64,000 bases of DNA from Amycolatopsis viridis (GTDB lineage: Bacteria; Actinomycetota; Actinomycetes; Mycobacteriales; Pseudonocardiaceae), in the NCBI RefSeq assembly GCF_011758765.1, contig NZ_JAANOU010000001.1:4836001-4900000 (forward strand), in the 5' to 3' direction. Below are positions 1-64,000 of this stretch, in pieces; the stretch's first letter is position 1, and every line of letters starts with the position of its first letter. A model generated the notes under the pieces. That model did no database searches. It had not been told where the DNA came from and was given only the letters and a program-made list of their open reading frames with translations. Position numbers and translations under genes: made by a program.

Positions 1-733
1 GGTTGGCGGCCAGCGTGATCTGCTCGGTCCGCGGCGGCTCGGTGCCGTGCTGGAACGTGATGGGCACGGTCTGGCCGGGAGCGGTGTCGGCGACCGCGGC
101 GGTGACGTCGTCCTCGGTGGTGATGGTCCGGCCGTTCACCGACAGCAGGCGGTCGCCGGGCGCGAGGACCCGGCTGACCGGGGTGTTCTCCACGATGTTC
201 TGGGCGAGCACCTTGATCGGGTAGCCGAGGTGGCGCAGCGCGGCGACCTCGGCGTTGCTCTGCGAGTCCTGGAACTGCTGGACGTTTTCCTGCTGGACCT
301 GCTCGTTGCTCTCGCCGGGCCGGAAGTACTCCTCGCGGGGCGCGAGGGCGTACCGGCCGCTGACCCACAGCCCGAGGGCGCCGAAGAGGCTGATCTCGTC
401 GTTGAGCGACACCGTGGTCATGCGCAGCTCGCCCGCGGTCGGGTAGGTCTGCTGCCCGTCGATCTCCACCACCGGCGCGCCCTTGACCTGACCGAGCGTG
501 TCGTAGGTGGGGCCGGGGCCGATCGCCACGTAGGGCACCTGGACGAACGCGCCGATGAGTCCGAACACCACGATGAGCGCACCGCTGGCCACCACGGTCC
601 AGCCACGTCTGGTCAGGCCGGCGCGGTCACGCGGCCGCGTGGCGCGGTGCGCGTCGCGGGCCTGGTCGCCGTCGCCGGGTTTGGTGCCGGTTGCGGCACC
701 GGGAGCAGTGCTTTCGTCGCGGGACTCGCTCAC
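1..733 (-). CDS. PDZ-domain membrane protease (YlbL/Lon-like), 3' end outside window
   Basis: The GTG-started frame encodes 244 visible residues. A polar Arg/Asp-rich cytoplasmic N-terminus (about 1-44) is followed by one membrane helix (about 45-66) and then QVPYVAIGPGPTYDTLG, the usual start of the extracytoplasmic part of YlbL-type proteins. A PDZ domain covers about 155-235, with the LAPGDRLLSVNGR signature. The C-terminal S16 Lon-like catalytic domain expected for the family would lie beyond the window edge, so the catalytic residues cannot be checked. The gene is divergent from the DUF2342 gene, as Rv3194c is from Rv3195. The frame has no ATG near its start, so GTG at 733 is the likely start. 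Confidence 0.85.
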   Translation of the reverse strand, partial: MSESRDESTAPGAATGTKPGDGDQARDAHRATRPRDRAGLTRRGWTVVASGALIVVFGLIGAFVQVPYVAIGPGPTYDTLGQVKGAPVVEIDGQQTYPTAGELRMTTVSLNDEISLFGALGLWVSGRYALAPREEYFRPGESNEQVQQENVQQFQDSQSNAEVAALRHLGYPIKVLAQNIVENTPVSRVLAPGDRLLSVNGRTITTEDDVTAAVADTAPGQTVPITFQHGTEPPRTEQITLAAN

Positions 734-837
734 GGCCCACAGCGTACGGTGAGCGGCCCGGACGCCCGATCACCAGGCCATGATCGCGGGGAGCGAAATC
801 GGACACCACTGACGCGGTCGGGGCTGCTCCGGCCGCG

Positions 838-843
838 TACGGT
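838..843 (+). promoter_or_regulatory. -10 hexamer of a probably leaderless mRNA
   Basis: TACGGT lies six bases before the ATG at 850 and no Shine-Dalgarno sequence intervenes. This spacing puts the transcription start at or next to the ATG, the usual actinobacterial leaderless arrangement. No good -35 is visible. Confidence 0.5.
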
Positions 844-849
844 GGGGGT

Positions 850-2232
850 ATGAGCAACCTCCCGTTCGGCTTCGGGCCCCCGGATCCCGACAAGCCCGGT
901 GACAACGGGCCGTCGGAGGGCGGCCAGCAGTCCGGTGCCGACGCGTTCAACCAGCTCGGCCAGATGTTGAGCCAGCTCGGGCAGATGCTGAGCCAGGCAG
1001 GCAGTTCGTCGGGTCCGGTGAACTACGACCTCGCCAAGCAGATCGCGCTCCAGAAGCTGAGCGGGAGCGCGGGCGGCACGATGGGTTTCGCCTCGAGCGG
1101 CGACGCCGACAGCGCCGTGCGCGACGCCGGTCACCTCGCGGAGCTGTGGCTCGACGCGGCGACGATCCTGCCGGCCGGCGCGTCGGCGACCACGGCGTGG
1201 TCGCCGCGCGACTGGGTGCACAAGACGCTGCCGACGTGGCAGCGCCTGTGCGACCCGGTGGCCCAGCAGGTGTCCGGCGCGTGGGTCGAGGCGCTTCCCG
1301 ACGAGGCGAAGCAGGCGGCCGGGCCGCTGCTGTCGATGGTCGGTCAGATGGGTGGCATGGCCTTCGGCTCGCAGCTGGGCAACGCGCTGGCGCAGCTCGC
1401 CGCGGACGTGCTGACTTCGACGGAGGTGGGGCTGCCGCTGGGTCCGGAGGGGACGTCGGCGCTGCTGCCCGCGAACATCGAGAAGTTCACCGAGGGCCTG
1501 GAGCTGCCGAGCAGCGAGGTGCTCGTGTTCCTGGCCGCGCGGGAGGCCGCGCACCAGCGTCTGTTCTCGCACGTGCCGTGGCTGCGGCAGCGGCTGCTGG
1601 CGACGGTGGAGGAGTTCGCGCGCGGCATCAAGGTGGACACGTCGGCGCTGGAGCAGCTGGCGGGCCAGGTGGACCCGTCCAACCCGGCGAGCATCGAGGA
1701 GGCCCTGTCGTCGGGGCTGCTCGAGCCGCAGACGACGCCCGAGCAGCAGGCGGCGCTGAACCGGTTGGAGACGCTGCTCGCCCTGGTGGAGGGCTGGGTG
1801 GACGTGGTGGTCGCCGAGGCGGTCGGGGACCGTCTCCCGGGAGCCGGCGCGCTTCGCGAGACGCTGCGCCGGCGCCGCGCGACGGGCGGCCCGGCCGAGC
1901 AGACGTTCGCGACGCTGGTGGGGCTGGAGCTGCGCCCGCGGCGGATGCGTGCGGCGTCGGCGCTGTGGAAGCTCGTGGGCGACCAGCACGGCGTCGACAA
2001 GCGGGACGGCCTGTGGTCGCACCCGGACCTGATGCCGAACGCCGAGGACCTCGACGATCCCATGGAGTTCTCCGAGCGCCTCGGACAGCCCGGCGAGCTG
2101 GACGACATGGACCCGATGGCGGAGCTGGAACGCACCAAGCCGGAGGCCAAGGCCGAGCCGGAGACGACACCGGAGACCAAGCCGGACGCCGCCAAGGACG
2201 ACGGCCCCGAGGACGACGACTCCGGCCACTGA
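850..2232 (+). CDS. Zincin-like putative zinc metalloprotease, DUF2342 (Rv3195-type)
   Basis: The 460-residue protein starts with a Gly/Pro/Asp-rich segment and a short LGQML repeat. An alpha-helical DUF2342/zincin_2 domain follows. Residues about 230-238 read REAAHQRLF, the family's version of the helix that replaces a canonical HExxH. The C-terminal 60 residues are acidic and low complexity (Glu/Asp/Lys/Pro) and probably disordered. Family members are often labelled F420-biosynthesis-associated, but a proteolytic or F420 role is not proven. The gene sits in the conserved actinobacterial neighbourhood with the PDZ protease and the E1-like/ABC1 pair. A long hairpin follows the stop. Confidence 0.85.
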   Translation: MSNLPFGFGPPDPDKPGDNGPSEGGQQSGADAFNQLGQMLSQLGQMLSQAGSSSGPVNYDLAKQIALQKLSGSAGGTMGFASSGDADSAVRDAGHLAELWLDAATILPAGASATTAWSPRDWVHKTLPTWQRLCDPVAQQVSGAWVEALPDEAKQAAGPLLSMVGQMGGMAFGSQLGNALAQLAADVLTSTEVGLPLGPEGTSALLPANIEKFTEGLELPSSEVLVFLAAREAAHQRLFSHVPWLRQRLLATVEEFARGIKVDTSALEQLAGQVDPSNPASIEEALSSGLLEPQTTPEQQAALNRLETLLALVEGWVDVVVAEAVGDRLPGAGALRETLRRRRATGGPAEQTFATLVGLELRPRRMRAASALWKLVGDQHGVDKRDGLWSHPDLMPNAEDLDDPMEFSERLGQPGELDDMDPMAELERTKPEAKAEPETTPETKPDAAKDDGPEDDDSGH

Positions 2233-2245
2233 CGCCGCCGCGGCT

Positions 2246-2281
2246 CCACCGTCCACATGAGCGCGCTCGTGTGGACGGTGG
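2246..2281 (+). terminator. Long hairpin after the DUF2342 gene
   Basis: CCACCGTCCACA (2246-2257) pairs with TGTGGACGGTGG (2270-2281). The enclosed TGAGCGCGCTCG extends the stem almost to the centre with one wobble. It starts 14 bases after the stop codon and has no T-tract, so it is a probable GC-rich actinobacterial terminator. Confidence 0.6.
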
Positions 2282-2284
2282 TGG

Positions 2285-2436
2285 CCTGCCAGGTCTTCCC
2301 GCCTGCCAGGTCTTCCCGCCTGCCAGGTCTTTTCGGCTGCCAGGTCTTTCGGCTGCCAGGTCTTCCCGCCTGCCAGGTCTTCCCGCCTGCCAGGTCTTCC
2401 CGCCTGCCAGGTCTTCCCGCCTGCCAGGTCTTCTCG
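2285..2436. repeat. Nine-copy 17-bp tandem repeat
   Basis: The unit is CCTGCCAGGTCTTCCCG. Copies start at 2285, 2302, 2319, 2336, 2352, 2369, 2386, 2403 and 2420. Copies 1, 2, 6, 7 and 8 are identical. Copy 4 is 16 bp, and copies 3, 4, 5 and 9 carry small changes. Each unit contains the near-palindrome CCTG-C-CAGG. The unit length is not a multiple of three and the repeat lies in no convincing gene. Confidence 0.9.
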
Positions 2437-3230
2437 CCGAGGCCATCGATGTCCCTGGCCTCAGGCCCTGACGTGCGGGACTGCCCGCCGGCTTAACCAC
2501 CGGTCCGCTGCGCCCGTCTGCTCAGCGGTGGGCGTCCGCCCGCCCGTCTCGACGCCCACCAGCCCCGGGCCAGGCGCGCCGCCACCAGGCCGACGGTGAA
2601 CCCTTCGCGCGGCTCCTCCTCGAAACCCGTCCCGCAGCCTCCGCGGAGCCCTTCCGCAGCTACCGCTACCCCGCCCCTCGCCGCGGCTACCGCACATCCA
2701 GTACAGCGGTCCGCGCAGGCTGTGCAGCGGGCGGTGCAGCACCGGCCGGGCACCGACCAACCAGCACGGGCCCGGACGTTCACCAGCCGCTCTCCGGCCG
2801 GCGGAGCAGCCCGGGCTCCCCAGGCCGGTATCGCGCCACTCACCTCGGCATTCGCCCCCCAACCGCCGGGCGCCCGCGGGCACGCTTCGCGCGAACTCCT
2901 CCAGCCCACTCCAGGTCCGCGGAAACGGCCCCGCGCCCCCTCACCTGTGGACGGCTCCCCGGGCCGCCCCACCCGCACCGGCCCCCGAGGCCCGCACCAC
3001 CGCTCCGAGGCGCTACCGCGCCCACCCGCACATCTACCCAGGCCCGCCGCACCGGCTCGGAGAACTCCTCCGGCCCGCCCCAGCTGCGGGGAAGACTCCC
3101 CCGCCCGCCTCACCTGCGGACGGCTCCCGGACGCCCGCCCCACCGCTCCGAGAACGCCGCCGCCCCCACCGCACAACCACCCCACGCGCGCCGCGCCTCC
3201 CGGAGTGCCCATCCGGCCCGCCTGACCTGC
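2437..3230. other. Intergenic region without a supportable gene
   Basis: The DNA is very GC-rich. Open frames exist on both strands, but their products are low-complexity Pro/Ala/Arg or Gly/Ala/Arg with no domain and no convincing start site. A loose internal duplication is visible: a 20-bp block at 2940-2959 recurs with one change at 3109-3128, with related flanks. It probably is decayed or non-coding DNA between two convergent genes. Confidence 0.6.
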
Positions 3231-3824
3231 TCACTCCTCGTCCAGTTCGCTGATCCCCCATCCCGCCGCCGCGGAGAGCCCCTCGAGGTAGCCGATGGCC
3301 CGCTCGGTCTTCGGGTACCGCCGCACCAGCTCCCAGAACTCCGCGTTGTGGGCCGCCACCCGCAGGTGTGCCAACTCGTGCACCAGCACGTAGTCCAGCA
3401 CCCACGCAGGCACGTTCTGCAGCCGATCGCTCACCCGGACGGTCCGGTCCGCAGGGGTGCAGGACGCCCACCGGGTGCGCATCGGCGGCACCCAGCGGAC
3501 ACTCGCCGGCAGTGCCTGCCGGTCGAGGTACCGCGCCGACAGCTGCGCACAGCGCGCGAGCAACGCCGCGTCCGATTCGCGCGCCGGTGACGCGCGCCGG
3601 GTCTCCGTGCGCTGGAGCTTGCGCTCCATCTCGGCCACCCAGTGTTTCTCCTCGGCTCGGCTCATGCTCGCCGGGATGAGCACCACGAGGGTGTCCCCGT
3701 CCCGGTAGGCGCTGACCGTTCGCCGTCGTCGTGCACTCCGTCGTACTTCCACCTTGAGCTGCGGGTTTGATGACTGCCCGGTGTTGTCCCGGTTCCTCAG
3801 AGAAGGCACCCGTGCGTTCGCCAC
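3231..3824 (-). CDS. YgjP/SprT-like zinc metallopeptidase (M48-type, DUF45)
   Basis: The 197-residue cytoplasmic protein carries VLVHELAHLRVAAHN near residues 146-160. HELAH (149-153) is the zinc-binding HExxH motif and His159 is the likely third ligand. Upstream MRTRWASCTPADRTVRVS matches the conserved R-WGSC-type strand of the YgjP family. There is no signal peptide or membrane segment. The role is unknown; relatives are inferred to be peptidases acting on protein or protein-DNA substrates. The gene is convergent with the DUF2342 gene and divergent from the E1-like gene. The ATG at 3824 gives a normal family length. Confidence 0.8.
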   Translation of the reverse strand: MANARVPSLRNRDNTGQSSNPQLKVEVRRSARRRRTVSAYRDGDTLVVLIPASMSRAEEKHWVAEMERKLQRTETRRASPARESDAALLARCAQLSARYLDRQALPASVRWVPPMRTRWASCTPADRTVRVSDRLQNVPAWVLDYVLVHELAHLRVAAHNAEFWELVRRYPKTERAIGYLEGLSAAAGWGISELDEE

Positions 3825-3880
3825 TCGTCCACGGTAAAGCCAGGGACCGACAACCTGGGAGGGTCAGCTTCCCGGAGGCC

Positions 3881-3918
3881 CGAGTTATCCACAACTCGGC
3901 TCGCCTGTGGATAACTCG
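3881..3918. promoter_or_regulatory. Perfect inverted repeat of two DnaA boxes
   Basis: CGAGTTATCCACA (3881-3893) and its exact reverse complement TGTGGATAACTCG (3906-3918) are separated by 12 bp. Each arm contains a perfect TTATCCACA DnaA box (3885-3893 and 3906-3914, opposite strands). It lies in the divergent promoter region of the metallopeptidase and the E1-like gene. A DnaA-responsive control or titration site is inferred. Confidence 0.55.
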
Positions 3919-3966
3919 GGGACTCACTTAGCGAAAACTTAGCGACGGTCCCTCACCCTGTGCTCC

Positions 3967-5079
3967 ATGACGGACACCATGAACAGTCAACGCCCGGTCT
4001 TCCTGCCCGAACGCCCCTGGTTGCGGCCTGGTCTCGAGGTCTTCGACCGCGGTCCGGGCGAGCTGCAGATCGGGCTCGACCCGCGCCATGCGGTGCTCGG
4101 CAAGGGCCTGCCACCGGACGTGGTGCGCGCGCTGCACCACCTGGACGGCAACCTCCGGCTGGAGAGCCTGCTCGCGCTCGTCGACAGCGATCACGTCGAG
4201 CTGCTCCGCGACCTGCTGACCCGGCTGACGCGGCTCGGGCTGGTCGAGGAGGCGTGGCCGCCGTCCGCCTACAGCCGCACCGTCAACGAAGCGGGGTTGT
4301 GGTCGCTGTCCGCGCGGCAGGGGCACGGCGAGACAGTGGCGCGACGCCGGCACAGCGCCGTCGTCCTGTTCGGCTCCGGGAGGCTCACCGTCGCGATGGC
4401 GGTGCTGCTGGCGTCGGCGGGGGTCGGACAGGTCCGCGTCGAGGCCGACGGCACCGTGACCGAGCACGACACCGGCAGCGGCTACACGGACTCCGACATC
4501 GGCCGGACCCGGGCCGCGGCTGCCGCCGACGCGATCCGGCGGGCGAACCCGGCGACCGTCACCCGGCGCCTGCGCGACGGCCGGTTGCCGGAGCTGGCGG
4601 TGCTCGCCGATGCCGTGGTCCCCGCGCCCGAAGTGGTCCGCCAGCTGATGCACGAGAAGGTGCCGCACCTGGCCGTCCGGGTCCGCGAGGGCATCGGGAT
4701 CGTCGGGCCGCTCGTCCATCCGGGCAGGAGCAGTTGCCTGGGCTGCGCGGACCTGGTCCGCCGGTCGATGGACGATCGCTGGCCGGTCGTCGCCGGCCAG
4801 CTGGCCGGCCGGACCCAGCCGGCGGACCTGGTGACCGTCCAGGCCACGGCGGCTCTGGCGACCGGCCAGGTGCTGCGGGCGCTGGGGCCGGCCGACGGGG
4901 TGCCGCCGGGCTGGAACACGACCATGGAAGTCGACCCCTACGAGAACACGATCTATCACCGCCCGTGGTCGCCGAACCCGGTGTGCACCTGCGGTGCCCG
5001 CCCGGAGCCGCAGGTCAGTGCCGCTGCCACGCCGATGGCTGCGGAGAACATGGTCGACAAGGCAGAATCGAAGGAGTGA
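3967..5079 (+). CDS. E1-like / TOMM-type leader-peptide-binding protein without YcaO partner
   Basis: This 370-residue protein is of the Rv3196 type. Residues about 10-100 form a winged-helix-like region comparable to RiPP recognition elements. Residues about 130-160 (VVLFGSGRLTVAMAVLLASAGVG) resemble the glycine loop of ThiF/E1 adenylyltransferases, but degenerate. CLGC near residue 257 and CTCG near 340 form a probable four-cysteine zinc site, as in azoline-forming cyclodehydratase partner proteins. No YcaO, precursor peptide or dehydrogenase is nearby, so azole synthesis is not supported and the function is unknown. The stop overlaps the GTG start of the ABC1 kinase, which suggests coupled translation and shared function. 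A second ATG lies at 3979. Confidence 0.75.
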   Translation: MTDTMNSQRPVFLPERPWLRPGLEVFDRGPGELQIGLDPRHAVLGKGLPPDVVRALHHLDGNLRLESLLALVDSDHVELLRDLLTRLTRLGLVEEAWPPSAYSRTVNEAGLWSLSARQGHGETVARRRHSAVVLFGSGRLTVAMAVLLASAGVGQVRVEADGTVTEHDTGSGYTDSDIGRTRAAAAADAIRRANPATVTRRLRDGRLPELAVLADAVVPAPEVVRQLMHEKVPHLAVRVREGIGIVGPLVHPGRSSCLGCADLVRRSMDDRWPVVAGQLAGRTQPADLVTVQATAALATGQVLRALGPADGVPPGWNTTMEVDPYENTIYHRPWSPNPVCTCGARPEPQVSAAATPMAAENMVDKAESKE

Positions 5080-6422
5080 CCGACTTCCCCGAAGCGACCG
5101 ACGACCGTGCCGATCCCGGGATCCCCCGCCGCACCGCCGCCCGCGCTGCCAAGCTCGCGAGTCTGCCCCTGGGCATCGCGGGCCGGGCGGTGGGCGGCTG
5201 GGGACGCCGGCTGACCGGTCAGAGCGCGGAGGAAGTCAACGCGAACCTGTCCGCGAAGGCGGCGGAGCAGCTGTTCGAGGTCCTGGGCACGCTCAAGGGT
5301 GGCGCGATGAAGTTCGGCCAGACGTTGAGCGTGTTCGAGGCGGCAGTGCCGGACGAGTTCGCCGCCCCGTACCGGGACGCGCTGACCCGGCTCCAGGCGG
5401 CCGCGCCACCGATGCCCGCACGCCAGACGCGACGAGTGCTGGCCGAGCAGCTGGGCCGGTCGTGGGAGACGCGGTTCCGGGAGTTCGACGAGGTACCCGC
5501 CGCTGCGGCCAGCATCGGCCAGGTGCACCGCGCGGTGTGGCATGACGGGCGCGTCGTCGCGGTGAAGGTGCAGTACCCCGGCGCCGACGAGGCGCTGCGC
5601 AGTGACCTGCGGCAGTTGCAGCGGTTCAGCAGGCTGTTCCAGGCGTTGCTGCCGGGAACGGAGGTCAAGCCACTGCTGGCCGAGCTGTCCGCGCGCATGG
5701 ACGAGGAACTCGACTACCGCGGCGAGGCCGACAGCCAGCGCGAGTTCGCGAAGGCCTTCGACGGCGACGAGAACGTCCTGGTGCCGAAGGTCGTCGCCAG
5801 CGCCCCGAAGGTGCTCGTCACCGAGTGGATCGACGGCACGCCCCTCGCCAAGATCATCGCCGGGGCCGACACCGAAACCCGCAACCAGGTCGGCACGCTG
5901 CTGGCCGAGTTCCACTTCTCCTCACCGGCGCGGGCGAAGCTCCTGCACTCGGACCCGCACCCCGGCAACTTCATGCTGCTCGACGACGGCCGCCTGGCCG
6001 TGATCGACTTCGGAGCCGTGGCCCGCCTGCCGCACGGCATCCCCCGTCAGCTGGGCGAGATGACCCGCCTCGCTCTCGACCACCGCTCGGACGACCTCAT
6101 GCAGCTGCTGCGCTCGTCCGGCTTCATCCGTCCCGGCACCGAACTCGACGCCGACGACGTGCTCTCCTACCTGGCACCGTTCACCGAGCCACTCGCGACC
6201 GAACGCTTCCACTTCACGCGTCGCTGGATGCAACGCCAAGCGATGCGCGTCGGCGACACCCGGGGCCGCGATTTCCGCACCGGCCGGTCGTTGAACCTGC
6301 CGCCGGAGTATCTCCTGATCCACCGCGTGACCGCCGGTTCAACGGGAATCCTCTGCCAGCTCGACGCCGAGATTCCTGCCCGCGGGATCGTGGAACGGTG
6401 GCAACCGGGGTTCGCCGATTAG
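5076..6422 (+). CDS. ABC1/AarF/UbiB-family atypical kinase
   Basis: The 448-residue protein carries the ABC1 hallmarks: KGGAMKFGQ near residue 73, the Ala-rich ASIGQVHRA loop, VAVKVQYPG near 162, HSDPHPGNFML near 290 and VIDFGAVA near 310. ABC1 proteins are atypical protein kinase-like ATPases; Rv3197, the syntenic relative, has been connected with macrolide resistance. GTG at 5076 is chosen because the frame continues from the overlapping GTGA with the E1-like gene's stop. Upstream sequence in this frame is only a shadow of that gene. The C-terminus lacks membrane helices, so a soluble or peripheral protein is expected. Confidence 0.85.
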   Translation: MTDFPEATDDRADPGIPRRTAARAAKLASLPLGIAGRAVGGWGRRLTGQSAEEVNANLSAKAAEQLFEVLGTLKGGAMKFGQTLSVFEAAVPDEFAAPYRDALTRLQAAAPPMPARQTRRVLAEQLGRSWETRFREFDEVPAAAASIGQVHRAVWHDGRVVAVKVQYPGADEALRSDLRQLQRFSRLFQALLPGTEVKPLLAELSARMDEELDYRGEADSQREFAKAFDGDENVLVPKVVASAPKVLVTEWIDGTPLAKIIAGADTETRNQVGTLLAEFHFSSPARAKLLHSDPHPGNFMLLDDGRLAVIDFGAVARLPHGIPRQLGEMTRLALDHRSDDLMQLLRSSGFIRPGTELDADDVLSYLAPFTEPLATERFHFTRRWMQRQAMRVGDTRGRDFRTGRSLNLPPEYLLIHRVTAGSTGILCQLDAEIPARGIVERWQPGFAD

Positions 6423-6858
6423 GCCGGCAACCCATCCACTCCGCCGGTCACCGGCATCGGGGTCTCCGCACGGTCGCAAGCCCTGTCGTTCCTTGTCCGC
6501 CGCCTTGCCCGTGCGCCGCCACACCATCCGGCCAGCCAGACCGGCGCTTTCTACCTCATGAGCACCTCCTTATCACTCGCTACCCCACCGCTGCCACCCG
6601 CTCACACATCGCGCAGCTTCGCCAGAAGTCGCTCCTCCTTTCGATTCCGCCGTCCGGCTGTTCACGCCCGCACTTGCCGTCACCGCCAACTGCAAGCATG
6701 CCGGAAAGATTGGACGACGCAATCAAAGCTGGGCTGCACGCGGGTAGTTGTCCACAATTTCGGCAAAAACCGCACGAGACCGCCAATCACACCACCAAGT
6801 TGTCCACAGATTTACGCGGTGACTTCCGGGGAGTACCGCCCCGCGTCAGGCTGTGGTC
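6423..6858. other. Intergenic region with two DnaA-box-like sites
   Basis: No gene is supported here; the open frames are shadows. TTGTCCACA, the form preferred in Streptomyces and mycobacteria, occurs at 6748-6756 and 6800-6808 in the same orientation, 52 bp apart. AT content is slightly higher than in the flanks near 6745-6830, where the promoter of the next gene should lie. Confidence 0.5.
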
Positions 6859-7800
6859 ATGACCGAAACCATCAGTGCTCCCGCACCGGGAGAACCGGCG
6901 CACCGGGATGGAGTCACCACCAGCACCCACCTGCGCCGGGCGGGGCTGAGCCAACATGCCATCTCGTCCCGGTGCCGGCCCGGCGGTCCCTGGCGGCGTC
7001 TTCTGCCGGGAGTGATCCTGCTCAGCAATCGAGAGCCGAGCCGGGATCAACAGTTGCGCGCAGCCGTCTACCACGCCGGTCCGGATGCTGTCGTCAGCGG
7101 CACGGACGCCTTGCAGGCACAGGGAATTCCGCTGTCACCGTCCCGGCGCGTCCACGTGCTGATCCCGATCGGGAGGCGCCTCACCTCACACGAGTTCACC
7201 TGGCTCGACCGCACTTCACGCGTGCCCGACCCGGTCGTCGTGGACGGCATTCCGTTCGCGCCGCCCGCCCGGGCCACCATCGACCTGGCTCGTCACGAAA
7301 CGGATCCGGACAGGTTGCGGCGCCTGCTCACCCTGCCGGTCTACTACGGCCTGTGCACCGCGGAGCAGTTGCGCAACGAGCTCGACGCCGGCAACCAACG
7401 AGGATCGTCAGCCGTACGCCGGACACTGCACACCCTCGGCTCCCTCCGCGACACCTATCAGCAAGGTGTGGCACGGGAACTGCTCGGTGGCGTACCGCTG
7501 CCACCACCGATCTGGAACGTGACTGTGTGCGACTCGTCGGGAGGACGGTTGGGCGTGGTCGACGCGTGGTGGGACGAAGTTGCGATGGGCTGGCTCCTCG
7601 ATCAGGCCGCGCCTCGTTCGGACCAGTCCGTCGCGAGCCACCTGCCGCTCACCGGGGCAGGCGTGGTTCTTGTCCGCACCCCTGCCCATCGGCTACGCGG
7701 AGATGCGACGGCGGTGGCCCGTGAGCTCACGAGCGCCTTCGGAGCGGCGGCTCACCGCCGGAGGCCGCGGGTCCAGGCACTGCGGGAGGTGGCGGTGTGA
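6859..7800 (+). CDS. AbiEi-antitoxin-like / endonuclease-fold hypothetical protein
   Basis: The protein of about 313 residues starts at the ATG at 6859 (GTG at 6853 is an alternative). The first 60 residues look like the winged helix of AbiEi-type antitoxins (THLRRAGLSQHAISSRCRPGGPWRRLLPGVILLS). A middle region predicts the usual AbiEi/DUF559-like body (DALQAQGIP, VVDGIPFAPPARATIDLARHE). The final 80 residues (VVDAWWDEVAMGWLLDQ) resemble the restriction-endonuclease-like fold of that family. Such genes are frequent single genes in Pseudonocardiaceae. No AbiEii toxin partner is adjacent, so an active toxin-antitoxin role is not supported. The gene is convergent with the zinc-ribbon gene, 7 bp away. 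Confidence 0.55.
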   Translation: MTETISAPAPGEPAHRDGVTTSTHLRRAGLSQHAISSRCRPGGPWRRLLPGVILLSNREPSRDQQLRAAVYHAGPDAVVSGTDALQAQGIPLSPSRRVHVLIPIGRRLTSHEFTWLDRTSRVPDPVVVDGIPFAPPARATIDLARHETDPDRLRRLLTLPVYYGLCTAEQLRNELDAGNQRGSSAVRRTLHTLGSLRDTYQQGVARELLGGVPLPPPIWNVTVCDSSGGRLGVVDAWWDEVAMGWLLDQAAPRSDQSVASHLPLTGAGVVLVRTPAHRLRGDATAVARELTSAFGAAAHRRRPRVQALREVAV

Positions 7801-7807
7801 GCGACGA

Positions 7808-7987
7808 TCACCAGTACTCCGACGGCAGCTTTCCCTCGATGTCCCGCACGTGCTCACGTGCGCAACGCGGGCAAAGCCAGCGCAGGGCACCTCCGTCCCG
7901 GTCACTGACCCAGGCGAGGGCATCGAGGGGGTCCACATCGGCGTTGCGTGGAACGCCGCATCGCGAGCAGATCACGGATTCGCTCAT
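7808..7987 (-). CDS. 59-residue zinc-ribbon protein coupled to the methyltransferase
   Basis: The small frame begins MSESVICSRCGVPRNADV and ends with REHVRDIEGKLPSEYW. Cys pairs CSRC (about residues 7-10) and CPRC (about 39-42) form a plausible zinc ribbon. Its ATG overlaps the TGA of the upstream methyltransferase (ATGA at 7984-7987), so it is probably translated by coupling. The conserved-looking tryptophan-containing tail and normal codon bias support a real gene. The function is unknown: a nucleic-acid- or protein-binding accessory is possible. Confidence 0.7.
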   Translation of the reverse strand: MSESVICSRCGVPRNADVDPLDALAWVSDRDGGALRWLCPRCAREHVRDIEGKLPSEYW

Positions 7988-9075
7988 GGCCGGAATCCGA
8001 AATGGACCGTCTGCGTACCGAGCACGTAGAGATCGTCCCGCTTGCCCAGGTAATGCGGGCCGGCGCGGTCCAACAGACGACGCAGGGTGTCCCGATCTTC
8101 CTGTGTCACGAGTTCGTCGCCGCCCGAACCGAGCCCTTCGATGTGTTCGAGCACGTACTCCCGGACATTCTCGTCCGGCGGCGCCGGCCGGTCGATGAGG
8201 TGGCTGAACGAGCCGACACGTTCCAGCCCCGCCTTGGCCAGGGCGATGTTCCAGCCATACGGCATTCCGACCGCACCCGGCATGCCGGCACGCATTTGCC
8301 CGAACCAGCGATCATGAGCCGCCAACAGGCGACGCTCGAGCCCCGGTTCTCCGATCCCGAGATCCCAGGGCAGGCAGTAGGTGGGTGGGCTGCCCTCGGC
8401 GAGGGCGAGCATGCCACCCGGTTTGAGCCCGGTGACGAGGCCGGACACCCCGGCTTGTTGATCAGGGAGGTGATGCACCATAGCGGCGGCCCAGACCAGA
8501 TCCGCGGCCGGGACGAGCTGACCGAGGCCGGTGGACGCGACATCCGCGTGCACGCGCTCGATCCGAACCTGCCCGGTGAGCGCGGCAGCGGAGACAGCGT
8601 CGACCCCGGGGTGAGCACGCCCGACAGTCGCCGCCACGGCGGCGCCGTCAAGCTCTGCTCGTGCTTGCTCGGTCTCAGCTCGTTCCCGGCCGGCTACGTC
8701 CGGAACAGTCCTGGCCCGACCGTCTGGGGATGTCCCTGGCGAGTTGTTCGACGACGTCGACAAATCCAGATTCGCTCGGACACGTTCGACGGCCGCCTCG
8801 GCGACGGTCTCGGCGACGTCGAGCAAAGCGGGTACTGCGTCGACAAGAACGAGCGTTCCGCCACCGCGGCGGGTGAGCTCGGCGGCGAACGCCGCACTCA
8901 TCCCGCCGGCTCCGCTGCCGGCATCGACGACGACCGGCTGATCACCGAGCTGCCCGATCAGGCGGGCGGCGACCTCCGCGTACACCGGTGCATGGAGGTC
9001 ATCGGCACGGCGTAAGGCCGGAATTCGCTCGGCCCAATCGATGTCGTCGTGCGTGTGTGCGCCCATACCGGCCAT
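7984..9075 (-). CDS. Class I SAM-dependent methyltransferase
   Basis: The 363-residue protein has SAM motif I at about 47-58 (VVVDAGSGAGGM), an acidic strand end (VLVDAVP) and a later motif DLVWAAAMVHHLPDQQAG followed by GLKPGGMLALAEG, typical of small-molecule methyltransferases. An unusual polar insert of roughly 60 residues (about 105-165, Ser/Ala/Arg-rich) separates motif I from the second acidic motif. The substrate is unknown. The stop overlaps the start of the small zinc-ribbon gene, suggesting a two-gene operon. There is no signal peptide. Confidence 0.8.
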   Translation of the reverse strand: MAGMGAHTHDDIDWAERIPALRRADDLHAPVYAEVAARLIGQLGDQPVVVDAGSGAGGMSAAFAAELTRRGGGTLVLVDAVPALLDVAETVAEAAVERVRANLDLSTSSNNSPGTSPDGRARTVPDVAGRERAETEQARAELDGAAVAATVGRAHPGVDAVSAAALTGQVRIERVHADVASTGLGQLVPAADLVWAAAMVHHLPDQQAGVSGLVTGLKPGGMLALAEGSPPTYCLPWDLGIGEPGLERRLLAAHDRWFGQMRAGMPGAVGMPYGWNIALAKAGLERVGSFSHLIDRPAPPDENVREYVLEHIEGLGSGGDELVTQEDRDTLRRLLDRAGPHYLGKRDDLYVLGTQTVHFGFRP

Positions 9076-9524
9076 TCAACACCTACCGCGGGTACCTCGC
9101 CGTGACTCCCGCGCAGTCGGTCCCGCCGCCGAAAACGAGAGCTCCCATGCCGGATGGCTTCGCGGAGCTGGCCTCGCGTTCCCTGCCGGAGAGTTGCGCC
9201 CGGCCTCAGGTGGACGCGTGGCCCGCGGCGGGCGGCGGGCAGCGGGCAGCGGGCAGCGGGCAGCGGGCAGCGGGCAGCGGGCAGCGGGCAGCGGGCAGCG
9301 GGCGAGTTTGCCACGACGTCGTGCGCGCGCCGCGAACTCCATCGCGCGACCGGGTGAACATGATCGGGCGAAAAGCAGCGCGACCAGCGCCGCACCCACA
9401 TGACTCACAGCGGTTGCCGACGGCATCGCCTCCCCTGTCCCGACCGAGACCGAAGACCGGAACGGCCGAGCCCAGCAGCATGCGGAGGTAACAGAATCTC
9501 CGCATACTGCCGGGCCAGGAATCG
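9076..9524. other. Intergenic region containing a heptamer repeat
   Basis: No gene is supported between the methyltransferase start and the small gene downstream of whiB7. The open frames here owe their length to the tandem repeat. The promoter of the methyltransferase should lie near 9080-9130, but no clear hexamers are visible. Confidence 0.5.
9240..9302. repeat. Nine perfect copies of a 7-bp tandem repeat
   Basis: CAGCGGG is repeated nine times without a mismatch across 63 bp. The perfect array suggests recent slippage and possible length variation between strains. Because seven is not divisible by three, all reading frames show the same seven-residue periodic pattern, which explains the long spurious frames. 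Confidence 0.95.
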
Positions 9525-9779
9525 CTAGGCGCGGTACCGTCCTGCGCGCCGGGAGGCCCAGCGGGCTACTCGGTCCCAGCGGCGTGCAGCGCGTGGGTTG
9601 CTGCGCATCGGCCGCCGGCGGACGTCGTCGTGCAGGTCCTGTATTCGTGCTCTCGCCAATTCTTCGTTGAGCAACATTCGGGTCATCTCCTTGGTCATGC
9701 GTGCGACCCCGGCGCGGGGGCGGGGCGTGCTCGGATGCTTCGTCCAGCTCGTGAGGACGATTGGGGCTTCAGTACTCAT
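9525..9779 (-). CDS. Small basic protein translationally coupled to whiB7
   Basis: The 84-residue frame starts at ATG 9779, overlapping the whiB7 TGA (ATGA at 9776-9779). The N-terminal 25 residues are poorly structured. The remainder (MTKEMTRMLLNEELARARIQDLHDDVRRR onward) forms an amphipathic helix and an Arg-rich tail ending RRAGRYRA. An alternative start is the internal MTKEM. Small helical Arg-rich proteins of this LLNEELARAR type are common in actinobacteria and have no assigned function. The overlap suggests co-expression with WhiB7 under antibiotic stress. Confidence 0.65.
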   Translation of the reverse strand: MSTEAPIVLTSWTKHPSTPRPRAGVARMTKEMTRMLLNEELARARIQDLHDDVRRRPMRSNPRAARRWDRVARWASRRAGRYRA

Positions 9780-10177
9780 GCGGCTGCGCTCTGCTGGTCA
9801 GTGCGGTTGACGCGCTCGACGCGCTTCCCCGCAACGGGCGTTTCCACCGGGTTCTTACGAGGACGACCCCGCGGCCGCTTACGGGCGACCACGACACCGC
9901 GCTCGAAGATCTCGCCTCCCCAAACCCCCCAGGGCTCCCGCCGGGCGAGCGCACCGGACAGGCACGCATTCCGGATCGGGCAGTCGGCGCACCGGCTTTT
10001 GGCCAGCTCCAGATCCGCCGGTGACTCCGCGAACCACAGGTCGGCGTCACCCGACCGGCAGGGCAGGTCCGCATCAGGTGAGGCCACGGCGTCGAAAAGC
10101 TCACCGATCCCGGATCCCGGAAGGGTGAGTTCGTCGGTTAACGCCTTCTCTGACGCGAAGGCGATTGCCGATGACAT
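9776..10177 (-). CDS. whiB7: Redox-sensing transcription factor WhiB7 with AT-hook
   Basis: The 133-residue protein has the four iron-sulfur cysteines at about 40, 63, 66 and 72 (PCRSG, then CADCPIRNAC), the GVWGG turn near 84-88 and the C-terminal AT-hook RGRPRK near 103-108 that distinguishes WhiB7 (WblC) from other Wbl proteins. WhiB7 binds the primary sigma factor and activates intrinsic antibiotic-resistance genes from promoters with an AT-rich element near the -35. The ATG at 10177 is preceded by AAAGGAG at good spacing. An intrinsic terminator, a leader ORF and a WhiB7-like promoter lie upstream. The gene order with uvrD2 and the ABC1 kinase matches M. tuberculosis. Confidence 0.95.
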   Translation of the reverse strand: MSSAIAFASEKALTDELTLPGSGIGELFDAVASPDADLPCRSGDADLWFAESPADLELAKSRCADCPIRNACLSGALARREPWGVWGGEIFERGVVVARKRPRGRPRKNPVETPVAGKRVERVNRTDQQSAAA

Positions 10178-10216
10178 CCCGTTCTCCTTTGTGTAGTAAC
10201 GGTTTTGAGTTGGTAC

Positions 10217-10264
10217 AAAAACACGAGGGCCGCGGATCCGATACTCGGTTCCGCGGCCCTCGTG
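10217..10264 (-). terminator. Intrinsic terminator in the whiB7 leader (attenuator)
   Basis: On the minus strand CACGAGGGCCGCGGA (10264-10250) pairs perfectly with TCCGCGGCCCTCGTG (10236-10222), and CCGA/TCGG pair inside the loop. Five T residues follow (10221-10217). It ends 39 bases before the whiB7 ATG, so it would abort transcription unless read-through occurs. Attenuation of whiB7/wblC by a leader terminator is known in mycobacteria and Streptomyces. Confidence 0.85.
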
Positions 10265-10286
10265 AGCCTGTCTCCCTGACGGGGGG

Positions 10287-10523
10287 TCAGAGTCTGAGCT
10301 CCGGCGGAGCCAGCGGAACGTGGAGTCGGTTCTGCTTGTTGGTCGGGACGTACGCCGGCTTGACGGCGGACACACCAGTCCCGTCGAAACGGTCACGCAG
10401 CCGGGCGAGAACCGGCACTTCGACGCCGGCCTTGCCAGCGCCCCAGCCGTTCCCGCACGCCATCACCGAGCGGGCAAAGGGCAGAGCGGCGCCAGGGTTC
10501 GTGACCGTGGTAGAGATCTTCAC
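10287..10523 (-). CDS. 78-residue leader ORF upstream of whiB7
   Basis: GTG at 10523 is preceded by a perfect AGGAGG with 9-nt spacing, so it is very likely translated. The product (MKISTTVTNPGAALPFARSV at the start, LAPPELRL at the end) has no recognised domain, signal peptide or membrane helix. The stop lies 22 bases before the attenuator stem and the whole ORF lies between a WhiB7-type promoter and whiB7. It is therefore the natural candidate for the translation-sensing leader ORF. It is longer than a typical leader peptide, so an independent function is possible. Confidence 0.65.
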   Translation of the reverse strand: MKISTTVTNPGAALPFARSVMACGNGWGAGKAGVEVPVLARLRDRFDGTGVSAVKPAYVPTNKQNRLHVPLAPPELRL

Positions 10524-10606
10524 GTCCCAGCACCTCCTCTCGTCCTTCGCTCATCGCCGGCGGGCAACGGGCGGTCGCTTCGCGGGCACTCCTCACCCGC
10601 TCATGC

Positions 10607-10644
10607 AGGCTATTGCCCCTGCCCGATCTGGGGCAACTGATTTT
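10607..10644 (-). promoter_or_regulatory. WhiB7-type promoter for the whiB7 leader transcript
   Basis: On the minus strand an AAAAT element (10644-10640) lies exactly 3 bp upstream of the -35 TTGCCC (10636-10631). An 18-bp spacer leads to the -10 TAGCCT (10612-10607). This matches the known WhiB7-SigA promoter layout, in which the AT-hook contacts an AT-rich patch 3 bp upstream of the -35. The predicted leader is about 420 nt long. Confidence 0.65.
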
Positions 10645-10719
10645 CCGCAGAACTTTCCCCAGCGACGAAGATCGTCGTTGAGCAGCGGTTCTGCCGCACG
10701 AAGCAGCCCTTGGACGCGG

Positions 10720-10896
10720 TCAACCGTGCGCCCGCCGCGATCCCGAGTAGGCAAAACCGCCCGCGGCCCCGGCGACCCACCAAGCAAGCAGCCTGTGTCG
10801 GTGAGCACATCCCAGCAAGGTGGCCCCGCACACCACCCCAACCGTGCCGCGCAGCACTCGCCGGGTGGCGACGAGCGTACCCACTGCCCGGAACAC
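10720..10896 (-). CDS. Possible 58-residue small membrane protein
   Basis: A short GTG-started frame lies between uvrD2 and the whiB7 promoter. It contains a hydrophobic stretch (GTVGVVCGATLLGC, then LLAWWVAGAAGGFAY) that could form one or two membrane segments. No clear ribosome-binding site is visible and no homologue is recognised. The rest of the 10524-10951 interval holds the whiB7 promoter and nothing else that can be supported. Confidence 0.3.
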   Translation of the reverse strand: MFRAVGTLVATRRVLRGTVGVVCGATLLGCAHRHRLLAWWVAGAAGGFAYSGSRRAHG

Positions 10897-10951
10897 GTCT
10901 CGCGCCCCATCGCGAACTGTGCGCTTACCCCACTCCGCACCCCGGGAAGGG

Positions 10952-13030
10952 TCAGGAGCGCTGCCGGCGAAGCAGGGACAGCACCTCGTCGCCGAAGCGT
11001 TGGACCTTGGTGGGGCCGATGCCGGAGATCGAAACCAATCCGCGTGGGTCGTCGGGGCGTTGTTCGGCGATCGCGACCAGCGTGGCGTCCGTGAAGACGA
11101 CGAACGGGGGCACCTTCAGCTCCCGCGCCCGCTCCGCCCGCCACTCCTTCAACCGGTCGAGCAGGCCCTCGTCCAGGTCGGACGGGCACCGCGCGCAGCG
11201 GCCGAGCTTGACCTCCAGCGTGTTCGCCAGCTGCTCACCGCACATTCGGCAGCTCGGCTTCGTCCGGGTGGCCGGTTGCCTACGCAGCACCCGTGCGGCG
11301 GGGTGTTCGTCGGGCACCAGCCCGTACAGGAACCGGCTGCGCCGCCGGTGCCGGCGCCCGCCCGGGTGCCGCGACAACGACCACGACAACCACAGGTGCT
11401 CCCGCGCCCGTGTCACCCCGACGTAGAACAGCCGCCGCTCCTCCTCGATCGCCGCTTCGTCGCCGTCCGCGCGCTGGATCGGCACCGTGCCCTCGGCCAG
11501 CCCGACCAGGAACACCGCATCCCACTCCAGGCCCTTCGCCGCGTGCAGCGACGCGAGCGTGACCCCCTCGACGGTCGGCGGGTGCTGCGCCGCCGCGCGC
11601 TGCTCCAGCTCCGCCACGTAGCGGCCCAGCGACACGTCCTCGGCGGTGGACACCAGCTCCTCCGCCAGTTCGACCAGCGCGAGCAGCGCGTCCCACCGCT
11701 CCTTCGCCGCGCCGCCCGCCGGCGGCTGCTCGGTGAGCCCGACCCGCGCCAGCACCGCACGCACCGCCGGCACCAGCTCCCCCGGCGGCGGGTCGCCCGC
11801 GGCCGTGCGCAACGCGACCATCGCCTGCCGGACCTCGCGGCGCTCGAAGAACCGCTCCCCGCCCCGGACCAGGTACGGGATCCGCAGGTCCGTCAGCGCC
11901 TGCTCGTAGACCTCCGACTGCGCGTTCACCCGGTACAGGATCGCGATCTCGCTCGCCGGCACCCCCGAGTCGAGCAGCTGCCGGACCCGACCGGCGACCG
12001 CACCGGCCTCCGTCGGCTCATCGTCGAACTCCGCGAACCGCGGCTCCGGACCGTCCGGCCGTTGCCCGATCAGCTTCAGCCGGGAGCCCGCCGGGCGGCC
12101 GCGCGCGGCACCGATCACCTTGTTGGCGAGTGCGACGACCTGCGGTGTGGACCGGTAGTCCCGCTCCAGGCGGACCACCGTCGCCTCCGGGAACCGGCGG
12201 GTGAAGTCGAGCAGCGGCCGTGGCGAGGCGCCGCCGAAGGAGTAGATGGTCTGGTTCGCGTCGCCGACGACCGTGATGTCGTCACGGCCGCCGAGCCACG
12301 CGTCGAGCAGCCGCTGCTGCAGCGGCGTGACGTCCTGGTACTCGTCCACGACGAAGCACCGGTACCGGTCGCGGAACTCGCGCGCGACGTCGGCGTTCTC
12401 CTCCAGCGCGGCCGTGGTGTGCAGCAGGAGGTCGTCGAAGTCGAGCATGCGGGCCGCGTTCTTGACCTCTTCGTACTTGCGGTAGACCTCGGCGACCTGC
12501 GCGGCCTGCAGGGGGGTGTCCCGCTGCAGGCGGGCGGCCTGCGCGGGGTAGTCGTCCGGGCCGATCAGCGACGCCTTCGCCCACTCGATCTCGTTCGCGA
12601 GGTCCCGCAGGACCTCGGTGTCGCTGCTGATCCGCGAGCGCTGCGCCGCCTGCGCGACCAGCCGCAGCTTGCCGTCGAGCAGGTCCCACATCCGGTCGCC
12701 CACCACCCGCGGCCAGAAGTACCGCAGTTGGCGCCGGGCGGCCGCGTGGAACGTCAGGGCCTGCGCGCCGTCGACCCCCAGCGCGCGCAGCCGGGTCCGC
12801 ATCTCCCCCGCCGCGCGCGCGGTGAAGGTGACCGCGAGCACCTGACTCGCGGCGACGTGCCCGGCCGCGATCAGGTGCGCGATGCGGTGGGTGATGGTGC
12901 GGGTCTTGCCGGTGCCGGCGCCGGCCAGGACGCAGACCGGTCCGCGGGGGGCTGCGGCGGCGGCACGCTGCTCGGGGTCCAGCCCGTCCAACAGGCCCGT
13001 CGGGGACTTGGTCACGCGTGCGCTACCCAC
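10952..13030 (-). CDS. uvrD2: DNA helicase UvrD2 (superfamily I with tetracysteine-HRDC tail)
   Basis: The 692-residue helicase has Walker A ([11 protein letters not shown], about 35-45), the [15 protein letters not shown] motif, [19 protein letters not shown] (motif II) and later helicase motifs up to [14 protein letters not shown] tetracysteine module (CRMC and CARC, about 590-615) leads to a C-terminal HRDC domain (about 625-690). This combination defines actinobacterial UvrD2, a 3'-5' DNA unwinding motor essential in M. tuberculosis (Rv3198c). GTG at 13030 or GTG at 13015 could be the start. Its neighbour downstream in the same orientation is whiB7, as in mycobacteria. Confidence 0.95.
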
Positions 13031-13082
13031 CCCGGCATCCTCGCAGAGGGGACCGACAGGATCGCGCCGCCCCGCCCAGCCG

Positions 13083-13088
13083 TATCCT
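13083..13088 (+). promoter_or_regulatory. -10 hexamer of a probably leaderless mRNA
   Basis: TATCCT ends seven bases before the ATG at 13096, with no Shine-Dalgarno sequence between them. This spacing places transcription initiation at the ATG. It supports the 13096 start over in-frame upstream codons. Confidence 0.55.
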
Positions 13089-13095
13089 GCTTCAT

Positions 13096-13827
13096 ATGGC
13101 GGGAAAGCAGGACAAAGAGGCTGCCAAGCAGGCCAAGGCGGAACGGCGCGCCGAGAGCAAGGCCAAGCGTGGCCAGATCTGGGAAGCGTTCAAGATGCAG
13201 CGCCGGGAGGACAAGGCGCTGATCCCCTGGTTGCTCGGCGCGTTCCTGGTCGTGGTGGCCGTGTTCGTCGTGGTCGGGCTGCTCCTGGACATGCTGTGGG
13301 TCCTGCTGCCGCTGGGCATCGTCCTCGGCGTGATCGCCGCGATGATCATCTTCGGCCGCCGGGTCCAGCGCACCGTCTTCGGGAAGGCCGAGGGCCAGCC
13401 CGGAGCCGCCGGCTGGGCACTGGACAACCTGCGCGGCCGCTGGAAGGTCACGCAGACGGTCGCCGCCACCACCCAGCTCGACGCCGTGCACCGCGTGCTC
13501 GGCGGGCCGGGCGTGGTGCTCGTCGGCGAGGGCGCCCCGCACCGCGTGCGGAACCTGCTCGCGCAGGAGAAGAAGCGCGTGGCCCGGCTCGTCGGCGACA
13601 CCCCGATCTACGAGGTCGTGGTCGGCAACGACGAGGGCCAGGTCCCGCTGCGGCGCCTGTCCGCGCACATGATGAAGCTGCCGCGCAACCTGCGTCCCCC
13701 CCAGGTGGACGCGCTGGAGGCCAAGCTCGCCGCGCTCGGCAACCGCGGTGGCGCGGCGATGCCGAAGGGCCCGATCCCGCAGGGCGCGAAGATGCGCAGC
13801 GTGCAGCGTGTCATCAAGCGCCGCTGA
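13096..13827 (+). CDS. DUF4191 membrane protein (Rv2219-type)
   Basis: The 243-residue protein has a highly charged Lys/Ala/Glu N-terminus (about 1-38), two membrane helices (about 39-62 and 64-85) and a cytoplasmic Arg/Lys-rich domain containing [21 protein letters not shown]. It matches the DUF4191 family found next to lipoyl-synthesis or glutamine-synthetase genes in actinobacteria. The function is unknown. The gene order DUF4191-RDD-glnA1 is that of Rv2219-Rv2219A-Rv2220. Confidence 0.8.
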
Positions 13828-13843
13828 CCGCCAACCCACGAGG

Positions 13844-13871
13844 AAGGCCCCGGCCCGCCGGCCGGGGCCTT
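13844..13871. terminator. Bidirectional terminator between DUF4191 and RDD genes
   Basis: AAGGCCCCGGC (13844-13854) pairs perfectly with GCCGGGGCCTT (13861-13871) around a six-base loop. It lies between two convergent stop codons, so it probably serves both genes. Confidence 0.75.
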
Positions 13872-13878
13872 CGTCGTG

Positions 13879-14358
13879 TCAGCGCATCCGGACGACCACG
13901 GTTCCGGTGAGCCGGTCGAGCCAGCTGCGGCCGTCGGCGTTGCGGATCGCGGCGGGGATGATCACGAAGGTGAGGGCCGCGCGGACGATCGCCCGGGGCA
14001 CGCCGACCATCTGCGCGCCGTCCAGCCGGGCGACGCGGATCCCGGTCGCGAACATGCCCGGGGTGAAGCCGAAGAACGACGCCGGCACGACCGTGACGAC
14101 CGCCCACACCCCGATCGACCACAGGTTGTAGGACTGCATCGTGGCCGTGTCCTGCAGGTCGGGCCGGATGAACAGCGACGTCAGCAGGGACGCGACGACC
14201 AGGTCGATCACCAGCCCGAGCAGGCGGGAACCGCCGCCGGCGACCGAACCGATCCCCTGCTCGGGGAGCCCGAGCCGTTCCCCGCGCCAGCGCGGGGGGT
14301 CCCCGGCGTCCGCGCCCGGCCGGGGTCCGGACAGCCACTCACCGGTCCATCTCGCCAC
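13879..14358 (-). CDS. RDD-family membrane protein
   Basis: The 159-residue protein starts at GTG 14358 (VARWTGEWLSGPRPG). The RDD core begins with GGGSRLLGLVIDLVVASLLTSLF and has about three membrane helices. It includes the typical TPGMFATGIRVARLDGAQ and VPRAIVRAALTFVIIPA segments. RDD proteins are small membrane proteins, some linked to ion exchange, but here no substrate can be named. Longer upstream starts would run into the glnA1 promoter and GlnR box, so GTG 14358 is preferred. The gene is divergent from glnA1, as in mycobacteria. Confidence 0.8.
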   Translation of the reverse strand: MARWTGEWLSGPRPGADAGDPPRWRGERLGLPEQGIGSVAGGGSRLLGLVIDLVVASLLTSLFIRPDLQDTATMQSYNLWSIGVWAVVTVVPASFFGFTPGMFATGIRVARLDGAQMVGVPRAIVRAALTFVIIPAAIRNADGRSWLDRLTGTVVVRMR

Positions 14359-14414
14359 TCGACCAGGGTAGGCCGGTGGCGTGCGCCACTGCCGCCCGGT
14401 CCGCCGGGTCACCG

Positions 14415-14452
14415 TTAACATCCGCGAAACATACGGGTGACGGTCGGGCAAC
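14415..14452 (+). promoter_or_regulatory. GlnR box upstream of glnA1
   Basis: Four sites with exact six-base spacing are visible: TTAAC-N6-GAAAC-N6-GTGAC-N6-GCAAC. This matches the a1-b1-a2-b2 GlnR operator of actinobacterial nitrogen genes (gTnAc/GaAAc repeats). It overlaps the likely -35 region of glnA1, so GlnR control of glnA1 by nitrogen supply is expected. Confidence 0.75.
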
Positions 14453-14468
14453 ACCGTTCTCCTAGCGT
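14438..14468 (+). promoter_or_regulatory. Candidate glnA1 promoter
   Basis: TGACGG (14438-14443) and TAGCGT (14463-14468) are separated by 19 bp. The -35 part lies inside the GlnR box. The predicted transcript starts near 14475, leaving a leader of about 45 nt before the GTG at 14520. Confidence 0.4.
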
Positions 14469-14519
14469 GAGCCGAAGAGAGTACTGCCCCCGGCAATGCG
14501 TATGAAGGAGTTACAGAGG

Positions 14520-15944
14520 GTGACCACTACTCCAGACGATATCCAGCGTCTCATCGCCGATGAGAACGTGCAGTTCGTAGACGTCAGGTTCTGTGATCTG
14601 CCGGGTGTGATGCAGCACTTCACCGTCCCCGCGAAGGCTTTCGACGCCGACGCGTTCGAAGAGGGCCTGGCCTTCGACGGTTCCTCGGTGCGCGGCTTCC
14701 AGTCGATCCACGAGTCCGACATGCTGCTGCTGCCCGACCCGGAGACGGCGCGGATCGACCCGTTCCGCAAGGAGAAGACCCTCTCCCTCAACTTCTTCGT
14801 GCACGACCCGTTCACCCGGGAGGCGTACAGCCGGGACCCGCGCAACATCGCGCGCAAGGCCGAGCAGTACATCGCCGAGTCGGGCGTGGCGGACACCGTG
14901 TACTTCGGCCCGGAGGCCGAGTTCTACGTCTTCGACTCCATTCGCTTCTCGTCCTCGGAGAACGCCTCGTTCCACGAGATCGACTCCGTCGAGGGCTGGT
15001 GGAACACCGGCCGCGAGGAAGAGGGCGGCAACCGCGGGTACAAGACCCCCTTCAAGGGTGGCTACTTCCCGGTCCCGCCGGTCGACCACTTCGCCGACCT
15101 GCGTGACGAGATCAGCCAGCGGCTGATCAACTCCGGTTTCGAGCTGGAGCGCGCGCACCACGAGGTGGGCACCGCGGGCCAGGCCGAGATCAACTACCGG
15201 TTCAACACCCTGCTGCACGCCGCCGACGACCTGCAGCTGTTCAAGTACATCGTGAAGAACACCGCGTGGAACGCCGGCAAGACCGCGACCTTCATGCCGA
15301 AGCCGCTGTTCGGTGATAACGGTTCGGGCATGCACTGCCACCAGTCGCTGTGGAAGGACGGCCAGCCGCTGTTCTACGACGAGTCCGGTTACGCCGGCCT
15401 GTCGGACATGGCCCGCCACTACATCGGCGGCATCCTGGCCCACGCCCCGTCGCTGCTGGCGTTCACCAACCCGACGGTGAACTCCTACCACCGTCTGGTG
15501 CCGGGCTACGAGGCGCCGGTGAGCCTGGTGTACTCGCAGCGCAACCGCTCGGCCTGCGTCCGGATCCCGATCACCGGTTCCAACGCCAAGGCCAAGCGCA
15601 TCGAGTTCCGGTGCCCGGACTCGTCCGGCAACCCGTACCTCGCGTTCGCCGCGATGATGATGGCCGGCCTGGACGGCATCAAGAACAAGATCGAGCCGCC
15701 GGAGCCGATCGACAAGGACCTCTACGAGCTGCCGCCGGAGGAGGCCAAGGACGTCAAGCAGGTCCCGGCCAGCCTCGACGAGGTGCTGAACAACCTGGAG
15801 GCCGACCACGACTTCCTGACCGAGGGCGGCGTGTTCACTCCGGACCTGATCGAGACGTGGATCTCGCTCAAGCGGGAGACCGAGATCGACCCGCTGCGGC
15901 TGCGCCCGCACCCGTACGAGTTCGCGCTGTACTACGACGTGTGA
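14520..15944 (+). CDS. glnA: Type I glutamine synthetase GlnA1
   Basis: The 474-residue enzyme makes glutamine from glutamate, ammonia and ATP. The beta-grasp region is followed by the catalytic core, including [46 protein letters not shown]-type active-site residues and NRSACVRIP. The adenylylation tyrosine lies in [10 protein letters not shown] near residue 402, so GlnE control is expected, placing it in the GSI-beta class. GTG at 14520 is chosen because AAGGAG lies 11 bases upstream. The more upstream ATG at 14496 has no ribosome-binding site and would place the RBS inside the coding region. The length matches GlnA of Streptomyces and mycobacteria. Confidence 0.95.
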
Positions 15945-15954
15945 TCCGCCTGGC

Positions 15955-15994
15955 GGAGGGGCGCTGACGGCGGGAACGCCGTCAGCGCCCCTCC
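15955..15994 (+). terminator. glnA1 terminator hairpin
   Basis: A perfect 17-bp stem (15955-15971 with 15978-15994) closes a six-base loop, starting 10 bases after the stop codon. There is no T-tract, the common actinobacterial style. Confidence 0.8.
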
Positions 15995-15996
15995 GC

Positions 15997-16194
15997 GGGC
16001 GTCCAGTCCACCTGGCCCGCCGGCACCGCGCCGGCGGGCCATGGTGCGTTCGGACCCGAGCACGCGCACGGGCCACCCCGCGCCCACTGGCACGATCTCG
16101 CCGACGGCCTCGGAACCAGCCACATACCCGCGACCCGGACCAGGACTTCGCCCTGGCCGGGAACAGGCACGGGTGCGTCGGTGATCAGACGCAT
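15997..16194 (-). pseudogene. Frameshifted remnant of a zinc-type alcohol dehydrogenase (MDR family)
   Basis: One minus-strand frame reads MRLITDAPVPVPGQGEVLVRVAGMWL, the typical MDR N-terminus in which VPGPGEVLVRV contacts follow the start. The neighbouring frame continues with AGSEAVGEIVPVGAGWPVRVLG, matching the PGSEAVGEVVAVGAGV-type segment that follows in intact enzymes. Roughly 20-30 residues of catalytic-zinc region between them are missing, and nothing of the remaining 250 residues is present. This is therefore a deleted and frameshifted gene fragment. The rest of 15995-16355 holds no gene. Confidence 0.55.
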
Positions 16195-16306
16195 GTGCCG
16201 CGGACCGTGACCAGAGGTCCGCTGCAGGGCGCATGGTCGCGGGGATGCTCATGGCGGTCTACTTCCGTTGCGGAAGAAACCGCCTGCCCCCGGATCGTCC
16301 GCGGCC

Positions 16307-16331
16307 ACCCCCGCTCCGGCCGCGGGGGTGT
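16307..16331 (-). terminator. Terminator hairpin after the SDR gene
   Basis: CACCCCCGC (16307-16315) pairs with GCGGGGGTG (16323-16331). It lies 25 bases beyond the SDR stop at 16356 and probably ends the catabolic operon transcript. Confidence 0.6.
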
Positions 16332-16355
16332 CCGGCGAAACGTGGCAGCGGCGTG

Positions 16356-17264
16356 TCAGGCCAGCGACTCCGCGATCCAGTCGGTGACCGACGTGTGCCG
16401 TGGCCGCCAGTCGAGCTCCTCGCGGGGCGCCACCCCGCGGACCCGGCTGTTGGATCCGAGCGCGTAGACGGCGGGCTCGTAGCCCCATTCCGCGATGGCC
16501 GACTCGATGTCGAGGGGCTCGGGCCCGGGGAGTCCGAGGGCACCGGCGATGGTTTCGGTGATCTCGCGGAAGCTGGCCTCCCCGTTCTCCACGAAGTAGA
16601 ACGAGCCGGGAGTCGCGCCGTCCAGCGCGCGGAGGTAGAGGTCGCAAACATCGGCCAGGTGCACGTTGGACCAGATGTTCGCGCCGGGGCCGATGTGGCG
16701 GACGACGCCCGTCCGGCGGCTCGTGGCGACCAGACGCGGGATCTGGACGCTGTCGGCGCTCAGTCCCAGGCCGGTCCCGTAGATCATGGAGTTGCACAGG
16801 ACGACCGACCGCACGCCGCGGTCCGCGGCGGCGAGGACCGCGCGGTCGATCGCCACCCGGGCCGCCTTGTCCGGTGCCGGCTGCCACCCCGCACCTTCGG
16901 CCACGTCGGCCTCGGTGTAGACCTCCTCCTGCGGTTCGCCGGCCGTGGCCTCACCGACGATGCTCGAACCGCTGGTGTGCAGCAGGGGTTTGCCGGAGCC
17001 CGCCAGTGCGGTGACCAGTGCGGTGACAGCGCCCGCGTGGTCGCTGTCCGCCGCGTTGATCACCGCGTCGGCGGCTCGTGCCTCCTCGGCGAGGACGTCG
17101 GGCCGGTCGAGGTCGCCGAGAACCGGATCGACGCCCCGCGCGCGGAGGGCGGCGACCGTGTTCTCCGAGCGCGTCAGGCCACGAACGTGGTGCCCGGCTT
17201 CCACCAGTTGCACGGCGAGCGAGCCGCCGAGGTAGCCGGTCGCTCCGGTGAGGAAGATGCGCAT
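16356..17264 (-). CDS. Extended SDR / NAD-dependent epimerase-dehydratase
   Basis: The 302-residue protein begins MRIFLTGATGYLGG, the glycine-rich NAD(P)-binding loop of extended SDRs. It continues with GDLDRPDVL and a domain typical of the epimerase/dehydratase subgroup (SNVHLADVCDLYLRAL). The usual YxxxK is not obvious; PDKAARVAIDRAVLAA occupies the corresponding helix, so the catalytic mode is uncertain. It is the last gene of the operon 16356-23963 and starts 19 bp after the aldolase stop. A redox or epimerisation step on the imported carbohydrate is inferred. Confidence 0.75.
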   Translation of the reverse strand: MRIFLTGATGYLGGSLAVQLVEAGHHVRGLTRSENTVAALRARGVDPVLGDLDRPDVLAEEARAADAVINAADSDHAGAVTALVTALAGSGKPLLHTSGSSIVGEATAGEPQEEVYTEADVAEGAGWQPAPDKAARVAIDRAVLAAADRGVRSVVLCNSMIYGTGLGLSADSVQIPRLVATSRRTGVVRHIGPGANIWSNVHLADVCDLYLRALDGATPGSFYFVENGEASFREITETIAGALGLPGPEPLDIESAIAEWGYEPAVYALGSNSRVRGVAPREELDWRPRHTSVTDWIAESLA

Positions 17265-17283
17265 GAACGTGTTGCCCCTCGTG

Positions 17284-18135
17284 TCAGTGTCGGCTGTCCG
17301 GCTCGGTGCCGGACAGGATGTCTCGCGCGGTCTGCAGCGGCGTGTCCGGTTCGTGCACCAGTGTCATGAGCGCTCGAACCATCCGCCGCGGATGGGGATG
17401 GTGGATGATGTTGCGGCCGTACACGATGCCCGCCGCGCCCTGCCGCATGATCTGCGCCGTTCGTTCCAGCAGCTCGTCGTCGGGAGCCCGGCCACCCCCG
17501 CGCACGAGGACCGGCACCGACGTGGCGACCTCGACCACCCGGTGGAACTCTTCCGGATCGGTGCACGGATCGGCCTTGATGACGTCGGCGCCGAGCTCGG
17601 CGGCCTGGCGGACCAGCGCCATGATCTTCACCAGGTCGCCGTCGACCTGGTAACCGCCCCGCGAGTTGGGGGCCATCACCAGCGGCTCGATCATCAACGG
17701 CATGCCTGCCCGCTCGGTCGCGCGCTTGAGCCGGGATATGTTGCGAATGCACTGGTGGTGCAGTTCGGGCTGGTCCGGCAGCTGCATCAGGTTGACGACC
17801 ACGCAGACCGCGTCCGCGGCCACCGCGATGTCCACGACCTCGTCCACCAGCGTCGAGAACGGGTGCCGCGGCAACGTCGAACCGTACACATTGGACACGT
17901 CGGTGCGCAGCGCCAGTGCGGGACGGCGGCGCCCGCGCAGCCCGTCGAGGTGGCGCACCATGCCCGGGGTCAGCTGGATGACGTCCGGTTCGGCCTCGGC
18001 GAGGGTGTGCACGGTCGTGCGCATGTTCTCGATGCCACCGAGGAAACTGGGTTCGTCGACCATGCCGTGGTCGATGGCGACGTCGAGGCAACGGCCGCTG
18101 GCGTTGAACATGCGGTCCAGTCGTGGGGTGACCAT
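17284..18135 (-). CDS. Class I aldolase of the LsrF/FbaB/DeoC type
   Basis: The 283-residue TIM-barrel protein reads CLDVAIDHGMVDEPSFLGG at its start. It carries GADVIKADPCTD, whose lysine is the probable Schiff-base residue, and GGGRAPDDELLERT followed by GAAGIVYGRNIIHH, the phosphate-binding end typical of FbaB/LsrF. Cleavage or thiolysis of a phosphorylated keto-sugar is expected from the family. The exact substrate is unknown. The start ATG at 18135 follows the VOC stop with a one-base gap. The position between kinase genes and an SDR fits a kinase-then-aldolase catabolic route. Confidence 0.8.
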   Translation of the reverse strand: MVTPRLDRMFNASGRCLDVAIDHGMVDEPSFLGGIENMRTTVHTLAEAEPDVIQLTPGMVRHLDGLRGRRRPALALRTDVSNVYGSTLPRHPFSTLVDEVVDIAVAADAVCVVVNLMQLPDQPELHHQCIRNISRLKRATERAGMPLMIEPLVMAPNSRGGYQVDGDLVKIMALVRQAAELGADVIKADPCTDPEEFHRVVEVATSVPVLVRGGGRAPDDELLERTAQIMRQGAAGIVYGRNIIHHPHPRRMVRALMTLVHEPDTPLQTARDILSGTEPDSRH

Positions 18136-18136
18136 G

Positions 18137-19342
18137 TCAGCGCGCGTCCTCCGGCGGGTAGACCGAAACCATGTCCGGCGGCAGGTCGAGCAGCGGGCAG
18201 TTGCCGAGTTCGTAGATGAAGTCGAGCTTGGGTTCGGTGCCCAGGTAGTAGTGGACGTCGGTCTCGAACTGCCCGGTCTGCAGCACACCGATTCCCTTGT
18301 CGCGGAATCCGGCGAGGACGCGGTCGATGTCCTCGTCGGGGATCTGTTCCTTGATGTGGTGCAGTCCCTCGCCCTTGCGCGCCAGGTGGTCCTCGTAGAT
18401 CGTCGGCCCGTACACCGGCTGGATGATCTCCAGCTGCATGTCGCCGATCCAGGAGATCGCGATCAGGAACTTGAAGGGTTCGGTGACCTTCTGATCGGCG
18501 ACCTTGAGGTACTTCATGGTCTCTTCGGTGAACGTGAGGACGGTCCACGGACCGATGCCCAGGTTCTCCACCCAGGACTGCATGCTCTTTTCGAGATCGC
18601 GGGTGATGAAGGCGATCTGGTAGATCTTGCGGCGCTTGTTGAGTTCGGTGAGTTCGGCGTTGTTCATCGGTTGCCTTCCGTGTCGAGAGGTGGACGACGT
18701 GAGGTGGTCGTCGGCCCAGTCCGCCATGGCCGTGAAGATCAGCGCGGTGGACAGGGCGCCCGGGTCGGGGTGGCCGAGGGATCGGTCCTTCAGGCTGACG
18801 GCTTTGCCGAACCGGGCGAGGTAGTTCCTGGTGCGGTCCGCGCCGTCGGCAGCGGCATCCGCCGCACGGTGCACCGCGGTGCGGAGGTCGTGGCCGGCCG
18901 CGGCGCTTTCGGCGAGCGCGCGGGTCGCGGGTTCGAGCGCGTCCACCATGGTCTTGTCCCCCGGTGCCGCACCACCGCGCTCGGTGATCTGGGCCAGGGA
19001 CCGGGCGAAGTGGTCGGCGAGCCCCGCGACGTCGAGGTGGCGGGCCGCCGCGCGGTCGGCTGCCCCGGCGCGGAACAGGAGCCCGAAGATGACCCCGGAT
19101 GCACCACCCATGCTGCGGAGGAGAGCGTTCCCCGCCGTGGTGAACACCGCGTGCACGTCGTCGAAGGTGGCGCCGGCGAGCGCGGCGCGCGCGGCGGTGA
19201 AGCCGCGGGTCATGCCGAGGCCGTGGTCGCCGTCCCCGACCTCGCGGTCCGCCTTGCTCAGCTCGGGCTCGGCGGCGATGACCCGGTCGGCCACGTTCAC
19301 CAGCATGTCCCGCAGCTGGCCGGCGGTGAGTTCGGTCGTCAT
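18137..19342 (-). CDS. DhaL kinase domain fused in frame to a VOC (glyoxalase-fold) domain
   Basis: The 401-residue frame starts at ATG 19342 (overlapping the DhaK stop, ATGA). Residues about 1-210 are DhaL: VGDGDHGLGMTRG (Mg-ATP aspartates), GGASGVIFGLLFRAGA, ALEPATRALAE and DPGALSTALIF. A linker (DDHLTSSTSRHGRQP) leads without a stop codon into a VOC domain (about 226-401: IYQIAFITRDLEKSMQSWV, GDMQLEIIQPVYG, GLHHIKEQI, LDFIYELGNCPLLDL). The VOC part has its own ATG at 18667 with GGAAGG upstream, so a stand-alone VOC product is also possible. DhaL transfers phosphate to substrate held by DhaK. The VOC domain may isomerise or bind a dicarbonyl. Such fusion is unusual. Confidence 0.75.
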   Translation of the reverse strand: MTTELTAGQLRDMLVNVADRVIAAEPELSKADREVGDGDHGLGMTRGFTAARAALAGATFDDVHAVFTTAGNALLRSMGGASGVIFGLLFRAGAADRAAARHLDVAGLADHFARSLAQITERGGAAPGDKTMVDALEPATRALAESAAAGHDLRTAVHRAADAAADGADRTRNYLARFGKAVSLKDRSLGHPDPGALSTALIFTAMADWADDHLTSSTSRHGRQPMNNAELTELNKRRKIYQIAFITRDLEKSMQSWVENLGIGPWTVLTFTEETMKYLKVADQKVTEPFKFLIAISWIGDMQLEIIQPVYGPTIYEDHLARKGEGLHHIKEQIPDEDIDRVLAGFRDKGIGVLQTGQFETDVHYYLGTEPKLDFIYELGNCPLLDLPPDMVSVYPPEDAR

Positions 19343-20340
19343 GATCCGTTCACCCCGTGGAAGAACGAGGTGCGGGCGGGCGCGTCGTAGTGCGGCCGCA
19401 GTTCGGGGGGCATGGCGAACACGCTGAGCGAGAAGCCGTGCATTTCCTGGCTGGTGGCGAACTCTCCGACCTGGGTGTCGTGGATCGCGACTCCGCGCTC
19501 GGTCAGGTTCTCCACCGCCCGCCGTGCCGCGATGAACAGTTCGGCGCGGGTCGTCGCGCCGAGTCCGTTGACCAGCAGGCACACCGGGTCTCCGGCGGGG
19601 ACCGGACGGTCGGCGAGGACCAGGTCGAGCATCGCGTCCACGGTGTCGTCGGCGGTCATCAGGTCCGCGCGGCGCACCCCGACTTCGCCGTGCATCCCCA
19701 TCCCGATTTCCATCTTCCCGTCCGGCAGCTCGAAGGTCGGCTGGCCGGTACCGGGGACGATGCCCGCACCGCTGGCCACACCGATGCTGCGGGTGCAGTC
19801 GGCCGCTTGCTGGGTGAGCGCACGAACGCTCTCCAGCGGCAGCCCGGCTTCGGCGGCGGCGCCGGCGATCTTGGCAGCGAAGAACCCGCCCGCGATGCCC
19901 CGCCGGTCGGCCATCCGGTCGGGCCCGGCCGCGGCGACGTCGTCGGCGATCCGGACCGTCTCGACCTGGTGCCCGTCCTCGCGCAACAGATCCGCCGCGA
20001 GGTCGAAGTTGAGCCGGTCACCGGAGTAGTTGCCGTACAGGAAAAGCACGCCGTGTCCACTGTCGACGGACTTCGCCGTGGTCACGATGCTGTGCGGGTC
20101 GGGAGCGGCGAAGACGTCGCCCTGGCAGACCGCGTCCGCGAAACCCGGACCGAGGTATTCCAGCCAGACCGGCTCGTGCCCGCTGCCACCGCCCGAGACG
20201 ATCGCGACCTTCCCGGTTCGCGAGCGCCGGCGGATGGCGAGCGCGCCGGGTACCGCCTCGAAGTCCCGGCCGTGGACGGCGAGGAACCCGTCGAGGGTCT
20301 CCCTCGCCACCGCGTCCGGTTTGTTGATGAACTTCCGCAT
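19339..20340 (-). CDS. dhaK: DhaK-type (dihydroxyacetone kinase family) substrate-binding subunit
   Basis: The 333-residue protein starts MRKFINKPDAVARETLDGF. It contains IVSGGGSGHEPVWLEYLGPGFADAVCQGDVFAAP, the family's ketose-binding loop, and GMGMHGEVG, whose histidine forms the covalent hemiaminal with the keto group. The GNYSGDRLNFD segment is also diagnostic. No PTS component (DhaM, HPr or EI) is nearby, so ATP is the likely phosphoryl donor via DhaL. DhaK/L relatives are known to phosphorylate tetruloses and other ketoses besides dihydroxyacetone, so the substrate is open. The start has GGAGAAACC-ATG, and the stop overlaps the DhaL start. Confidence 0.9.
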   Translation of the reverse strand: MRKFINKPDAVARETLDGFLAVHGRDFEAVPGALAIRRRSRTGKVAIVSGGGSGHEPVWLEYLGPGFADAVCQGDVFAAPDPHSIVTTAKSVDSGHGVLFLYGNYSGDRLNFDLAADLLREDGHQVETVRIADDVAAAGPDRMADRRGIAGGFFAAKIAGAAAEAGLPLESVRALTQQAADCTRSIGVASGAGIVPGTGQPTFELPDGKMEIGMGMHGEVGVRRADLMTADDTVDAMLDLVLADRPVPAGDPVCLLVNGLGATTRAELFIAARRAVENLTERGVAIHDTQVGEFATSQEMHGFSLSVFAMPPELRPHYDAPARTSFFHGVNGS

Positions 20341-20361
20341 GGTTTCTCCGAAACTGCGTCG

Positions 20362-21348
20362 TCAGCCCGCGTGGGTCGCCAGGTATTCCTGGACGGGGGC
20401 GGGGTTGTCGTGGGTGAAGGCGGGGCCGGGCGTGTAGTGCTCGTACGGTCCGGTGTTCTGTCCGCTGTGGATCTGCTCGGCGATCTTGATCACCTCGCCC
20501 GCCCAGGACGCGGCATCCTGGCCGGTGGTTTCGACGACGGTGCCGGCCGGGTCGAGCAGGAGCTGTCCGACGGTCGGGTTGATGCCGATGCCGAAGACGA
20601 CCGCCTTGCCGGTGAGGCCGCGTGCCCTGATGGCGTTCGCGGCGGCGACCACACCGTCTTCGTTCTCGGCGAGGAAGACGTCGACGTCGGGATGCGCGGC
20701 GAGGATCGAGGTGGCCACCGGTGTCGCCTTGTCCACGACGAATCCTTCCTGGGCGGCTGCGACGTCGATGTCCAGGCCGGCCAGCCCCTGGTCGAGCCCC
20801 TCGCGCCGTTGCTTGCACACGTCGTAGGTCTCGCACGTCAGGTAGGCGATGGTGGCCTTGCCGCCGAGCTTGGTCCTGATGTAGTCGGCGGCCGCGGCGG
20901 CGGTGGTGGCACCGAGCTTGCGCTGGTCGTTGGTGACGAAGGCCCGGGTGAGCTGCTGGTCGTCCGGCGCGTTGAGGCAGGTGTTGTAGCAGATCACCGG
21001 AACACCGCTGGAGTTCAGGCGGCGCAGCGCGGCCAGTGATCCGGTGGGTGAGACGACACTGGCGATGACCATGTCCACCTTGCGTGTCCCGCACGCGGTG
21101 AGGACCTGGTTCTCCTTGGCCGAGTCGTTGTTGACGTCCTGGACGTCGAACGTCATGCCGTGCTGGGCGCCCTGGTTCTGCAGAGCGGTGGTGAACTCGG
21201 CGAACGTGCCGGTCGGGAACAACGTGGTGACACACGCGGTGAAGCGGTTGCCGCCGACGGGGGCCGACGTGCACCCGGCGAGCACGAGGAGGCCGGCGGC
21301 GAGCGCGATCGCGGCTGTCCGCCGTGCCGCGGTGAATCGGCGTTTCAT
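20362..21348 (-). CDS. Sugar ABC transporter substrate-binding lipoprotein 1
   Basis: The 328-residue protein has a lipoprotein signal peptide (AIALAAGLLVLAGC, lipobox LAGC near residue 26). A ribose-type periplasmic-binding fold follows (VISVVSPTGSLAALRRL-like hinge, AHPDVDVFLAENEDGVVAAANAIRARGLTGKAVVFGIGI). It has unusual cysteine pairs in the mature domain: CYNTC near residue 120 and CETYDVCKQRR near 170. These recur in the paralogue at 26228, and paired disulfides or a special ligand contact are possible. AAAGGA is spaced 9 bases before the ATG. The gene lies 24 bp after the permease gene of its transporter. Confidence 0.85.
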   Translation of the reverse strand: MKRRFTAARRTAAIALAAGLLVLAGCTSAPVGGNRFTACVTTLFPTGTFAEFTTALQNQGAQHGMTFDVQDVNNDSAKENQVLTACGTRKVDMVIASVVSPTGSLAALRRLNSSGVPVICYNTCLNAPDDQQLTRAFVTNDQRKLGATTAAAAADYIRTKLGGKATIAYLTCETYDVCKQRREGLDQGLAGLDIDVAAAQEGFVVDKATPVATSILAAHPDVDVFLAENEDGVVAAANAIRARGLTGKAVVFGIGINPTVGQLLLDPAGTVVETTGQDAASWAGEVIKIAEQIHSGQNTGPYEHYTPGPAFTHDNPAPVQEYLATHAG

Positions 21349-21372
21349 GATGGGAAGTCCTTTCTCACCCGG

Positions 21373-22410
21373 CTAGTTCCGGCCGGTACCGATGAGCCGC
21401 CGGGGCCGCGACGACGGCTTGATGGCGCTGACGAGCACGGCGAGCAGCACGATGGCGCCGTTGGCGACGTTCTGCGCGTAGCTGTTGACACCCAGCAGCA
21501 CCATGCCGTTGTTGAGCACGCCGATGAACACCACGCCGAGCAGCGTCCCGACCATCGAGCCGCGACCGCCGTAGAGGTTCGCGCCGCCGACGATCACGGC
21601 CGTGATGACCTCGAACTCGACACCCGTGCCGATGGTGGGGTTGCCCGCGCCCAGCTGGGACGTCTGCAGCAGCCCGGACACCGCCGCGAGCAGTCCGGTG
21701 GTGGCGAACAGGGTCGTCCGCACGGCGCGCACCGGGATCCCGGACAGGCGCGCGGCTTCGGCGTTGCTGCCGATCGCGTAGACGCTGCGGCCGAACGTGG
21801 TCCGCTTGGCGATCAGCCAGAAGATCAGGAACAGCGCCAGGAAGATCACCGCGGGGACGGGCACGCCGAGCACGGATCCGTTGCCCCAGGTGGCGAAGCC
21901 CGGATCGGTGATCGGCAACGGGACCGCGTCGGTGATCAGCAGCGCCAGGCCGCTCAGCGCCGAGAAGAGCGCGAGGGTCACGATGAACGACGGCATGTTC
22001 AGCACGGCGCGCACGAGCCCGGCACCAGCGCCGATCAGCGCGCCGAGCACGCAGACGGTGACCGCGGCCAGCCACATCGGCCAGTGCTGGTGCACCACGA
22101 GGACACCGAACAACGACGAGTTGAACGCGATCGCCGAGCCGACGCTGATGTCGATCTCCGCGGCCACGATCACCAGCGTCATGCCGAAGGCGATGGTTCC
22201 GGTGAACGAGAGCTGCCGCGCCACGTCCAACAGATTGCTGCCGCTGAGGAAGTTGGGGGCGGCGAACGACAGCACCACGACCAGCGCGACCAGTGCACCG
22301 AGCAGGCCGAGGTGATCGCCGCCGACGCGACCGGTCATCCGCGCCAGTGCACCTCGCGGTGGAGCGGACTCGGAGGCGGGCCGGGTTGCGGTGGGTACCG
22401 GGGTGGTCAC
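21373..22410 (-). CDS. Ribose-type ABC transporter permease
   Basis: The 345-residue protein has about 8-10 membrane helices and the RbsC-family pattern: NFLSGSNLLDVARQLSFTGTIAFGMTLVIVAAEIDISVG, then IGSNAEAARLSGIPV and VGGANLYGGRGSMVGTLLGV. GTG at 22410 overlaps the ATPase stop (GTGA), which decides the start. The frame's upstream part is a shadow of the ATPase gene. It forms the transporter with the ATPase at 22407 and binding protein at 20362. Confidence 0.9.
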   Translation of the reverse strand: MTTPVPTATRPASESAPPRGALARMTGRVGGDHLGLLGALVALVVVLSFAAPNFLSGSNLLDVARQLSFTGTIAFGMTLVIVAAEIDISVGSAIAFNSSLFGVLVVHQHWPMWLAAVTVCVLGALIGAGAGLVRAVLNMPSFIVTLALFSALSGLALLITDAVPLPITDPGFATWGNGSVLGVPVPAVIFLALFLIFWLIAKRTTFGRSVYAIGSNAEAARLSGIPVRAVRTTLFATTGLLAAVSGLLQTSQLGAGNPTIGTGVEFEVITAVIVGGANLYGGRGSMVGTLLGVVFIGVLNNGMVLLGVNSYAQNVANGAIVLLAVLVSAIKPSSRPRRLIGTGRN

Positions 22411-23963
22411 TGCTGTCCTCCCATCGCCAGGGCCATCACCGAGGGCAGCGCGGTGTCCGCGACCTTCGGTTGCGCCACCACGTGGCCGTCGCGCAGGACG
22501 AGCAGCCGATCGCACACTTCGAACAGCTCCTCCAGTTCGGAGGAGACCATCAGGACCGCGGCTCCGGTTGCCGCCAGATCCCGGATGAGCTGGTAGATCT
22601 GGTCCTTGGCCTCCACGTCGACCCCGCGGGTCGGCTCGTCGAGCAGGAGCACGCGGGTACCGGCGTTCAGGAGCTTGCCGAGGACGACCTTCTGCTGGTT
22701 GCCGCCGGAGAGAGTGCCGACCGCGGTGCGCAGCGACGGTGTCTTCACCGAAAGGCGCGTGCAGCTGGCGGTCGCAGTCCGGCGTTCGCGCCCGGCGGAG
22801 AGCAGGCCGCGCGACCGCACGGCGGGCAGGGACGCCATCACGAGATTGGCCGAGACGCTCATCCCCAGTGCCAGTCCCTCCCGCTTGCGGTCTTCCGGAG
22901 CGAGCCCCACTCCGGCGCGTATCGCCTGCCGGGGGTTGCGCGGCCGGAACGGCTGCCCGTCGAGCCGCATCGACCCGCTGGCCGGCGTCGTGAGGCCGGA
23001 CAGGCAGCGGAGCAGCTCGGTGCGCCCGGACCCGAGAAGCCCCGCGATGCCGACGACTTCGCCTTCCCGCAGTTCGAACGTAACGTCGCGCACTTTGTCC
23101 GCTGTGGACAGTCCGCTCACCGAGAGCACGGTGCGCCCGGCTGCGGCGGTCGTTCGCGGGCGGTGGGAGTGGATCGCGCCTCCGGTCATCATGTCGACGA
23201 TCTGCGCGGTGTTCGCCTCGCTGATCGGCCGGGTGGCGACGTGCTGCCCGTCGCGCAGTACCGTCACCGAGTCCGCGACCCGGGGAATCTCGTCCATGCG
23301 GTGCGACACGTACACCACGGACAGCCCGTCGGCGGCCAGCCGGCGCACCAGCTCGAGCAGGGCCGCGACCTCGGCCGTGGCCAGCGAACTGGTGGGCTCG
23401 TCCAGGATCAGGACCTTGCCGCCGTAGGACAACGCCCTGGCTATCTCGACCATCTGCTGCTGCGCGACGCTGAGTGCGCCGACCTTGGCCTTCGGGTCGA
23501 TGGCGACGCCCAGGACACCGAGATGCCGCTGCGCGTACGCAGCCATCGCGGCCGGGCTGATCAGGGGCCCCCGGGTGCCGGCCTCGCGCCAGCGCCCCAG
23601 CAGCAGGTTCTCGGCGACGGTCAGCTCGGGCACCAGGCTCAGTTCCTGGTGGACGGTGGCGATGCCCGCCGCCCGTGCCTCGGCGGGCCCGGCCGGCTGC
23701 ACCACCTGCCCGTCCAGCTCGATACGCCCAGCGTCGGCACGCAGCGCACCCGAGAGGATCTTGACGAGGGTGGACTTCCCGGCCCCGTTCTTGCCCAGGA
23801 GGGCCCGAACCTCACCGGCCGCCAGGTGGAAGTCCACACCGTCCAGGGCGCGGACACCCGGGTAGTTCTTCACCAGTCCCCGCACGGCCAGGCGCACGGG
23901 GCTGCCGCCCGCTGCGTCCGCTCGGCAGACCGACCCAGACGGGTCATCCACGGAGGGCTTCAT
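22407..23963 (-). CDS. Ribose-type ABC transporter ATPase with two nucleotide-binding domains
   Basis: The 518-residue protein contains two ABC domains. The first has LGKNGAGKSTLVK, LSVAQQQMVEIARAL and LILDEPTSSL. The second has the degenerate loop GLLGSGRTELLR, LSGGNQQKVVLGKLL and LLLDEPTRGVDVEAK. This RbsA/XylG architecture energises a homodimeric permease. ATG at 23963 has AAGGAG six bases upstream, better than the upstream in-frame ATGs. It is the first gene of the operon and is preceded by the promoter/operator at 24015-24079. The C-terminus overlaps the permease start by four bases. Confidence 0.9.
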   Translation of the reverse strand: MKPSVDDPSGSVCRADAAGGSPVRLAVRGLVKNYPGVRALDGVDFHLAAGEVRALLGKNGAGKSTLVKILSGALRADAGRIELDGQVVQPAGPAEARAAGIATVHQELSLVPELTVAENLLLGRWREAGTRGPLISPAAMAAYAQRHLGVLGVAIDPKAKVGALSVAQQQMVEIARALSYGGKVLILDEPTSSLATAEVAALLELVRRLAADGLSVVYVSHRMDEIPRVADSVTVLRDGQHVATRPISEANTAQIVDMMTGGAIHSHRPRTTAAAGRTVLSVSGLSTADKVRDVTFELREGEVVGIAGLLGSGRTELLRCLSGLTTPASGSMRLDGQPFRPRNPRQAIRAGVGLAPEDRKREGLALGMSVSANLVMASLPAVRSRGLLSAGRERRTATASCTRLSVKTPSLRTAVGTLSGGNQQKVVLGKLLNAGTRVLLLDEPTRGVDVEAKDQIYQLIRDLAATGAAVLMVSSELEELFEVCDRLLVLRDGHVVAQPKVADTALPSVMALAMGGQQ

Positions 23964-24014
23964 GCCCTGCTCCTTCCAGCTCATCCCGCCACGTCGCGGG
24001 CGACTCGGCGTCCC

Positions 24015-24050
24015 GTTCAAAATTTCGTCGCATCGTCCGAATTACTGAAC
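24015..24050. promoter_or_regulatory. 36-bp inverted-repeat operator of the catabolic operon
   Basis: GTTCAAAATTTCG (24015-24027), a 10-bp gap and CGAATTACTGAAC (24038-24050) form an inverted repeat with 10 of 13 paired positions. It abuts the -10 hexamer of the operon promoter and covers its start site. The same 13-10-13 layout recurs at 26064-26099. Confidence 0.65.
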
Positions 24051-24079
24051 AGTGAAATGGGCTGGGCAGGTTCTGTCAA
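24051..24079 (-). promoter_or_regulatory. Promoter of the ABC transporter/kinase operon
   Basis: On the minus strand TTGACA (24079-24074) is followed after 17 bp by TTCACT (24056-24051). The predicted start near 24044 lies in the operator. It drives the ATPase, permease, binding protein, DhaK, DhaL-VOC, aldolase and SDR genes. Confidence 0.65.
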
Positions 24080-24120
24080 GGGGCGGAGCGGAGTAGCAGC
24101 CCAGGAGAAGCCCGGGAACC

Positions 24121-24882
24121 TCAGTCCTGGATCAGCTCGGCGAGCCGGCGAGCGAGCCCGCGCACCGGCTCGGCGTCCTCGTCGGGGTCGTGGACCTGGT
24201 CGAGATCGACGACCGAGCCGACGGCCGCCACACAGCCGGTCAGGCCACCGACGACGGCCGCGGTACCGGCCAGCTGCATCTCGCCGAGCTCCGCGTTGGA
24301 GGCGTACCCGCGCTGCTGGGCCAGCGTGACCGCGGCCGTCAGCTCGGCGAGCCGGAACGGGTGGCCGCTCGGCGATTCGGGCACCCGGCCGCGGTGCATC
24401 CGTTCGACCACGTCGACCGGCAACGCGGACAGCAACGCGCGCCCGGTGCCGGTGGACCAGGCCGGCATGCGCATGCCGGGCTTCAAGGTCAGCGCCAACG
24501 GACGCACACCGGGCCGGACAGCCAGGTAGGCCACGTCGAGATCCGCGAGCACAGCCAGCACGACGGTACGGCCGCGCAGGCCCGGCGCCTGGGCGCACGC
24601 GCGCGGAAACACCTCCAGCAGCCGGCTCCCGCCGACCAGCCCGCGGGCGATCCGGCCGATCGCCGGGCCGACCTGCACGCCACCGTCGAGATCGCGGGTC
24701 AGCATGCCCAGGTCCAGCAGGACCCCGCAGATGTCGGCCAGCGAACTCTTGGGGGCGTCCAGCCGGCGGCTGAGTTCCGCCACGCTCACCGTTTCGTCCT
24801 GCGCGGCGAGTTCCCGCAGGACACGGGCCGCGCGACGCACGGCGGGCGAACCGCTCCGGCCCTCTGCTTGCGCCATCGTCAT
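24121..24882 (-). CDS. IclR-family transcriptional regulator
   Basis: The 253-residue protein has an N-terminal IclR winged helix (SPAVRRAARVLRELAAQDETVSVAELSRRLDAPKSSLADICGVLLDLGMLTRD, about 12-70). An effector-binding domain follows (about 85-250), with the LKPGMRMPAWSTGTGRALLSALP segment typical of IclR proteins. Its ATG at 24882 overlaps the stop of the upstream regulator (ATGA). Together with that gene it probably controls the shared operator sequences at 24015 and 26064. Its ligand is unknown. Confidence 0.85.
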   Translation of the reverse strand: MTMAQAEGRSGSPAVRRAARVLRELAAQDETVSVAELSRRLDAPKSSLADICGVLLDLGMLTRDLDGGVQVGPAIGRIARGLVGGSRLLEVFPRACAQAPGLRGRTVVLAVLADLDVAYLAVRPGVRPLALTLKPGMRMPAWSTGTGRALLSALPVDVVERMHRGRVPESPSGHPFRLAELTAAVTLAQQRGYASNAELGEMQLAGTAAVVGGLTGCVAAVGSVVDLDQVHDPDEDAEPVRGLARRLAELIQD

Positions 24883-26048
24883 CCCCACGGCTGGTAGTCG
24901 GCGAGAGTGTCCCTGGTGATCAACGTCGTCGGCAGGAGCCTTCGCTTCCCGTCGGCGAGCGCGTCGCCGGCGTGCGCCTGGGCGGCGTACTGGACGGCCA
25001 GCCGGCCGAGGCGCGCGGGATCCTGCGCCGCGGTCGCCTGCCACGGCCCGCCACTCCCGATCGCTTCGACCGCGACCGCGGCGCCGTCGATGCTCACCAG
25101 CGGAACGGCGACACCGAGGTCCGTCATCGCGGCCAGAGCGCCGGCGGCCATCGGATCGTTGATCGCGAAGATCGCGCTCAGACCGGGATGGCGGGTCAGC
25201 AGCCGGCGCGCGATGTGCTCGCCGGAGGCCACGGAGTGATCGCCTCGCTGACGGGCGACGACCGTGATGTCCGGGTGGTCGCGCAGCGCCCCGAGGAACC
25301 CGACGATCCGGTCCGCGACCGCGGTCACCGGCTGACCGTCCACGATCGCGACGTTTCCCCGTCCGCCCAGCAGACCGGCCAGATAGCTGCCCACCAGGTG
25401 CCCGGCCTGCACGTTGTCCGTGGTCACGGTCGCCCGCGCGCCTTCCGCGCCGACGTTGACCGCGACCACGGGGACACCGGCAGCCTGCGCCTTCGCCACG
25501 ACCTCGCCGACGGTGGTCGAGTGGACCGCGTCCAGCACGATCGCGTCGACCCCCGCCTCCACGAACTCCTCGATCTGCCGGACCTGGGCTTGCGCGTCCT
25601 GCTCCGCGTCGACCGCGACCACCTCGGCACCGAGCTCACCCGCCGCCTGCCGGATTCCCGCGATCTCCACCGCGTAGAACGGGTTCAGGCTGTTCGGGAC
25701 GGTGACGCCGAGCGTGCCGAGCAGCGGCGGACGGGCCGCCTGGGCGGCGGCGAGCTCCGCGACCGCGAGGCCGAGCGTGTACCGGCCGCCCAGGTCCTGC
25801 GCGAGCAGCCGCTCTTCCACCAGAGCCTGGCAGATCCCGAGCAGGCTGCTTTTCGGCAACGCCAGGCGCCGGGCCAGGTTCGCGAGCGTCGCCGGGCCGT
25901 TGCGGGCGATGTCGTCGAGCACCGCCATCGCGCGGCTGACGGCAGGCACCCGCGAAGCGAGGTCGGCAACCGGCCCCCGCTCTCCCCCGCTCGCCTCGGC
26001 CACACCAACCTCCCCATGCCCGTCCGCGCGAGCACTTGACACCGACAT
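24879..26048 (-). CDS. Chimeric regulator: IclR-type winged helix fused to a sugar periplasmic-binding domain
   Basis: The 389-residue protein carries an IclR-type HTH (VPAVSRAMAVLDDIARNGPATLANLARRLALPKSSLLGICQALVEERLL, about 33-85). This is followed by a Peripla_BP-type domain (LGVTVPNSLNPFYAVEIAGIRQAAGELG, IEEFVEAGVDAIVLDAVHS, AAGVPVVAVNVG, RHPGLSAIFAINDPMAAGALAA). The IclR effector domain is absent. LacI regulators join this ligand domain to a different HTH, so the combination is unusual. Direct sensing of the transported sugar is inferred. ATG at 26048 follows a -10-like TACATT by five bases. Autoregulation is likely because the operator at 26064 covers its -35 region. Confidence 0.8.
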   Translation of the reverse strand: MSVSSARADGHGEVGVAEASGGERGPVADLASRVPAVSRAMAVLDDIARNGPATLANLARRLALPKSSLLGICQALVEERLLAQDLGGRYTLGLAVAELAAAQAARPPLLGTLGVTVPNSLNPFYAVEIAGIRQAAGELGAEVVAVDAEQDAQAQVRQIEEFVEAGVDAIVLDAVHSTTVGEVVAKAQAAGVPVVAVNVGAEGARATVTTDNVQAGHLVGSYLAGLLGGRGNVAIVDGQPVTAVADRIVGFLGALRDHPDITVVARQRGDHSVASGEHIARRLLTRHPGLSAIFAINDPMAAGALAAMTDLGVAVPLVSIDGAAVAVEAIGSGGPWQATAAQDPARLGRLAVQYAAQAHAGDALADGKRRLLPTTLITRDTLADYQPWG

Positions 26049-26063
26049 CCACGAATGTATCTT
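26036..26063 (+). promoter_or_regulatory. Promoter of the second binding-protein operon
   Basis: TTGACA (26036-26041) and TATCTT (26058-26063) are separated by 16 bp. The operator begins at the very next base (26064), just as at the divergent operon promoter near 24051. The predicted transcript starts near 26070. Confidence 0.6.
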
Positions 26064-26099
26064 GTTCACAATACCGCGTTCCCGGCCGAAATATCGACC
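26064..26099. promoter_or_regulatory. Second copy of the 36-bp operator
   Basis: GTTCACAATACCG (26064-26076), a 10-bp gap and CGAAATATCGACC (26087-26099) reproduce the 24015-24050 site (10 of 13 and 9 of 13 identities per arm, same gap). It lies between the chimeric regulator and the second binding-protein gene and would control both. Confidence 0.65.
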
Positions 26100-26227
26100 G
26101 GCCTCGATCTCCCTCGGCTCTGCCCCTCCCGGAACCGGCCAGGCAGAGCGAACACCTCTGGGCAGCAAACCCCTGGGCCACGTTCCGCTGCCCGAATCCG
26201 ACCCGACCCGGCCCGACGGAGACGACG

Positions 26228-27205
26228 ATGTCCCGAACCGCCCACACGCTCGCCGCCACCCTACTCACACTCACCGCGATCACCACCGCCTGCGCACCCG
26301 GCACGGCAGACCATTCCCGGCTGAAGATCGGTGTGGTGGAACTGTTCTCCAACCCCTTTTTCGCCGAAGCCCGAGCCGGAATGGAGAAGGCCGCCGCGGA
26401 AGGCGATGCCGACCTGGTCATCAACAACGCGAACGCGGACTCGGCCAAGGAAGCCGGCTTCGTCACCACCTACCTCACCCAGAAGGTCGATGCGATCGTG
26501 CTGTCCGCGGTGTCGCCGACGGGTTCCCTGGCCACCCTCCACCGCATCAAGGCGGCCCATGTGCCCGTCGTCTGCTACGACACCTGCGTCAACCCACCGG
26601 ACGACCAGCAACTCGTCGACGCCTTCGTCACCAGCGACAACCGGGGCCTCGGCGCGACAACCGGCCGCCAGGCGGCCACCTACATCAGGGACGAGCTGAG
26701 CGGGAGCGCCAAGGCCATCATGCTCACCTGCGAAGAGTTCGACGTCTGCAAACAACGGCGCACCGGGCTCGACGCGGAACTCGCCGCGGTCCATGTCGAC
26801 CTGCTCGCCGAGCAGGAGGGCTACCAGGTCGACAAGGCCACCCCGATCGCCAACTCCATGCTGGCCGCACACCCCGACGCCCAGGTGATCATCGCCGAGA
26901 ACGAGGACGCCATCCTCGCCGCGGCCACCGCCGTCAAAGCACGCGGACTGACCGGGAAAGTGGCGATCTTCGGCATCGACATCGACCCGCAAGTGGCGCT
27001 CCTGATCACCCAGCCCGCGACCGACGTGAAGTGGACCACCGGTCAATCCCCGTTCGACATGGGTTACCAAGCGGTGCAAGCCGCCATCGCGAGAGCACAC
27101 GGCCGGCCGGCCGGCGACTTCTACCACCACACCCCATCACCCACGTTCTCCTCGGCGGACCCGGCCAGTGCCCGGAACTACCTCGATTCGCACCACACCA
27201 ATTGA
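26228..27205 (+). CDS. Sugar ABC transporter substrate-binding protein 2 (paralogue)
   Basis: The 325-residue secreted protein has a signal peptide (HTLAATLLTLTAITTAC, with a weak lipobox) and a ribose-type binding fold (VVELFSNPFFAEARAGMEKAA, AIVLSAVSPTGSLATLHRI, AHPDAQVIIAENEDAILAAATAVKARGLTGKVAIFGIDI). It is clearly paralogous to the 20362 protein, including CYDTC and CEEFDVCKQRR cysteine pairs. No permease or ATPase is adjacent, so it may feed the 21373/22407 transporter with a second ligand or act as a sensor. GGAG precedes the ATG. It is divergent from the chimeric regulator and shares the operator at 26064. Confidence 0.8.
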   Translation: MSRTAHTLAATLLTLTAITTACAPGTADHSRLKIGVVELFSNPFFAEARAGMEKAAAEGDADLVINNANADSAKEAGFVTTYLTQKVDAIVLSAVSPTGSLATLHRIKAAHVPVVCYDTCVNPPDDQQLVDAFVTSDNRGLGATTGRQAATYIRDELSGSAKAIMLTCEEFDVCKQRRTGLDAELAAVHVDLLAEQEGYQVDKATPIANSMLAAHPDAQVIIAENEDAILAAATAVKARGLTGKVAIFGIDIDPQVALLITQPATDVKWTTGQSPFDMGYQAVQAAIARAHGRPAGDFYHHTPSPTFSSADPASARNYLDSHHTN

Positions 27206-27229
27206 GCGCTACCAGGAAGGCGACATCGC

Positions 27230-27631
27230 ATGAGCAATCCCGACAACGAAATGGTCGTTCGCCAGTTCGTCGACGCTCTCAACGACGGCGACCTCACCAC
27301 GATCGCCGACATCCTCGCCGACGAGGCGAGCTGGCACCTGCACGGAACCCTGCCCGTCGCGGGTCACTACGAGGGACGTGACGCGGTCCTCAACGACTTC
27401 CTCAGCCAGGGGCTCGGGCTCTACGAACCCGGCAGCCTGAAGATCGAACTCACCAGCATCGTGTCGGACGGTCCCACCGTTGCCATCGAATGGCACGCCA
27501 CCGGGCGCAGCGCCAGGGGAAACCTCTACGACAACGAATACGCCCTGTTCTTCCACCTGACCGACGGCAAGATCGCCGCGATCCGCGAGTACTGCGACAC
27601 GCTGCACGTCAACGACGCGCTCTACGGCTGA
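27230..27631 (+). CDS. NTF2-like / SnoaL-type small protein
   Basis: The 133-residue protein starts MSNPDNEMVVRQFVDALNDGDLTTIADILADEASWHLHG, the classic opening helix and strand of the SnoaL/ketosteroid-isomerase-like fold. It ends TDGKIAAIREYCDTLHVNDALYG. Such domains bind or isomerise small hydrophobic or sugar-like molecules; no catalytic identity can be assigned. It begins 24 bp after the second binding-protein gene with AGGAAGG upstream, so it belongs to the same operon. Confidence 0.75.
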   Translation: MSNPDNEMVVRQFVDALNDGDLTTIADILADEASWHLHGTLPVAGHYEGRDAVLNDFLSQGLGLYEPGSLKIELTSIVSDGPTVAIEWHATGRSARGNLYDNEYALFFHLTDGKIAAIREYCDTLHVNDALYG

Positions 27632-27676
27632 TCACGGGCCCGGCCGGTGGCCCTTCCACCGGCCGTGCCCGACAGG

Positions 27677-28102
27677 TCAGTCGGCGGTGAAGACCGAGAG
27701 GTCCACACCGGCCCGTTCGAGGTGTCCACGCGGATCGTCGACCAGCTTGCGCCGCCGCAGGTCCATCAGTCCCAGTGTGCAGGTGATCTCGGCGGCGAGG
27801 GTGCCGTCCGTCTTGTGGAGGTCGTTGGTCATGTGGAACGTCTTGCCGGTGCCGAACTTCGCCACGCAGCCGACGTACACGGTTTCGCCGGCGCGGATCT
27901 CCCGGCGGAACACGATGTGCGACTCCAGCAGCACCGGCGCCAGGTGCTGTTCCCGCAGCGCCGCGCCCCCGGCCTGATCGAGCGCCTCCGTGCGGGCGAC
28001 CTCGCCGTAGGAGTGGTAAACGGCGTGGTTGAGGTGGCCGAGCGTGTCCAGCTCGTAGTGCCGGACCTTGATCTCCACCCGGAACGGTTCGCGCTGAGTC
28101 AC
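27677..28102 (-). CDS. Hotdog-fold acyl-CoA thioesterase (4HBT type)
   Basis: The 141-residue protein has YELDTLGHLNHAVYHSYGEVARTEAL, the 4HBT signature with the catalytic Asp of YELD and the following helix. It continues LLESHIVFRREIRAGETVYVG. Hydrolysis of an acyl-CoA thioester is expected, with unknown acyl group. GTG at 28102 is the start. It lies in the same orientation as glnE with a 57-bp gap and is convergent with the NTF2-like gene. Confidence 0.8.
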   Translation of the reverse strand: MTQREPFRVEIKVRHYELDTLGHLNHAVYHSYGEVARTEALDQAGGAALREQHLAPVLLESHIVFRREIRAGETVYVGCVAKFGTGKTFHMTNDLHKTDGTLAAEITCTLGLMDLRRRKLVDDPRGHLERAGVDLSVFTAD

Positions 28103-28159
28103 CAGCCCACTCTAAATCGCTGTCACCCGGCGGTCAGCGGTCCTGGGACGTTCGCCACG

Positions 28160-31141
28160 TCACGCCTGGTAGAAGAGCCGCTCGACGACGGCGTGCGCCC
28201 GCCGGGTGGTGCGCCGGTAGGAGTCGAGGAATTCGCCGGGGTCGTCGTCGGCGGTGTAGCCGAGGATGCGGGCGACGGCGGCCAGGTCCCGTCCCGAGCT
28301 CGGCACCTGGTCGACGGCCTTGCCGCGCACCAGCATCGCCGCGTTGCGCACCCGGGTGGCGAGCAGCCACGCCTCGGTGAGCGACGCGGTGTCCTCCGGA
28401 TCGGCCAGCCCGGCCTCGGCCATTGCCGACAACGCCCCGGGCGTGGAGGTGGTGCGCAACTCCGGGACGTCGAACGCGTGCCGGAGCTGGAACAGCTGCA
28501 CGGTCCACTCCACGTCCGCCAGGCCGCCGCGACCCAGTTTGGTGTGCAGCGTCGGGTCGGCTCCGCGCGGCATCCGTTCGGTGTCCACCCGGGCCTTCAT
28601 CCGCCGGACCTCGCGAGCCCGGGACGCGTCGAGCCCGCCGTCCGGGTAGCGGATCGGGTCGATCATCGAGATGAACCGCTCCCCCAGCTCCTCGTCACCG
28701 GCGACGAACCGGGCGCGGAGCAGCGCCTGCGTCTCCCACACCTCGCCCCAACGGGCGTAGTAGGCGCGGTACGAGTCGAGGGTGCGCACCAGCGGCCCGC
28801 CGCGTCCCTCCGGCCGCAGGTCGGCGTCCACCTGCAACGGCGGGTCGGCGCTCGGGGCACCGAGCATCTTGCGCACGGTCTCGGCGACCGAGGACGCGTA
28901 CCGGACGGCGTCACCGTCGGACACGCCCTCAGCCGGCTGGCACACGAACAGGACGTCGGCGTCCGAGCCGTAACCCAGCTCGGCGCCGCCCAGCCGGCCC
29001 ATGCCGATGACCGCCAGCGTGGCGGCCTCGCCGTCGAGCTCCGCGCGGCGTTTCCGGATGGCCGCGGACAACGCGCTCTGCAGGACCGCGACCCACACCG
29101 AGGACAGCGCCTCGCACACCTCCCGCACGTCCAGCAGCCCCAGCAGGTCGGCCGCCGCCACCCGGAGGACCTCGTGGCGCCGCAACGAACGGGCCGCGGC
29201 GACCGCCGCCTTCAGCCCGGGTTGCCTGCGCACGGTCGCCCGCAGCGACTTCGCCACCTCGGCGGGGGCGCGACCGGTCAGCCGCGCCGGATCGCCGAGC
29301 AGCTGCAGCACCTCGGGCGCGCGGACGAGCAGGTCGGGCACCAGCTTCGACGTGCCGAGCAGGGACGCCAGCCGCTCGACGACAGCTCCCTCGTCGCGCA
29401 GCACCCGCAGGTACCACGGCGTGTCCTCCAGCGCCTCGGACACCTTGCGGTAGGCGAGCAGACCGCCGTCCGGGTCGGGGGTGTCGGCGAGCAGGTCGAG
29501 CAGGACGGGCAGCAGCGCACGCTGGATCGACGCGCGCCGCGACACCCCGGCGGTGAGGGCACGGATGTGCTGCAACGCGCCGTCCGGCGCCGCGTACCCG
29601 AGCGCGGCCAGGCGCTGCGCGGCCTGTTTGGTGGTCAGCCGCAGGTCCTCAGTGGACACGTTCGCCACGGATTGCAGCAGCGGGCGGTAGAACAGCTTCT
29701 CGTGCAGGCGGCGGATGCGCTGCACGTGGCGGCGGAACTCGACGAGGAGGATTTCACCCTCGCCACGGCCCATCTCGGGACGGACGCCGATCGCGCGGCC
29801 GAGCACACGCAGTTCCGCGGCGTCGTTGAAATCGGGGAACAGGTGGGTGCGGCGGAGGCGGCGCAGCTGCAACCGGTGTTCGACGGTCCGCAGGAACTCG
29901 TAGGACATCTCCAGCTCGGCGGCGTCGCTGCGGCCGACGTACCCGCCGGCCCCGAGTGCGGTGAGCGCCTCGACGGTCGACGGCGACCGAAGGCTGGGGT
30001 CGGCTCGGCCGTGGACCAGCTGGAGCAGCTGGACCGCGAACTCGACGTCCCGCAGCCCGCCGCGCCCCAGTTTCAGCTCGCGCTCGGCCAGTTCGGACGG
30101 CACGTGCCCCTCGACACGGCGGCGCATCTGCTGGACGTCGGCGACGAAGTTCTCCCGTTCGGCGGCCGCCCACACCATCGAGGTGACCATCTCGGCGTAC
30201 TGGTTACCGAGGTCCGCGTCCCCGGCGATCGGGCGGGCCTTGAGCAGCGCCTGGAACTCCCAGGTCCGGGCCCACTTCTCGTAGTAGGCGGTGTGGCCCT
30301 CGATCGTGCGGACGAGCGCCCCTTGCTTGCCCTCGGGCCGGAGCGCGGCGTCGACCTCGAAACACGCCTTGCCGACGACCCGCATCATCGTGCTGGCCAG
30401 CCGCGTGGCCAGCTGCAGATCGCCGTCGCCGACGAAGATCACGTCGACGTCGCTGACGTAGTTGAGCTCGCGGCCGCCGCACTTGCCCATGGCGATGACG
30501 GCCAGCCTGGTGTCCCCGAGGCCCTGCGGGGCCTGCTCGGCCTGCGCGATCTCCAGGCCGGTGGCGAGCGCGGCCTCGGCGAGGAGCGTGAGCTGCTGCG
30601 CGACCTCGGCGTACGCGGGCCGGTCGAGAGCGGCTTCGACCAGGTGTCCGAGGTCGGTTCCGGCGATTTCGAGGAGCAGGCCGCGGTAAGCGGCACGGAG
30701 GGCGGTCTCGGCTGGCGTGCCGGTGCGGATCTCACCGCCCTCGCGGACCGCGTCGAGCAGGACGTCGGCGTAGCAGTCGGCTTCGGTGCACTTGTCGGCG
30801 GCGAGGCGGGTCCACTCGTCCGGGTGGCCGACGAGGAAGTCGCCGAGGGCACTGGACGTGCCGAGTACGGCGACCAGCCGGCCGCGCACGGTGCGGTTGT
30901 CCCGCAGCGCCTCGGCGAGCTCCGACCAGTTCCGCTCGTCGGTTTCCCGGATGCGGTCGAGGCTGCGCAGGGCGAGGTCGGGGTCGGCGCTGCGGGACAG
31001 CGCGACCAGGATGTCCACGGCTTCCCGGGCCGGCCCGGCGTCGGTCCACCATCCGGCAGCGCGGAGGTGTTCCTCGGCTCGATCGTCGGTGAAGCCGTAG
31101 CGCGCAGGGGATCCGGCCCCTCGTGACTGCTCTGCCATCAT
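28160..31141 (-). CDS. glnE: Bifunctional glutamine synthetase adenylyltransferase/deadenylylase GlnE
   Basis: The 993-residue protein has two nucleotidyltransferase halves. The N-terminal half carries GKCGGRELNYVSDVDVIFVGDG, and the C-terminal half carries GMGRLGGAELGYGSDADVLFVCQP. Each GGxELxxxSDxD loop holds the metal-binding aspartates. Helical regulatory domains lie between and after them. GlnE adenylylates (inactivates) and deadenylylates GlnA1 at its tyrosine in response to nitrogen status. In M. tuberculosis glnE lies directly between glnA1 and glnA2. Here the catabolic module separates it from glnA1 and the rRNA operon separates it from glnA2. Two adjacent ATGs (31141, 31138) are possible starts. 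Confidence 0.95.
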   Translation of the reverse strand: MMAEQSRGAGSPARYGFTDDRAEEHLRAAGWWTDAGPAREAVDILVALSRSADPDLALRSLDRIRETDERNWSELAEALRDNRTVRGRLVAVLGTSSALGDFLVGHPDEWTRLAADKCTEADCYADVLLDAVREGGEIRTGTPAETALRAAYRGLLLEIAGTDLGHLVEAALDRPAYAEVAQQLTLLAEAALATGLEIAQAEQAPQGLGDTRLAVIAMGKCGGRELNYVSDVDVIFVGDGDLQLATRLASTMMRVVGKACFEVDAALRPEGKQGALVRTIEGHTAYYEKWARTWEFQALLKARPIAGDADLGNQYAEMVTSMVWAAAERENFVADVQQMRRRVEGHVPSELAERELKLGRGGLRDVEFAVQLLQLVHGRADPSLRSPSTVEALTALGAGGYVGRSDAAELEMSYEFLRTVEHRLQLRRLRRTHLFPDFNDAAELRVLGRAIGVRPEMGRGEGEILLVEFRRHVQRIRRLHEKLFYRPLLQSVANVSTEDLRLTTKQAAQRLAALGYAAPDGALQHIRALTAGVSRRASIQRALLPVLLDLLADTPDPDGGLLAYRKVSEALEDTPWYLRVLRDEGAVVERLASLLGTSKLVPDLLVRAPEVLQLLGDPARLTGRAPAEVAKSLRATVRRQPGLKAAVAAARSLRRHEVLRVAAADLLGLLDVREVCEALSSVWVAVLQSALSAAIRKRRAELDGEAATLAVIGMGRLGGAELGYGSDADVLFVCQPAEGVSDGDAVRYASSVAETVRKMLGAPSADPPLQVDADLRPEGRGGPLVRTLDSYRAYYARWGEVWETQALLRARFVAGDEELGERFISMIDPIRYPDGGLDASRAREVRRMKARVDTERMPRGADPTLHTKLGRGGLADVEWTVQLFQLRHAFDVPELRTTSTPGALSAMAEAGLADPEDTASLTEAWLLATRVRNAAMLVRGKAVDQVPSSGRDLAAVARILGYTADDDPGEFLDSYRRTTRRAHAVVERLFYQA

Positions 31142-31177
31142 CGTCCACCGTAGCCGGGTAGCGGGGGGAACCGGTGC

Positions 31178-31927
31178 TCACGCGAACGGGAGAGACGCGG
31201 GTGGGGCGGTCTCCAGTGCGCCTCGAGCGAGCTGGACGAACCGGGCCGCGAAGGGCTGCCAGGTCTCGGCGATGTCGGCGTGGTTGCGGTCGAGCGTCTC
31301 GATGTCGAACACCCCGGCCGGCCGGGTCGCCGCCATCCGCGGTGCGTCCTGTGCCCAGGCCCGGACGGCCGCGGTGGTGGTTTCGATGTGGAATTGGAGG
31401 CCGTAGGCGCTCCGGTGGAGCCGGAACGCCTGGTTGGGGTATCGCGGAGCGGATGCGAGGAGGACGGCGCCGCGGGGCAGCCGGGTGATGACGTCCTCGT
31501 GGAAGTGCATGACGTCCTGCATCAGCGGGAGGTCGGCGAAGAGGGGGTCGCTCCAGGCGGCGTCCTTCTTCGCGACGAGCGACGGACCGACCTCGGGTCC
31601 GGATTCGCCCACTTCGACCCGGCCACCGGCGGCGACCGCGAGGAGCTGGGCTCCCAGGCAGATCGCGAGGGTGGGCACGTTCGTGCGCGCAGCGTCGGCG
31701 AGGAGGGTGCGGACGTCGGCGAGCCACGGGTGCTGGGTGTCGTCCTCGGCGCTCATCCCGCCGCCGAGGCACACGACGCCCTGGTGATCGTCGAGGGTGG
31801 TGGGGAGGGAGTCCTGCGGCAAGCTCCGGATGTCCAGTTCCGCGCCGGCCGCGGTGAGCCAGTCGCCGAGGGCTCCCACCGGGTCCGAGGGATCGGGTTG
31901 CAGGACCAGGAGGCGCGCCGTCGTCAT
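31178..31927 (-). CDS. Class I glutamine amidotransferase (GATase1)
   Basis: The protein of about 249 residues has the GATase1 triad region: AICLGAQLLA (nucleophilic Cys near residue 90), LQFHIETT (His near 180) and the following glutamate. The oxyanion segment GVVCLGGGMSAEDD is also present. It is a stand-alone family often annotated as GMP-synthase-like. The partner or substrate is unknown. ATG at 31927 is taken; ATG at 31939 is an alternative. It is downstream of the rRNA terminator and could form an operon with glnE, 36 bp away. Confidence 0.8.
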   Translation of the reverse strand: MTTARLLVLQPDPSDPVGALGDWLTAAGAELDIRSLPQDSLPTTLDDHQGVVCLGGGMSAEDDTQHPWLADVRTLLADAARTNVPTLAICLGAQLLAVAAGGRVEVGESGPEVGPSLVAKKDAAWSDPLFADLPLMQDVMHFHEDVITRLPRGAVLLASAPRYPNQAFRLHRSAYGLQFHIETTTAAVRAWAQDAPRMAATRPAGVFDIETLDRNHADIAETWQPFAARFVQLARGALETAPPASLPFA

Positions 31928-31947
31928 GTCCGCCAGCATAAGGGCAC

Positions 31948-31999
31948 AAAAAGACCCAGGGGCCCGGGAGAACGTGAAGTTCTCGACCGAGCCCCTGGG
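31948..31999 (-). terminator. Intrinsic terminator of the rRNA operon
   Basis: On the minus strand CCCAGGGGC (31999-31991) pairs with GCCCCTGGG (31963-31955), enclosing a smaller GAGAAC/GTTCTC stem. It is followed by a run of T residues (31952-31948). It lies just beyond the 5S rRNA. Confidence 0.85.
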
Positions 32000-32014
32000 C
32001 TTTTGTGAAGTTGT

Positions 32015-32131
32015 GTTCGGCGGTGTCCTACTCTCCCACACCCGCGGGGGTGCAGTACCATCGGCGCTGGCAGGCTTAGCTTCCGGGTTCGGAATGGGAC
32101 CGGGCGTTTCCCTACCGCCATGACCACCGAA
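32015..32131 (-). rRNA. rrf: 5S ribosomal RNA
   Basis: The minus strand reads GTTTCGGTGGTCATGGCGG at its 5' side and ends CACCGCCGAAC. The middle contains GGGAAACGCCCGGTCCCATT and CCGAACCCGGAAGCTAAG, the conserved 5S loops. The ends pair as in 5S helix I. End positions are approximate by a few bases. Confidence 0.95.
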
Positions 32132-32212
32132 ACTCTCCGAAACAACACCAGAGCGTTTCCAGTCCGGTGTGGTGTCTCAGAGTTGCAGAGCGGATGCGTA
32201 GCAGCTTTGTGG

Positions 32213-37135
<4,923 letters not shown>

Positions 37136-37354
37136 ATGCTAGAAAATCGATCCGGCTATAATTCATAGCCTCAAAGGAACCCACAAAGGGTTCTAGCTAA
37201 TCAAACTGGCTTTAGCTCATCAATACACTGTTGAGTTCTCAAACAACACGAAGCTGCTGCTTCTTCAAAGCTTTTGTTGGTTGTCGCGGAGGGCGTCAGC
37301 AACCCTACTCGTTTAGTAGTAGTGGTTGGCGACCCACCCGCGGGCCGACCAAGA
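37136..37354 (-). other. rRNA leader with processing/antitermination sequence
   Basis: Downstream of the promoter, the minus-strand leader carries TTGTTTGAGAACTCAACAG (37232-37214 region), whose TTTGAGAACTCAA inverted repeat is common in actinobacterial pre-rRNA leaders. The rest is AT-richer than the surrounding DNA and has no gene. Confidence 0.6.
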
Positions 37355-37383
37355 ATTTTACCCGGTTCGGTTCGCGGTGTCAA
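37355..37383 (-). promoter_or_regulatory. rRNA operon promoter
   Basis: On the minus strand a perfect TTGACA (37383-37378) is followed after exactly 17 bp by TAAAAT (37360-37355). This is the strongest promoter match in the window. The leader to the 16S 5' end is about 210 bases. Confidence 0.85.
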
Positions 37384-37469
37384 CCGCCCGACCCTGGCCC
37401 GTCCGCCGGGGCGCTCGGCCCCGTCGTCCCGGTCTCCCTGGCGACGAAGAGAAGATTACACGCCCCGGA

Positions 37470-37489
37470 ACCCCCTCGAACAGGGGGGT
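37470..37489 (-). terminator. Weak terminator hairpin after glnA2
   Basis: ACCCCC (37470-37475) and GGGGGT (37484-37489) form a short stem 23 bases after the glnA2 stop, without a T-tract. It would separate glnA2 from the rRNA promoter. Confidence 0.45.
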
Positions 37490-37511
37490 CCCTTAATGAC
37501 ATTTCCGCTGA

Positions 37512-38855
37512 TCAGAGCACCGGCAACAGGGTCCTGAGCTCGTACGGCGTGACCGACCGGCGGTAGGCGTCCCACTCGGCGCGCTTGTTCCGGAGGAAGA
37601 AGTCGTAGACGTGCTCGCCCAGCGCGTCGGGCAACAGCTCGGACTTCTCCATCTCGGCGAGCGCCTCGCCGAGGTTCTGCGGCAACTGGTCGTACCCGGC
37701 CGCGCGGCGCTCCGCGTCGCTCATCGACCAGATGTCGTCCTCGGCCGCCGGCGGCAGCTCGTACCCCTTCTCGATGCCCTTCAGCCCGGCGGCGATCACG
37801 ACCGAATAGGCCAGGTAGGGGTTGCACGCCGAGTCGATCGTGCGGATCTCCACCCGGCGCGAGGACGCCTTGCCGGGTGAGTAGTTCGGCACCCGCACCA
37901 GCGCGGACCGGTTCGCCCGGCCCCAGGAGACCGTGGTGGGCGCCTCTCCCCCGCTGATCAGCCGTTTGTACGAGTTCACCCACTGGTTGGTCACCGCGGA
38001 GATCTCCCGCGCGTGGTGCATCAGCCCGGCCACGAACGCCTTGCCCGTCTCGGACAGCTCGTACGGGTCCTCCGGGTTGTGGAACGCGTTGCGGTCGCCC
38101 TCGAACAGCGACACGTGCGTGTGCATGCCCGACCCAGGCTGCTCGGTGAACGGCTTGGGCATGAACGTCGCGCGCACCCCCTGGGTCAGCGCGACCTCCT
38201 TCACCACGTACCGGAACGTCATCACGTTGTCGGCCATGGTCAGCGCGTCGGCGTAGCGCAGGTCGATCTCCTGCTGCCCCGGGGCGCCCTCGTGGTGGCT
38301 GAACTCGACGGAGATGCCCATCGCCTCGAGCGCCTCGATGGCGTTGCGGCGGAAGTGGGTCGCCGTCGCGTGACTGGTCTGGTCGAAGTACCCGCCGTTG
38401 TCGGCGGGCTCGGGTTCGCTGCCGTCCGAGGGCAGGCTCGACAGCAGGAAGAACTCGATCTCCGGGTGCACGTAGCAGGTGAACCCGGCCTCGCCGGCCT
38501 TGGACAGCTGGCGCCGGAGCACGTGCCGCGGGTCGGCCCACGACGGCGACCCGTCGGGCATCGCGATGTCGCAGAACATCCGCGCCGAGTAGTGCCCGCC
38601 CTCCGGGGTCTCCCAGGGCAGCACCTGGAACGTCGACGGGTCGGGCTTCGCGACCATGTCCGATTCGTAGACGCGCGCGAAGCCCTCGATGGCCGATCCG
38701 TCGAACCCGATCCCGTCGCTGAACGCACCCTCCAGCTCGGCGGGAGCGACGGCCACCGACTTCAGGAAACCCAAGACGTCGGTGAACCACAGACGGACGA
38801 ACCGGATGTCACGTTCTTCCAGCGTGCGCAGCACGAACTCCTGCTGGCGATCCAT
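37512..38855 (-). CDS. glnA2: Type I glutamine synthetase GlnA2-like
   Basis: The 447-residue enzyme has GSI active-site segments: FDGSAIEGFARVYESDM, YVHPEIEFFLL, FSHHEGAPGQQEIDLRYADAL, GSGMHTHVSLFEGDRN, NRSALVRVPNYSPGKASSRRVEIRTIDSACNPYLA. It lacks the [10 protein letters not shown] adenylylation tyrosine region of GlnA1, so GlnE control is not expected (alpha-type form, like Rv2222c). Some GlnA2-like enzymes in actinobacteria act on other amines, so the in vivo substrate is uncertain. It appears leaderless: TAGGGT lies six bases before the ATG at 38855. Confidence 0.9.
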   Translation of the reverse strand: MDRQQEFVLRTLEERDIRFVRLWFTDVLGFLKSVAVAPAELEGAFSDGIGFDGSAIEGFARVYESDMVAKPDPSTFQVLPWETPEGGHYSARMFCDIAMPDGSPSWADPRHVLRRQLSKAGEAGFTCYVHPEIEFFLLSSLPSDGSEPEPADNGGYFDQTSHATATHFRRNAIEALEAMGISVEFSHHEGAPGQQEIDLRYADALTMADNVMTFRYVVKEVALTQGVRATFMPKPFTEQPGSGMHTHVSLFEGDRNAFHNPEDPYELSETGKAFVAGLMHHAREISAVTNQWVNSYKRLISGGEAPTTVSWGRANRSALVRVPNYSPGKASSRRVEIRTIDSACNPYLAYSVVIAAGLKGIEKGYELPPAAEDDIWSMSDAERRAAGYDQLPQNLGEALAEMEKSELLPDALGEHVYDFFLRNKRAEWDAYRRSVTPYELRTLLPVL

Positions 38856-38861
38856 GGCCGC

Positions 38862-38867
38862 ACCCTA
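38862..38867 (-). promoter_or_regulatory. -10 hexamer of glnA2, overlapping the MFS stop codon
   Basis: On the minus strand TAGGGT (38867-38862) sits six bases before the glnA2 ATG. Its first three bases are the TAG stop of the upstream MFS gene. A GAAAC and GTTAAC pair (38893-38889 and 38883-38878) resembles part of a GlnR box upstream. Confidence 0.45.
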
Positions 38868-40151
38868 CGCATGGCGTGTTAACGGCATGTTTCGCGGTTC
38901 CCGCATTGCCCTGGCCGAGGGAATCAGCAGCGACATCACCGTGGCCAGGGCGCAGAGGCCGCCCGAGATGTACCACGCGAGGTCGTAGCTGCCGGAGCGG
39001 TCGTGGATGATCCCGGCGCCGGTCGCGGCGATCGCCGCGCCGATCTGGTGGGACGCGAACACCCAGCCGAACACGATCGGGCCGCTCACGCCGAAGCGCT
39101 CGCGGGCCAGCGCCACCGTCGGCGGCACGGTGGCCACCCAGTCCAGGCCGTAGAAGATGATGAACGCCCACATCGGCGGCTGCGTCGTCGGAGCGAACAG
39201 GTGCGGCAGCAGGATCAGCGACCCACCGCGCAGGAAGTAGTACACGCCGAGCAGGATCCGCGGGTCGAACCGGTCGGTGAACCAGCCGGACGCGATCGTG
39301 CCGGCCACGTCGAAGAGGCCGACGACCGCGAGGAGCGAGGCCGCGGTGGTGGGCGGCATGCCGTGCTCGTGCGCGGCCGGCACGAAGTGGGTCTGGACCA
39401 GGCCGTTGGTGGACGCCCCGCAGACCGCGAACCCGCCCGCGAGCAGCCAGAACGTGCGGGTCTTGGCAGCCTGTCCCAGCACCTGGAGCGCGCGCCGGGC
39501 CGCTCCGGACGAGTGCGGCACCTCCTCGACCTCGGTCGCGCCGTACGCGGTGAGGCCGAGGTCGCTCGGGTGGTCACGCAGGAAGATCAGCGTGATCGGC
39601 ACGACCGCGAGCGCGGCGAAGGCGACCACCAGCGACGCGGTGCGCCAGCCCTGGTGCGTCGCCAGCGCGGCGAGCAACGGCAGGAACACCAGCTGCCCGG
39701 CCGCGCTCGCCGCGGTGAGGATGCCGCTGACCAGGCCGCGATGGCGGACGAACCAGCGGGAGGTGACCGTCGCGACGAACGCCAGCGCCATCGACCCGGT
39801 GCCCAGCCCGACCAGCACGCCCCAGCACAGCAGGAGCTGCCAGCTCGCGGTCATGAACACCGTCAGCCCGCTGCCCGCCGCGACCAGGACCAGCGCGCCG
39901 ACGACCACCCGGCGCATGCCGAGCCGCTCCATCAGCGCGGCGGCGAACGGCGCGGTCACGCCGTACAGCACCAGGTTGATCGACACCGCGGACGAGATCG
40001 TGGAGGTCGACCAGCCGAACTCTTCGTGCAGGGGGTCGATCAGCACGCCGGGGACGGCGCGGAACCCGGCGGCACCGACGAGCGCGACGAAGGCCGCGAA
40101 GGCGACGAACCAGGCCGGGTGTATGCGCGCACGGGTCTGCGTTGAGGTCAC
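38865..40151 (-). CDS. MFS transporter
   Basis: The 428-residue protein has twelve predicted membrane helices in the typical 6+6 arrangement. The loop AALMERLGMRRVVVGA between helices 2 and 3 and the second-half SGWFTDRFDPRILLGVYY are MFS signatures. Relatives in this subfamily move small monocarboxylates or oxalate-like acids, but the substrate cannot be fixed. GTG at 40151 is chosen; the longer ATG start would extend the protein into the divergent regulator's promoter. It is divergent from a GlxA-type regulator, which may control it. Confidence 0.8.
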   Translation of the reverse strand: MTSTQTRARIHPAWFVAFAAFVALVGAAGFRAVPGVLIDPLHEEFGWSTSTISSAVSINLVLYGVTAPFAAALMERLGMRRVVVGALVLVAAGSGLTVFMTASWQLLLCWGVLVGLGTGSMALAFVATVTSRWFVRHRGLVSGILTAASAAGQLVFLPLLAALATHQGWRTASLVVAFAALAVVPITLIFLRDHPSDLGLTAYGATEVEEVPHSSGAARRALQVLGQAAKTRTFWLLAGGFAVCGASTNGLVQTHFVPAAHEHGMPPTTAASLLAVVGLFDVAGTIASGWFTDRFDPRILLGVYYFLRGGSLILLPHLFAPTTQPPMWAFIIFYGLDWVATVPPTVALARERFGVSGPIVFGWVFASHQIGAAIAATGAGIIHDRSGSYDLAWYISGGLCALATVMSLLIPSARAMREPRNMPLTRHA

Positions 40152-40221
40152 CGGACCAGCTTCACCGATCAACGCACCGCAGACGAGTGGCCGGAGCGCC
40201 AATCTGTGCAAGAATCTGGCC

Positions 40222-41172
40222 ATGCACCGTGTGGTGGTTCTCGCGGTTTCCGAGGTCGTGGGGTACGACCTGAACATCGCCCCGCTCGTCTTCGGCAGGG
40301 CGATCAAGGACGGTGCCCAGCTCTACGACGTGCGCGTGTGCAGCCCGGACGGCCGGCCGGTGCGGGTCAGCCACGGTTACGACGCGCACCTCGACCACGG
40401 CCCGGAAGCGCTGGACGACGCCGACACCGTCGTCATCCCCGGCACCCGCGTGACCGGGCCGCGCCACGAGGGCGTCCTGCCCCCCGACCTGGCGGCGGCC
40501 ATGGCCCGCATCCCACCGTCGGCCCGGCTGGTCTCGATCTGCACCGGCGCGTTCGTCCTGGCCGCGGCCGGGGTGCTCGACGGGCGCCGGGCGACCACGC
40601 ACTGGGCGCACGCGGCCGACTTCCGGCGGCTCTACCCGCAGGTGGACCTCGACGAGAACGTGCTGTTCGTGGACGACGGCGACGTGCTCACCTCCGCCGG
40701 GCTCGCCGCCGGCGCGGACCTCTGCCTGCACCTCGTGCGCTCCGACCACGGCAGCGCGGTCGCCAACCAGGTGGCCCGGTACTGCGTGGTGCCGCCGTGG
40801 CGGGACGGCGGGCAGTCCCAGTACATCGAACAGCCGCTGCCTGACGGAGACGGCAGCACCGCGGCCACCCGCGCCTGGGTGCTGGAACGGCTCGGCGACC
40901 CCCTCGACCTGGCCACGCTCGCGCGCCACGCGGGCATGAGCGTGCGCACCTTCAGCCGGCGGTTCCGCGCCGAGACCGGGCAGTCGCCGCGTGCCTGGCT
41001 CATCCAGCAGCGCGTGCTGCACGCCCGGCACCTGCTGGAGACCACGGACCTGCCGGTCGACCGGGTCGCCGCCGAGTCCGGCCTGGGGACGGCGGCGTCG
41101 CTGCGCCAGCACCTCAACGCGTCGATCGGGGTGGCACCGCTGGCATACCGCCGGACCTTCGCCCGCGGCTGA
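40222..41172 (+). CDS. GlxA-type AraC-family regulator with amidase-like N-domain
   Basis: The 316-residue protein has a DJ-1/PfpI-like domain (about 1-190), with RLVSICTGAFVLAAAGVLDGRRATTHW holding the nucleophile-elbow cysteine. Two AraC helix-turn-helix motifs follow (about 215-310: LATLARHAGMSVRTFSRRFRAETG and VDRVAAESGLGTAASLRQHL). Proteins of this layout control transport and amine or acid metabolism. The divergent MFS gene is the likely target. The ligand is unknown. Confidence 0.85.
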   Translation: MHRVVVLAVSEVVGYDLNIAPLVFGRAIKDGAQLYDVRVCSPDGRPVRVSHGYDAHLDHGPEALDDADTVVIPGTRVTGPRHEGVLPPDLAAAMARIPPSARLVSICTGAFVLAAAGVLDGRRATTHWAHAADFRRLYPQVDLDENVLFVDDGDVLTSAGLAAGADLCLHLVRSDHGSAVANQVARYCVVPPWRDGGQSQYIEQPLPDGDGSTAATRAWVLERLGDPLDLATLARHAGMSVRTFSRRFRAETGQSPRAWLIQQRVLHARHLLETTDLPVDRVAAESGLGTAASLRQHLNASIGVAPLAYRRTFARG

Positions 41173-41176
41173 TCGC

Positions 41177-41182
41177 TACCGT
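41177..41182 (+). promoter_or_regulatory. -10 hexamer of a probably leaderless mRNA
   Basis: TACCGT ends seven bases before ATG 41190, matching the arrangement at 13083. It supports this ATG over the GTG at 41181. Confidence 0.5.
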
Positions 41183-41189
41183 GGACCAC

Positions 41190-41882
41190 ATGCTCCGCCG
41201 ACGCACCGCCGGTGTTCTAGCCCTGGTCCTGGCGCTGTCCACCGCCTGCTCGACGGCGCCCCAGGAGCCGCTGCCCGACGGGCGAGCGCTCGTGGACGCC
41301 GCCGGCGCGAGCCTCGACGGGGTCCGCAGCGTCCGGTTCGACTTCAGCGCCAGCTCCACCGTCCCCGGCCTGGACATCCGTGAGGTCAAGGGACTGGCCA
41401 GCAAGGACGGCGGGCCGCACGGCACCGCGATCGGGCAGGCGGACGTGCAGGCGTCGGCCGACCGGTTCGAGCTGGACTACGTACTGGCCGGCGAGACGCT
41501 GTTCCTCACCGACCGGAAGGGCGTGCAGTCGCAGGTTCCGGTGCCCGCCGGCTACAACCCGGCGACGCTCCTCGATCCCGCCCGCGGACTGCCGAAACTG
41601 CTCACCGAGGCGACCGGGCTGAAGACCGAGACCAAGGAGGACGTCCTCGGCGTCGAGGCGTACCGGGTCACCGGGAAGCTCGCCAAGGACGTCATCTCCA
41701 GCGTCGTCCCCGGCATCCTGGCCGATGTCGACGTCAAGTTCTGGGTCACGCAGTCCGAGCCGCGCAACCTGGTCCGGGTGTGGATCCAGGTGCCGCCGCG
41801 GCAGCCGAACGAGGGCGCGACGCAGCTGGAGCTCGCGCTGTCCGATCAGAACGTGCCGGTCGGGACCGCACCCGGTCGTTAG
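41190..41882 (+). CDS. LppX/LprAFG-type lipoprotein
   Basis: The protein of about 230 residues has a signal peptide with lipobox (LALVLALSTAC, Cys near 20). The half-barrel LppX_LprAFG domain follows (SVRFDFSASSTVPGLDIREVKG, VLGVEAYRVTGKLAKDVI, VTQSEPRNLVRVWIQVPP). Family members bind triacylated glycolipids and help move them to the cell envelope. The ligand here is not known. It is convergent with the Hip1-like gene at 41879, overlapping it by four bases at the stop codons. Confidence 0.8.
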   Translation: MLRRRTAGVLALVLALSTACSTAPQEPLPDGRALVDAAGASLDGVRSVRFDFSASSTVPGLDIREVKGLASKDGGPHGTAIGQADVQASADRFELDYVLAGETLFLTDRKGVQSQVPVPAGYNPATLLDPARGLPKLLTEATGLKTETKEDVLGVEAYRVTGKLAKDVISSVVPGILADVDVKFWVTQSEPRNLVRVWIQVPPRQPNEGATQLELALSDQNVPVGTAPGR

Positions 41883-43432
41883 GCCGGGCAGCGCGTGCCG
41901 GGTGCCGGCTGGGTGCCGTCGACCAGGTAGTCGAGGCCGGCGACGTCCACGCACATATCACCGTGCAGGAACGCGGTGTGCTGCGTGCCCGCCACCGTCA
42001 ACAGCCCGCCGTGGAACACGTTCGCGAGGTTGACCCCGGCCTGGTACGGGGTGACCGGGTCGCCGGTGGTCGAGATGACCAGCGGCGGTGCCGCCGGCAC
42101 GGTCATCGGCTGGTGCGGCTGGGACGTGCTCGGCACCGGCCAGTGCGCGCACACGTCCAGCTCGCCCTGGTCGGGGCGGCCCCAGCCGAGGAACGGCGCG
42201 GCGTCGATCATCCGCTGCCGCACCGCGGCGGGATCCGGCACCGGCGCGTTGTCCACGCACCGCACCGCGTAGTAGGCGTCCTGCAGCGACGAGTACCTGC
42301 CGTCCGCGGCGCGCTCGTAGTAGCTGTCCGCGAGCCGGAGGAGGATCGAGCCGTCCCCGGCCCGCAGCAACCCCAGCCCGGTGTTGAGGAACGACCACGA
42401 CTGGCTCGAGTACATCGCCTCGACCACCCCGGTGATCGCGTCCCGGTACGACAGGTGCCTGCTGTCACCGGTCCTCGCCGGCGCCGTCATCAACGGCTGG
42501 ACCAGGCTCTGGAACTCGGTCGTCGCCTTGGCCGGGTCGCGGCCCAGCGCGCAACCGTCGTGCCGCGCGCACTCCGTCGCGAACTGGCCGAACGCACGGG
42601 AAAAGCCGGTGCCCTGCGCGACCAGCGAATCCGGATCGTTCTCGGCCGGATCGATGGCCCCGTCCAGCAGCAGGGCACGCACCCGGTCCGGGAACGCCTC
42701 GGCGTAGCTGTACCCGACCTGGGTGCCGTAGGAATAGCCCAGGTAGCTCAGCTTCGCGTCACCCAGCGCGGCCCGCAGCACGTCCAGGTCCCGGACCACG
42801 TCCCGCGTGCCCATGTTGGCCAGCATCGCCGCCCCGTGTTCGGTGCGCTGGACGCACTTGCCGGCGTAGTCCGCCGCCTGGCCGGTCCAGGCCGCGTCGG
42901 AGGTGCCCGGGTTGCTGTCCCGCACCGCGTCGCGCTCGGCGTCGGTCAGGCACTGCACGCGCGGCCGGCTCGCGCCGACACCGCGCGGGTCGAAGCCGAC
43001 GAAGTCGAACCGCAGGCCGATCGCGTTGTTCACGACCGTGGGTACCAGCCGCGCGGCCGCCTCCATCCCGGAACCGCCCGGCCCGCCCGGGTTCATCACC
43101 AGCGACCCGATCCGGTTGGCCGGGTCGAGCGCCCGGTGCCGCAGCACGCCCAGGGTGATCGTCGCGCCGCGCGGGTTCGCGTAGTCCAGCGGCACCGTCA
43201 GCCGCGCACATTCCAACCCCGCCGCGCGGAACACGTCCTGGCTCTGCTGCCCCGTCGCGTACGGCGCGCAATCGCCCCACGCCAGCTGCTGCTCGTAGAA
43301 GCGGTCGAGCGCGTGGGTGTCCGCGACGGGGGACGGGGACGGCGGCGGCGCGGTGACCTGCGTGGTGCACGCGGTCGACGCAACGGCCAGCAGGCCGGCG
43401 GCGATCAGCGTCCGTAGGCGGGAGAAGCGCAT
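41879..43432 (-). CDS. Secreted alpha/beta hydrolase, Hip1/CaeA (TAP-like) family 1
   Basis: The 517-residue lipoprotein-type exported hydrolase has a signal peptide (lipobox region VASTACT). The nucleophile elbow is LGYSYGTQVGYSYAEAF, the acid TTGDPVTPYQAG and the histidine GTQHTAFLHGDMC, completing the Ser-Asp-His triad. NPGGPGGSGMEAAARL is the oxyanion region. TAP-type enzymes remove peptides or act as serine proteases; Rv2224c (Hip1) is the mycobacterial counterpart. Start 43432 lies seven bases after CACGAT, similar to the paralogue. It is tandem with a close paralogue, in the Rv2223c-Rv2224c position before panB. Confidence 0.85.
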   Translation of the reverse strand: MRFSRLRTLIAAGLLAVASTACTTQVTAPPPSPSPVADTHALDRFYEQQLAWGDCAPYATGQQSQDVFRAAGLECARLTVPLDYANPRGATITLGVLRHRALDPANRIGSLVMNPGGPGGSGMEAAARLVPTVVNNAIGLRFDFVGFDPRGVGASRPRVQCLTDAERDAVRDSNPGTSDAAWTGQAADYAGKCVQRTEHGAAMLANMGTRDVVRDLDVLRAALGDAKLSYLGYSYGTQVGYSYAEAFPDRVRALLLDGAIDPAENDPDSLVAQGTGFSRAFGQFATECARHDGCALGRDPAKATTEFQSLVQPLMTAPARTGDSRHLSYRDAITGVVEAMYSSQSWSFLNTGLGLLRAGDGSILLRLADSYYERAADGRYSSLQDAYYAVRCVDNAPVPDPAAVRQRMIDAAPFLGWGRPDQGELDVCAHWPVPSTSQPHQPMTVPAAPPLVISTTGDPVTPYQAGVNLANVFHGGLLTVAGTQHTAFLHGDMCVDVAGLDYLVDGTQPAPGTRCPA

Positions 43433-43454
43433 CTCCCACATCGTGCCAGCCCGG

Positions 43455-45077
43455 TCACTGAGCGGTACAGCGCGCACCCTCGGGCGGCAGCGTCCCGTTG
43501 ATCAGGTAATCGCTGCCGATCCGGTCCACGCACGAGATTCCCTGCAGGAAGACGGTGTGCTGGGTGCCCTCGAAGGTCAGCAGCGCACCCTTCATCGCCT
43601 TCGCGAGGTTCACCCCCGCTTGGTAGGGCGTGGCCGGGTCGTTCGTGGTGGAGATCACCAAGACCGGCGGCACGCCCGACACGTTCGGCTCGTGCGGCTG
43701 CGACGTGTTGGGCACCGGCCAGAACGCGCACGGGTCCAGCGCCGCACCGTTCGGCCTGCCGTCGTCGAGGAACGGCGCCGCCTGGTCGTACCGGTTCTCC
43801 GCGGTCAAGATCTCCGCCCGGTCGGTGACCGGCGGATCGTCCACGCAGCGGATGGCGGTGAACGCGTCCTGCGTGTTGGTGTAGTGCCCGCTGCTGTCGC
43901 GCTCGTTGTACTGGTCGGCCAGCGCCATCAGCGTCGTGCCCTGACCCTCCTTCAGCTCGTTGAGCCCGGCGTTCAACGGCGACCACAGCTGCTGCGAGTA
44001 CAGAGCCTGGATCGTGCCCAGCGTGGCGTCGTCGAAGGTGAGTTCCCGGCCGTCGCGCAGCCGGACCGGGTGGTCGATCAGCGGCCGCACCAGGTCCTGG
44101 AAGGCGCGGGTGGCGGCGGAGGGGTCGGCGCCGAGCGCGCAGTCCTGGCGCGCCGCGCACCACTTCGTGAAGTCGTTGAACGCGACGCCGAAGCCCCGGC
44201 CCTGCGCGACCAGCGACGAAACCTCGTCCTCGTTCGGGTCCACCGCGCCGTCGAGCACCATGGCACGCACGTTCTGCGGAAACGCCTCGGCGTAGGTGGA
44301 GCCGAGACGCGTGCCGTAGGAATAGCCCAGGTAGGTCAGCTTCTGCTCACCCAGCGCCGACCGCAGCACGTCCATGTCCCGGACGACGTCGCGGGTGCCC
44401 AGGTTCGCCAGCATCCCCGTGCCGTACTTCGTCCGCTGGGCGCACTTGGCCGCGAACTCCTTCGACTCGGCCTCCTGACGGGCCACGCCGGCGGGCGATC
44501 CGTCGGTGTCCAGATCCTCGCTGCGTTCCTGGTCGCGCTCGGTGTCGGTCAGACAGGTCACCTCCGGCTCGCTGGCGCCGATGCCGCGCGGGTCGAAACC
44601 GACCAGGTCGAACCGCTTGCCGAGGTCGGTGCCGGCGACCTGGGACGAGATCCCGGCGGCCGCGGACATGCCGGACGCGCCGGGACCGCCCGGGTTGAGC
44701 ACGAGCGCACCGACGCGGTGCGCGCTGTCGGAGGCCTTGTGCCGCAGCACGCCGATCGTGATCGTGTCACCCTGCGGCTTGCCGTAGTCCAGCGGCACGG
44801 TCAGCCGCGCGCACTGCAGGTCGGTCCTGCCGAAAGCGGACCTGACGTCGTCCGAAGTCGCGTAAGGTGCGCAGGCGCCCCAGGTCAACGGCTGGGCGTA
44901 GAACCGGTCCAGCCCCGCGGGCACCGGTCCGGCCGGCCCCGCCGACTCCGTCGTCACCGACGGCGCCGCGGGCGGCGCCTGCTGCGGCGAGGTGCACGCA
45001 GCCAGCGGCACCAGCAGGCAGGCGCCGAGGACGGCGGCGCGGACGGACCAGGACGTGGCTCGCTGCAGGAGGGGCAC
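43455..45077 (-). CDS. Secreted alpha/beta hydrolase, Hip1/CaeA (TAP-like) family 2
   Basis: The 540-residue protein starts at GTG 45077 (VPLLQRATSWSVRAAVLGACLLVPLAAC, lipobox LAAC near residue 28). It has the triad segments LGYSYGTRLGSTYAEAF, TTNDPATPYQAG and GTQHTVFLQGISC. NPGGPGASGMSAAAGI and GFDPRGIGASEPEV are shared with the paralogue at 41879. The GTG is preceded by a CACGAT hexamer six bases away, so the mRNA may be leaderless. The very long open frame over secA2 upstream of it is a shadow. It is divergent from secA2 by 90 bp. Confidence 0.85.
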   Translation of the reverse strand: MPLLQRATSWSVRAAVLGACLLVPLAACTSPQQAPPAAPSVTTESAGPAGPVPAGLDRFYAQPLTWGACAPYATSDDVRSAFGRTDLQCARLTVPLDYGKPQGDTITIGVLRHKASDSAHRVGALVLNPGGPGASGMSAAAGISSQVAGTDLGKRFDLVGFDPRGIGASEPEVTCLTDTERDQERSEDLDTDGSPAGVARQEAESKEFAAKCAQRTKYGTGMLANLGTRDVVRDMDVLRSALGEQKLTYLGYSYGTRLGSTYAEAFPQNVRAMVLDGAVDPNEDEVSSLVAQGRGFGVAFNDFTKWCAARQDCALGADPSAATRAFQDLVRPLIDHPVRLRDGRELTFDDATLGTIQALYSQQLWSPLNAGLNELKEGQGTTLMALADQYNERDSSGHYTNTQDAFTAIRCVDDPPVTDRAEILTAENRYDQAAPFLDDGRPNGAALDPCAFWPVPNTSQPHEPNVSGVPPVLVISTTNDPATPYQAGVNLAKAMKGALLTFEGTQHTVFLQGISCVDRIGSDYLINGTLPPEGARCTAQ

Positions 45078-45167
45078 TTGCTGATCGTGCCATCCTGAGT
45101 GGGAACACAGGTGCACCGCCACCTCGTTGGCCGGCGGGTAGCGCGCGACAAGGACAGGAGACCACGG

Positions 45168-47489
45168 GTGCCAGCACTGATCAGCCGAATGGGCAAGCGG
45201 CTTCGCCGGCTCATCGAGCGGCCGGGCAGCGTCGAGCTGACCGGCTACGAGGCACTGCTGCCGGACATCGGGGCACTCGAACCGGAGCTGGAGAAGCTGA
45301 GCGACGCCGAGCTGACCGAGCGCGCCGGCAAGCTCCGCCTGGAGGCCGAGCTCGGCGACACGCAGCTGGTCGAACTGTGCGCCCTCGGGCGCGAGGCCGC
45401 GCGCCGCGCCCTGGACGAGCGCGCGTTCGACGTGCAGCTGCTCGGCACGATGGGCCTGCTGTCCGGCCACGTCGTGCAGATGCAGACCGGTGAGGGCAAG
45501 ACGTTGGCCGGCGCGCTCGCCGCGGCGGGCTACGCGTTGCAGGGCAAGCGGGTGCACGTCATCTCCGTCAACGACTACCTGGCCCGCCGCGACGGCGAGT
45601 GGATGAAGCCGGTGTACGACCTGCTCGGCGTGTCCGTCGGCTGGGTCGACGGCAGCCTCACCCGCGAGGAGCGGCGCGCGGCCTACGACGCCGAGGTCAC
45701 CTACGGCGCGGTCAGCGAAATCGGGTTCGACATGCTGCGCGACCGGCTCGTCACGCGCGCCGGCGACATCGTCCAGCCCGCGCCGGAGGTCGCGATCGTC
45801 GACGAGGCCGACTCGGTGCTCGTCGACGAGGCGCGCGTCCCGCTGGTGATGGCCGGTTCGGTCGACCAGGCCGTCGCCGACACCGAGGTGGCCAACGTGG
45901 TACGGCGGCTGCGGCTGGGCCTGCACTACGAGACCGACACCGACGGCCGCAACGCGTGGCTGACCACCGCCGGCGCCTCGGTCGTGGAGAAGGCGCTCGG
46001 TGGTGTCGACCTCTACAGCGAGTCCGGCTCCGACCGGCTGGCCGCGGTCAACGTCGCCCTGCACGCGCACGCGCTGCTCACCCGCGACGTCGACTACCTG
46101 GTGCGCGACGGCAAGGTCGAACTGATCAACGCCTCCCGCGGACGGGTGGCCGAGTTGCAGCGGTGGCCGGACGGGCTGCAAGCCGCCGTCGAGGCGAAGG
46201 AGCAGGTCGCGCCCACCGAGCGCGGCGAGATCCTCGACTCGATCACCGTGCAGGCGCTCATCGCGCGCTACCCGCAGGTCGCCGGCATGACCGGCACCGC
46301 GGTCGCGGTCGCCGAGCAACTGCGCGAGTTCTACCAGCTCGAGGTCGCGGTCATCCCGCCGAACAAGCCGAACGTCCGTGCGGACCTCGACGACCGGATC
46401 TTCGCGTCGCCGTCGCAGAAGCTGCGCGCCATCGTCGACGAGATCCGGGAGGTGCACGAGACCGGGCGGCCGATCCTCGTCGGCACGCAGGACGTCGCCG
46501 AGTCCGAGGAGCTCGCCGACAAGCTCGCGAAGGCGGGGCTGCCGTGCGTCGTGCTGAACGCGCGCAACGACGCCGAGGAAGCCGCGATCATCGCCGACGC
46601 CGGCAAGTACCAGGCGATCACGGTGTCCACGCAGATGGCCGGGCGCGGCACCGACATCCGGCTGGGCGGAGCCGACGGCCAGGACCGGGAACGCGTCGCC
46701 GAACTGGGTGGCCTGCACGTCATCGGCACCGCGCGGTACCCGTCGAGCCGGCTGGACGGACAGCTCCGGGGCCGGTCGGGCCGCCAGGGCGACCCGGGCA
46801 GCGCCGTGTTCTTCGCGAGCCTCAACGACGAGCTGGTCGTCTCCAACGCGCCCGACGTGCCGGAGGGCATCACCGCCGACGACGAGACGGGCGAGATCAC
46901 CGACCCGGCGGCCAAGCGGCACATCGACCACGCGCAGCGGGTTGCCGAGGGTGTCGACCTGGAGATCCACCGCAACACCTGGCGCTACACCCGCCTCATC
47001 GAGCACCAGCGGCGCGAGCTGCTGGACCACCGCGACAAGCTGCTGCGCACCGACATCGCCGCGGAGGAACTGTCGGGCGAGAAGCACTACGCCGAACTGG
47101 TCGAGAAGGCCGGCGAGGAGCAGGCGAAACAGATCTGCCGTGAGATCATGCTGTTCCACCTGGACCAGCTGTGGTCGGACCACCTGGCGTTCCTGACCGA
47201 TGTGCGGGAGAGCATCCACCTGCGGGCACTAGCCCGGGAGACCCCGCTGGACGAGTTCCACCGCATCGCGATCCCCGAGTTCCGCAAGATCGTGCCGGCG
47301 ATCCGCGAGCGGTCGGCCGAGACGCTCGCGGACGCGGAGATCGGCGAGGACGGGATCGACCTGGGGGCGTCGGGAGTGCGCCGGCCCAGTTCGACGTGGA
47401 CGTACCTGGTGCACGACGCGCCCTTCGACGCCGGCTTCGAGGAGACGCTGCGGCAGGTGCGCAGCCTCTTGCGGCGCAAGAAGAACTGA
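45168..47489 (+). CDS. secA2: Accessory preprotein translocase ATPase SecA2
   Basis: The 773-residue protein begins at GTG 45168 with GGAG seven bases upstream. It contains MQTGEGKTLAGALAAAGYAL (Walker A), VNDYLARRD, IVDEADSVLVDEARVPLV (Walker B) and STQMAGRGTDIRLGG with QLRGRSGRQGDPGS. It lacks the C-terminal zinc/SecB-binding tail of SecA1. SecA2 drives export of a special set of proteins in actinobacteria. Nearby exported lipoproteins could be clients, but this is inference only. It is shorter than housekeeping SecA1, as expected. Confidence 0.9.
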   Translation: MPALISRMGKRLRRLIERPGSVELTGYEALLPDIGALEPELEKLSDAELTERAGKLRLEAELGDTQLVELCALGREAARRALDERAFDVQLLGTMGLLSGHVVQMQTGEGKTLAGALAAAGYALQGKRVHVISVNDYLARRDGEWMKPVYDLLGVSVGWVDGSLTREERRAAYDAEVTYGAVSEIGFDMLRDRLVTRAGDIVQPAPEVAIVDEADSVLVDEARVPLVMAGSVDQAVADTEVANVVRRLRLGLHYETDTDGRNAWLTTAGASVVEKALGGVDLYSESGSDRLAAVNVALHAHALLTRDVDYLVRDGKVELINASRGRVAELQRWPDGLQAAVEAKEQVAPTERGEILDSITVQALIARYPQVAGMTGTAVAVAEQLREFYQLEVAVIPPNKPNVRADLDDRIFASPSQKLRAIVDEIREVHETGRPILVGTQDVAESEELADKLAKAGLPCVVLNARNDAEEAAIIADAGKYQAITVSTQMAGRGTDIRLGGADGQDRERVAELGGLHVIGTARYPSSRLDGQLRGRSGRQGDPGSAVFFASLNDELVVSNAPDVPEGITADDETGEITDPAAKRHIDHAQRVAEGVDLEIHRNTWRYTRLIEHQRRELLDHRDKLLRTDIAAEELSGEKHYAELVEKAGEEQAKQICREIMLFHLDQLWSDHLAFLTDVRESIHLRALARETPLDEFHRIAIPEFRKIVPAIRERSAETLADAEIGEDGIDLGASGVRRPSSTWTYLVHDAPFDAGFEETLRQVRSLLRRKKN

Positions 47490-47604
47490 ACCGGCGGACG
47501 AATCCCCCGCGGGAGTTCCGGCGCCGGAAATTGTCGGACCCGGATGGGACGATCCCTGCAGGTGCCGGAACTCCTCCGGCTTCCCGTGGAGAGGATTCGT
47601 TGTC

Positions 47605-48183
47605 ATGCCTGGAAAAGTCCGTCCTGTCGCCGACGAGCGCGACGGCCTGCTCGCCTTCCTCGCCCAGCAGCGGTACGTCCTGCGCCTGACCGCGCACGGT
47701 CTCACGGACGAGCAGGCCCGGCTGGTGCCGACGCGAAGTGCGCTGAGCGTCGGTGGCTTGATCAAGCACGTCACGAGCACCGAACGGAGCTGGATGGCGG
47801 CCGTGCTCCACCGGGAGAAACCACCGGAGGCGCCAACCACCTTGTGGTGCACGGATTTCCGCCTCGGTGACGGCGAGACGCTGGGTGACGTGCTGGCCGC
47901 GTACGACGACGCGGCCCGGTCGACGGAGGAGATCGTCGCGGGTGTCGCGGATCTGGGTCAGGCGGTGCCCGTGCCGCGGGAGGCGCCGTGGTTCCCGGAC
48001 GAGCGCGACGCGTGCTCGGTGCGCTGGGTGCTGCTGCACCTGATCCAGGAAACGGCACGGCACACCGGGCACGCGGACATCGTCCGGGAACACATCGACG
48101 GTGCGACGGCTCTGCCGTTGATGTCCGCGGCGGAACGGTGGCCGGTCACACCGTGGCTGCAACCCTGGCGCCCCGGCGGTTGA
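47605..48183 (+). CDS. DinB-family (DUF664) putative metalloenzyme
   Basis: The 192-residue four-helix bundle protein contains LIKHVTSTERSWM and LHLIQETARHTGHADIVREHIDG, placing the three expected histidines (one in the first motif, H-x3-H in the second) for metal binding. It ends with a family-typical PWLQPWRPGG. DinB-like proteins include thiol-dependent transferases such as mycothiol enzymes. The substrate is unknown. It stands alone between secA2 and ogt. Confidence 0.8.
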   Translation: MPGKVRPVADERDGLLAFLAQQRYVLRLTAHGLTDEQARLVPTRSALSVGGLIKHVTSTERSWMAAVLHREKPPEAPTTLWCTDFRLGDGETLGDVLAAYDDAARSTEEIVAGVADLGQAVPVPREAPWFPDERDACSVRWVLLHLIQETARHTGHADIVREHIDGATALPLMSAAERWPVTPWLQPWRPGG

Positions 48184-48253
48184 CGTCGCTTCGCGGCGCG
48201 GCGTTCCCGCGCCACCGGTTCACCCGGCTCGGTGCTCCGACGGCCGGGCGCGG

Positions 48254-48787
48254 TCAGAAGAGGGTCGGCTGGACGTCCGCACCTTCGATGATCAGCATCT
48301 GGCGTTTGGTCTCGACGCCGCCGCGCGCGGAGAACCCACCCATGCGGCGGCCGGCGGCGAGCACCCGGTGGCAGGGCACGACGATCGGGAACGGGTTGTG
48401 CCCCAGTGCCTGGCCCACCGCCTGGGCCGAGCCGGGCATGCCGAGCCGGTGAGCGATGTCGCCGTAGGTGAGGGTTCGTCCGGGCGGGATGGTGCGCGCG
48501 ATCTCGTACACCCGGCGGTTGAACTCCGGCACGCCCTGGTAGTCGACGGTGATGCCGAGGAGGTCGCGACGCTCGCCGTTCAGGAGGGCGACGATGTCGT
48601 CGATCGCCGCCTGGACCTCCGCCGGCGGCGCCGACTCGGCAGCCTCGGGGAACGCGGCCCGCAGGCGCGCCCGCATGGTGGCGGGAGCACCGTCGGGCAG
48701 GTGGACCGCCGTCACCCCGTGCTCGCCCCAGGCGAGGCCGCAGTGGCCGATCGCGGTGCCGAAGAGCGTGTAACCGAGTGTCGTCAT
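48254..48787 (-). CDS. ogt: Methylated-DNA-protein cysteine methyltransferase
   Basis: The 177-residue repair protein has the active-site core NPFPIVVPCHRVLAAGRRMGGF (PCHR near residue 137). Upstream are the helix-turn-helix-like GVPEFNRRVYEIARTIPPGRTLTYGDIAHRLGMPGSAQAVGQAL and the N-terminal Ada_OGT-like half. The cysteine takes alkyl groups from O6-alkylguanine. Its ATG overlaps the stop of the SRPBCC gene (ATGA at 48784-48787). Confidence 0.9.
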   Translation of the reverse strand: MTTLGYTLFGTAIGHCGLAWGEHGVTAVHLPDGAPATMRARLRAAFPEAAESAPPAEVQAAIDDIVALLNGERRDLLGITVDYQGVPEFNRRVYEIARTIPPGRTLTYGDIAHRLGMPGSAQAVGQALGHNPFPIVVPCHRVLAAGRRMGGFSARGGVETKRQMLIIEGADVQPTLF

Positions 48788-49197
48788 GGTGTCCCCTCAG
48801 GCCGCGTGGCCTCGAGCGTCTTCTTGATGGCGGCGGTGCCCTGTTCCATGAAAGCACCGGTGCGCTCGGCGAGGGTGTCCGGGAGGAAATCGGCCACCCA
48901 GACGAACCGCGTCCGGCCCGGTCCCTCGGCGAGCACCTGCGCGGCGCCGTTGTGGTGCCGGTAGGGGCCGCCGGTGACCGACCAGACGAGACGGTGCGCG
49001 TGGTTGTCGAGGTCGACCAGCACCTCACGGACGACGGTGCCGTCGAAGAAGGTGACGATGCGGTCGGTCCCGTCCAGGCGGGTGTCCGTGACGAACCCGG
49101 GCGCGAGGCGTTCGTGGAGTGCGCCCCAGTCCCGCAGCGCCGCCCAGGCCGAATCGAGAGGAGTGTGGATCAGGGTTTCCGTACGAATCGAAGCCAT
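48784..49197 (-). CDS. SRPBCC (START-like) protein
   Basis: The 137-residue protein opens MASIRTETLIHTPLDSAWAALRDWGALHERLAPGF and contains TFFDGTVVREVLVDLDNHAHRLVWSV. It is a helix-grip fold that binds small hydrophobic ligands; it is predicted as a polyketide-cyclase-like or ligand-binding protein. It is co-transcribed and translationally coupled to ogt. The function is unknown. Confidence 0.75.
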   Translation of the reverse strand: MASIRTETLIHTPLDSAWAALRDWGALHERLAPGFVTDTRLDGTDRIVTFFDGTVVREVLVDLDNHAHRLVWSVTGGPYRHHNGAAQVLAEGPGRTRFVWVADFLPDTLAERTGAFMEQGTAAIKKTLEATRPEGTP

Positions 49198-49268
49198 GCG
49201 GCCAGCGTGGCGCGTCGCAAGCGCGGAGTCTTGAAGATTCTTGCGGTTCCCCGCGGGTATCCGGGGCC

Positions 49269-49976
49269 ATGGACGATCTGCGGGTCGGCGTGGTCGCGTC
49301 GTTCGACTTCACCCGGGACGACGAGATCCGGCGCTGGGTACCGGACGGCATTGAGCTGGACGTGCGCTGGACCGCGGCGGTGCCGGCGGACGACAACCTG
49401 GCGATGGTGTCCGCCCTGGCCGGACCGGCGCACCTCGCCGCGCCGGTCCGGTCCCTCTGCGCGGGTGACCCGGCGGCGGTCGCCTATGCCTGCACGGCGT
49501 GCAGCTTCGTCCGGGGCGCCGCGGGCGAACGCGCGCTGCGGGCGGCCATGACGTCGTGGGGCGCGCGTCGCGCACTGACGACCTCGGGTGCGGCGGTGGA
49601 CGCGCTGCGGAGCGTCGGTGCGCGGCGGGTGGCCGTCGTGCACCCCTATGCACCCTCGGTCGGCCGGCGCCTGCACACCTACCTGACCGAGCAGGGCTTC
49701 CAGATCACCAGGATCACGGGTTTCGCCTTGACGGCCGACGAGGTGCCCGCCGTCCAGCCCGACGAGGTGGCCGACCTGATCCGCGAAGGCGACACCCCCA
49801 CCGCCGACGCGGTGTTCGTCAGCTGCACCGGGTTGCCGACCTACGACGCGATCACCCCGCTCGAGTCGGAGCTGGGCAAGCCGGTGATCACCGCCAACCA
49901 GGCCACGATGTGGGCGCTGCTGCGCGCGGCAGGTGCGAAGGCAACCGGTCCCGGTCAACGGTTGCTCGCGAGCTGA
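49269..49976 (+). CDS. Asp/Glu racemase-superfamily protein (maleate isomerase/AMDase type)
   Basis: The 235-residue protein carries two catalytic cysteine positions: YACTACSFVRG (about residue 78) and FVSCTGLPTYD (about 184). These are the pair found in maleate cis-trans isomerase and arylmalonate decarboxylase relatives. It lacks membrane segments. A TATCCG hexamer ends five bases before the ATG. The substrate is unknown, and the following AraC-type regulator could control it. Confidence 0.7.
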   Translation: MDDLRVGVVASFDFTRDDEIRRWVPDGIELDVRWTAAVPADDNLAMVSALAGPAHLAAPVRSLCAGDPAAVAYACTACSFVRGAAGERALRAAMTSWGARRALTTSGAAVDALRSVGARRVAVVHPYAPSVGRRLHTYLTEQGFQITRITGFALTADEVPAVQPDEVADLIREGDTPTADAVFVSCTGLPTYDAITPLESELGKPVITANQATMWALLRAAGAKATGPGQRLLAS

Positions 49977-50128
49977 CGCCGTTTCGAGCGTCGAAGTGCG
50001 GAGCTGACGTGCCCCGGACCAGGTGGTGCGGGCCGACGACGGGCGTGCCACGCACTGTCCGGGATGCGTGTGGCCGCTGGACAGGGCCGCTCCGGCGCGC
50101 GTGACCCGGAATTGTCGTACCGCCGCGA

Positions 50129-50134
50129 TAGCTT
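50129..50134 (+). promoter_or_regulatory. -10 hexamer of a probably leaderless mRNA
   Basis: TAGCTT ends six bases before the ATG at 50141 and no Shine-Dalgarno sequence intervenes. Confidence 0.45.
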
Positions 50135-50140
50135 CGGCGG

Positions 50141-51223
50141 ATGGTGGCCGTGTCGTTGATCGCCGCGCAGCCGGGGTTCGTGGTGCGTGTCGTCGAATGC
50201 CGGGGCGAGCATCGCGGATGGTCGGAGCCCGAGGAGCGCAGCGGGCCGGAGCTGGTGCTGGTTCGCGGGGGATGGTTCCGCCGCCGTACCCCAGCCGGGA
50301 TCGTCGATGCGGACCCGACCCTCGGGTACCTCAGTCTGCCGGGTGACGAGGAGACCTTCGCGCACCCGGCGGGCGGCGACGTGTGCACCGCGATCCGGTT
50401 CACGCCGCAGCTGTGGGACCAGCTGTTCGACGGACGGCCCGCGGCGGGCTCGACCGTGTACGTCGGCGCCGCACTCGAACTCGCCCACCGCAGGTTCGTG
50501 GCGGCGACCCGGCAGCCCGACGTGGACTACGGGCTGTCCGAGCACCTGCTCGAGCTGGTCCGCACCGCACTCCAGGAATCCGCCGCCGCAGCCACGAGCC
50601 CCGACACCCCACCGACTCCCCAGCCTGCGCACCCCAACCCCACAATCCACGGAACGCCCACCGCCGCAGCCGAAAATCCCGGCGAGCCGCCCGCTCCCCA
50701 GCCACCGCGCCCCACCGCAACCGCCGCCCACCGGGACCCCGGCGGGACCCCCGCGCAACCCGCCGCCGCCACGGGTGGCACCGGCTACCCATCCGCGGCC
50801 GGCCGACCGCGGGCCACTCCCGGGGGCGCCTCCGGTCAACCGGAACCCGCGGCCGGTGGCCGCCGTCCCGCCGGCGCTCGTGATCGGGACCTCGCCGGCG
50901 AGGCGCGGCTCGCCATCGTGGCGGGCGATCCGGCCGCGCGCAGCCTGCTGTCGCTGGCCGGGGCGCTCGAGGTGTCGCCGTTCCGGTTGAGCCGCGCCTT
51001 CAGCCGCGAGGTGGGCGTGTCGCTCACCCACTATCGCAACCGCGTGCGCGTCAGCCGCGTGCTGGCACGTCTCGAAGCCGGTGAGGCGGACCTCGCGGCT
51101 CTCGCCGCCGAGCTCGGGTTCGCTGACCAGGCCCACCTCACGCGCACGGTTCACCGGTACGCCGGTCACCCGCCGGCACATCTGCGGCGCCTGCTCCGCG
51201 CCGGGACGACCACGGCGGTGTGA
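50141..51223 (+). CDS. AraC-family regulator with a long disordered linker
   Basis: The 360-residue protein has an N-terminal cupin-like sensor half ([38 protein letters not shown], about 1-145). A Pro/Ala/Thr/Gly-rich segment follows (about 150-250). The AraC DNA-binding domain is at the C-terminus (about 255-355), with two HTH motifs ([23 protein letters not shown] and [20 protein letters not shown]). The linker is unusually long and is predicted to be unstructured. The target is unknown. The nearest gene is the racemase-family gene upstream. Confidence 0.75.
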
Positions 51224-51333
51224 AGCTCATCGCAGGCCCTTGGGAGCACTCCGCCGGTGGTGTCACCCTGGGGCTCCCAGATCCACGACCCGGGGACCCG
51301 ACGAGGGCCTCGAGGGAAGGACGGTCGACGACG

Positions 51334-52194
51334 ATGTCCACCACCAGCGGCGAGACCGCGGCTCCGTACGGCTCCGGCCCGGCTCCCGGCGCCACCGGCA
51401 AGCGGGTCCGCATCCCCCACCTGCAGGAACTCAAGCGCCGTGGCGAGCCGTGGCCGATGCTCACCACCTACGACATGTACACGGCCGAGCTGTTCGACGA
51501 GGCGGGCATCCCGGTGCTCCTCGTCGGTGACTCGGCGGCGAACAACGTGTTCGGCTACGACACCTCGCTCCCGGTGACCGTCGACGAACTGCTGCCGCTG
51601 GTCCGCGCCGTCACGCGCGCCGCCAAACGGGCACTCGTCGTCGCGGACCTGCCGTTCGGCTCCTACCAGCTGTCCCCCGAACAGGCGCTCGCCACGGCCG
51701 TGCGGTTCATGAAGGAAGGCCGCGCGCACGCGGTCAAGCTCGAAGGCGGCCGCCGCTTCGCGCCGCACGTCGAGGCCCTCACCGGCGCGGGCGTGCCGGT
51801 CATGGGCCACATCGGCTTCACCCCGCAGAGCGAGCACAACCTCGGCGGCTACCGCGTCCAGGGCCGCGGCGAGTCCGGTGCGGGGCTCATCGCCGACGCG
51901 CTCGCCCTGCAGGAGGCCGGGGCGTTCGCCGTCGTGATGGAGATGGTGCCTGCGGAGGTGGCCAAGCAGGTCACGTCCGAGCTGACGATCCCGACGATCG
52001 GTATCGGCGCCGGCCCGGACTGCGACGCCCAGGTGCTGGTGTGGCAGGACATGGCCGGCCTGCGCCGCGGCAAGGCGCCCCGCTTCGTGAAGCGGTACGC
52101 CGACCTCGCCGGTGTCCTGTCCGGCGCCGCGACCGCGTTCGCCGACGAAGTCCGCCGGGGCGAGTTCCCGGCACCGGAACACGCGTTCCACTGA
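51334..52194 (+). CDS. panB: 3-methyl-2-oxobutanoate hydroxymethyltransferase
   Basis: The 286-residue enzyme makes ketopantoate for pantothenate and coenzyme A synthesis. It contains [50 protein letters not shown] (metal-binding region), [30 protein letters not shown] and [23 protein letters not shown]. The length matches PanB. It follows the Hip1-like genes at a distance, as panB (Rv2225) follows Rv2224c, with six genes inserted here. A weak GGAAGG precedes the ATG. Confidence 0.93.
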
Positions 52195-52269
52195 CAGCGC
52201 TGACAACACTGACGGCACTGACGGCGCCCGGGGCGCGGCAGCAGACGAGGCCGCGCCCCGGGCGCACGG

Positions 52270-53145
52270 TCACCGTTCCCGCTTGAACCGTTCGGCCAGC
52301 ACCGGGTCGTTCTCCCACCAGAGGCCCTCCGGCGCCGGCTGTTCGTCGTCGATCTCCGCCTGTCGTTCGTCCGCGCGCAGCCAGCGCAGCAGCAGCGCCA
52401 CGACGAACGGCAGCCCCGCCAGATCGCCGCCGATCCACAGGATCCCGGCGCCGATGATCTGGTCGGTGCGCGCGTCCGGGCCCCAGGTGCGGCCCAGCGC
52501 CTCGTAGTACCCGGCCGCCCGCAACGGGCCCAGCCACAGCACCAGCCCGAGCGCCGCGTCGACGATGACCTCGGTGAAGCTGATGGCGAACGACACCAGG
52601 TGGTGGTCCTCCCGCGGGGTCGGGTCGACCCGCAGCCGCGTCCAGAAGTAGACGAACCCGCACCCGAGCAGCACCAGCCGCACCAGCTCGTCGACCGCCG
52701 CGTGCCGCAGCGTCAGCTCGTACAGCGGCGACAGGTAGATCACCAGCGGCGGGACGATCAGCAGCACCGAGATCACCAGCGGGAAGGTCAGCGCCCGCGC
52801 CACCCGCCCGCGCCCCCACCGCCGCAGCCGGCGGCTCGGCACCACTGCGAGCAGCAGCGTGACCGGTGCTCCCAGCGCGAGCAGCAGCGGCGTGATCATC
52901 AGCAGCACCACGACCTGCACCGCGCGCGGCCAGAACAGCACGTCGTCGTAGACGCCGAGGGACGAGCACGTCACCAGCACCACGGTGGCGAGCCCGGCCA
53001 GGAACGCCACCGTCCGGGAGCGGGGCCACGGACGCGCCCGTCGCGCCGCCCACAGGTAACCGGCGGCGAGCACCACCACGAACACCAGCGCCGGGACGTC
53101 GGCCGTCCACGCGCTGATGATCCGTTCCCCGGAGAGCGGACTCAT
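52270..53145 (-). CDS. CtaG-type cytochrome c oxidase assembly membrane protein
   Basis: The 291-residue protein has about eight membrane helices and the caa3_CtaG pattern: FWPRAVQVVVLLMITPLLLALGAPVTLLL, PLYELTLRHAAVDELVRLVLLGCGFVYFWTRLRVDP and GILWIGGDLAGLPFVVALLLRWLRAD. It probably helps insert copper into terminal oxidase. The gene starts at ATG 53145, overlapping the uppP stop (ATGA), so the two are translated together. Confidence 0.8.
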   Translation of the reverse strand: MSPLSGERIISAWTADVPALVFVVVLAAGYLWAARRARPWPRSRTVAFLAGLATVVLVTCSSLGVYDDVLFWPRAVQVVVLLMITPLLLALGAPVTLLLAVVPSRRLRRWGRGRVARALTFPLVISVLLIVPPLVIYLSPLYELTLRHAAVDELVRLVLLGCGFVYFWTRLRVDPTPREDHHLVSFAISFTEVIVDAALGLVLWLGPLRAAGYYEALGRTWGPDARTDQIIGAGILWIGGDLAGLPFVVALLLRWLRADERQAEIDDEQPAPEGLWWENDPVLAERFKRER

Positions 53146-54095
53146 GCCGCGAAATACACCAGGCTCCCAATTCCGGCGACCACACAGTAAATCGCGAACG
53201 GGGTCAGCGTTCGGGTTTCAAAATAACGCGTCAGGAACCGCAGGGCCAGGTACGCCGCCACCCCGGCCACCAGGCTGCCGACCAGCGCCGGGCCGAGCGA
53301 CGCGTGGTTCTCCGCCGTGAACAGCGACGGCATCTTCAGCACGCCCGCCGCCAGGATCACCGGCGTGGCCAGCAGGAACGCGAACCGCGCGGCGTCCTCG
53401 TGGGACAGTCCGCGCCGCAGCCCGGCGACCATCGTGATGCCGGACCGGCTGATGCCCGGGAACAGCGCGAGGATCTGCGCCGCGCCGATCAGCACCGCCT
53501 CCCCCACACCGAGCCGGGCCAGGCGCCGGTCGGCGGCCACCTCGGCCCGCACGATCCGCAGCGGCATCGTGGTCTCCGCGGAGAAGTCGCGGGTGATCTC
53601 CGACGCCTCGGGCACCGGCGCGGCCGGCACCGGCCGCCGCCCGGCGCGGGCGAACCGTTCCACCGCCAGCAGCACGACGCCGTTGAGCGCCAGGAAGATC
53701 GCAGTGGGCACCGGTTTGCCGAGGAAGTCGCGCAGCGCGCTCTCCAGCAGCAGACCGGCGATCCCGACCGGGATGGTGGCGAGCACCAGCAGCCAGGCGA
53801 GCCGCTGGTCGGCGTCGACCACCTCCCGGTCGCGCACCGAGGTCCACAAGCCACGCACGATGCGCACCCAGTCCCGCCGGTAGAACACCACGAGCGCGAG
53901 CGCGGTCGCCACGTGCATCGCGACGAGCACCGCCAGGTACGGCGAATCCTTGCCCATGCTCAGGTCACGCGCCCAGGATCCGCCCACCCAGGCCGGGATC
54001 AGGATGCTGTGTCCCAGGCTGGACACCGGAAACAATTCCGACACACCTTGCAGAGCGCCGACGACAATTGACTCGAAATACGTCACAGCGGACAT
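53142..54095 (-). CDS. uppP: Undecaprenyl-diphosphatase UppP/BacA
   Basis: The 317-residue membrane enzyme recycles the lipid carrier for cell-wall synthesis and is linked to bacitracin tolerance. It carries GALQGVSELFPVSSLGHSIL (first catalytic motif with glutamate and serines) and LFPGISRSGITMV (second motif, PGxSRSG). It contains a longer cytoplasmic insert (about 155-195, Pro/Ala-rich) than Escherichia coli UppP. It precedes the CtaG-type gene with overlap. Confidence 0.93.
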   Translation of the reverse strand: MSAVTYFESIVVGALQGVSELFPVSSLGHSILIPAWVGGSWARDLSMGKDSPYLAVLVAMHVATALALVVFYRRDWVRIVRGLWTSVRDREVVDADQRLAWLLVLATIPVGIAGLLLESALRDFLGKPVPTAIFLALNGVVLLAVERFARAGRRPVPAAPVPEASEITRDFSAETTMPLRIVRAEVAADRRLARLGVGEAVLIGAAQILALFPGISRSGITMVAGLRRGLSHEDAARFAFLLATPVILAAGVLKMPSLFTAENHASLGPALVGSLVAGVAAYLALRFLTRYFETRTLTPFAIYCVVAGIGSLVYFAA

Positions 54096-54146
54096 CGCGG
54101 ACCTCTTTTCCGACCGCCAGAAGCGTCCGCCAAAATACCTGAGGCC

Positions 54147-54953
54147 CTACAGCCGCCCGCCGCTGGCCGTGTCACCGGACAACCGCTGCGCGAGGTACAC
54201 CGGCACCGTCGACACCACGATCAGCACCGCGGCGACCACGTTGACCACCGGCGCCTGGTTGGGCCGGAACAGGTTGTCGAGGATCCAGATCGGCAGCGTC
54301 TGCATCCCGGCGCCCAGGGTGAACGTGGTGACGATGATCTCGTCGAAGGACAGCGCGAACGCCAGCAACCCGCCGGCGAGCAGCGCCGACCGCAGCATCG
54401 GGAACGTGACGAGCCGGAACGTGGTGATGCCGTCGGCACCGAGATCCATCGACGCTTCCTCGAGGTTGCCGCCCATCCGGCGCAGCCGCGCGACGACGTT
54501 GTTGAACACCACCACGATGCAGAAGGTCGCGTGCGCCACGATCGCGGTGAACAACCCGAGGTCGACGCCGAGGATCGTGCGGAACGCGTTGTTCAGCGCG
54601 ATGCCGGTGACGATGCCGGGCAGCGCGATCGGCAGGATGATCAGCAGCGACACGCTGTCCTTGCCGAAGAACCGGTACCGTTGCAGCGCGAACGCCGCCA
54701 TCATGCCGAGCACCAGCGCGATCGCGGTGGCGGCGAGTCCGGCTTCCAGGCTGGTCACCAGCGCCCGGAGCACGCCCTCGTTCTGCGCCGCGCGTCCCCA
54801 CCATTCGAGGGTGAAGCCGGACGGCGGCCAGCCGAACGTGGTGTCGGAGTTGACCGAGTTGAGCAGGACCACCACCAGCGGCACGTAGATCACGGCGAGC
54901 CCGAGCACCAGCCCGGCGAGCAGCACGTACTTGGTCTTCTTCGAGAGCATCAT
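54147..54953 (-). CDS. PotC-type ABC transporter permease
   Basis: The 268-residue membrane protein has six helices and the EAA-type loop NLEEASMDLGADGITTFRLVTFPML that contacts the ATPase. Two ATGs (54953 and 54950) are adjacent; the first is used. It belongs to the polyamine-type operon 54147-59597 (permeases, binding protein, ATPase, aldehyde dehydrogenase), 10 bp after its partner permease. Confidence 0.85.
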   Translation of the reverse strand: MMLSKKTKYVLLAGLVLGLAVIYVPLVVVLLNSVNSDTTFGWPPSGFTLEWWGRAAQNEGVLRALVTSLEAGLAATAIALVLGMMAAFALQRYRFFGKDSVSLLIILPIALPGIVTGIALNNAFRTILGVDLGLFTAIVAHATFCIVVVFNNVVARLRRMGGNLEEASMDLGADGITTFRLVTFPMLRSALLAGGLLAFALSFDEIIVTTFTLGAGMQTLPIWILDNLFRPNQAPVVNVVAAVLIVVSTVPVYLAQRLSGDTASGGRL

Positions 54954-54963
54954 CTTCGACCGC

Positions 54964-55821
54964 CTACAGGTTGTCCAGCGCACCGGTGCGGCGCACCGCG
55001 GCGAGGTAGACGAGCATGATCACGACCGGCACGGTGGCGACCGTCGCCGCGAAGGGGAGGTTGTTCGCCGCGCCGATGTTGTCGTAGACGACGTTGCCGA
55101 GCATCTGGTTGGCGCCGCCGACGATCTTGACCGTGATGTAGTCGCCGAGGGTGAGCGAGAACGTGAAGATCGAGCCGGCCACGATCGCGGGGAACGTCAG
55201 CGGCAGCACCACGGACCGGAACGTCCGCCACGGGCGCCCGCCGAGGTCGCCGGACGCCTCGACGAGCGAGTTCGGCAGCCGGTCCAGTCCCGCGTAGATC
55301 GGCAGGATCATGTACGGCAGCCACAGGTAGGACAGCGTGATGACGGTGGCCGCCAGGCCGTAGCCGGGGGTGGCGCCGAAGAGCCACCCGACCAGCCCGT
55401 TGCCCGACAGCATGACCCGCCACGAATACGCCTTCACCAGGTAGCTGGCCCACAGCGGGGTCATCACCGCGATCACCAGCACCCGCTGCGCACGCGGGGA
55501 CGCGAACTTGGCCATGTAGAAGGCCATCGGGAACGCGATCACGGCGTCGATCACGGTGACCGCGACCGCGATGCCGAGCGTGCGGACCGTGATCGTGCGG
55601 TAGACCTCGTCGCGGAACAAGGTGGCGAAGTTGTCCAGCGACCACTCCGTCACGACCTGGCCGGTGAACGTGTCGGTGTGCCAGAAGGCGGTGACGAACA
55701 ACGCCGCCAGTGCGCCGAGGTAGGCCAGGCCCAGCCAGAGCAGCGGCGCGCTGAGCAGCATGCCCAGTCGCAACCTGGGTTTGCGGTAGAGGAATCCCGA
55801 CACACTGGCGGCGATGCTCAT
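54964..55821 (-). CDS. PotB-type ABC transporter permease
   Basis: The 285-residue membrane protein has six helices, with the loop SLVEASGDLGGRPWRTFRSVVLPLTFP contacting the ATPase. The frame's upstream stretch is a shadow. ATG at 55821 follows the binding-protein stop by one base, so the two are probably coupled. It pairs with the PotC-type permease. Confidence 0.85.
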   Translation of the reverse strand: MSIAASVSGFLYRKPRLRLGMLLSAPLLWLGLAYLGALAALFVTAFWHTDTFTGQVVTEWSLDNFATLFRDEVYRTITVRTLGIAVAVTVIDAVIAFPMAFYMAKFASPRAQRVLVIAVMTPLWASYLVKAYSWRVMLSGNGLVGWLFGATPGYGLAATVITLSYLWLPYMILPIYAGLDRLPNSLVEASGDLGGRPWRTFRSVVLPLTFPAIVAGSIFTFSLTLGDYITVKIVGGANQMLGNVVYDNIGAANNLPFAATVATVPVVIMLVYLAAVRRTGALDNL

Positions 55822-55822
55822 G

Positions 55823-57028
55823 TCAGCCCTTGATCTCCGTCCACGCGCGAGTCCACTCGCCGTAGTCCTTGCACTTGACGTCGGTGCGGCCGTCGATGCA
55901 CTGCGTGATCGGCGTGGTCCAGTACCAGATCTGGCTCGCGTAGGCCGCGTCACCGGCGTGGTAGGTCTCGCAGTGCTTGGCGTCCGCGGTCATCGAGCAC
56001 GCCTTCGGGTTGGCCGGCGCCTCGCCGAAGTACTCGGCGACCTTCGCGTTGGCCTGCGGGCTGACGATGTGGTCGAGCCACTTGTAGGCGCAGGTCTTGT
56101 GCGGCGACTTCGCCGAGACCATCCAGGTGTCCGACCAGCCGGTCGCCCCCTCGGTGGGCAGGGTGGACTGCACCGGCGCGCCCTCGGACTGGGTGAGGTT
56201 GACCGTCACCTGCCAGGCGGTGCCGATGACGGCGTCGCCGTTCTTGAGCGCCTGGCTCTCCTTGAGGTAGTCCGACCAGTACTCCGACACGAGCGGGCGC
56301 TGCTGCTTGAGCAGGTCGACCGCGGCCTGGAACTGCTTGTCGTCCAGCGCGTAGGGGTTCTTGATGCCCAGTTCCGGCTTGGTCTTCATCAGGTACAGCG
56401 CGGCGTCGGCGATGTAGATCGGTGAGTCGTACGCGATGACCTTGCCCTTGTACGGCGAGTTCGGGTCGAACATGGTGGACCACGAGTTCGGCGCGGGGCT
56501 GACCTTGTCGGTGCGGTAGGTCAGGACGTTGGCGCCCCAGCCGTGCGGCACGCCGTAGGAGACGTTGTTGACGCTGTTCCACGGCTTGTTCTTGAGGAAG
56601 TCGTAGATGTCGGCGTAGTTCGGCACCAGGCTGGTGTTCACCGGCTCGACGTCGCCGCCCGCGATGAGCCGCAGCGACGCGTCACCGGAGGCGGAGATCA
56701 CGTCGTACTGGCCGGTCTTCATGAGGCTGACCGCCTCGTCGGACGTGCCGAAGGTCTTGACGTTGACCTTGCACCCGGTGGCCTGTTCGAACGGGGTGAC
56801 CCAGTCGACGTTCGGGTCGTTGGACCCGTTTTCCGCGTAACCGGGCCACGCCAGGATGTTCAGCGCGCCCTCGGGCTGGCCGAGCTGGGACAGGGCTTCG
56901 AGCTTGGGCGGGGTGAACGCCCCGCCGCCCGCACTGGACGAGCTGGTGCTCGACGTCCCGCAGGCCGCCAGGGCGGTGCCCGCGCACATCACCCCCGCGA
57001 TCAGGCGCAGGGTCCGGCTGTTGCGCAT
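55823..57028 (-). CDS. Polyamine-type ABC transporter substrate-binding lipoprotein
   Basis: The 401-residue protein has a lipoprotein signal (LIAGVMCAGTALAACG, Cys near 23). It has a type II binding fold of the PotD/PotF type, with NILAWPGYAENGSNDPNVDWVTPFEQATGCKVNVKTFGTSDEAVSLMKTGQYDVISASGD near the start. AAGGAG is seven bases before the ATG. Spermidine or putrescine is inferred from the family and the neighbouring aldehyde dehydrogenase, not shown by the sequence. Confidence 0.85.
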   Translation of the reverse strand: MRNSRTLRLIAGVMCAGTALAACGTSSTSSSSAGGGAFTPPKLEALSQLGQPEGALNILAWPGYAENGSNDPNVDWVTPFEQATGCKVNVKTFGTSDEAVSLMKTGQYDVISASGDASLRLIAGGDVEPVNTSLVPNYADIYDFLKNKPWNSVNNVSYGVPHGWGANVLTYRTDKVSPAPNSWSTMFDPNSPYKGKVIAYDSPIYIADAALYLMKTKPELGIKNPYALDDKQFQAAVDLLKQQRPLVSEYWSDYLKESQALKNGDAVIGTAWQVTVNLTQSEGAPVQSTLPTEGATGWSDTWMVSAKSPHKTCAYKWLDHIVSPQANAKVAEYFGEAPANPKACSMTADAKHCETYHAGDAAYASQIWYWTTPITQCIDGRTDVKCKDYGEWTRAWTEIKG

Positions 57029-57093
57029 GGATTGGCTCCTTCGGATTGTTTCTGAGCGGTGGAACGGAAGTCGCGCGGCCGTGGGCCGCTTGC

Positions 57094-58170
57094 TCACTGG
57101 TCGTTGATGCGGAAGTTGTGTTCCTGCCGCCAGGACAGGCGGACCCGGTTGTCGGCGAGGTCGAGTGGTGCGCCGGCGTTCTGCCGGACCACCGAGAGCT
57201 GCCCGCCGACGTCGAGCGCGACGACGTAGCGGACGGTGGCGCCGGCGTAGGAGGTGCTGGTGACCGTGCCGGTCGCGCTGACCTCGCCGGGCGCGGCGGG
57301 CTGGGACAGGTCGGTGCCGATGCGGATCTTCTCCGGCCGGATGCTGAACACGCCACGGGTGCCGAGCACGGCTTCGGCGCCGTCGCCGGAGAGCAGGTTC
57401 GACGTGCCGACGAACCCGGCGACGAACGCGGTGGCCGGCTTCTCGTACACCTCGCTGGGCGTGCCGACCTGTTCGATGCCGCCGGTGTTGAACACCGCGA
57501 TCCGGTCGCTCATCGTCAGCGCCTCGTCCTGGTCGTGGGTGACGAAGATGAACGTGATGCCGACCTCGCGCTGGATCTGCTTCAGCTCGCTCTGCATGGC
57601 GTGCCGCAGCTTCAGGTCCAGTGCGCCGAGCGGTTCGTCGAGCAGCAGCACCTTGGGCCGGTTGACCAGAGCGCGGGCCAGCGCGACGCGCTGTCGCTGA
57701 CCGCCGGACAGTTGCGTGGGTTTGCGGCTTTCGAACCCTTCCAGGTGAACGGTCCGCAGTGCCTCGAGGGCGCGTTCGCGGCGCTGCGCGCGCGGCACCT
57801 TCTTGACCCGCAGGCCGTATTCCACGTTCTGCTGCACGGTCATGTGCGGGAACAGCGCGTAGTCCTGGAACACCGTGTTCACGTCGCGCGCGAACGGGGC
57901 CAGCCGTGTGACGTCGCGGCCGGCCAGTTCGACCGTGCCGGACGTGGGCAGTTCGAACCCGGCGATCATGCGCAGCACGGTGGTCTTGCCGGAACCGGAC
58001 GGTCCGAGCATCGAGAAGAACTCGCCCTGCGCGATGTCCAGGTCGACGCCTTCCACGGCCACCACGGAGCCGAACTCCTTGCGCAGGCCGCGCAGGCGGA
58101 TCGCGCTGGTGGCCGTCGTGCGGACGGCGGTCTTCTCGGCGGTCAGGGAAGGTGCTTGGTTGGGCGACAT
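57094..58170 (-). CDS. PotA-type ABC transporter ATPase
   Basis: The 358-residue protein has Walker A LGPSGSGKTTVLRMI, signature QLSGGQRQRVALARALVNRPKVLLLDEPLGALD and the H-loop HDQDEAL. A C-terminal TOBE-like OB domain follows, with FSIRPEKIRIG. This is the standard polyamine/spermidine-putrescine ATPase. Upstream frame is a shadow. ATG at 58170 is five bases after the aldehyde dehydrogenase stop. Confidence 0.88.
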   Translation of the reverse strand: MSPNQAPSLTAEKTAVRTTATSAIRLRGLRKEFGSVVAVEGVDLDIAQGEFFSMLGPSGSGKTTVLRMIAGFELPTSGTVELAGRDVTRLAPFARDVNTVFQDYALFPHMTVQQNVEYGLRVKKVPRAQRRERALEALRTVHLEGFESRKPTQLSGGQRQRVALARALVNRPKVLLLDEPLGALDLKLRHAMQSELKQIQREVGITFIFVTHDQDEALTMSDRIAVFNTGGIEQVGTPSEVYEKPATAFVAGFVGTSNLLSGDGAEAVLGTRGVFSIRPEKIRIGTDLSQPAAPGEVSATGTVTSTSYAGATVRYVVALDVGGQLSVVRQNAGAPLDLADNRVRLSWRQEHNFRINDQ

Positions 58171-58175
58171 AGTCC

Positions 58176-59597
58176 TCACCACGCCGTCATGACGTGCTTG
58201 ATCCGGGTGTAGTCCTCGAGCCCGTACAGCGAGAGGTCCTTGCCGTAACCGGACTTCTTGAACCCGCCGTGCGGCATCTCGGCCACCAGCGGGATGTGGG
58301 TGTTGATCCAGACGCAGCCGAAGTCGAGCTTCGCGGACAGGCGCATCGCGCGCCGGTGGTCGGCGGTCCACAGCGACGACGCGAGCCCGTACTCGACGCC
58401 GTTGGCGGCGGCCAGCGCCTCGTCCTCGCCGCCGAACCGCTGCACCGTGATGACCGGGCCGAACACCTCGTTCTGCGAGATCTCGTCGTCCTGCCGGACG
58501 CCGGAGATCACCGTCGGCTCGAAGAAGTAGCCTTCGTCGCGGGCCGGTTTCCCTCCGGTGTGGACGGTCGCGTGCGCGGGCAGCCGCTCGATGAACCCGG
58601 CGACCTTGGCGAGGTGGCCGGCGCTGTTGAGCGGGCCGTAGAGCACGTCGGGGTCGTCGGGCAGGCCGGTCCTGGTCGCCTCGGCGTGCCGGGTCAGCGC
58701 GGCGACGAACTCGTCGTGGACGTCGTCGTGCACCAGGACGCGGGTGGCGGCGGTGCAGTCCTGGCCGGCGTTGAAGAACCCGGCCATGGCGATGGTTTCG
58801 GCCGCGTTCTCGAGGTCGGCGTCGTCGAAGACGAGCACCGGGGCCTTGCCGCCGAGTTCCAGGTGCACCCGCTTGAGGTCGGTGGCAGCGGCGCCGGCCA
58901 CCTCGATGCCGGCGCGGACCGAGCCGGTGATCGACACCATCGCCGGGATCTCGTGCTCGACCAGCGCCCGGCCGGTGTTCCGGTCCCCGCAGACCACGTT
59001 GAGCACGCCGGGCGGCAGGAACTCCGCGGCGATCTCGGCGAGCAGCACCGTGGACGCCGGGGTGGTGTCGGACGGCTTGAGCACCACCGTATTGCCCGCC
59101 GCGAGTGCGGGCGCGATCTTCCAGATCGCCATCAGCAGCGGGTAGTTCCACGGCGTCACCTGCGCGCAGACGCCGATCGGTTCGCGCCGGACGTAGGAGG
59201 TGTGGCCGGTCAGGTACTCGCCCGCGGACCGGCCCTCCAGTGCGCGGGCGGCCCCGGCGAAGAACCGGAGCTGGTCGACGATCGCCGGGATCTCTTCGGT
59301 CGTGGTGACGGCGAGCGGCTTGCCGGTGTTGGCCGACTCGACGCGCACGATCTCGTCGGCCCGCCGCTCGACCGCGTCGGCGATCTTGAGCAGCGCGACC
59401 TGGCGCGTGCCGGGGGTGGTCTCCCGCCAGTCCTCGAACGCCCGGGCCGCGGCACGCAGTGCGCGGTCCACGTCCTGGGCGCTGCCGACCGGGGCGGTGC
59501 AGTACGGCCGTCCGGTGACCGGATCGATGATCTCGGCGACGGCTCCGTCAGCGGAATCCGCGGGTTCGCCGTCGATGAAGTGCTTCAGCTGGTGCAC
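58176..59597 (-). CDS. Gamma-aminobutyraldehyde-type aldehyde dehydrogenase
   Basis: The 473-residue NAD-dependent enzyme has VTPWNYPLLMAIWKIAPALAAGNTVVLKPSDTTP, the catalytic glutamate in LELGGKAPVLVFDDADLE and the cysteine in NAGQDCTAATR. It ends like aminobutyraldehyde dehydrogenases (PHGGFKKSGYGKDLSLYGLEDYT). It would oxidise an amino-aldehyde from polyamine breakdown. GTG at 59597 has AGGAG seven bases upstream. It is first in the operon with the transporter. Confidence 0.85.
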   Translation of the reverse strand: MHQLKHFIDGEPADSADGAVAEIIDPVTGRPYCTAPVGSAQDVDRALRAAARAFEDWRETTPGTRQVALLKIADAVERRADEIVRVESANTGKPLAVTTTEEIPAIVDQLRFFAGAARALEGRSAGEYLTGHTSYVRREPIGVCAQVTPWNYPLLMAIWKIAPALAAGNTVVLKPSDTTPASTVLLAEIAAEFLPPGVLNVVCGDRNTGRALVEHEIPAMVSITGSVRAGIEVAGAAATDLKRVHLELGGKAPVLVFDDADLENAAETIAMAGFFNAGQDCTAATRVLVHDDVHDEFVAALTRHAEATRTGLPDDPDVLYGPLNSAGHLAKVAGFIERLPAHATVHTGGKPARDEGYFFEPTVISGVRQDDEISQNEVFGPVITVQRFGGEDEALAAANGVEYGLASSLWTADHRRAMRLSAKLDFGCVWINTHIPLVAEMPHGGFKKSGYGKDLSLYGLEDYTRIKHVMTAW

Positions 59598-59660
59598 GGG
59601 CAGGCTCCTGGCTCGGCGGGGGGCGGTGCGGGTTGGTACCCCGATGGCCGGAAAACATAT

Positions 59661-59688
59661 AAGACCATATTTCATAGGACAAGGTCTT
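59661..59688. promoter_or_regulatory. Inverted repeat between aldehyde dehydrogenase and GntR genes
   Basis: AAGACC (59661-59666) and GGTCTT (59683-59688) are inverted with a 16-bp AT-rich centre in the divergent region. This is a plausible operator of the adjacent GntR regulator. The spacing differs from short GntR palindromes, so it is uncertain. Confidence 0.4.
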
Positions 59689-59729
59689 CAGGCAGGATTG
59701 TTGCGGCGCTACCCGAAAGAAGGAGGCCG

Positions 59730-60473
59730 ATGCGCAGGCCGTTGACATCCCCCAGCGCGCGATCAGTGCTGTTCGCGCCCCTGGACCAGACCGGGCGGGC
59801 CGAGCTCGTCGCCCGGCGCCTGGTGGACGCGATCACGCTGGGTGTCCTCGCCGACCAGGAGCAACTCCCGAGCGAGGCGGAGCTGGCCGAGCAGTTCGGG
59901 GTGTCGACCGTGACCGTGCGGGAGGCACTGGTGGCGCTGCGGCAGCAGGGTCTCGTGCAGACCAAGCGGGGTCGCGGCGGCGGCAGTTTCGTCTGCGCAC
60001 CCCCCGAGGAGAACGACGAGACCTGGCGCGCGCGGCTGCGCGAGGTCTCGCTGAGCGAGCTGCGCGACATCGGCGACGACTACGTGGCCATCGCCGGCGC
60101 GGCCGCCCGGCTGGCCGCGGAACGCAGCTCGGCCGAGGACATCGCCCGCCTCCAGCTCGCAGCCGAGGACCTCGACGGCGCGGTCGGTACCGCGGCTGCC
60201 CGCGCCGAGCGGCAGTTCCACCTGGAGGTCGCCGCCGCGTCCCAGTCCCCCCGGCTCACCCACCAGGAGATCCGGTTGCAGAGCGAACAGGGCGCTCTGC
60301 TGTGGCTGCCGCTCGGCCACCACGATCCGGTGACGGCGTGCACCGAGCACCGGGCCATCGCGCTCGCGATCGCGCAGGCCGACGGCGACCGGGCCCGCAT
60401 ATTGACCGAGCAGCACATCCTGGACACCATCGACCGATTGGGTGAGGTGCATCTTGACCTACTCGGGTCCTAA
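59730..60473 (+). CDS. GntR/FadR-family regulator
   Basis: The 247-residue protein has a GntR winged helix (RLVDAITLGVLADQEQLPSEAELAEQFGVSTVTVREALVALRQQGLVQTKRGRGGGSFV, about 30-90). A helical FCD-type effector domain follows (about 105-245, ERQFHLEVAAASQSPRL, EHRAIALAIAQADGDRARILTEQHI). AGGAGG lies just before the ATG. It is divergent from the polyamine-type operon, which it likely controls. A stand-alone Cache-domain gene follows 34 bp downstream and may supply or modulate a signal. Confidence 0.85.
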   Translation: MRRPLTSPSARSVLFAPLDQTGRAELVARRLVDAITLGVLADQEQLPSEAELAEQFGVSTVTVREALVALRQQGLVQTKRGRGGGSFVCAPPEENDETWRARLREVSLSELRDIGDDYVAIAGAAARLAAERSSAEDIARLQLAAEDLDGAVGTAAARAERQFHLEVAAASQSPRLTHQEIRLQSEQGALLWLPLGHHDPVTACTEHRAIALAIAQADGDRARILTEQHILDTIDRLGEVHLDLLGS

Positions 60474-60507
60474 GCTTCGACACCTCGACTACTTCAGGGA
60501 CGGCACC

Positions 60508-61236
60508 GTGAACGACACGCTGGCCGGCGAGGGCATCGCCGAAGAGGTGTCCGGCATCGTCGAGGACGTTTTCGCGCGGCTCGCCCCCGTCGTCGCCGCG
60601 GCCACCGCGATCCTCGGCCGGACCGGCCCGGTCCGCGCGGCCGACCTGGACGCGCTGCGCCCGGACGTGCAGGCGGCCCTGGGCGGGCGGATCGTCGGCG
60701 CCGGCTTCATCGCGGCCCCGGACACGCTCGCCGACCAGCGCTTCGGCTTCGAGTGGTGGACCTGCACGCCCGGCGGCCCGCCCGCCCAGCTGTTCATCAG
60801 CCTCGACCCGGGCAGCGACCACTTCCTCGACTACACCCGGCAGTCCTGGTTCACGGTGCCGCGCGACTCGGGCCGCCGGCACATCACCGGCCCCTACGTC
60901 GACTACCTCTGCACCGACGAGTACACGCTGACCTTCACCGTCCCGGTCCTGCGGAACGGCACGTTCGCCGGGGTGGTCGGCGCGGACGTGTTCGTGCACG
61001 AGTTCGAGCGGCTGCTGCTGCCCAAGCTGCGCCGCGTCGACGGCCGCGCGGCGGTCATCAACGCGCAGGGCCGGGTCATCGCGGCGAACACCGCCCGCCA
61101 GGCGACCGGTTCGCTGGTGCGCGATCCCGACATCGCGTCCTGGTGGAACGCCGGGGCGCAACCGGTGCGCGACGCCGGCACCCTGCTGCTGCGCTGCGGG
61201 GACGCGCCGATCGCCCTGCTCGTCACCAGGCGCTGA
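60508..61236 (+). CDS. Stand-alone Cache (PDC)-domain protein
   Basis: The 242-residue protein has typical Cache elements: SLDPGSDHFLDYTRQSWFTVPRDSGRRHITGPYVDYLCTDEYTLTFTVPVLRNGTFAGVVGADVFVHEFERL. It lacks a signal peptide, membrane helix and any downstream signalling domain, whereas Cache domains usually sit outside the cell on receptors. GTG at 60508 is chosen (AGGG upstream); GTG at 60442 would give an overlap with the GntR gene. Its function is unknown: a cytoplasmic ligand-sensing partner of the GntR regulator is inferred. The 3' end overlaps the convergent gene at 61223 by 14 bp. Confidence 0.7.
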   Translation: MNDTLAGEGIAEEVSGIVEDVFARLAPVVAAATAILGRTGPVRAADLDALRPDVQAALGGRIVGAGFIAAPDTLADQRFGFEWWTCTPGGPPAQLFISLDPGSDHFLDYTRQSWFTVPRDSGRRHITGPYVDYLCTDEYTLTFTVPVLRNGTFAGVVGADVFVHEFERLLLPKLRRVDGRAAVINAQGRVIAANTARQATGSLVRDPDIASWWNAGAQPVRDAGTLLLRCGDAPIALLVTRR

Positions 61237-61996
61237 ACGCCGCGTCCAGAGCGCGGTGGGCGTCCACCAGCGACGGTCCGTACCACGTCAGGTAGCGACC
61301 GGAGACCAGCACGAACGGCACCTCCGGGAACGCCTCCGGGCCGTCGTTGTCGGTGAACAGGTACGGCTCGTCGGGCAGCACCAGCAGATCGGCCGCGCCC
61401 TCGGCGAACCGCGACCGCAACTCGTCGATCTTCGGCCGCGGGTACCGGTCCTCGTGGCCGGCGTAGACGTTTCCGACACCCAGCCGGCGCAGCACGTCCC
61501 CGCCGAAGGTGTCCCTCCCGAGCACGACCCACGGTTTGCGCCAGACCGGCACGATCGCGCGGACGCGCTCGGGCCGCGTGTCCCGCCACAGGCTTTCGGC
61601 GGTCACCAGCCAGTCCGGTTCGGACACCTCCAGCCCCTGGGTCAGCAGGCGGCGCAGGGAGGCCAGGGCCTGCGGGACGGTCTCCGGAGCCGCCATCACC
61701 CACACCGGGACCCCGTTGGCGCGCAACCGTTCCACGTCCTCCGGCCGGTTCTCCTCGGAGTTGGCCAGCACGAGATCCGGGCGCAACGCGAGGACCTCGT
61801 CCACCTTGGGGTACTTCGAGCCGCCGACGCGGGACACCTCGAGCGACTCCGGATGCGTGCAGTAGTCGGTGGCGCCGGCGATCCGGCCGGGCGCACTCAC
61901 CTCGACCGCCTCGGTCAGCGCGGGCACCAGGGAGACCACGCGGCGCGGCACACCACGCACCGGCACGTCCGCGCCGAGATCGTCGAACAGGGTCAT
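61223..61996 (-). CDS. Cytoplasmic BtuF-like helical-backbone metal receptor
   Basis: The 257-residue protein matches the periplasmic binding fold of cobalamin/iron carriers (RVVSLVPALTEAVEV, GATDYCTHPESLEVSRVGGSKYPKVDEVLALRPDLVLANSEENRPEDVERLRANGVPVWV). No signal peptide or lipobox is visible, so it is predicted to be cytoplasmic. Its ATG overlaps the stop of the DUF4326 gene (ATGA), so it is translated with it. A metal or corrinoid ligand is inferred from the fold only. Confidence 0.75.
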   Translation of the reverse strand: MTLFDDLGADVPVRGVPRRVVSLVPALTEAVEVSAPGRIAGATDYCTHPESLEVSRVGGSKYPKVDEVLALRPDLVLANSEENRPEDVERLRANGVPVWVMAAPETVPQALASLRRLLTQGLEVSEPDWLVTAESLWRDTRPERVRAIVPVWRKPWVVLGRDTFGGDVLRRLGVGNVYAGHEDRYPRPKIDELRSRFAEGAADLLVLPDEPYLFTDNDGPEAFPEVPFVLVSGRYLTWYGPSLVDAHRALDAAFSAW

Positions 61997-62370
61997 CGCT
62001 TTCCTTCGAGGTGGTCCAGCAGGACGTCGCCGTGGCAGGGCAGCGGCGCGCACCAGCAGCCCAGCGCCCGGCCGGCCAGCTCGGGCAGGCGCGCCAGCAG
62101 GTCCGGCTGCCCGGCCAGGTATTCGCGGTAGTGCCGCACCATCGCCTCCCGGTCGTGCCTGGCCTCCTTGACGAACGGGTTCGCGAAGTCGGACTCCGGC
62201 CACGGATGCCGGTTGCCGCGGTGTCCGATGTAGGTGATCAGGTCGTGCTCGACCAGCCACGGCACGAGGTGCCGGTGCGGCCCCGACTTGCGGACGTTCA
62301 CGAGCACCGCGTGCCCGTCCCGGACGCGCCGGGCCAGTTCGCGTTCCTCGTCGGTCCACTCGTCGGTCAT
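61993..62370 (-). CDS. DUF4326-family protein
   Basis: The 125-residue protein contains VRKSGPHRHLVPWL, IGHRGNRHPWPESDFANPF and GCWCAPLPCHGDVLLDHL. The NPF and CxC-x(3,4)-CHGDVL signatures are characteristic of DUF4326, whose role is unknown. Its ATG overlaps the RNase stop and its stop overlaps the BtuF-like ATG, both as ATGA. The three genes are therefore very tightly coupled. Confidence 0.8.
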   Translation of the reverse strand: MTDEWTDEERELARRVRDGHAVLVNVRKSGPHRHLVPWLVEHDLITYIGHRGNRHPWPESDFANPFVKEARHDREAMVRHYREYLAGQPDLLARLPELAGRALGCWCAPLPCHGDVLLDHLEGKR

Positions 62371-63770
62371 GCGCGCTCGAACGACACCTTCCGCTTGTCG
62401 GCGTCCACCGCGGTGAGCCGGACCGTGATGCGCCGCCCCTCCGGCAGGTTCTCCCCCGCGCACCGCGCCATCACCGGCGGGTCGGCGAGCATGATCTCCG
62501 CGCGGTTGTCCTCCGCCCGCAGCACGACGGCTTCGAAGGTGTCCCCGGCACGGCCGGCGAGCATCCAGGCTTCGACCTGGTCCAGGCACGCCTTTTCCAC
62601 GCGAGCCGCGAGCAGGTCCGACGCGTTCATCAGTCCCGGCAGGGCGGGCAGCGCCTCGCGCGCCCACGCCGGAACCGGCTCCCCGGCGGATACCGCCAGG
62701 CAGATTTCGGCGGCGAACCGGTCGGCCAGTCGCCGGATCGGGGCGGTGACGTGCGCGTACGGGGCGCCGATGCCGGCGTGTGCGACCGTCTCGGGCAGAT
62801 CGCCGTCGAAGGCCGTGTACCCGGCGCCGCGCAGCAGGCGGGTGGTGTCGGTGTACAAGGCCATCGACTCCGGTTGCGCCGGGTCGAGCCCGGCCAGCAG
62901 TTCCGCCACGCTCGTGCCGGCGGGCCAGTCGATGCCGAGCGCGCGGGCCGAGCCACGCAGCCAGAGCAGGGTCTCCGCGTCCGGATCCGGCAGGGTGCGC
63001 AGCAGGCCGATCCGGGCGTCGATCATCATCCGCGCCGCGGCCATGCCGGTGAGCAGGGAGATCTCTGCGTTCCAGGCTTCCAGCCTGGTGCGGGGGCGCA
63101 TACCCAGCACCCACTCGCCGCCGTTGGCACCGATGACCCGGTCCGGCAGCTGCGGTTCCACCGCGCCCCGGCGGACCGCCAGCTCGCGGCGCAGCGTGCC
63201 CAGCTCGGGCAGGGCGGCGATCGACGGGTGCGGGGCGGCCGGGTCCTCGGTCGCGTAGTCGAGCTGCTCGGTGGAGCGGACCAGCGCGCGGCGCACGTTC
63301 GCCTGCGTCAGCTCGCCGTCCCGGTCGAGGTCCAGGGTCCACAACACGGCGGGACGGGACTCGCCGGGCAGCAGGCTCGCGGCACCTTCGGACAGCACGG
63401 GCGGGTGCAACGGCACGGTGCCGTCCGGGAGGTAGAGGGTCTGCCCGCGGCGACGCGCCTCGCGGTCGATCGGGCCGTCCGGCGTCACGAACGCGGCCAG
63501 GTCGGCGATCGCGTAGTGCACCCGGAAGCCACCCGCGCGCCGCTCGATCAGGATCGCCTGGTCAAGGTCCTTCGCGCCCGGCGGATCCAGCGTGACCAGG
63601 GGCAGGTCCGTCGCGTCGGCGCGACCGGCGGCGAACTCGGACGGGTCCATCACCATGCGCTCGGCCTCGGCGAGCACGGCCGGGTCGAAGTCCTCCGGCA
63701 GCTCGAACTCGGCGCGCAGCCGGGCGAAGCCGCCGTCCGCCGAGTTCGTGCCGGTCACGACGTGGGACAC
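62367..63770 (-). CDS. RNB-domain exoribonuclease (RNase II/R type)
   Basis: The 467-residue protein has the catalytic RNB signature LVTLDPPGAKDLDQAILIERR (about 57-80), with the magnesium-binding aspartates. It continues FRVHYAIADLAAFVTPDGPIDREARRRGQTLYLP and MARCAGENLPEGRRITV near the C-terminal S1/OB part. It degrades RNA 3'-5'. It is shorter than E. coli RNase II and lacks the N-terminal cold-shock domains. It is first in the three-gene operon. Confidence 0.88.
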   Translation of the reverse strand: MSHVVTGTNSADGGFARLRAEFELPEDFDPAVLAEAERMVMDPSEFAAGRADATDLPLVTLDPPGAKDLDQAILIERRAGGFRVHYAIADLAAFVTPDGPIDREARRRGQTLYLPDGTVPLHPPVLSEGAASLLPGESRPAVLWTLDLDRDGELTQANVRRALVRSTEQLDYATEDPAAPHPSIAALPELGTLRRELAVRRGAVEPQLPDRVIGANGGEWVLGMRPRTRLEAWNAEISLLTGMAAARMMIDARIGLLRTLPDPDAETLLWLRGSARALGIDWPAGTSVAELLAGLDPAQPESMALYTDTTRLLRGAGYTAFDGDLPETVAHAGIGAPYAHVTAPIRRLADRFAAEICLAVSAGEPVPAWAREALPALPGLMNASDLLAARVEKACLDQVEAWMLAGRAGDTFEAVVLRAEDNRAEIMLADPPVMARCAGENLPEGRRITVRLTAVDADKRKVSFERA

Positions 63771-63852
63771 CCCCCAACCCTAACCCGGCACCCGCGGATC
63801 GGTCGCCCGATCGTGCTTGCGCCGGACGGGTGTATCTTTCCCGCACACTGTC

Positions 63853-63872
63853 GAAAACCGATATCGTTTTCA
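63853..63872 (+). promoter_or_regulatory. Zur-like palindromic operator before the ATPase gene
   Basis: GAAAACCGATATCGTTTTCA forms a near palindrome around CGATATCG and resembles mycobacterial Zur boxes of the GAAAAT...ATTTTC type. A TATCTT hexamer (63832-63837) lies 15 bp upstream. It would control the gene starting at 63896. The match is approximate. Confidence 0.4.
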
Positions 63873-63895
63873 TCAATGGGAAGGGTGCGCACACT

Positions 63896-64000
63896 GTGAA
63901 AGTCGCCTTCGTCGGCAAGGGCGGCAGCGGGAAGACCACGCTGACCTCGCTGTTCGCCGCGTACCTTGCCGGTTCCGGCTGCCCGGTCCTGGCCATCGAC
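63896..64000 (+). CDS. CooC/ParA-like P-loop ATPase, truncated by window end
   Basis: Only 35 residues are visible: a GTG-started protein beginning VKVAFVGKGGSGKTTLTSL with deviant Walker A KGGSGKTT. It ends at VLAID, where the Walker B-like aspartate follows. Such enzymes insert metals or partition cargo; CooC-type maturation ATPases have this opening. The neighbouring Zur-like box and BtuF-like gene hint at metal handling, an inference that needs the rest of the gene. Confidence 0.75.
   Translation, partial: MKVAFVGKGGSGKTTLTSLFAAYLAGSGCPVLAID

Follow-up and report, generated by a model that had tools for sequence, protein, structure and literature searches.

Predicted control of the sugar-use locus

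The sugar-use locus of Amycolatopsis viridis raises the question of what two similar 36-bp elements do beside its two promoters, and which proteins might read them. The locus occupies 16.3-27.7 kb of the window (the whole stretch of 64,000 nucleotides that was analysed) in a host genome of 5.68 Mb. Besides two regulators, it contains the following genes:

16356..17264, minus strand: NAD-dependent epimerase/dehydratase-like protein (Pfam)
17284..18135, minus strand: DeoC/LacD (DhnA-type) aldolase (Pfam)
18137..19342, minus strand: DhaL (Dak2) plus a VOC/glyoxalase-like domain in a single open frame (Pfam)
19339..20340, minus strand: DhaK-type protein (Dak1; Pfam)
20362..21348, minus strand: sugar substrate-binding protein SBP_A (Peripla_BP_4; Pfam)
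21373..22410, minus strand: sugar ABC transporter permease (BPD_transp_2; Pfam, start codon by eye)
22407..23963, minus strand: sugar ABC transporter ATPase, first gene behind element S1 (Pfam)
26228..27205, plus strand: second sugar substrate-binding protein SBP_B, first gene behind element S2 (Pfam)
27230..27631, plus strand: SnoaL/NTF2-like protein, second gene behind S2

NCBIfam matches of the DhaK, aldolase and VOC proteins were all below their cut-offs. A literature search on tetritol pathways, meant to help identify the substrate, listed papers on engineered pathways. The single frame combining DhaL and VOC is also found in A. deserti (L033 3490-4695), and in Thermomonospora echinospora the two are separate, overlapping genes (L039 9047-9727 and 9724-10254). 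Elsewhere in the window, a complete rRNA operon (5S, 23S, 16S; 32015-37136, minus strand) accounts for a stretch of lower GC content near 32-37 kb.

Two 36-bp elements and their promoters

The elements, the promoters that they adjoin and the regulator genes are arranged as follows:

24015..24050, minus strand: S1, predicted tandem IclR-type operator, boxes 24035-24050 and 24015-24030 with centres 20 bp apart, 3' of the promoter of the transport/catabolic operon
24051..24079, minus strand: promoter-like TTGACA-17-TTCACT adjoining S1 (by eye; kept in G001, A. deserti and T. echinospora)
24121..24882, minus strand: reg2, IclR-family regulator, HTH_IclR plus IclR_C (Pfam)
24879..26003, minus strand: reg1, hybrid regulator, HTH_IclR plus Peripla_BP_4 with a ribose-type substrate-binding-protein fold (Pfam; structure and fold search)
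26036..26063, plus strand: promoter-like TTGACA-16-TATCTT adjoining S2 (promoter scan; conserved)
26064..26099, plus strand: S2, predicted tandem IclR-type operator, boxes 26064-26079 and 26084-26099, separating the regulator pair from the divergent SBP/SnoaL genes

Both elements lie exactly where the sequence-only reading had placed them, and recomputation returned the same 10-bp gap and the same identities between arms, i.e. 10 of 13 positions for the left and 9 of 13 for the right arms; the gaps agree at 3 of 10. When S1 was compared with the entire 64 kb in either orientation, S2 was the sole other place whose arms matched at no fewer than 19 of 26 positions; when the window was shuffled 300 times under a first-order Markov model, one shuffle contained such a place. 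The inverted-repeat layout that had been described stood in part: the 13-10-13 arms are present, but their self-complementarity is unremarkable, amounting to 10/13 in S1 (a level reached by 46 window positions) and 7/13 in S2 (3624 positions). A repeat finder returned neither element as an inverted pair, and the simple inverted repeat was dropped as a reading, as was a terminator, there being no terminator-like site within 23900-26300. S2 by itself is a weak inverted repeat; the case for operators is a comparative one.

It had further been claimed that both elements start at the base next to a -10 hexamer, on opposite strands, with TTGACA as -35 and spacers of 17 and 16 bp. This was borne out, with a poor -10 (TTCACT, 3/6) at S1 that the promoter scan did not return. 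The S2 promoter matches 10 of 12 consensus positions and was the only sigma-70-type match of the scan in 23900-26300. TTCACT is identical in G001 and A. deserti, and its T. echinospora copy stands 2 bases further from the site. Inspection by eye of 14 sites in seven related clusters (see below) revealed TTGACA upstream of 13 and TTGACT upstream of the remaining one; a -10-like hexamer abuts 11 of them, lies 2 or 4 bases off in two, and is unclear in S3 of Microbacterium aerolatum.

Conservation of the site pair

Seven clusters bearing the hybrid regulator were found, in a search that scored about five candidates in each genome under strict limits on the E-value and could thus miss diverged hybrids. 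Two of them, in G001 and A. deserti, encode close counterparts of reg1 (97% and 91% identity, respectively) and contain both S1 and S2. In A. deserti, the arms and the promoter are nearly unchanged and the gap is again 10 bp, while the letters inside it and large parts of the flanking sequence have changed.

A matrix was trained on the 12 half-sites of the three Amycolatopsis clusters (window, G001, A. deserti) and applied to the four further hybrid-bearing loci. With the gap held at 10, this held-out scan returned exactly two top places in each: scores of 39.0 and 17.0 in T. echinospora (L039; next-best 4.8), 31.3 and 24.1 in M. aerolatum (L040; 5.3), 42.3 and 32.4 in G1292 (L107; 3.9), and 35.8 and 32.7 in G1422 (L108; 6.4). 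Maxima in 100 Markov shuffles each were 15.1 for L039 and 16.9 for L040, and the T. echinospora S2 (17.0) is therefore the one weak case. Other loci, 285,901 bp in total, gave a best score of 10.2, and loci with single-gene relatives but without the hybrid stayed at 4.3 (L109), 3.8 (L113) and at most 4.9 (L114-L117, four loci of LacI type). The 13-10-13 pattern, for which a scan of related genomes had been suggested, is thus kept in all seven, with a 10-bp gap of variable letters in 14 of 14 sites; these clusters are not independent, as three come from Amycolatopsis and those of G1292 and G1422 are alike.

In each cluster, one site is situated just upstream of the regulator pair, which makes autoregulation plausible. 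The second site precedes transport/catabolic genes in all clusters but that of M. aerolatum; there, the first site is flanked by the regulators and the DhaK gene, and the second is followed by an oxidoreductase gene. The genes opposite the regulators vary. A. deserti has no SBP_B gene there (L033 11404-11460), and its S2 directly precedes the SnoaL-like gene; in T. echinospora (L039 1074-2189), G1292 (L107 11076-12239) and G1422 (L108 11056-12198), a zinc-type alcohol dehydrogenase (by inspection) takes this position. The operator is hence retained while the gene behind it is swapped between clusters.

We also searched five genomes at E <= 10 with a 36-position model built from the sites themselves, scoring 150 first-look candidates per genome. 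Within this scope, the known places were recovered together with one partial match (E = 2, in G011), and no further credible places were found, so the regulon looks local.

Predicted tandem IclR-type palindromes within the elements

For group 1 of the IclR family, the survey by Suvorova and Gelfand (2021, PMC8222616) gives the box GKTYCRYW3-4RYGRAMC, with the even-length form NGTYCRAW4TYGRACN. For 94 groups, it also describes boxes in tandem whose centres lie 18-22 bp apart, an arrangement that it links to tetramers. Consensus strings from this source were scored along the 14 sites, each extended by 60 bp of flanking sequence in both directions; seven strings were tried, and the best-fitting one is quoted. 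With its centre at position 8.5 or 28.5 of the element, this even-length form (NGT-12-ACN) scored 12.86 of 16 on average, compared with at most 8.57 elsewhere and a background of 5.75. Altogether, 26 of the 28 boxes beat all other positions in their segment and two tie. In the window, the boxes score 15 and 13 of 16 in S1, and 11 and 14 of 16 in S2. Box centres are 20 bp apart in all 14 sites, inside the published range (PMC8222616). With the 18-long group 1 string, the maxima fall on these centres too (12.29 and 12.00 of 18); with the 17-long strings, they fall one half to one position to the side. The consensus of IclR group 2 did not fit and was rejected; its best means (8.21/15 and 8.64/16) fell off the two box centres.

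As the published consensus peaks at exactly the box centres, the operator belongs to a known kind. From these comparisons, the 13-10-13 layout is better read as the visible part of two predicted tandem 16-bp palindromes, 20 bp from centre to centre: the outer halves (GTTC) are strong and the inner ones weak, and for this reason the element resembles an inverted repeat with a 10-bp gap. Internal symmetry is highest at a palindrome length of 16 (0.46, versus 0.17-0.28 at other lengths), and left/right symmetry within the boxes does not go beyond what follows from column composition (103 versus 100.6 pairs). Single boxes scoring at least 12 of 16 against the quoted consensus occur at 19 window positions, those of S1 and S2 included, and at no fewer than nine positions in 19.5 kb of control locus L113. 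The specific feature is the conserved pair of boxes. Promoter-near and promoter-far boxes differ slightly in composition; two protein specificities were not adopted as an explanation of this difference, the lineages being too few.

Compared with the group 1 tandem operators of that survey (PMC8222616), the present elements share even-length GTYCRAW4TYGRAC boxes in tandem, 20 bp between centres and a position near promoters of transport/catabolic genes. They differ in the strong outer (GTTC) and weak inner half-boxes, and in that one likely reader is a non-canonical IclR protein. The GTTCGATNATCG-type half-sites of PcaR/PcaU/PobR operators, as given in Table 1 of that survey (PMC8222616), resemble GTTCRNNATNTCG found here; those operators consist of a palindrome with one extra direct half-site, whereas here two palindromes stand in tandem.

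Taken with the IclR motif family, the pair conserved in seven of seven clusters supports the earlier proposal of one operator family at both promoters. The two elements are genuine and, pending experiment, are to be regarded as operators on comparative grounds. By contrast, it is scarcely credible that the S1/S2 similarity is due to chance, or to an RNA or terminator feature unrelated to the regulators: such a reading could draw on the poor symmetry of S2, but would have to accommodate conserved arms around a gap free in letters and fixed in length at every site, the match to an independently published motif, and the absence of terminator-like sites from 23900-26300.

The two regulators

Two regulators had been noted between the sites, and both indeed carry HTH_IclR by Pfam. 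In reg1, this N-terminal domain is clear (E = 1e-9; 38.4 bits against a cut-off of 22), and Peripla_BP_4 comes after it (residues 104-351, counted on the translated stretch). Pfam gave reg1 no match to IclR_C, the canonical IclR C-terminal effector domain, and no LacI helix-turn-helix model at E <= 0.001; MarR_2 stayed below its cut-off. Pfam, structure and fold search all assign the sensor to the type I periplasmic-binding-protein fold, with substrate-binding proteins as the closest chains. By sequence, among the best 60 of 136 matches, it is close to 4rwe (9.6e-45) and the ribose-binding 2ioy (4.9e-37), and the best LacI chain among the matches listed is 9nt3 (1.5e-18). LacI regulators do not appear among the best 50 fold-search matches listed, which is no evidence of their absence.

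The reg1 start is more likely the GTG at 26003, after GGGGAGG (by eye), than 26168, as in the listed frame 24879-26168; an ATG near 26017 is out of the reg1 frame and missing in G001. A possible start codon of reg2 overlaps the reg1 stop (ATGA), with an alternative start at 24876, and reg2 is probably translationally coupled to reg1. By its domains, reg2 is a canonical IclR regulator (HTH_IclR 34.9 bits, IclR_C 30.4 bits; cut-offs 22 and 24), with a recognition helix similar to that of reg1 and a weak, below-cut-off similarity to the PcaR/PcaU/PobR family. Both regulators are present in all seven clusters, reg2 always directly behind reg1. HTH_IclR was detected in both regulators of T. echinospora, G1292 and G1422. 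Of the six clusters in which reg2 was read whole, five have the helix PKSS(L/V)(A/S)DIC, and M. aerolatum has PKSTVGDLC.

Four further hybrid candidates (28-30% identity, with matches reaching into the HTH part of reg1) were rejected. Three start with a LacI-type helix (by eye); the fourth, from a frame that is too long and was read without its start, aligns to reg1 across the part to which its G001 counterpart also aligns. The site is absent from all four (best score 4.9). Among plasmids, 111 records matched reg1 at E <= 1e-20, none of them spanning 80% of the query. In titles and abstract beginnings of open-licence PubMed Central text, we found no description of a fusion between an IclR head and a periplasmic-binding domain, and one may exist elsewhere. 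A substrate-binding lipoprotein encoded beside another ABC transporter of the same genome (L034 8729-9745; G000:C1, about 2.83 Mb) is 42.6% identical to the reg1 sensor; no operator of the S1/S2 type was found within the surrounding 18 kb.

Proposed mechanism

In our model, S1 and S2 would serve as tandem IclR operators of two 16-bp palindromes each, immediately downstream of the -10 hexamers of the two promoters of the locus. Encoded between the sites, reg1 and reg2 would bind both of them, most likely as a tetramer, and would thereby block the ABC transporter/kinase/aldolase operon and the divergent accessory genes, probably together with their own operon. The block would then be released when the reg1 sensor binds a small sugar or polyol taken up by the transporter, or its derivative. 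Sites that start next to the -10 and run downstream fit repression by blockage of RNA polymerase, and the ribose-type sensor fits release by such a ligand. As a whole, we consider this explanation very probable, judging from sequence.

By analogy, reg1 probably works like a LacI/GalR repressor (RbsR and others), with which it would share a DNA-binding head joined to a ribose-type sugar-sensing fold and local control of a sugar-use locus. In contrast to these, its head is HTH_IclR and its sensor is nearer to ABC substrate-binding proteins by sequence (best 60 of 136 matches). Unlike the ribose-type substrate-binding proteins of CUT2 ABC transporters, it has a helix-turn-helix at its N-terminus and, by eye, no signal peptide or lipobox.

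A narrower form of this explanation, to which we give somewhat less than an even chance, has a single regulator, most likely the hybrid, reading both sites, with the IclR partner binding elsewhere or acting without DNA contact. In its favour, HTH_IclR in M. aerolatum is clear in the hybrid (42.6 bits) and falls just short in reg2 (21.5 against a cut-off of 22, with no IclR_C match), and both sites persist. Against this, reg2 has retained its IclR-type helix and its place behind reg1 in the clusters as described above.

PcaU and PobR are activators, and the weak similarity of reg2 to their family might indicate that the present regulators activate instead of repress. We regard this as improbable: at 11 of the 14 sites the element follows the -10-like hexamer without an intervening base and continues downstream, a placement suited to blocking RNA polymerase and not to recruiting it, and the S2 promoter is so close to consensus that an activator would hardly be needed.

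Returning to repression by both regulators, a more elaborate version can be envisaged, which we offer as speculation and consider rather doubtful. Here, a mixed reg1/reg2 tetramer would occupy each tandem operator with one dimer or half per palindrome, so that the promoter would integrate two signals: a sugar, detected by the substrate-binding domain that the hybrid has captured, and another metabolite, detected by IclR_C in the partner protein. In the hybrid, an ABC substrate-binding protein would then have been recruited a second time, independently of LacI, to sense sugar in the cytoplasm.

Significance

Judged by its sequence, the operator is of a known kind, and the unusual part is its likely reader, a substrate-binding-protein/IclR hybrid beside an IclR partner. 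The locus offers a compact, testable local regulon with defined predicted operators, represented in Amycolatopsis, in Microbacterium and in the order to which Thermomonospora belongs; these operators could be used as a reporter to find the substrate of the cluster. Adjacent regulators with similar heads and a two-box operator form a natural system in which to ask whether related regulators co-assemble. Finally, the joining of an IclR head to a ribose-type substrate-binding domain is a rare regulator design, which may have reached the LacI layout by a separate route.
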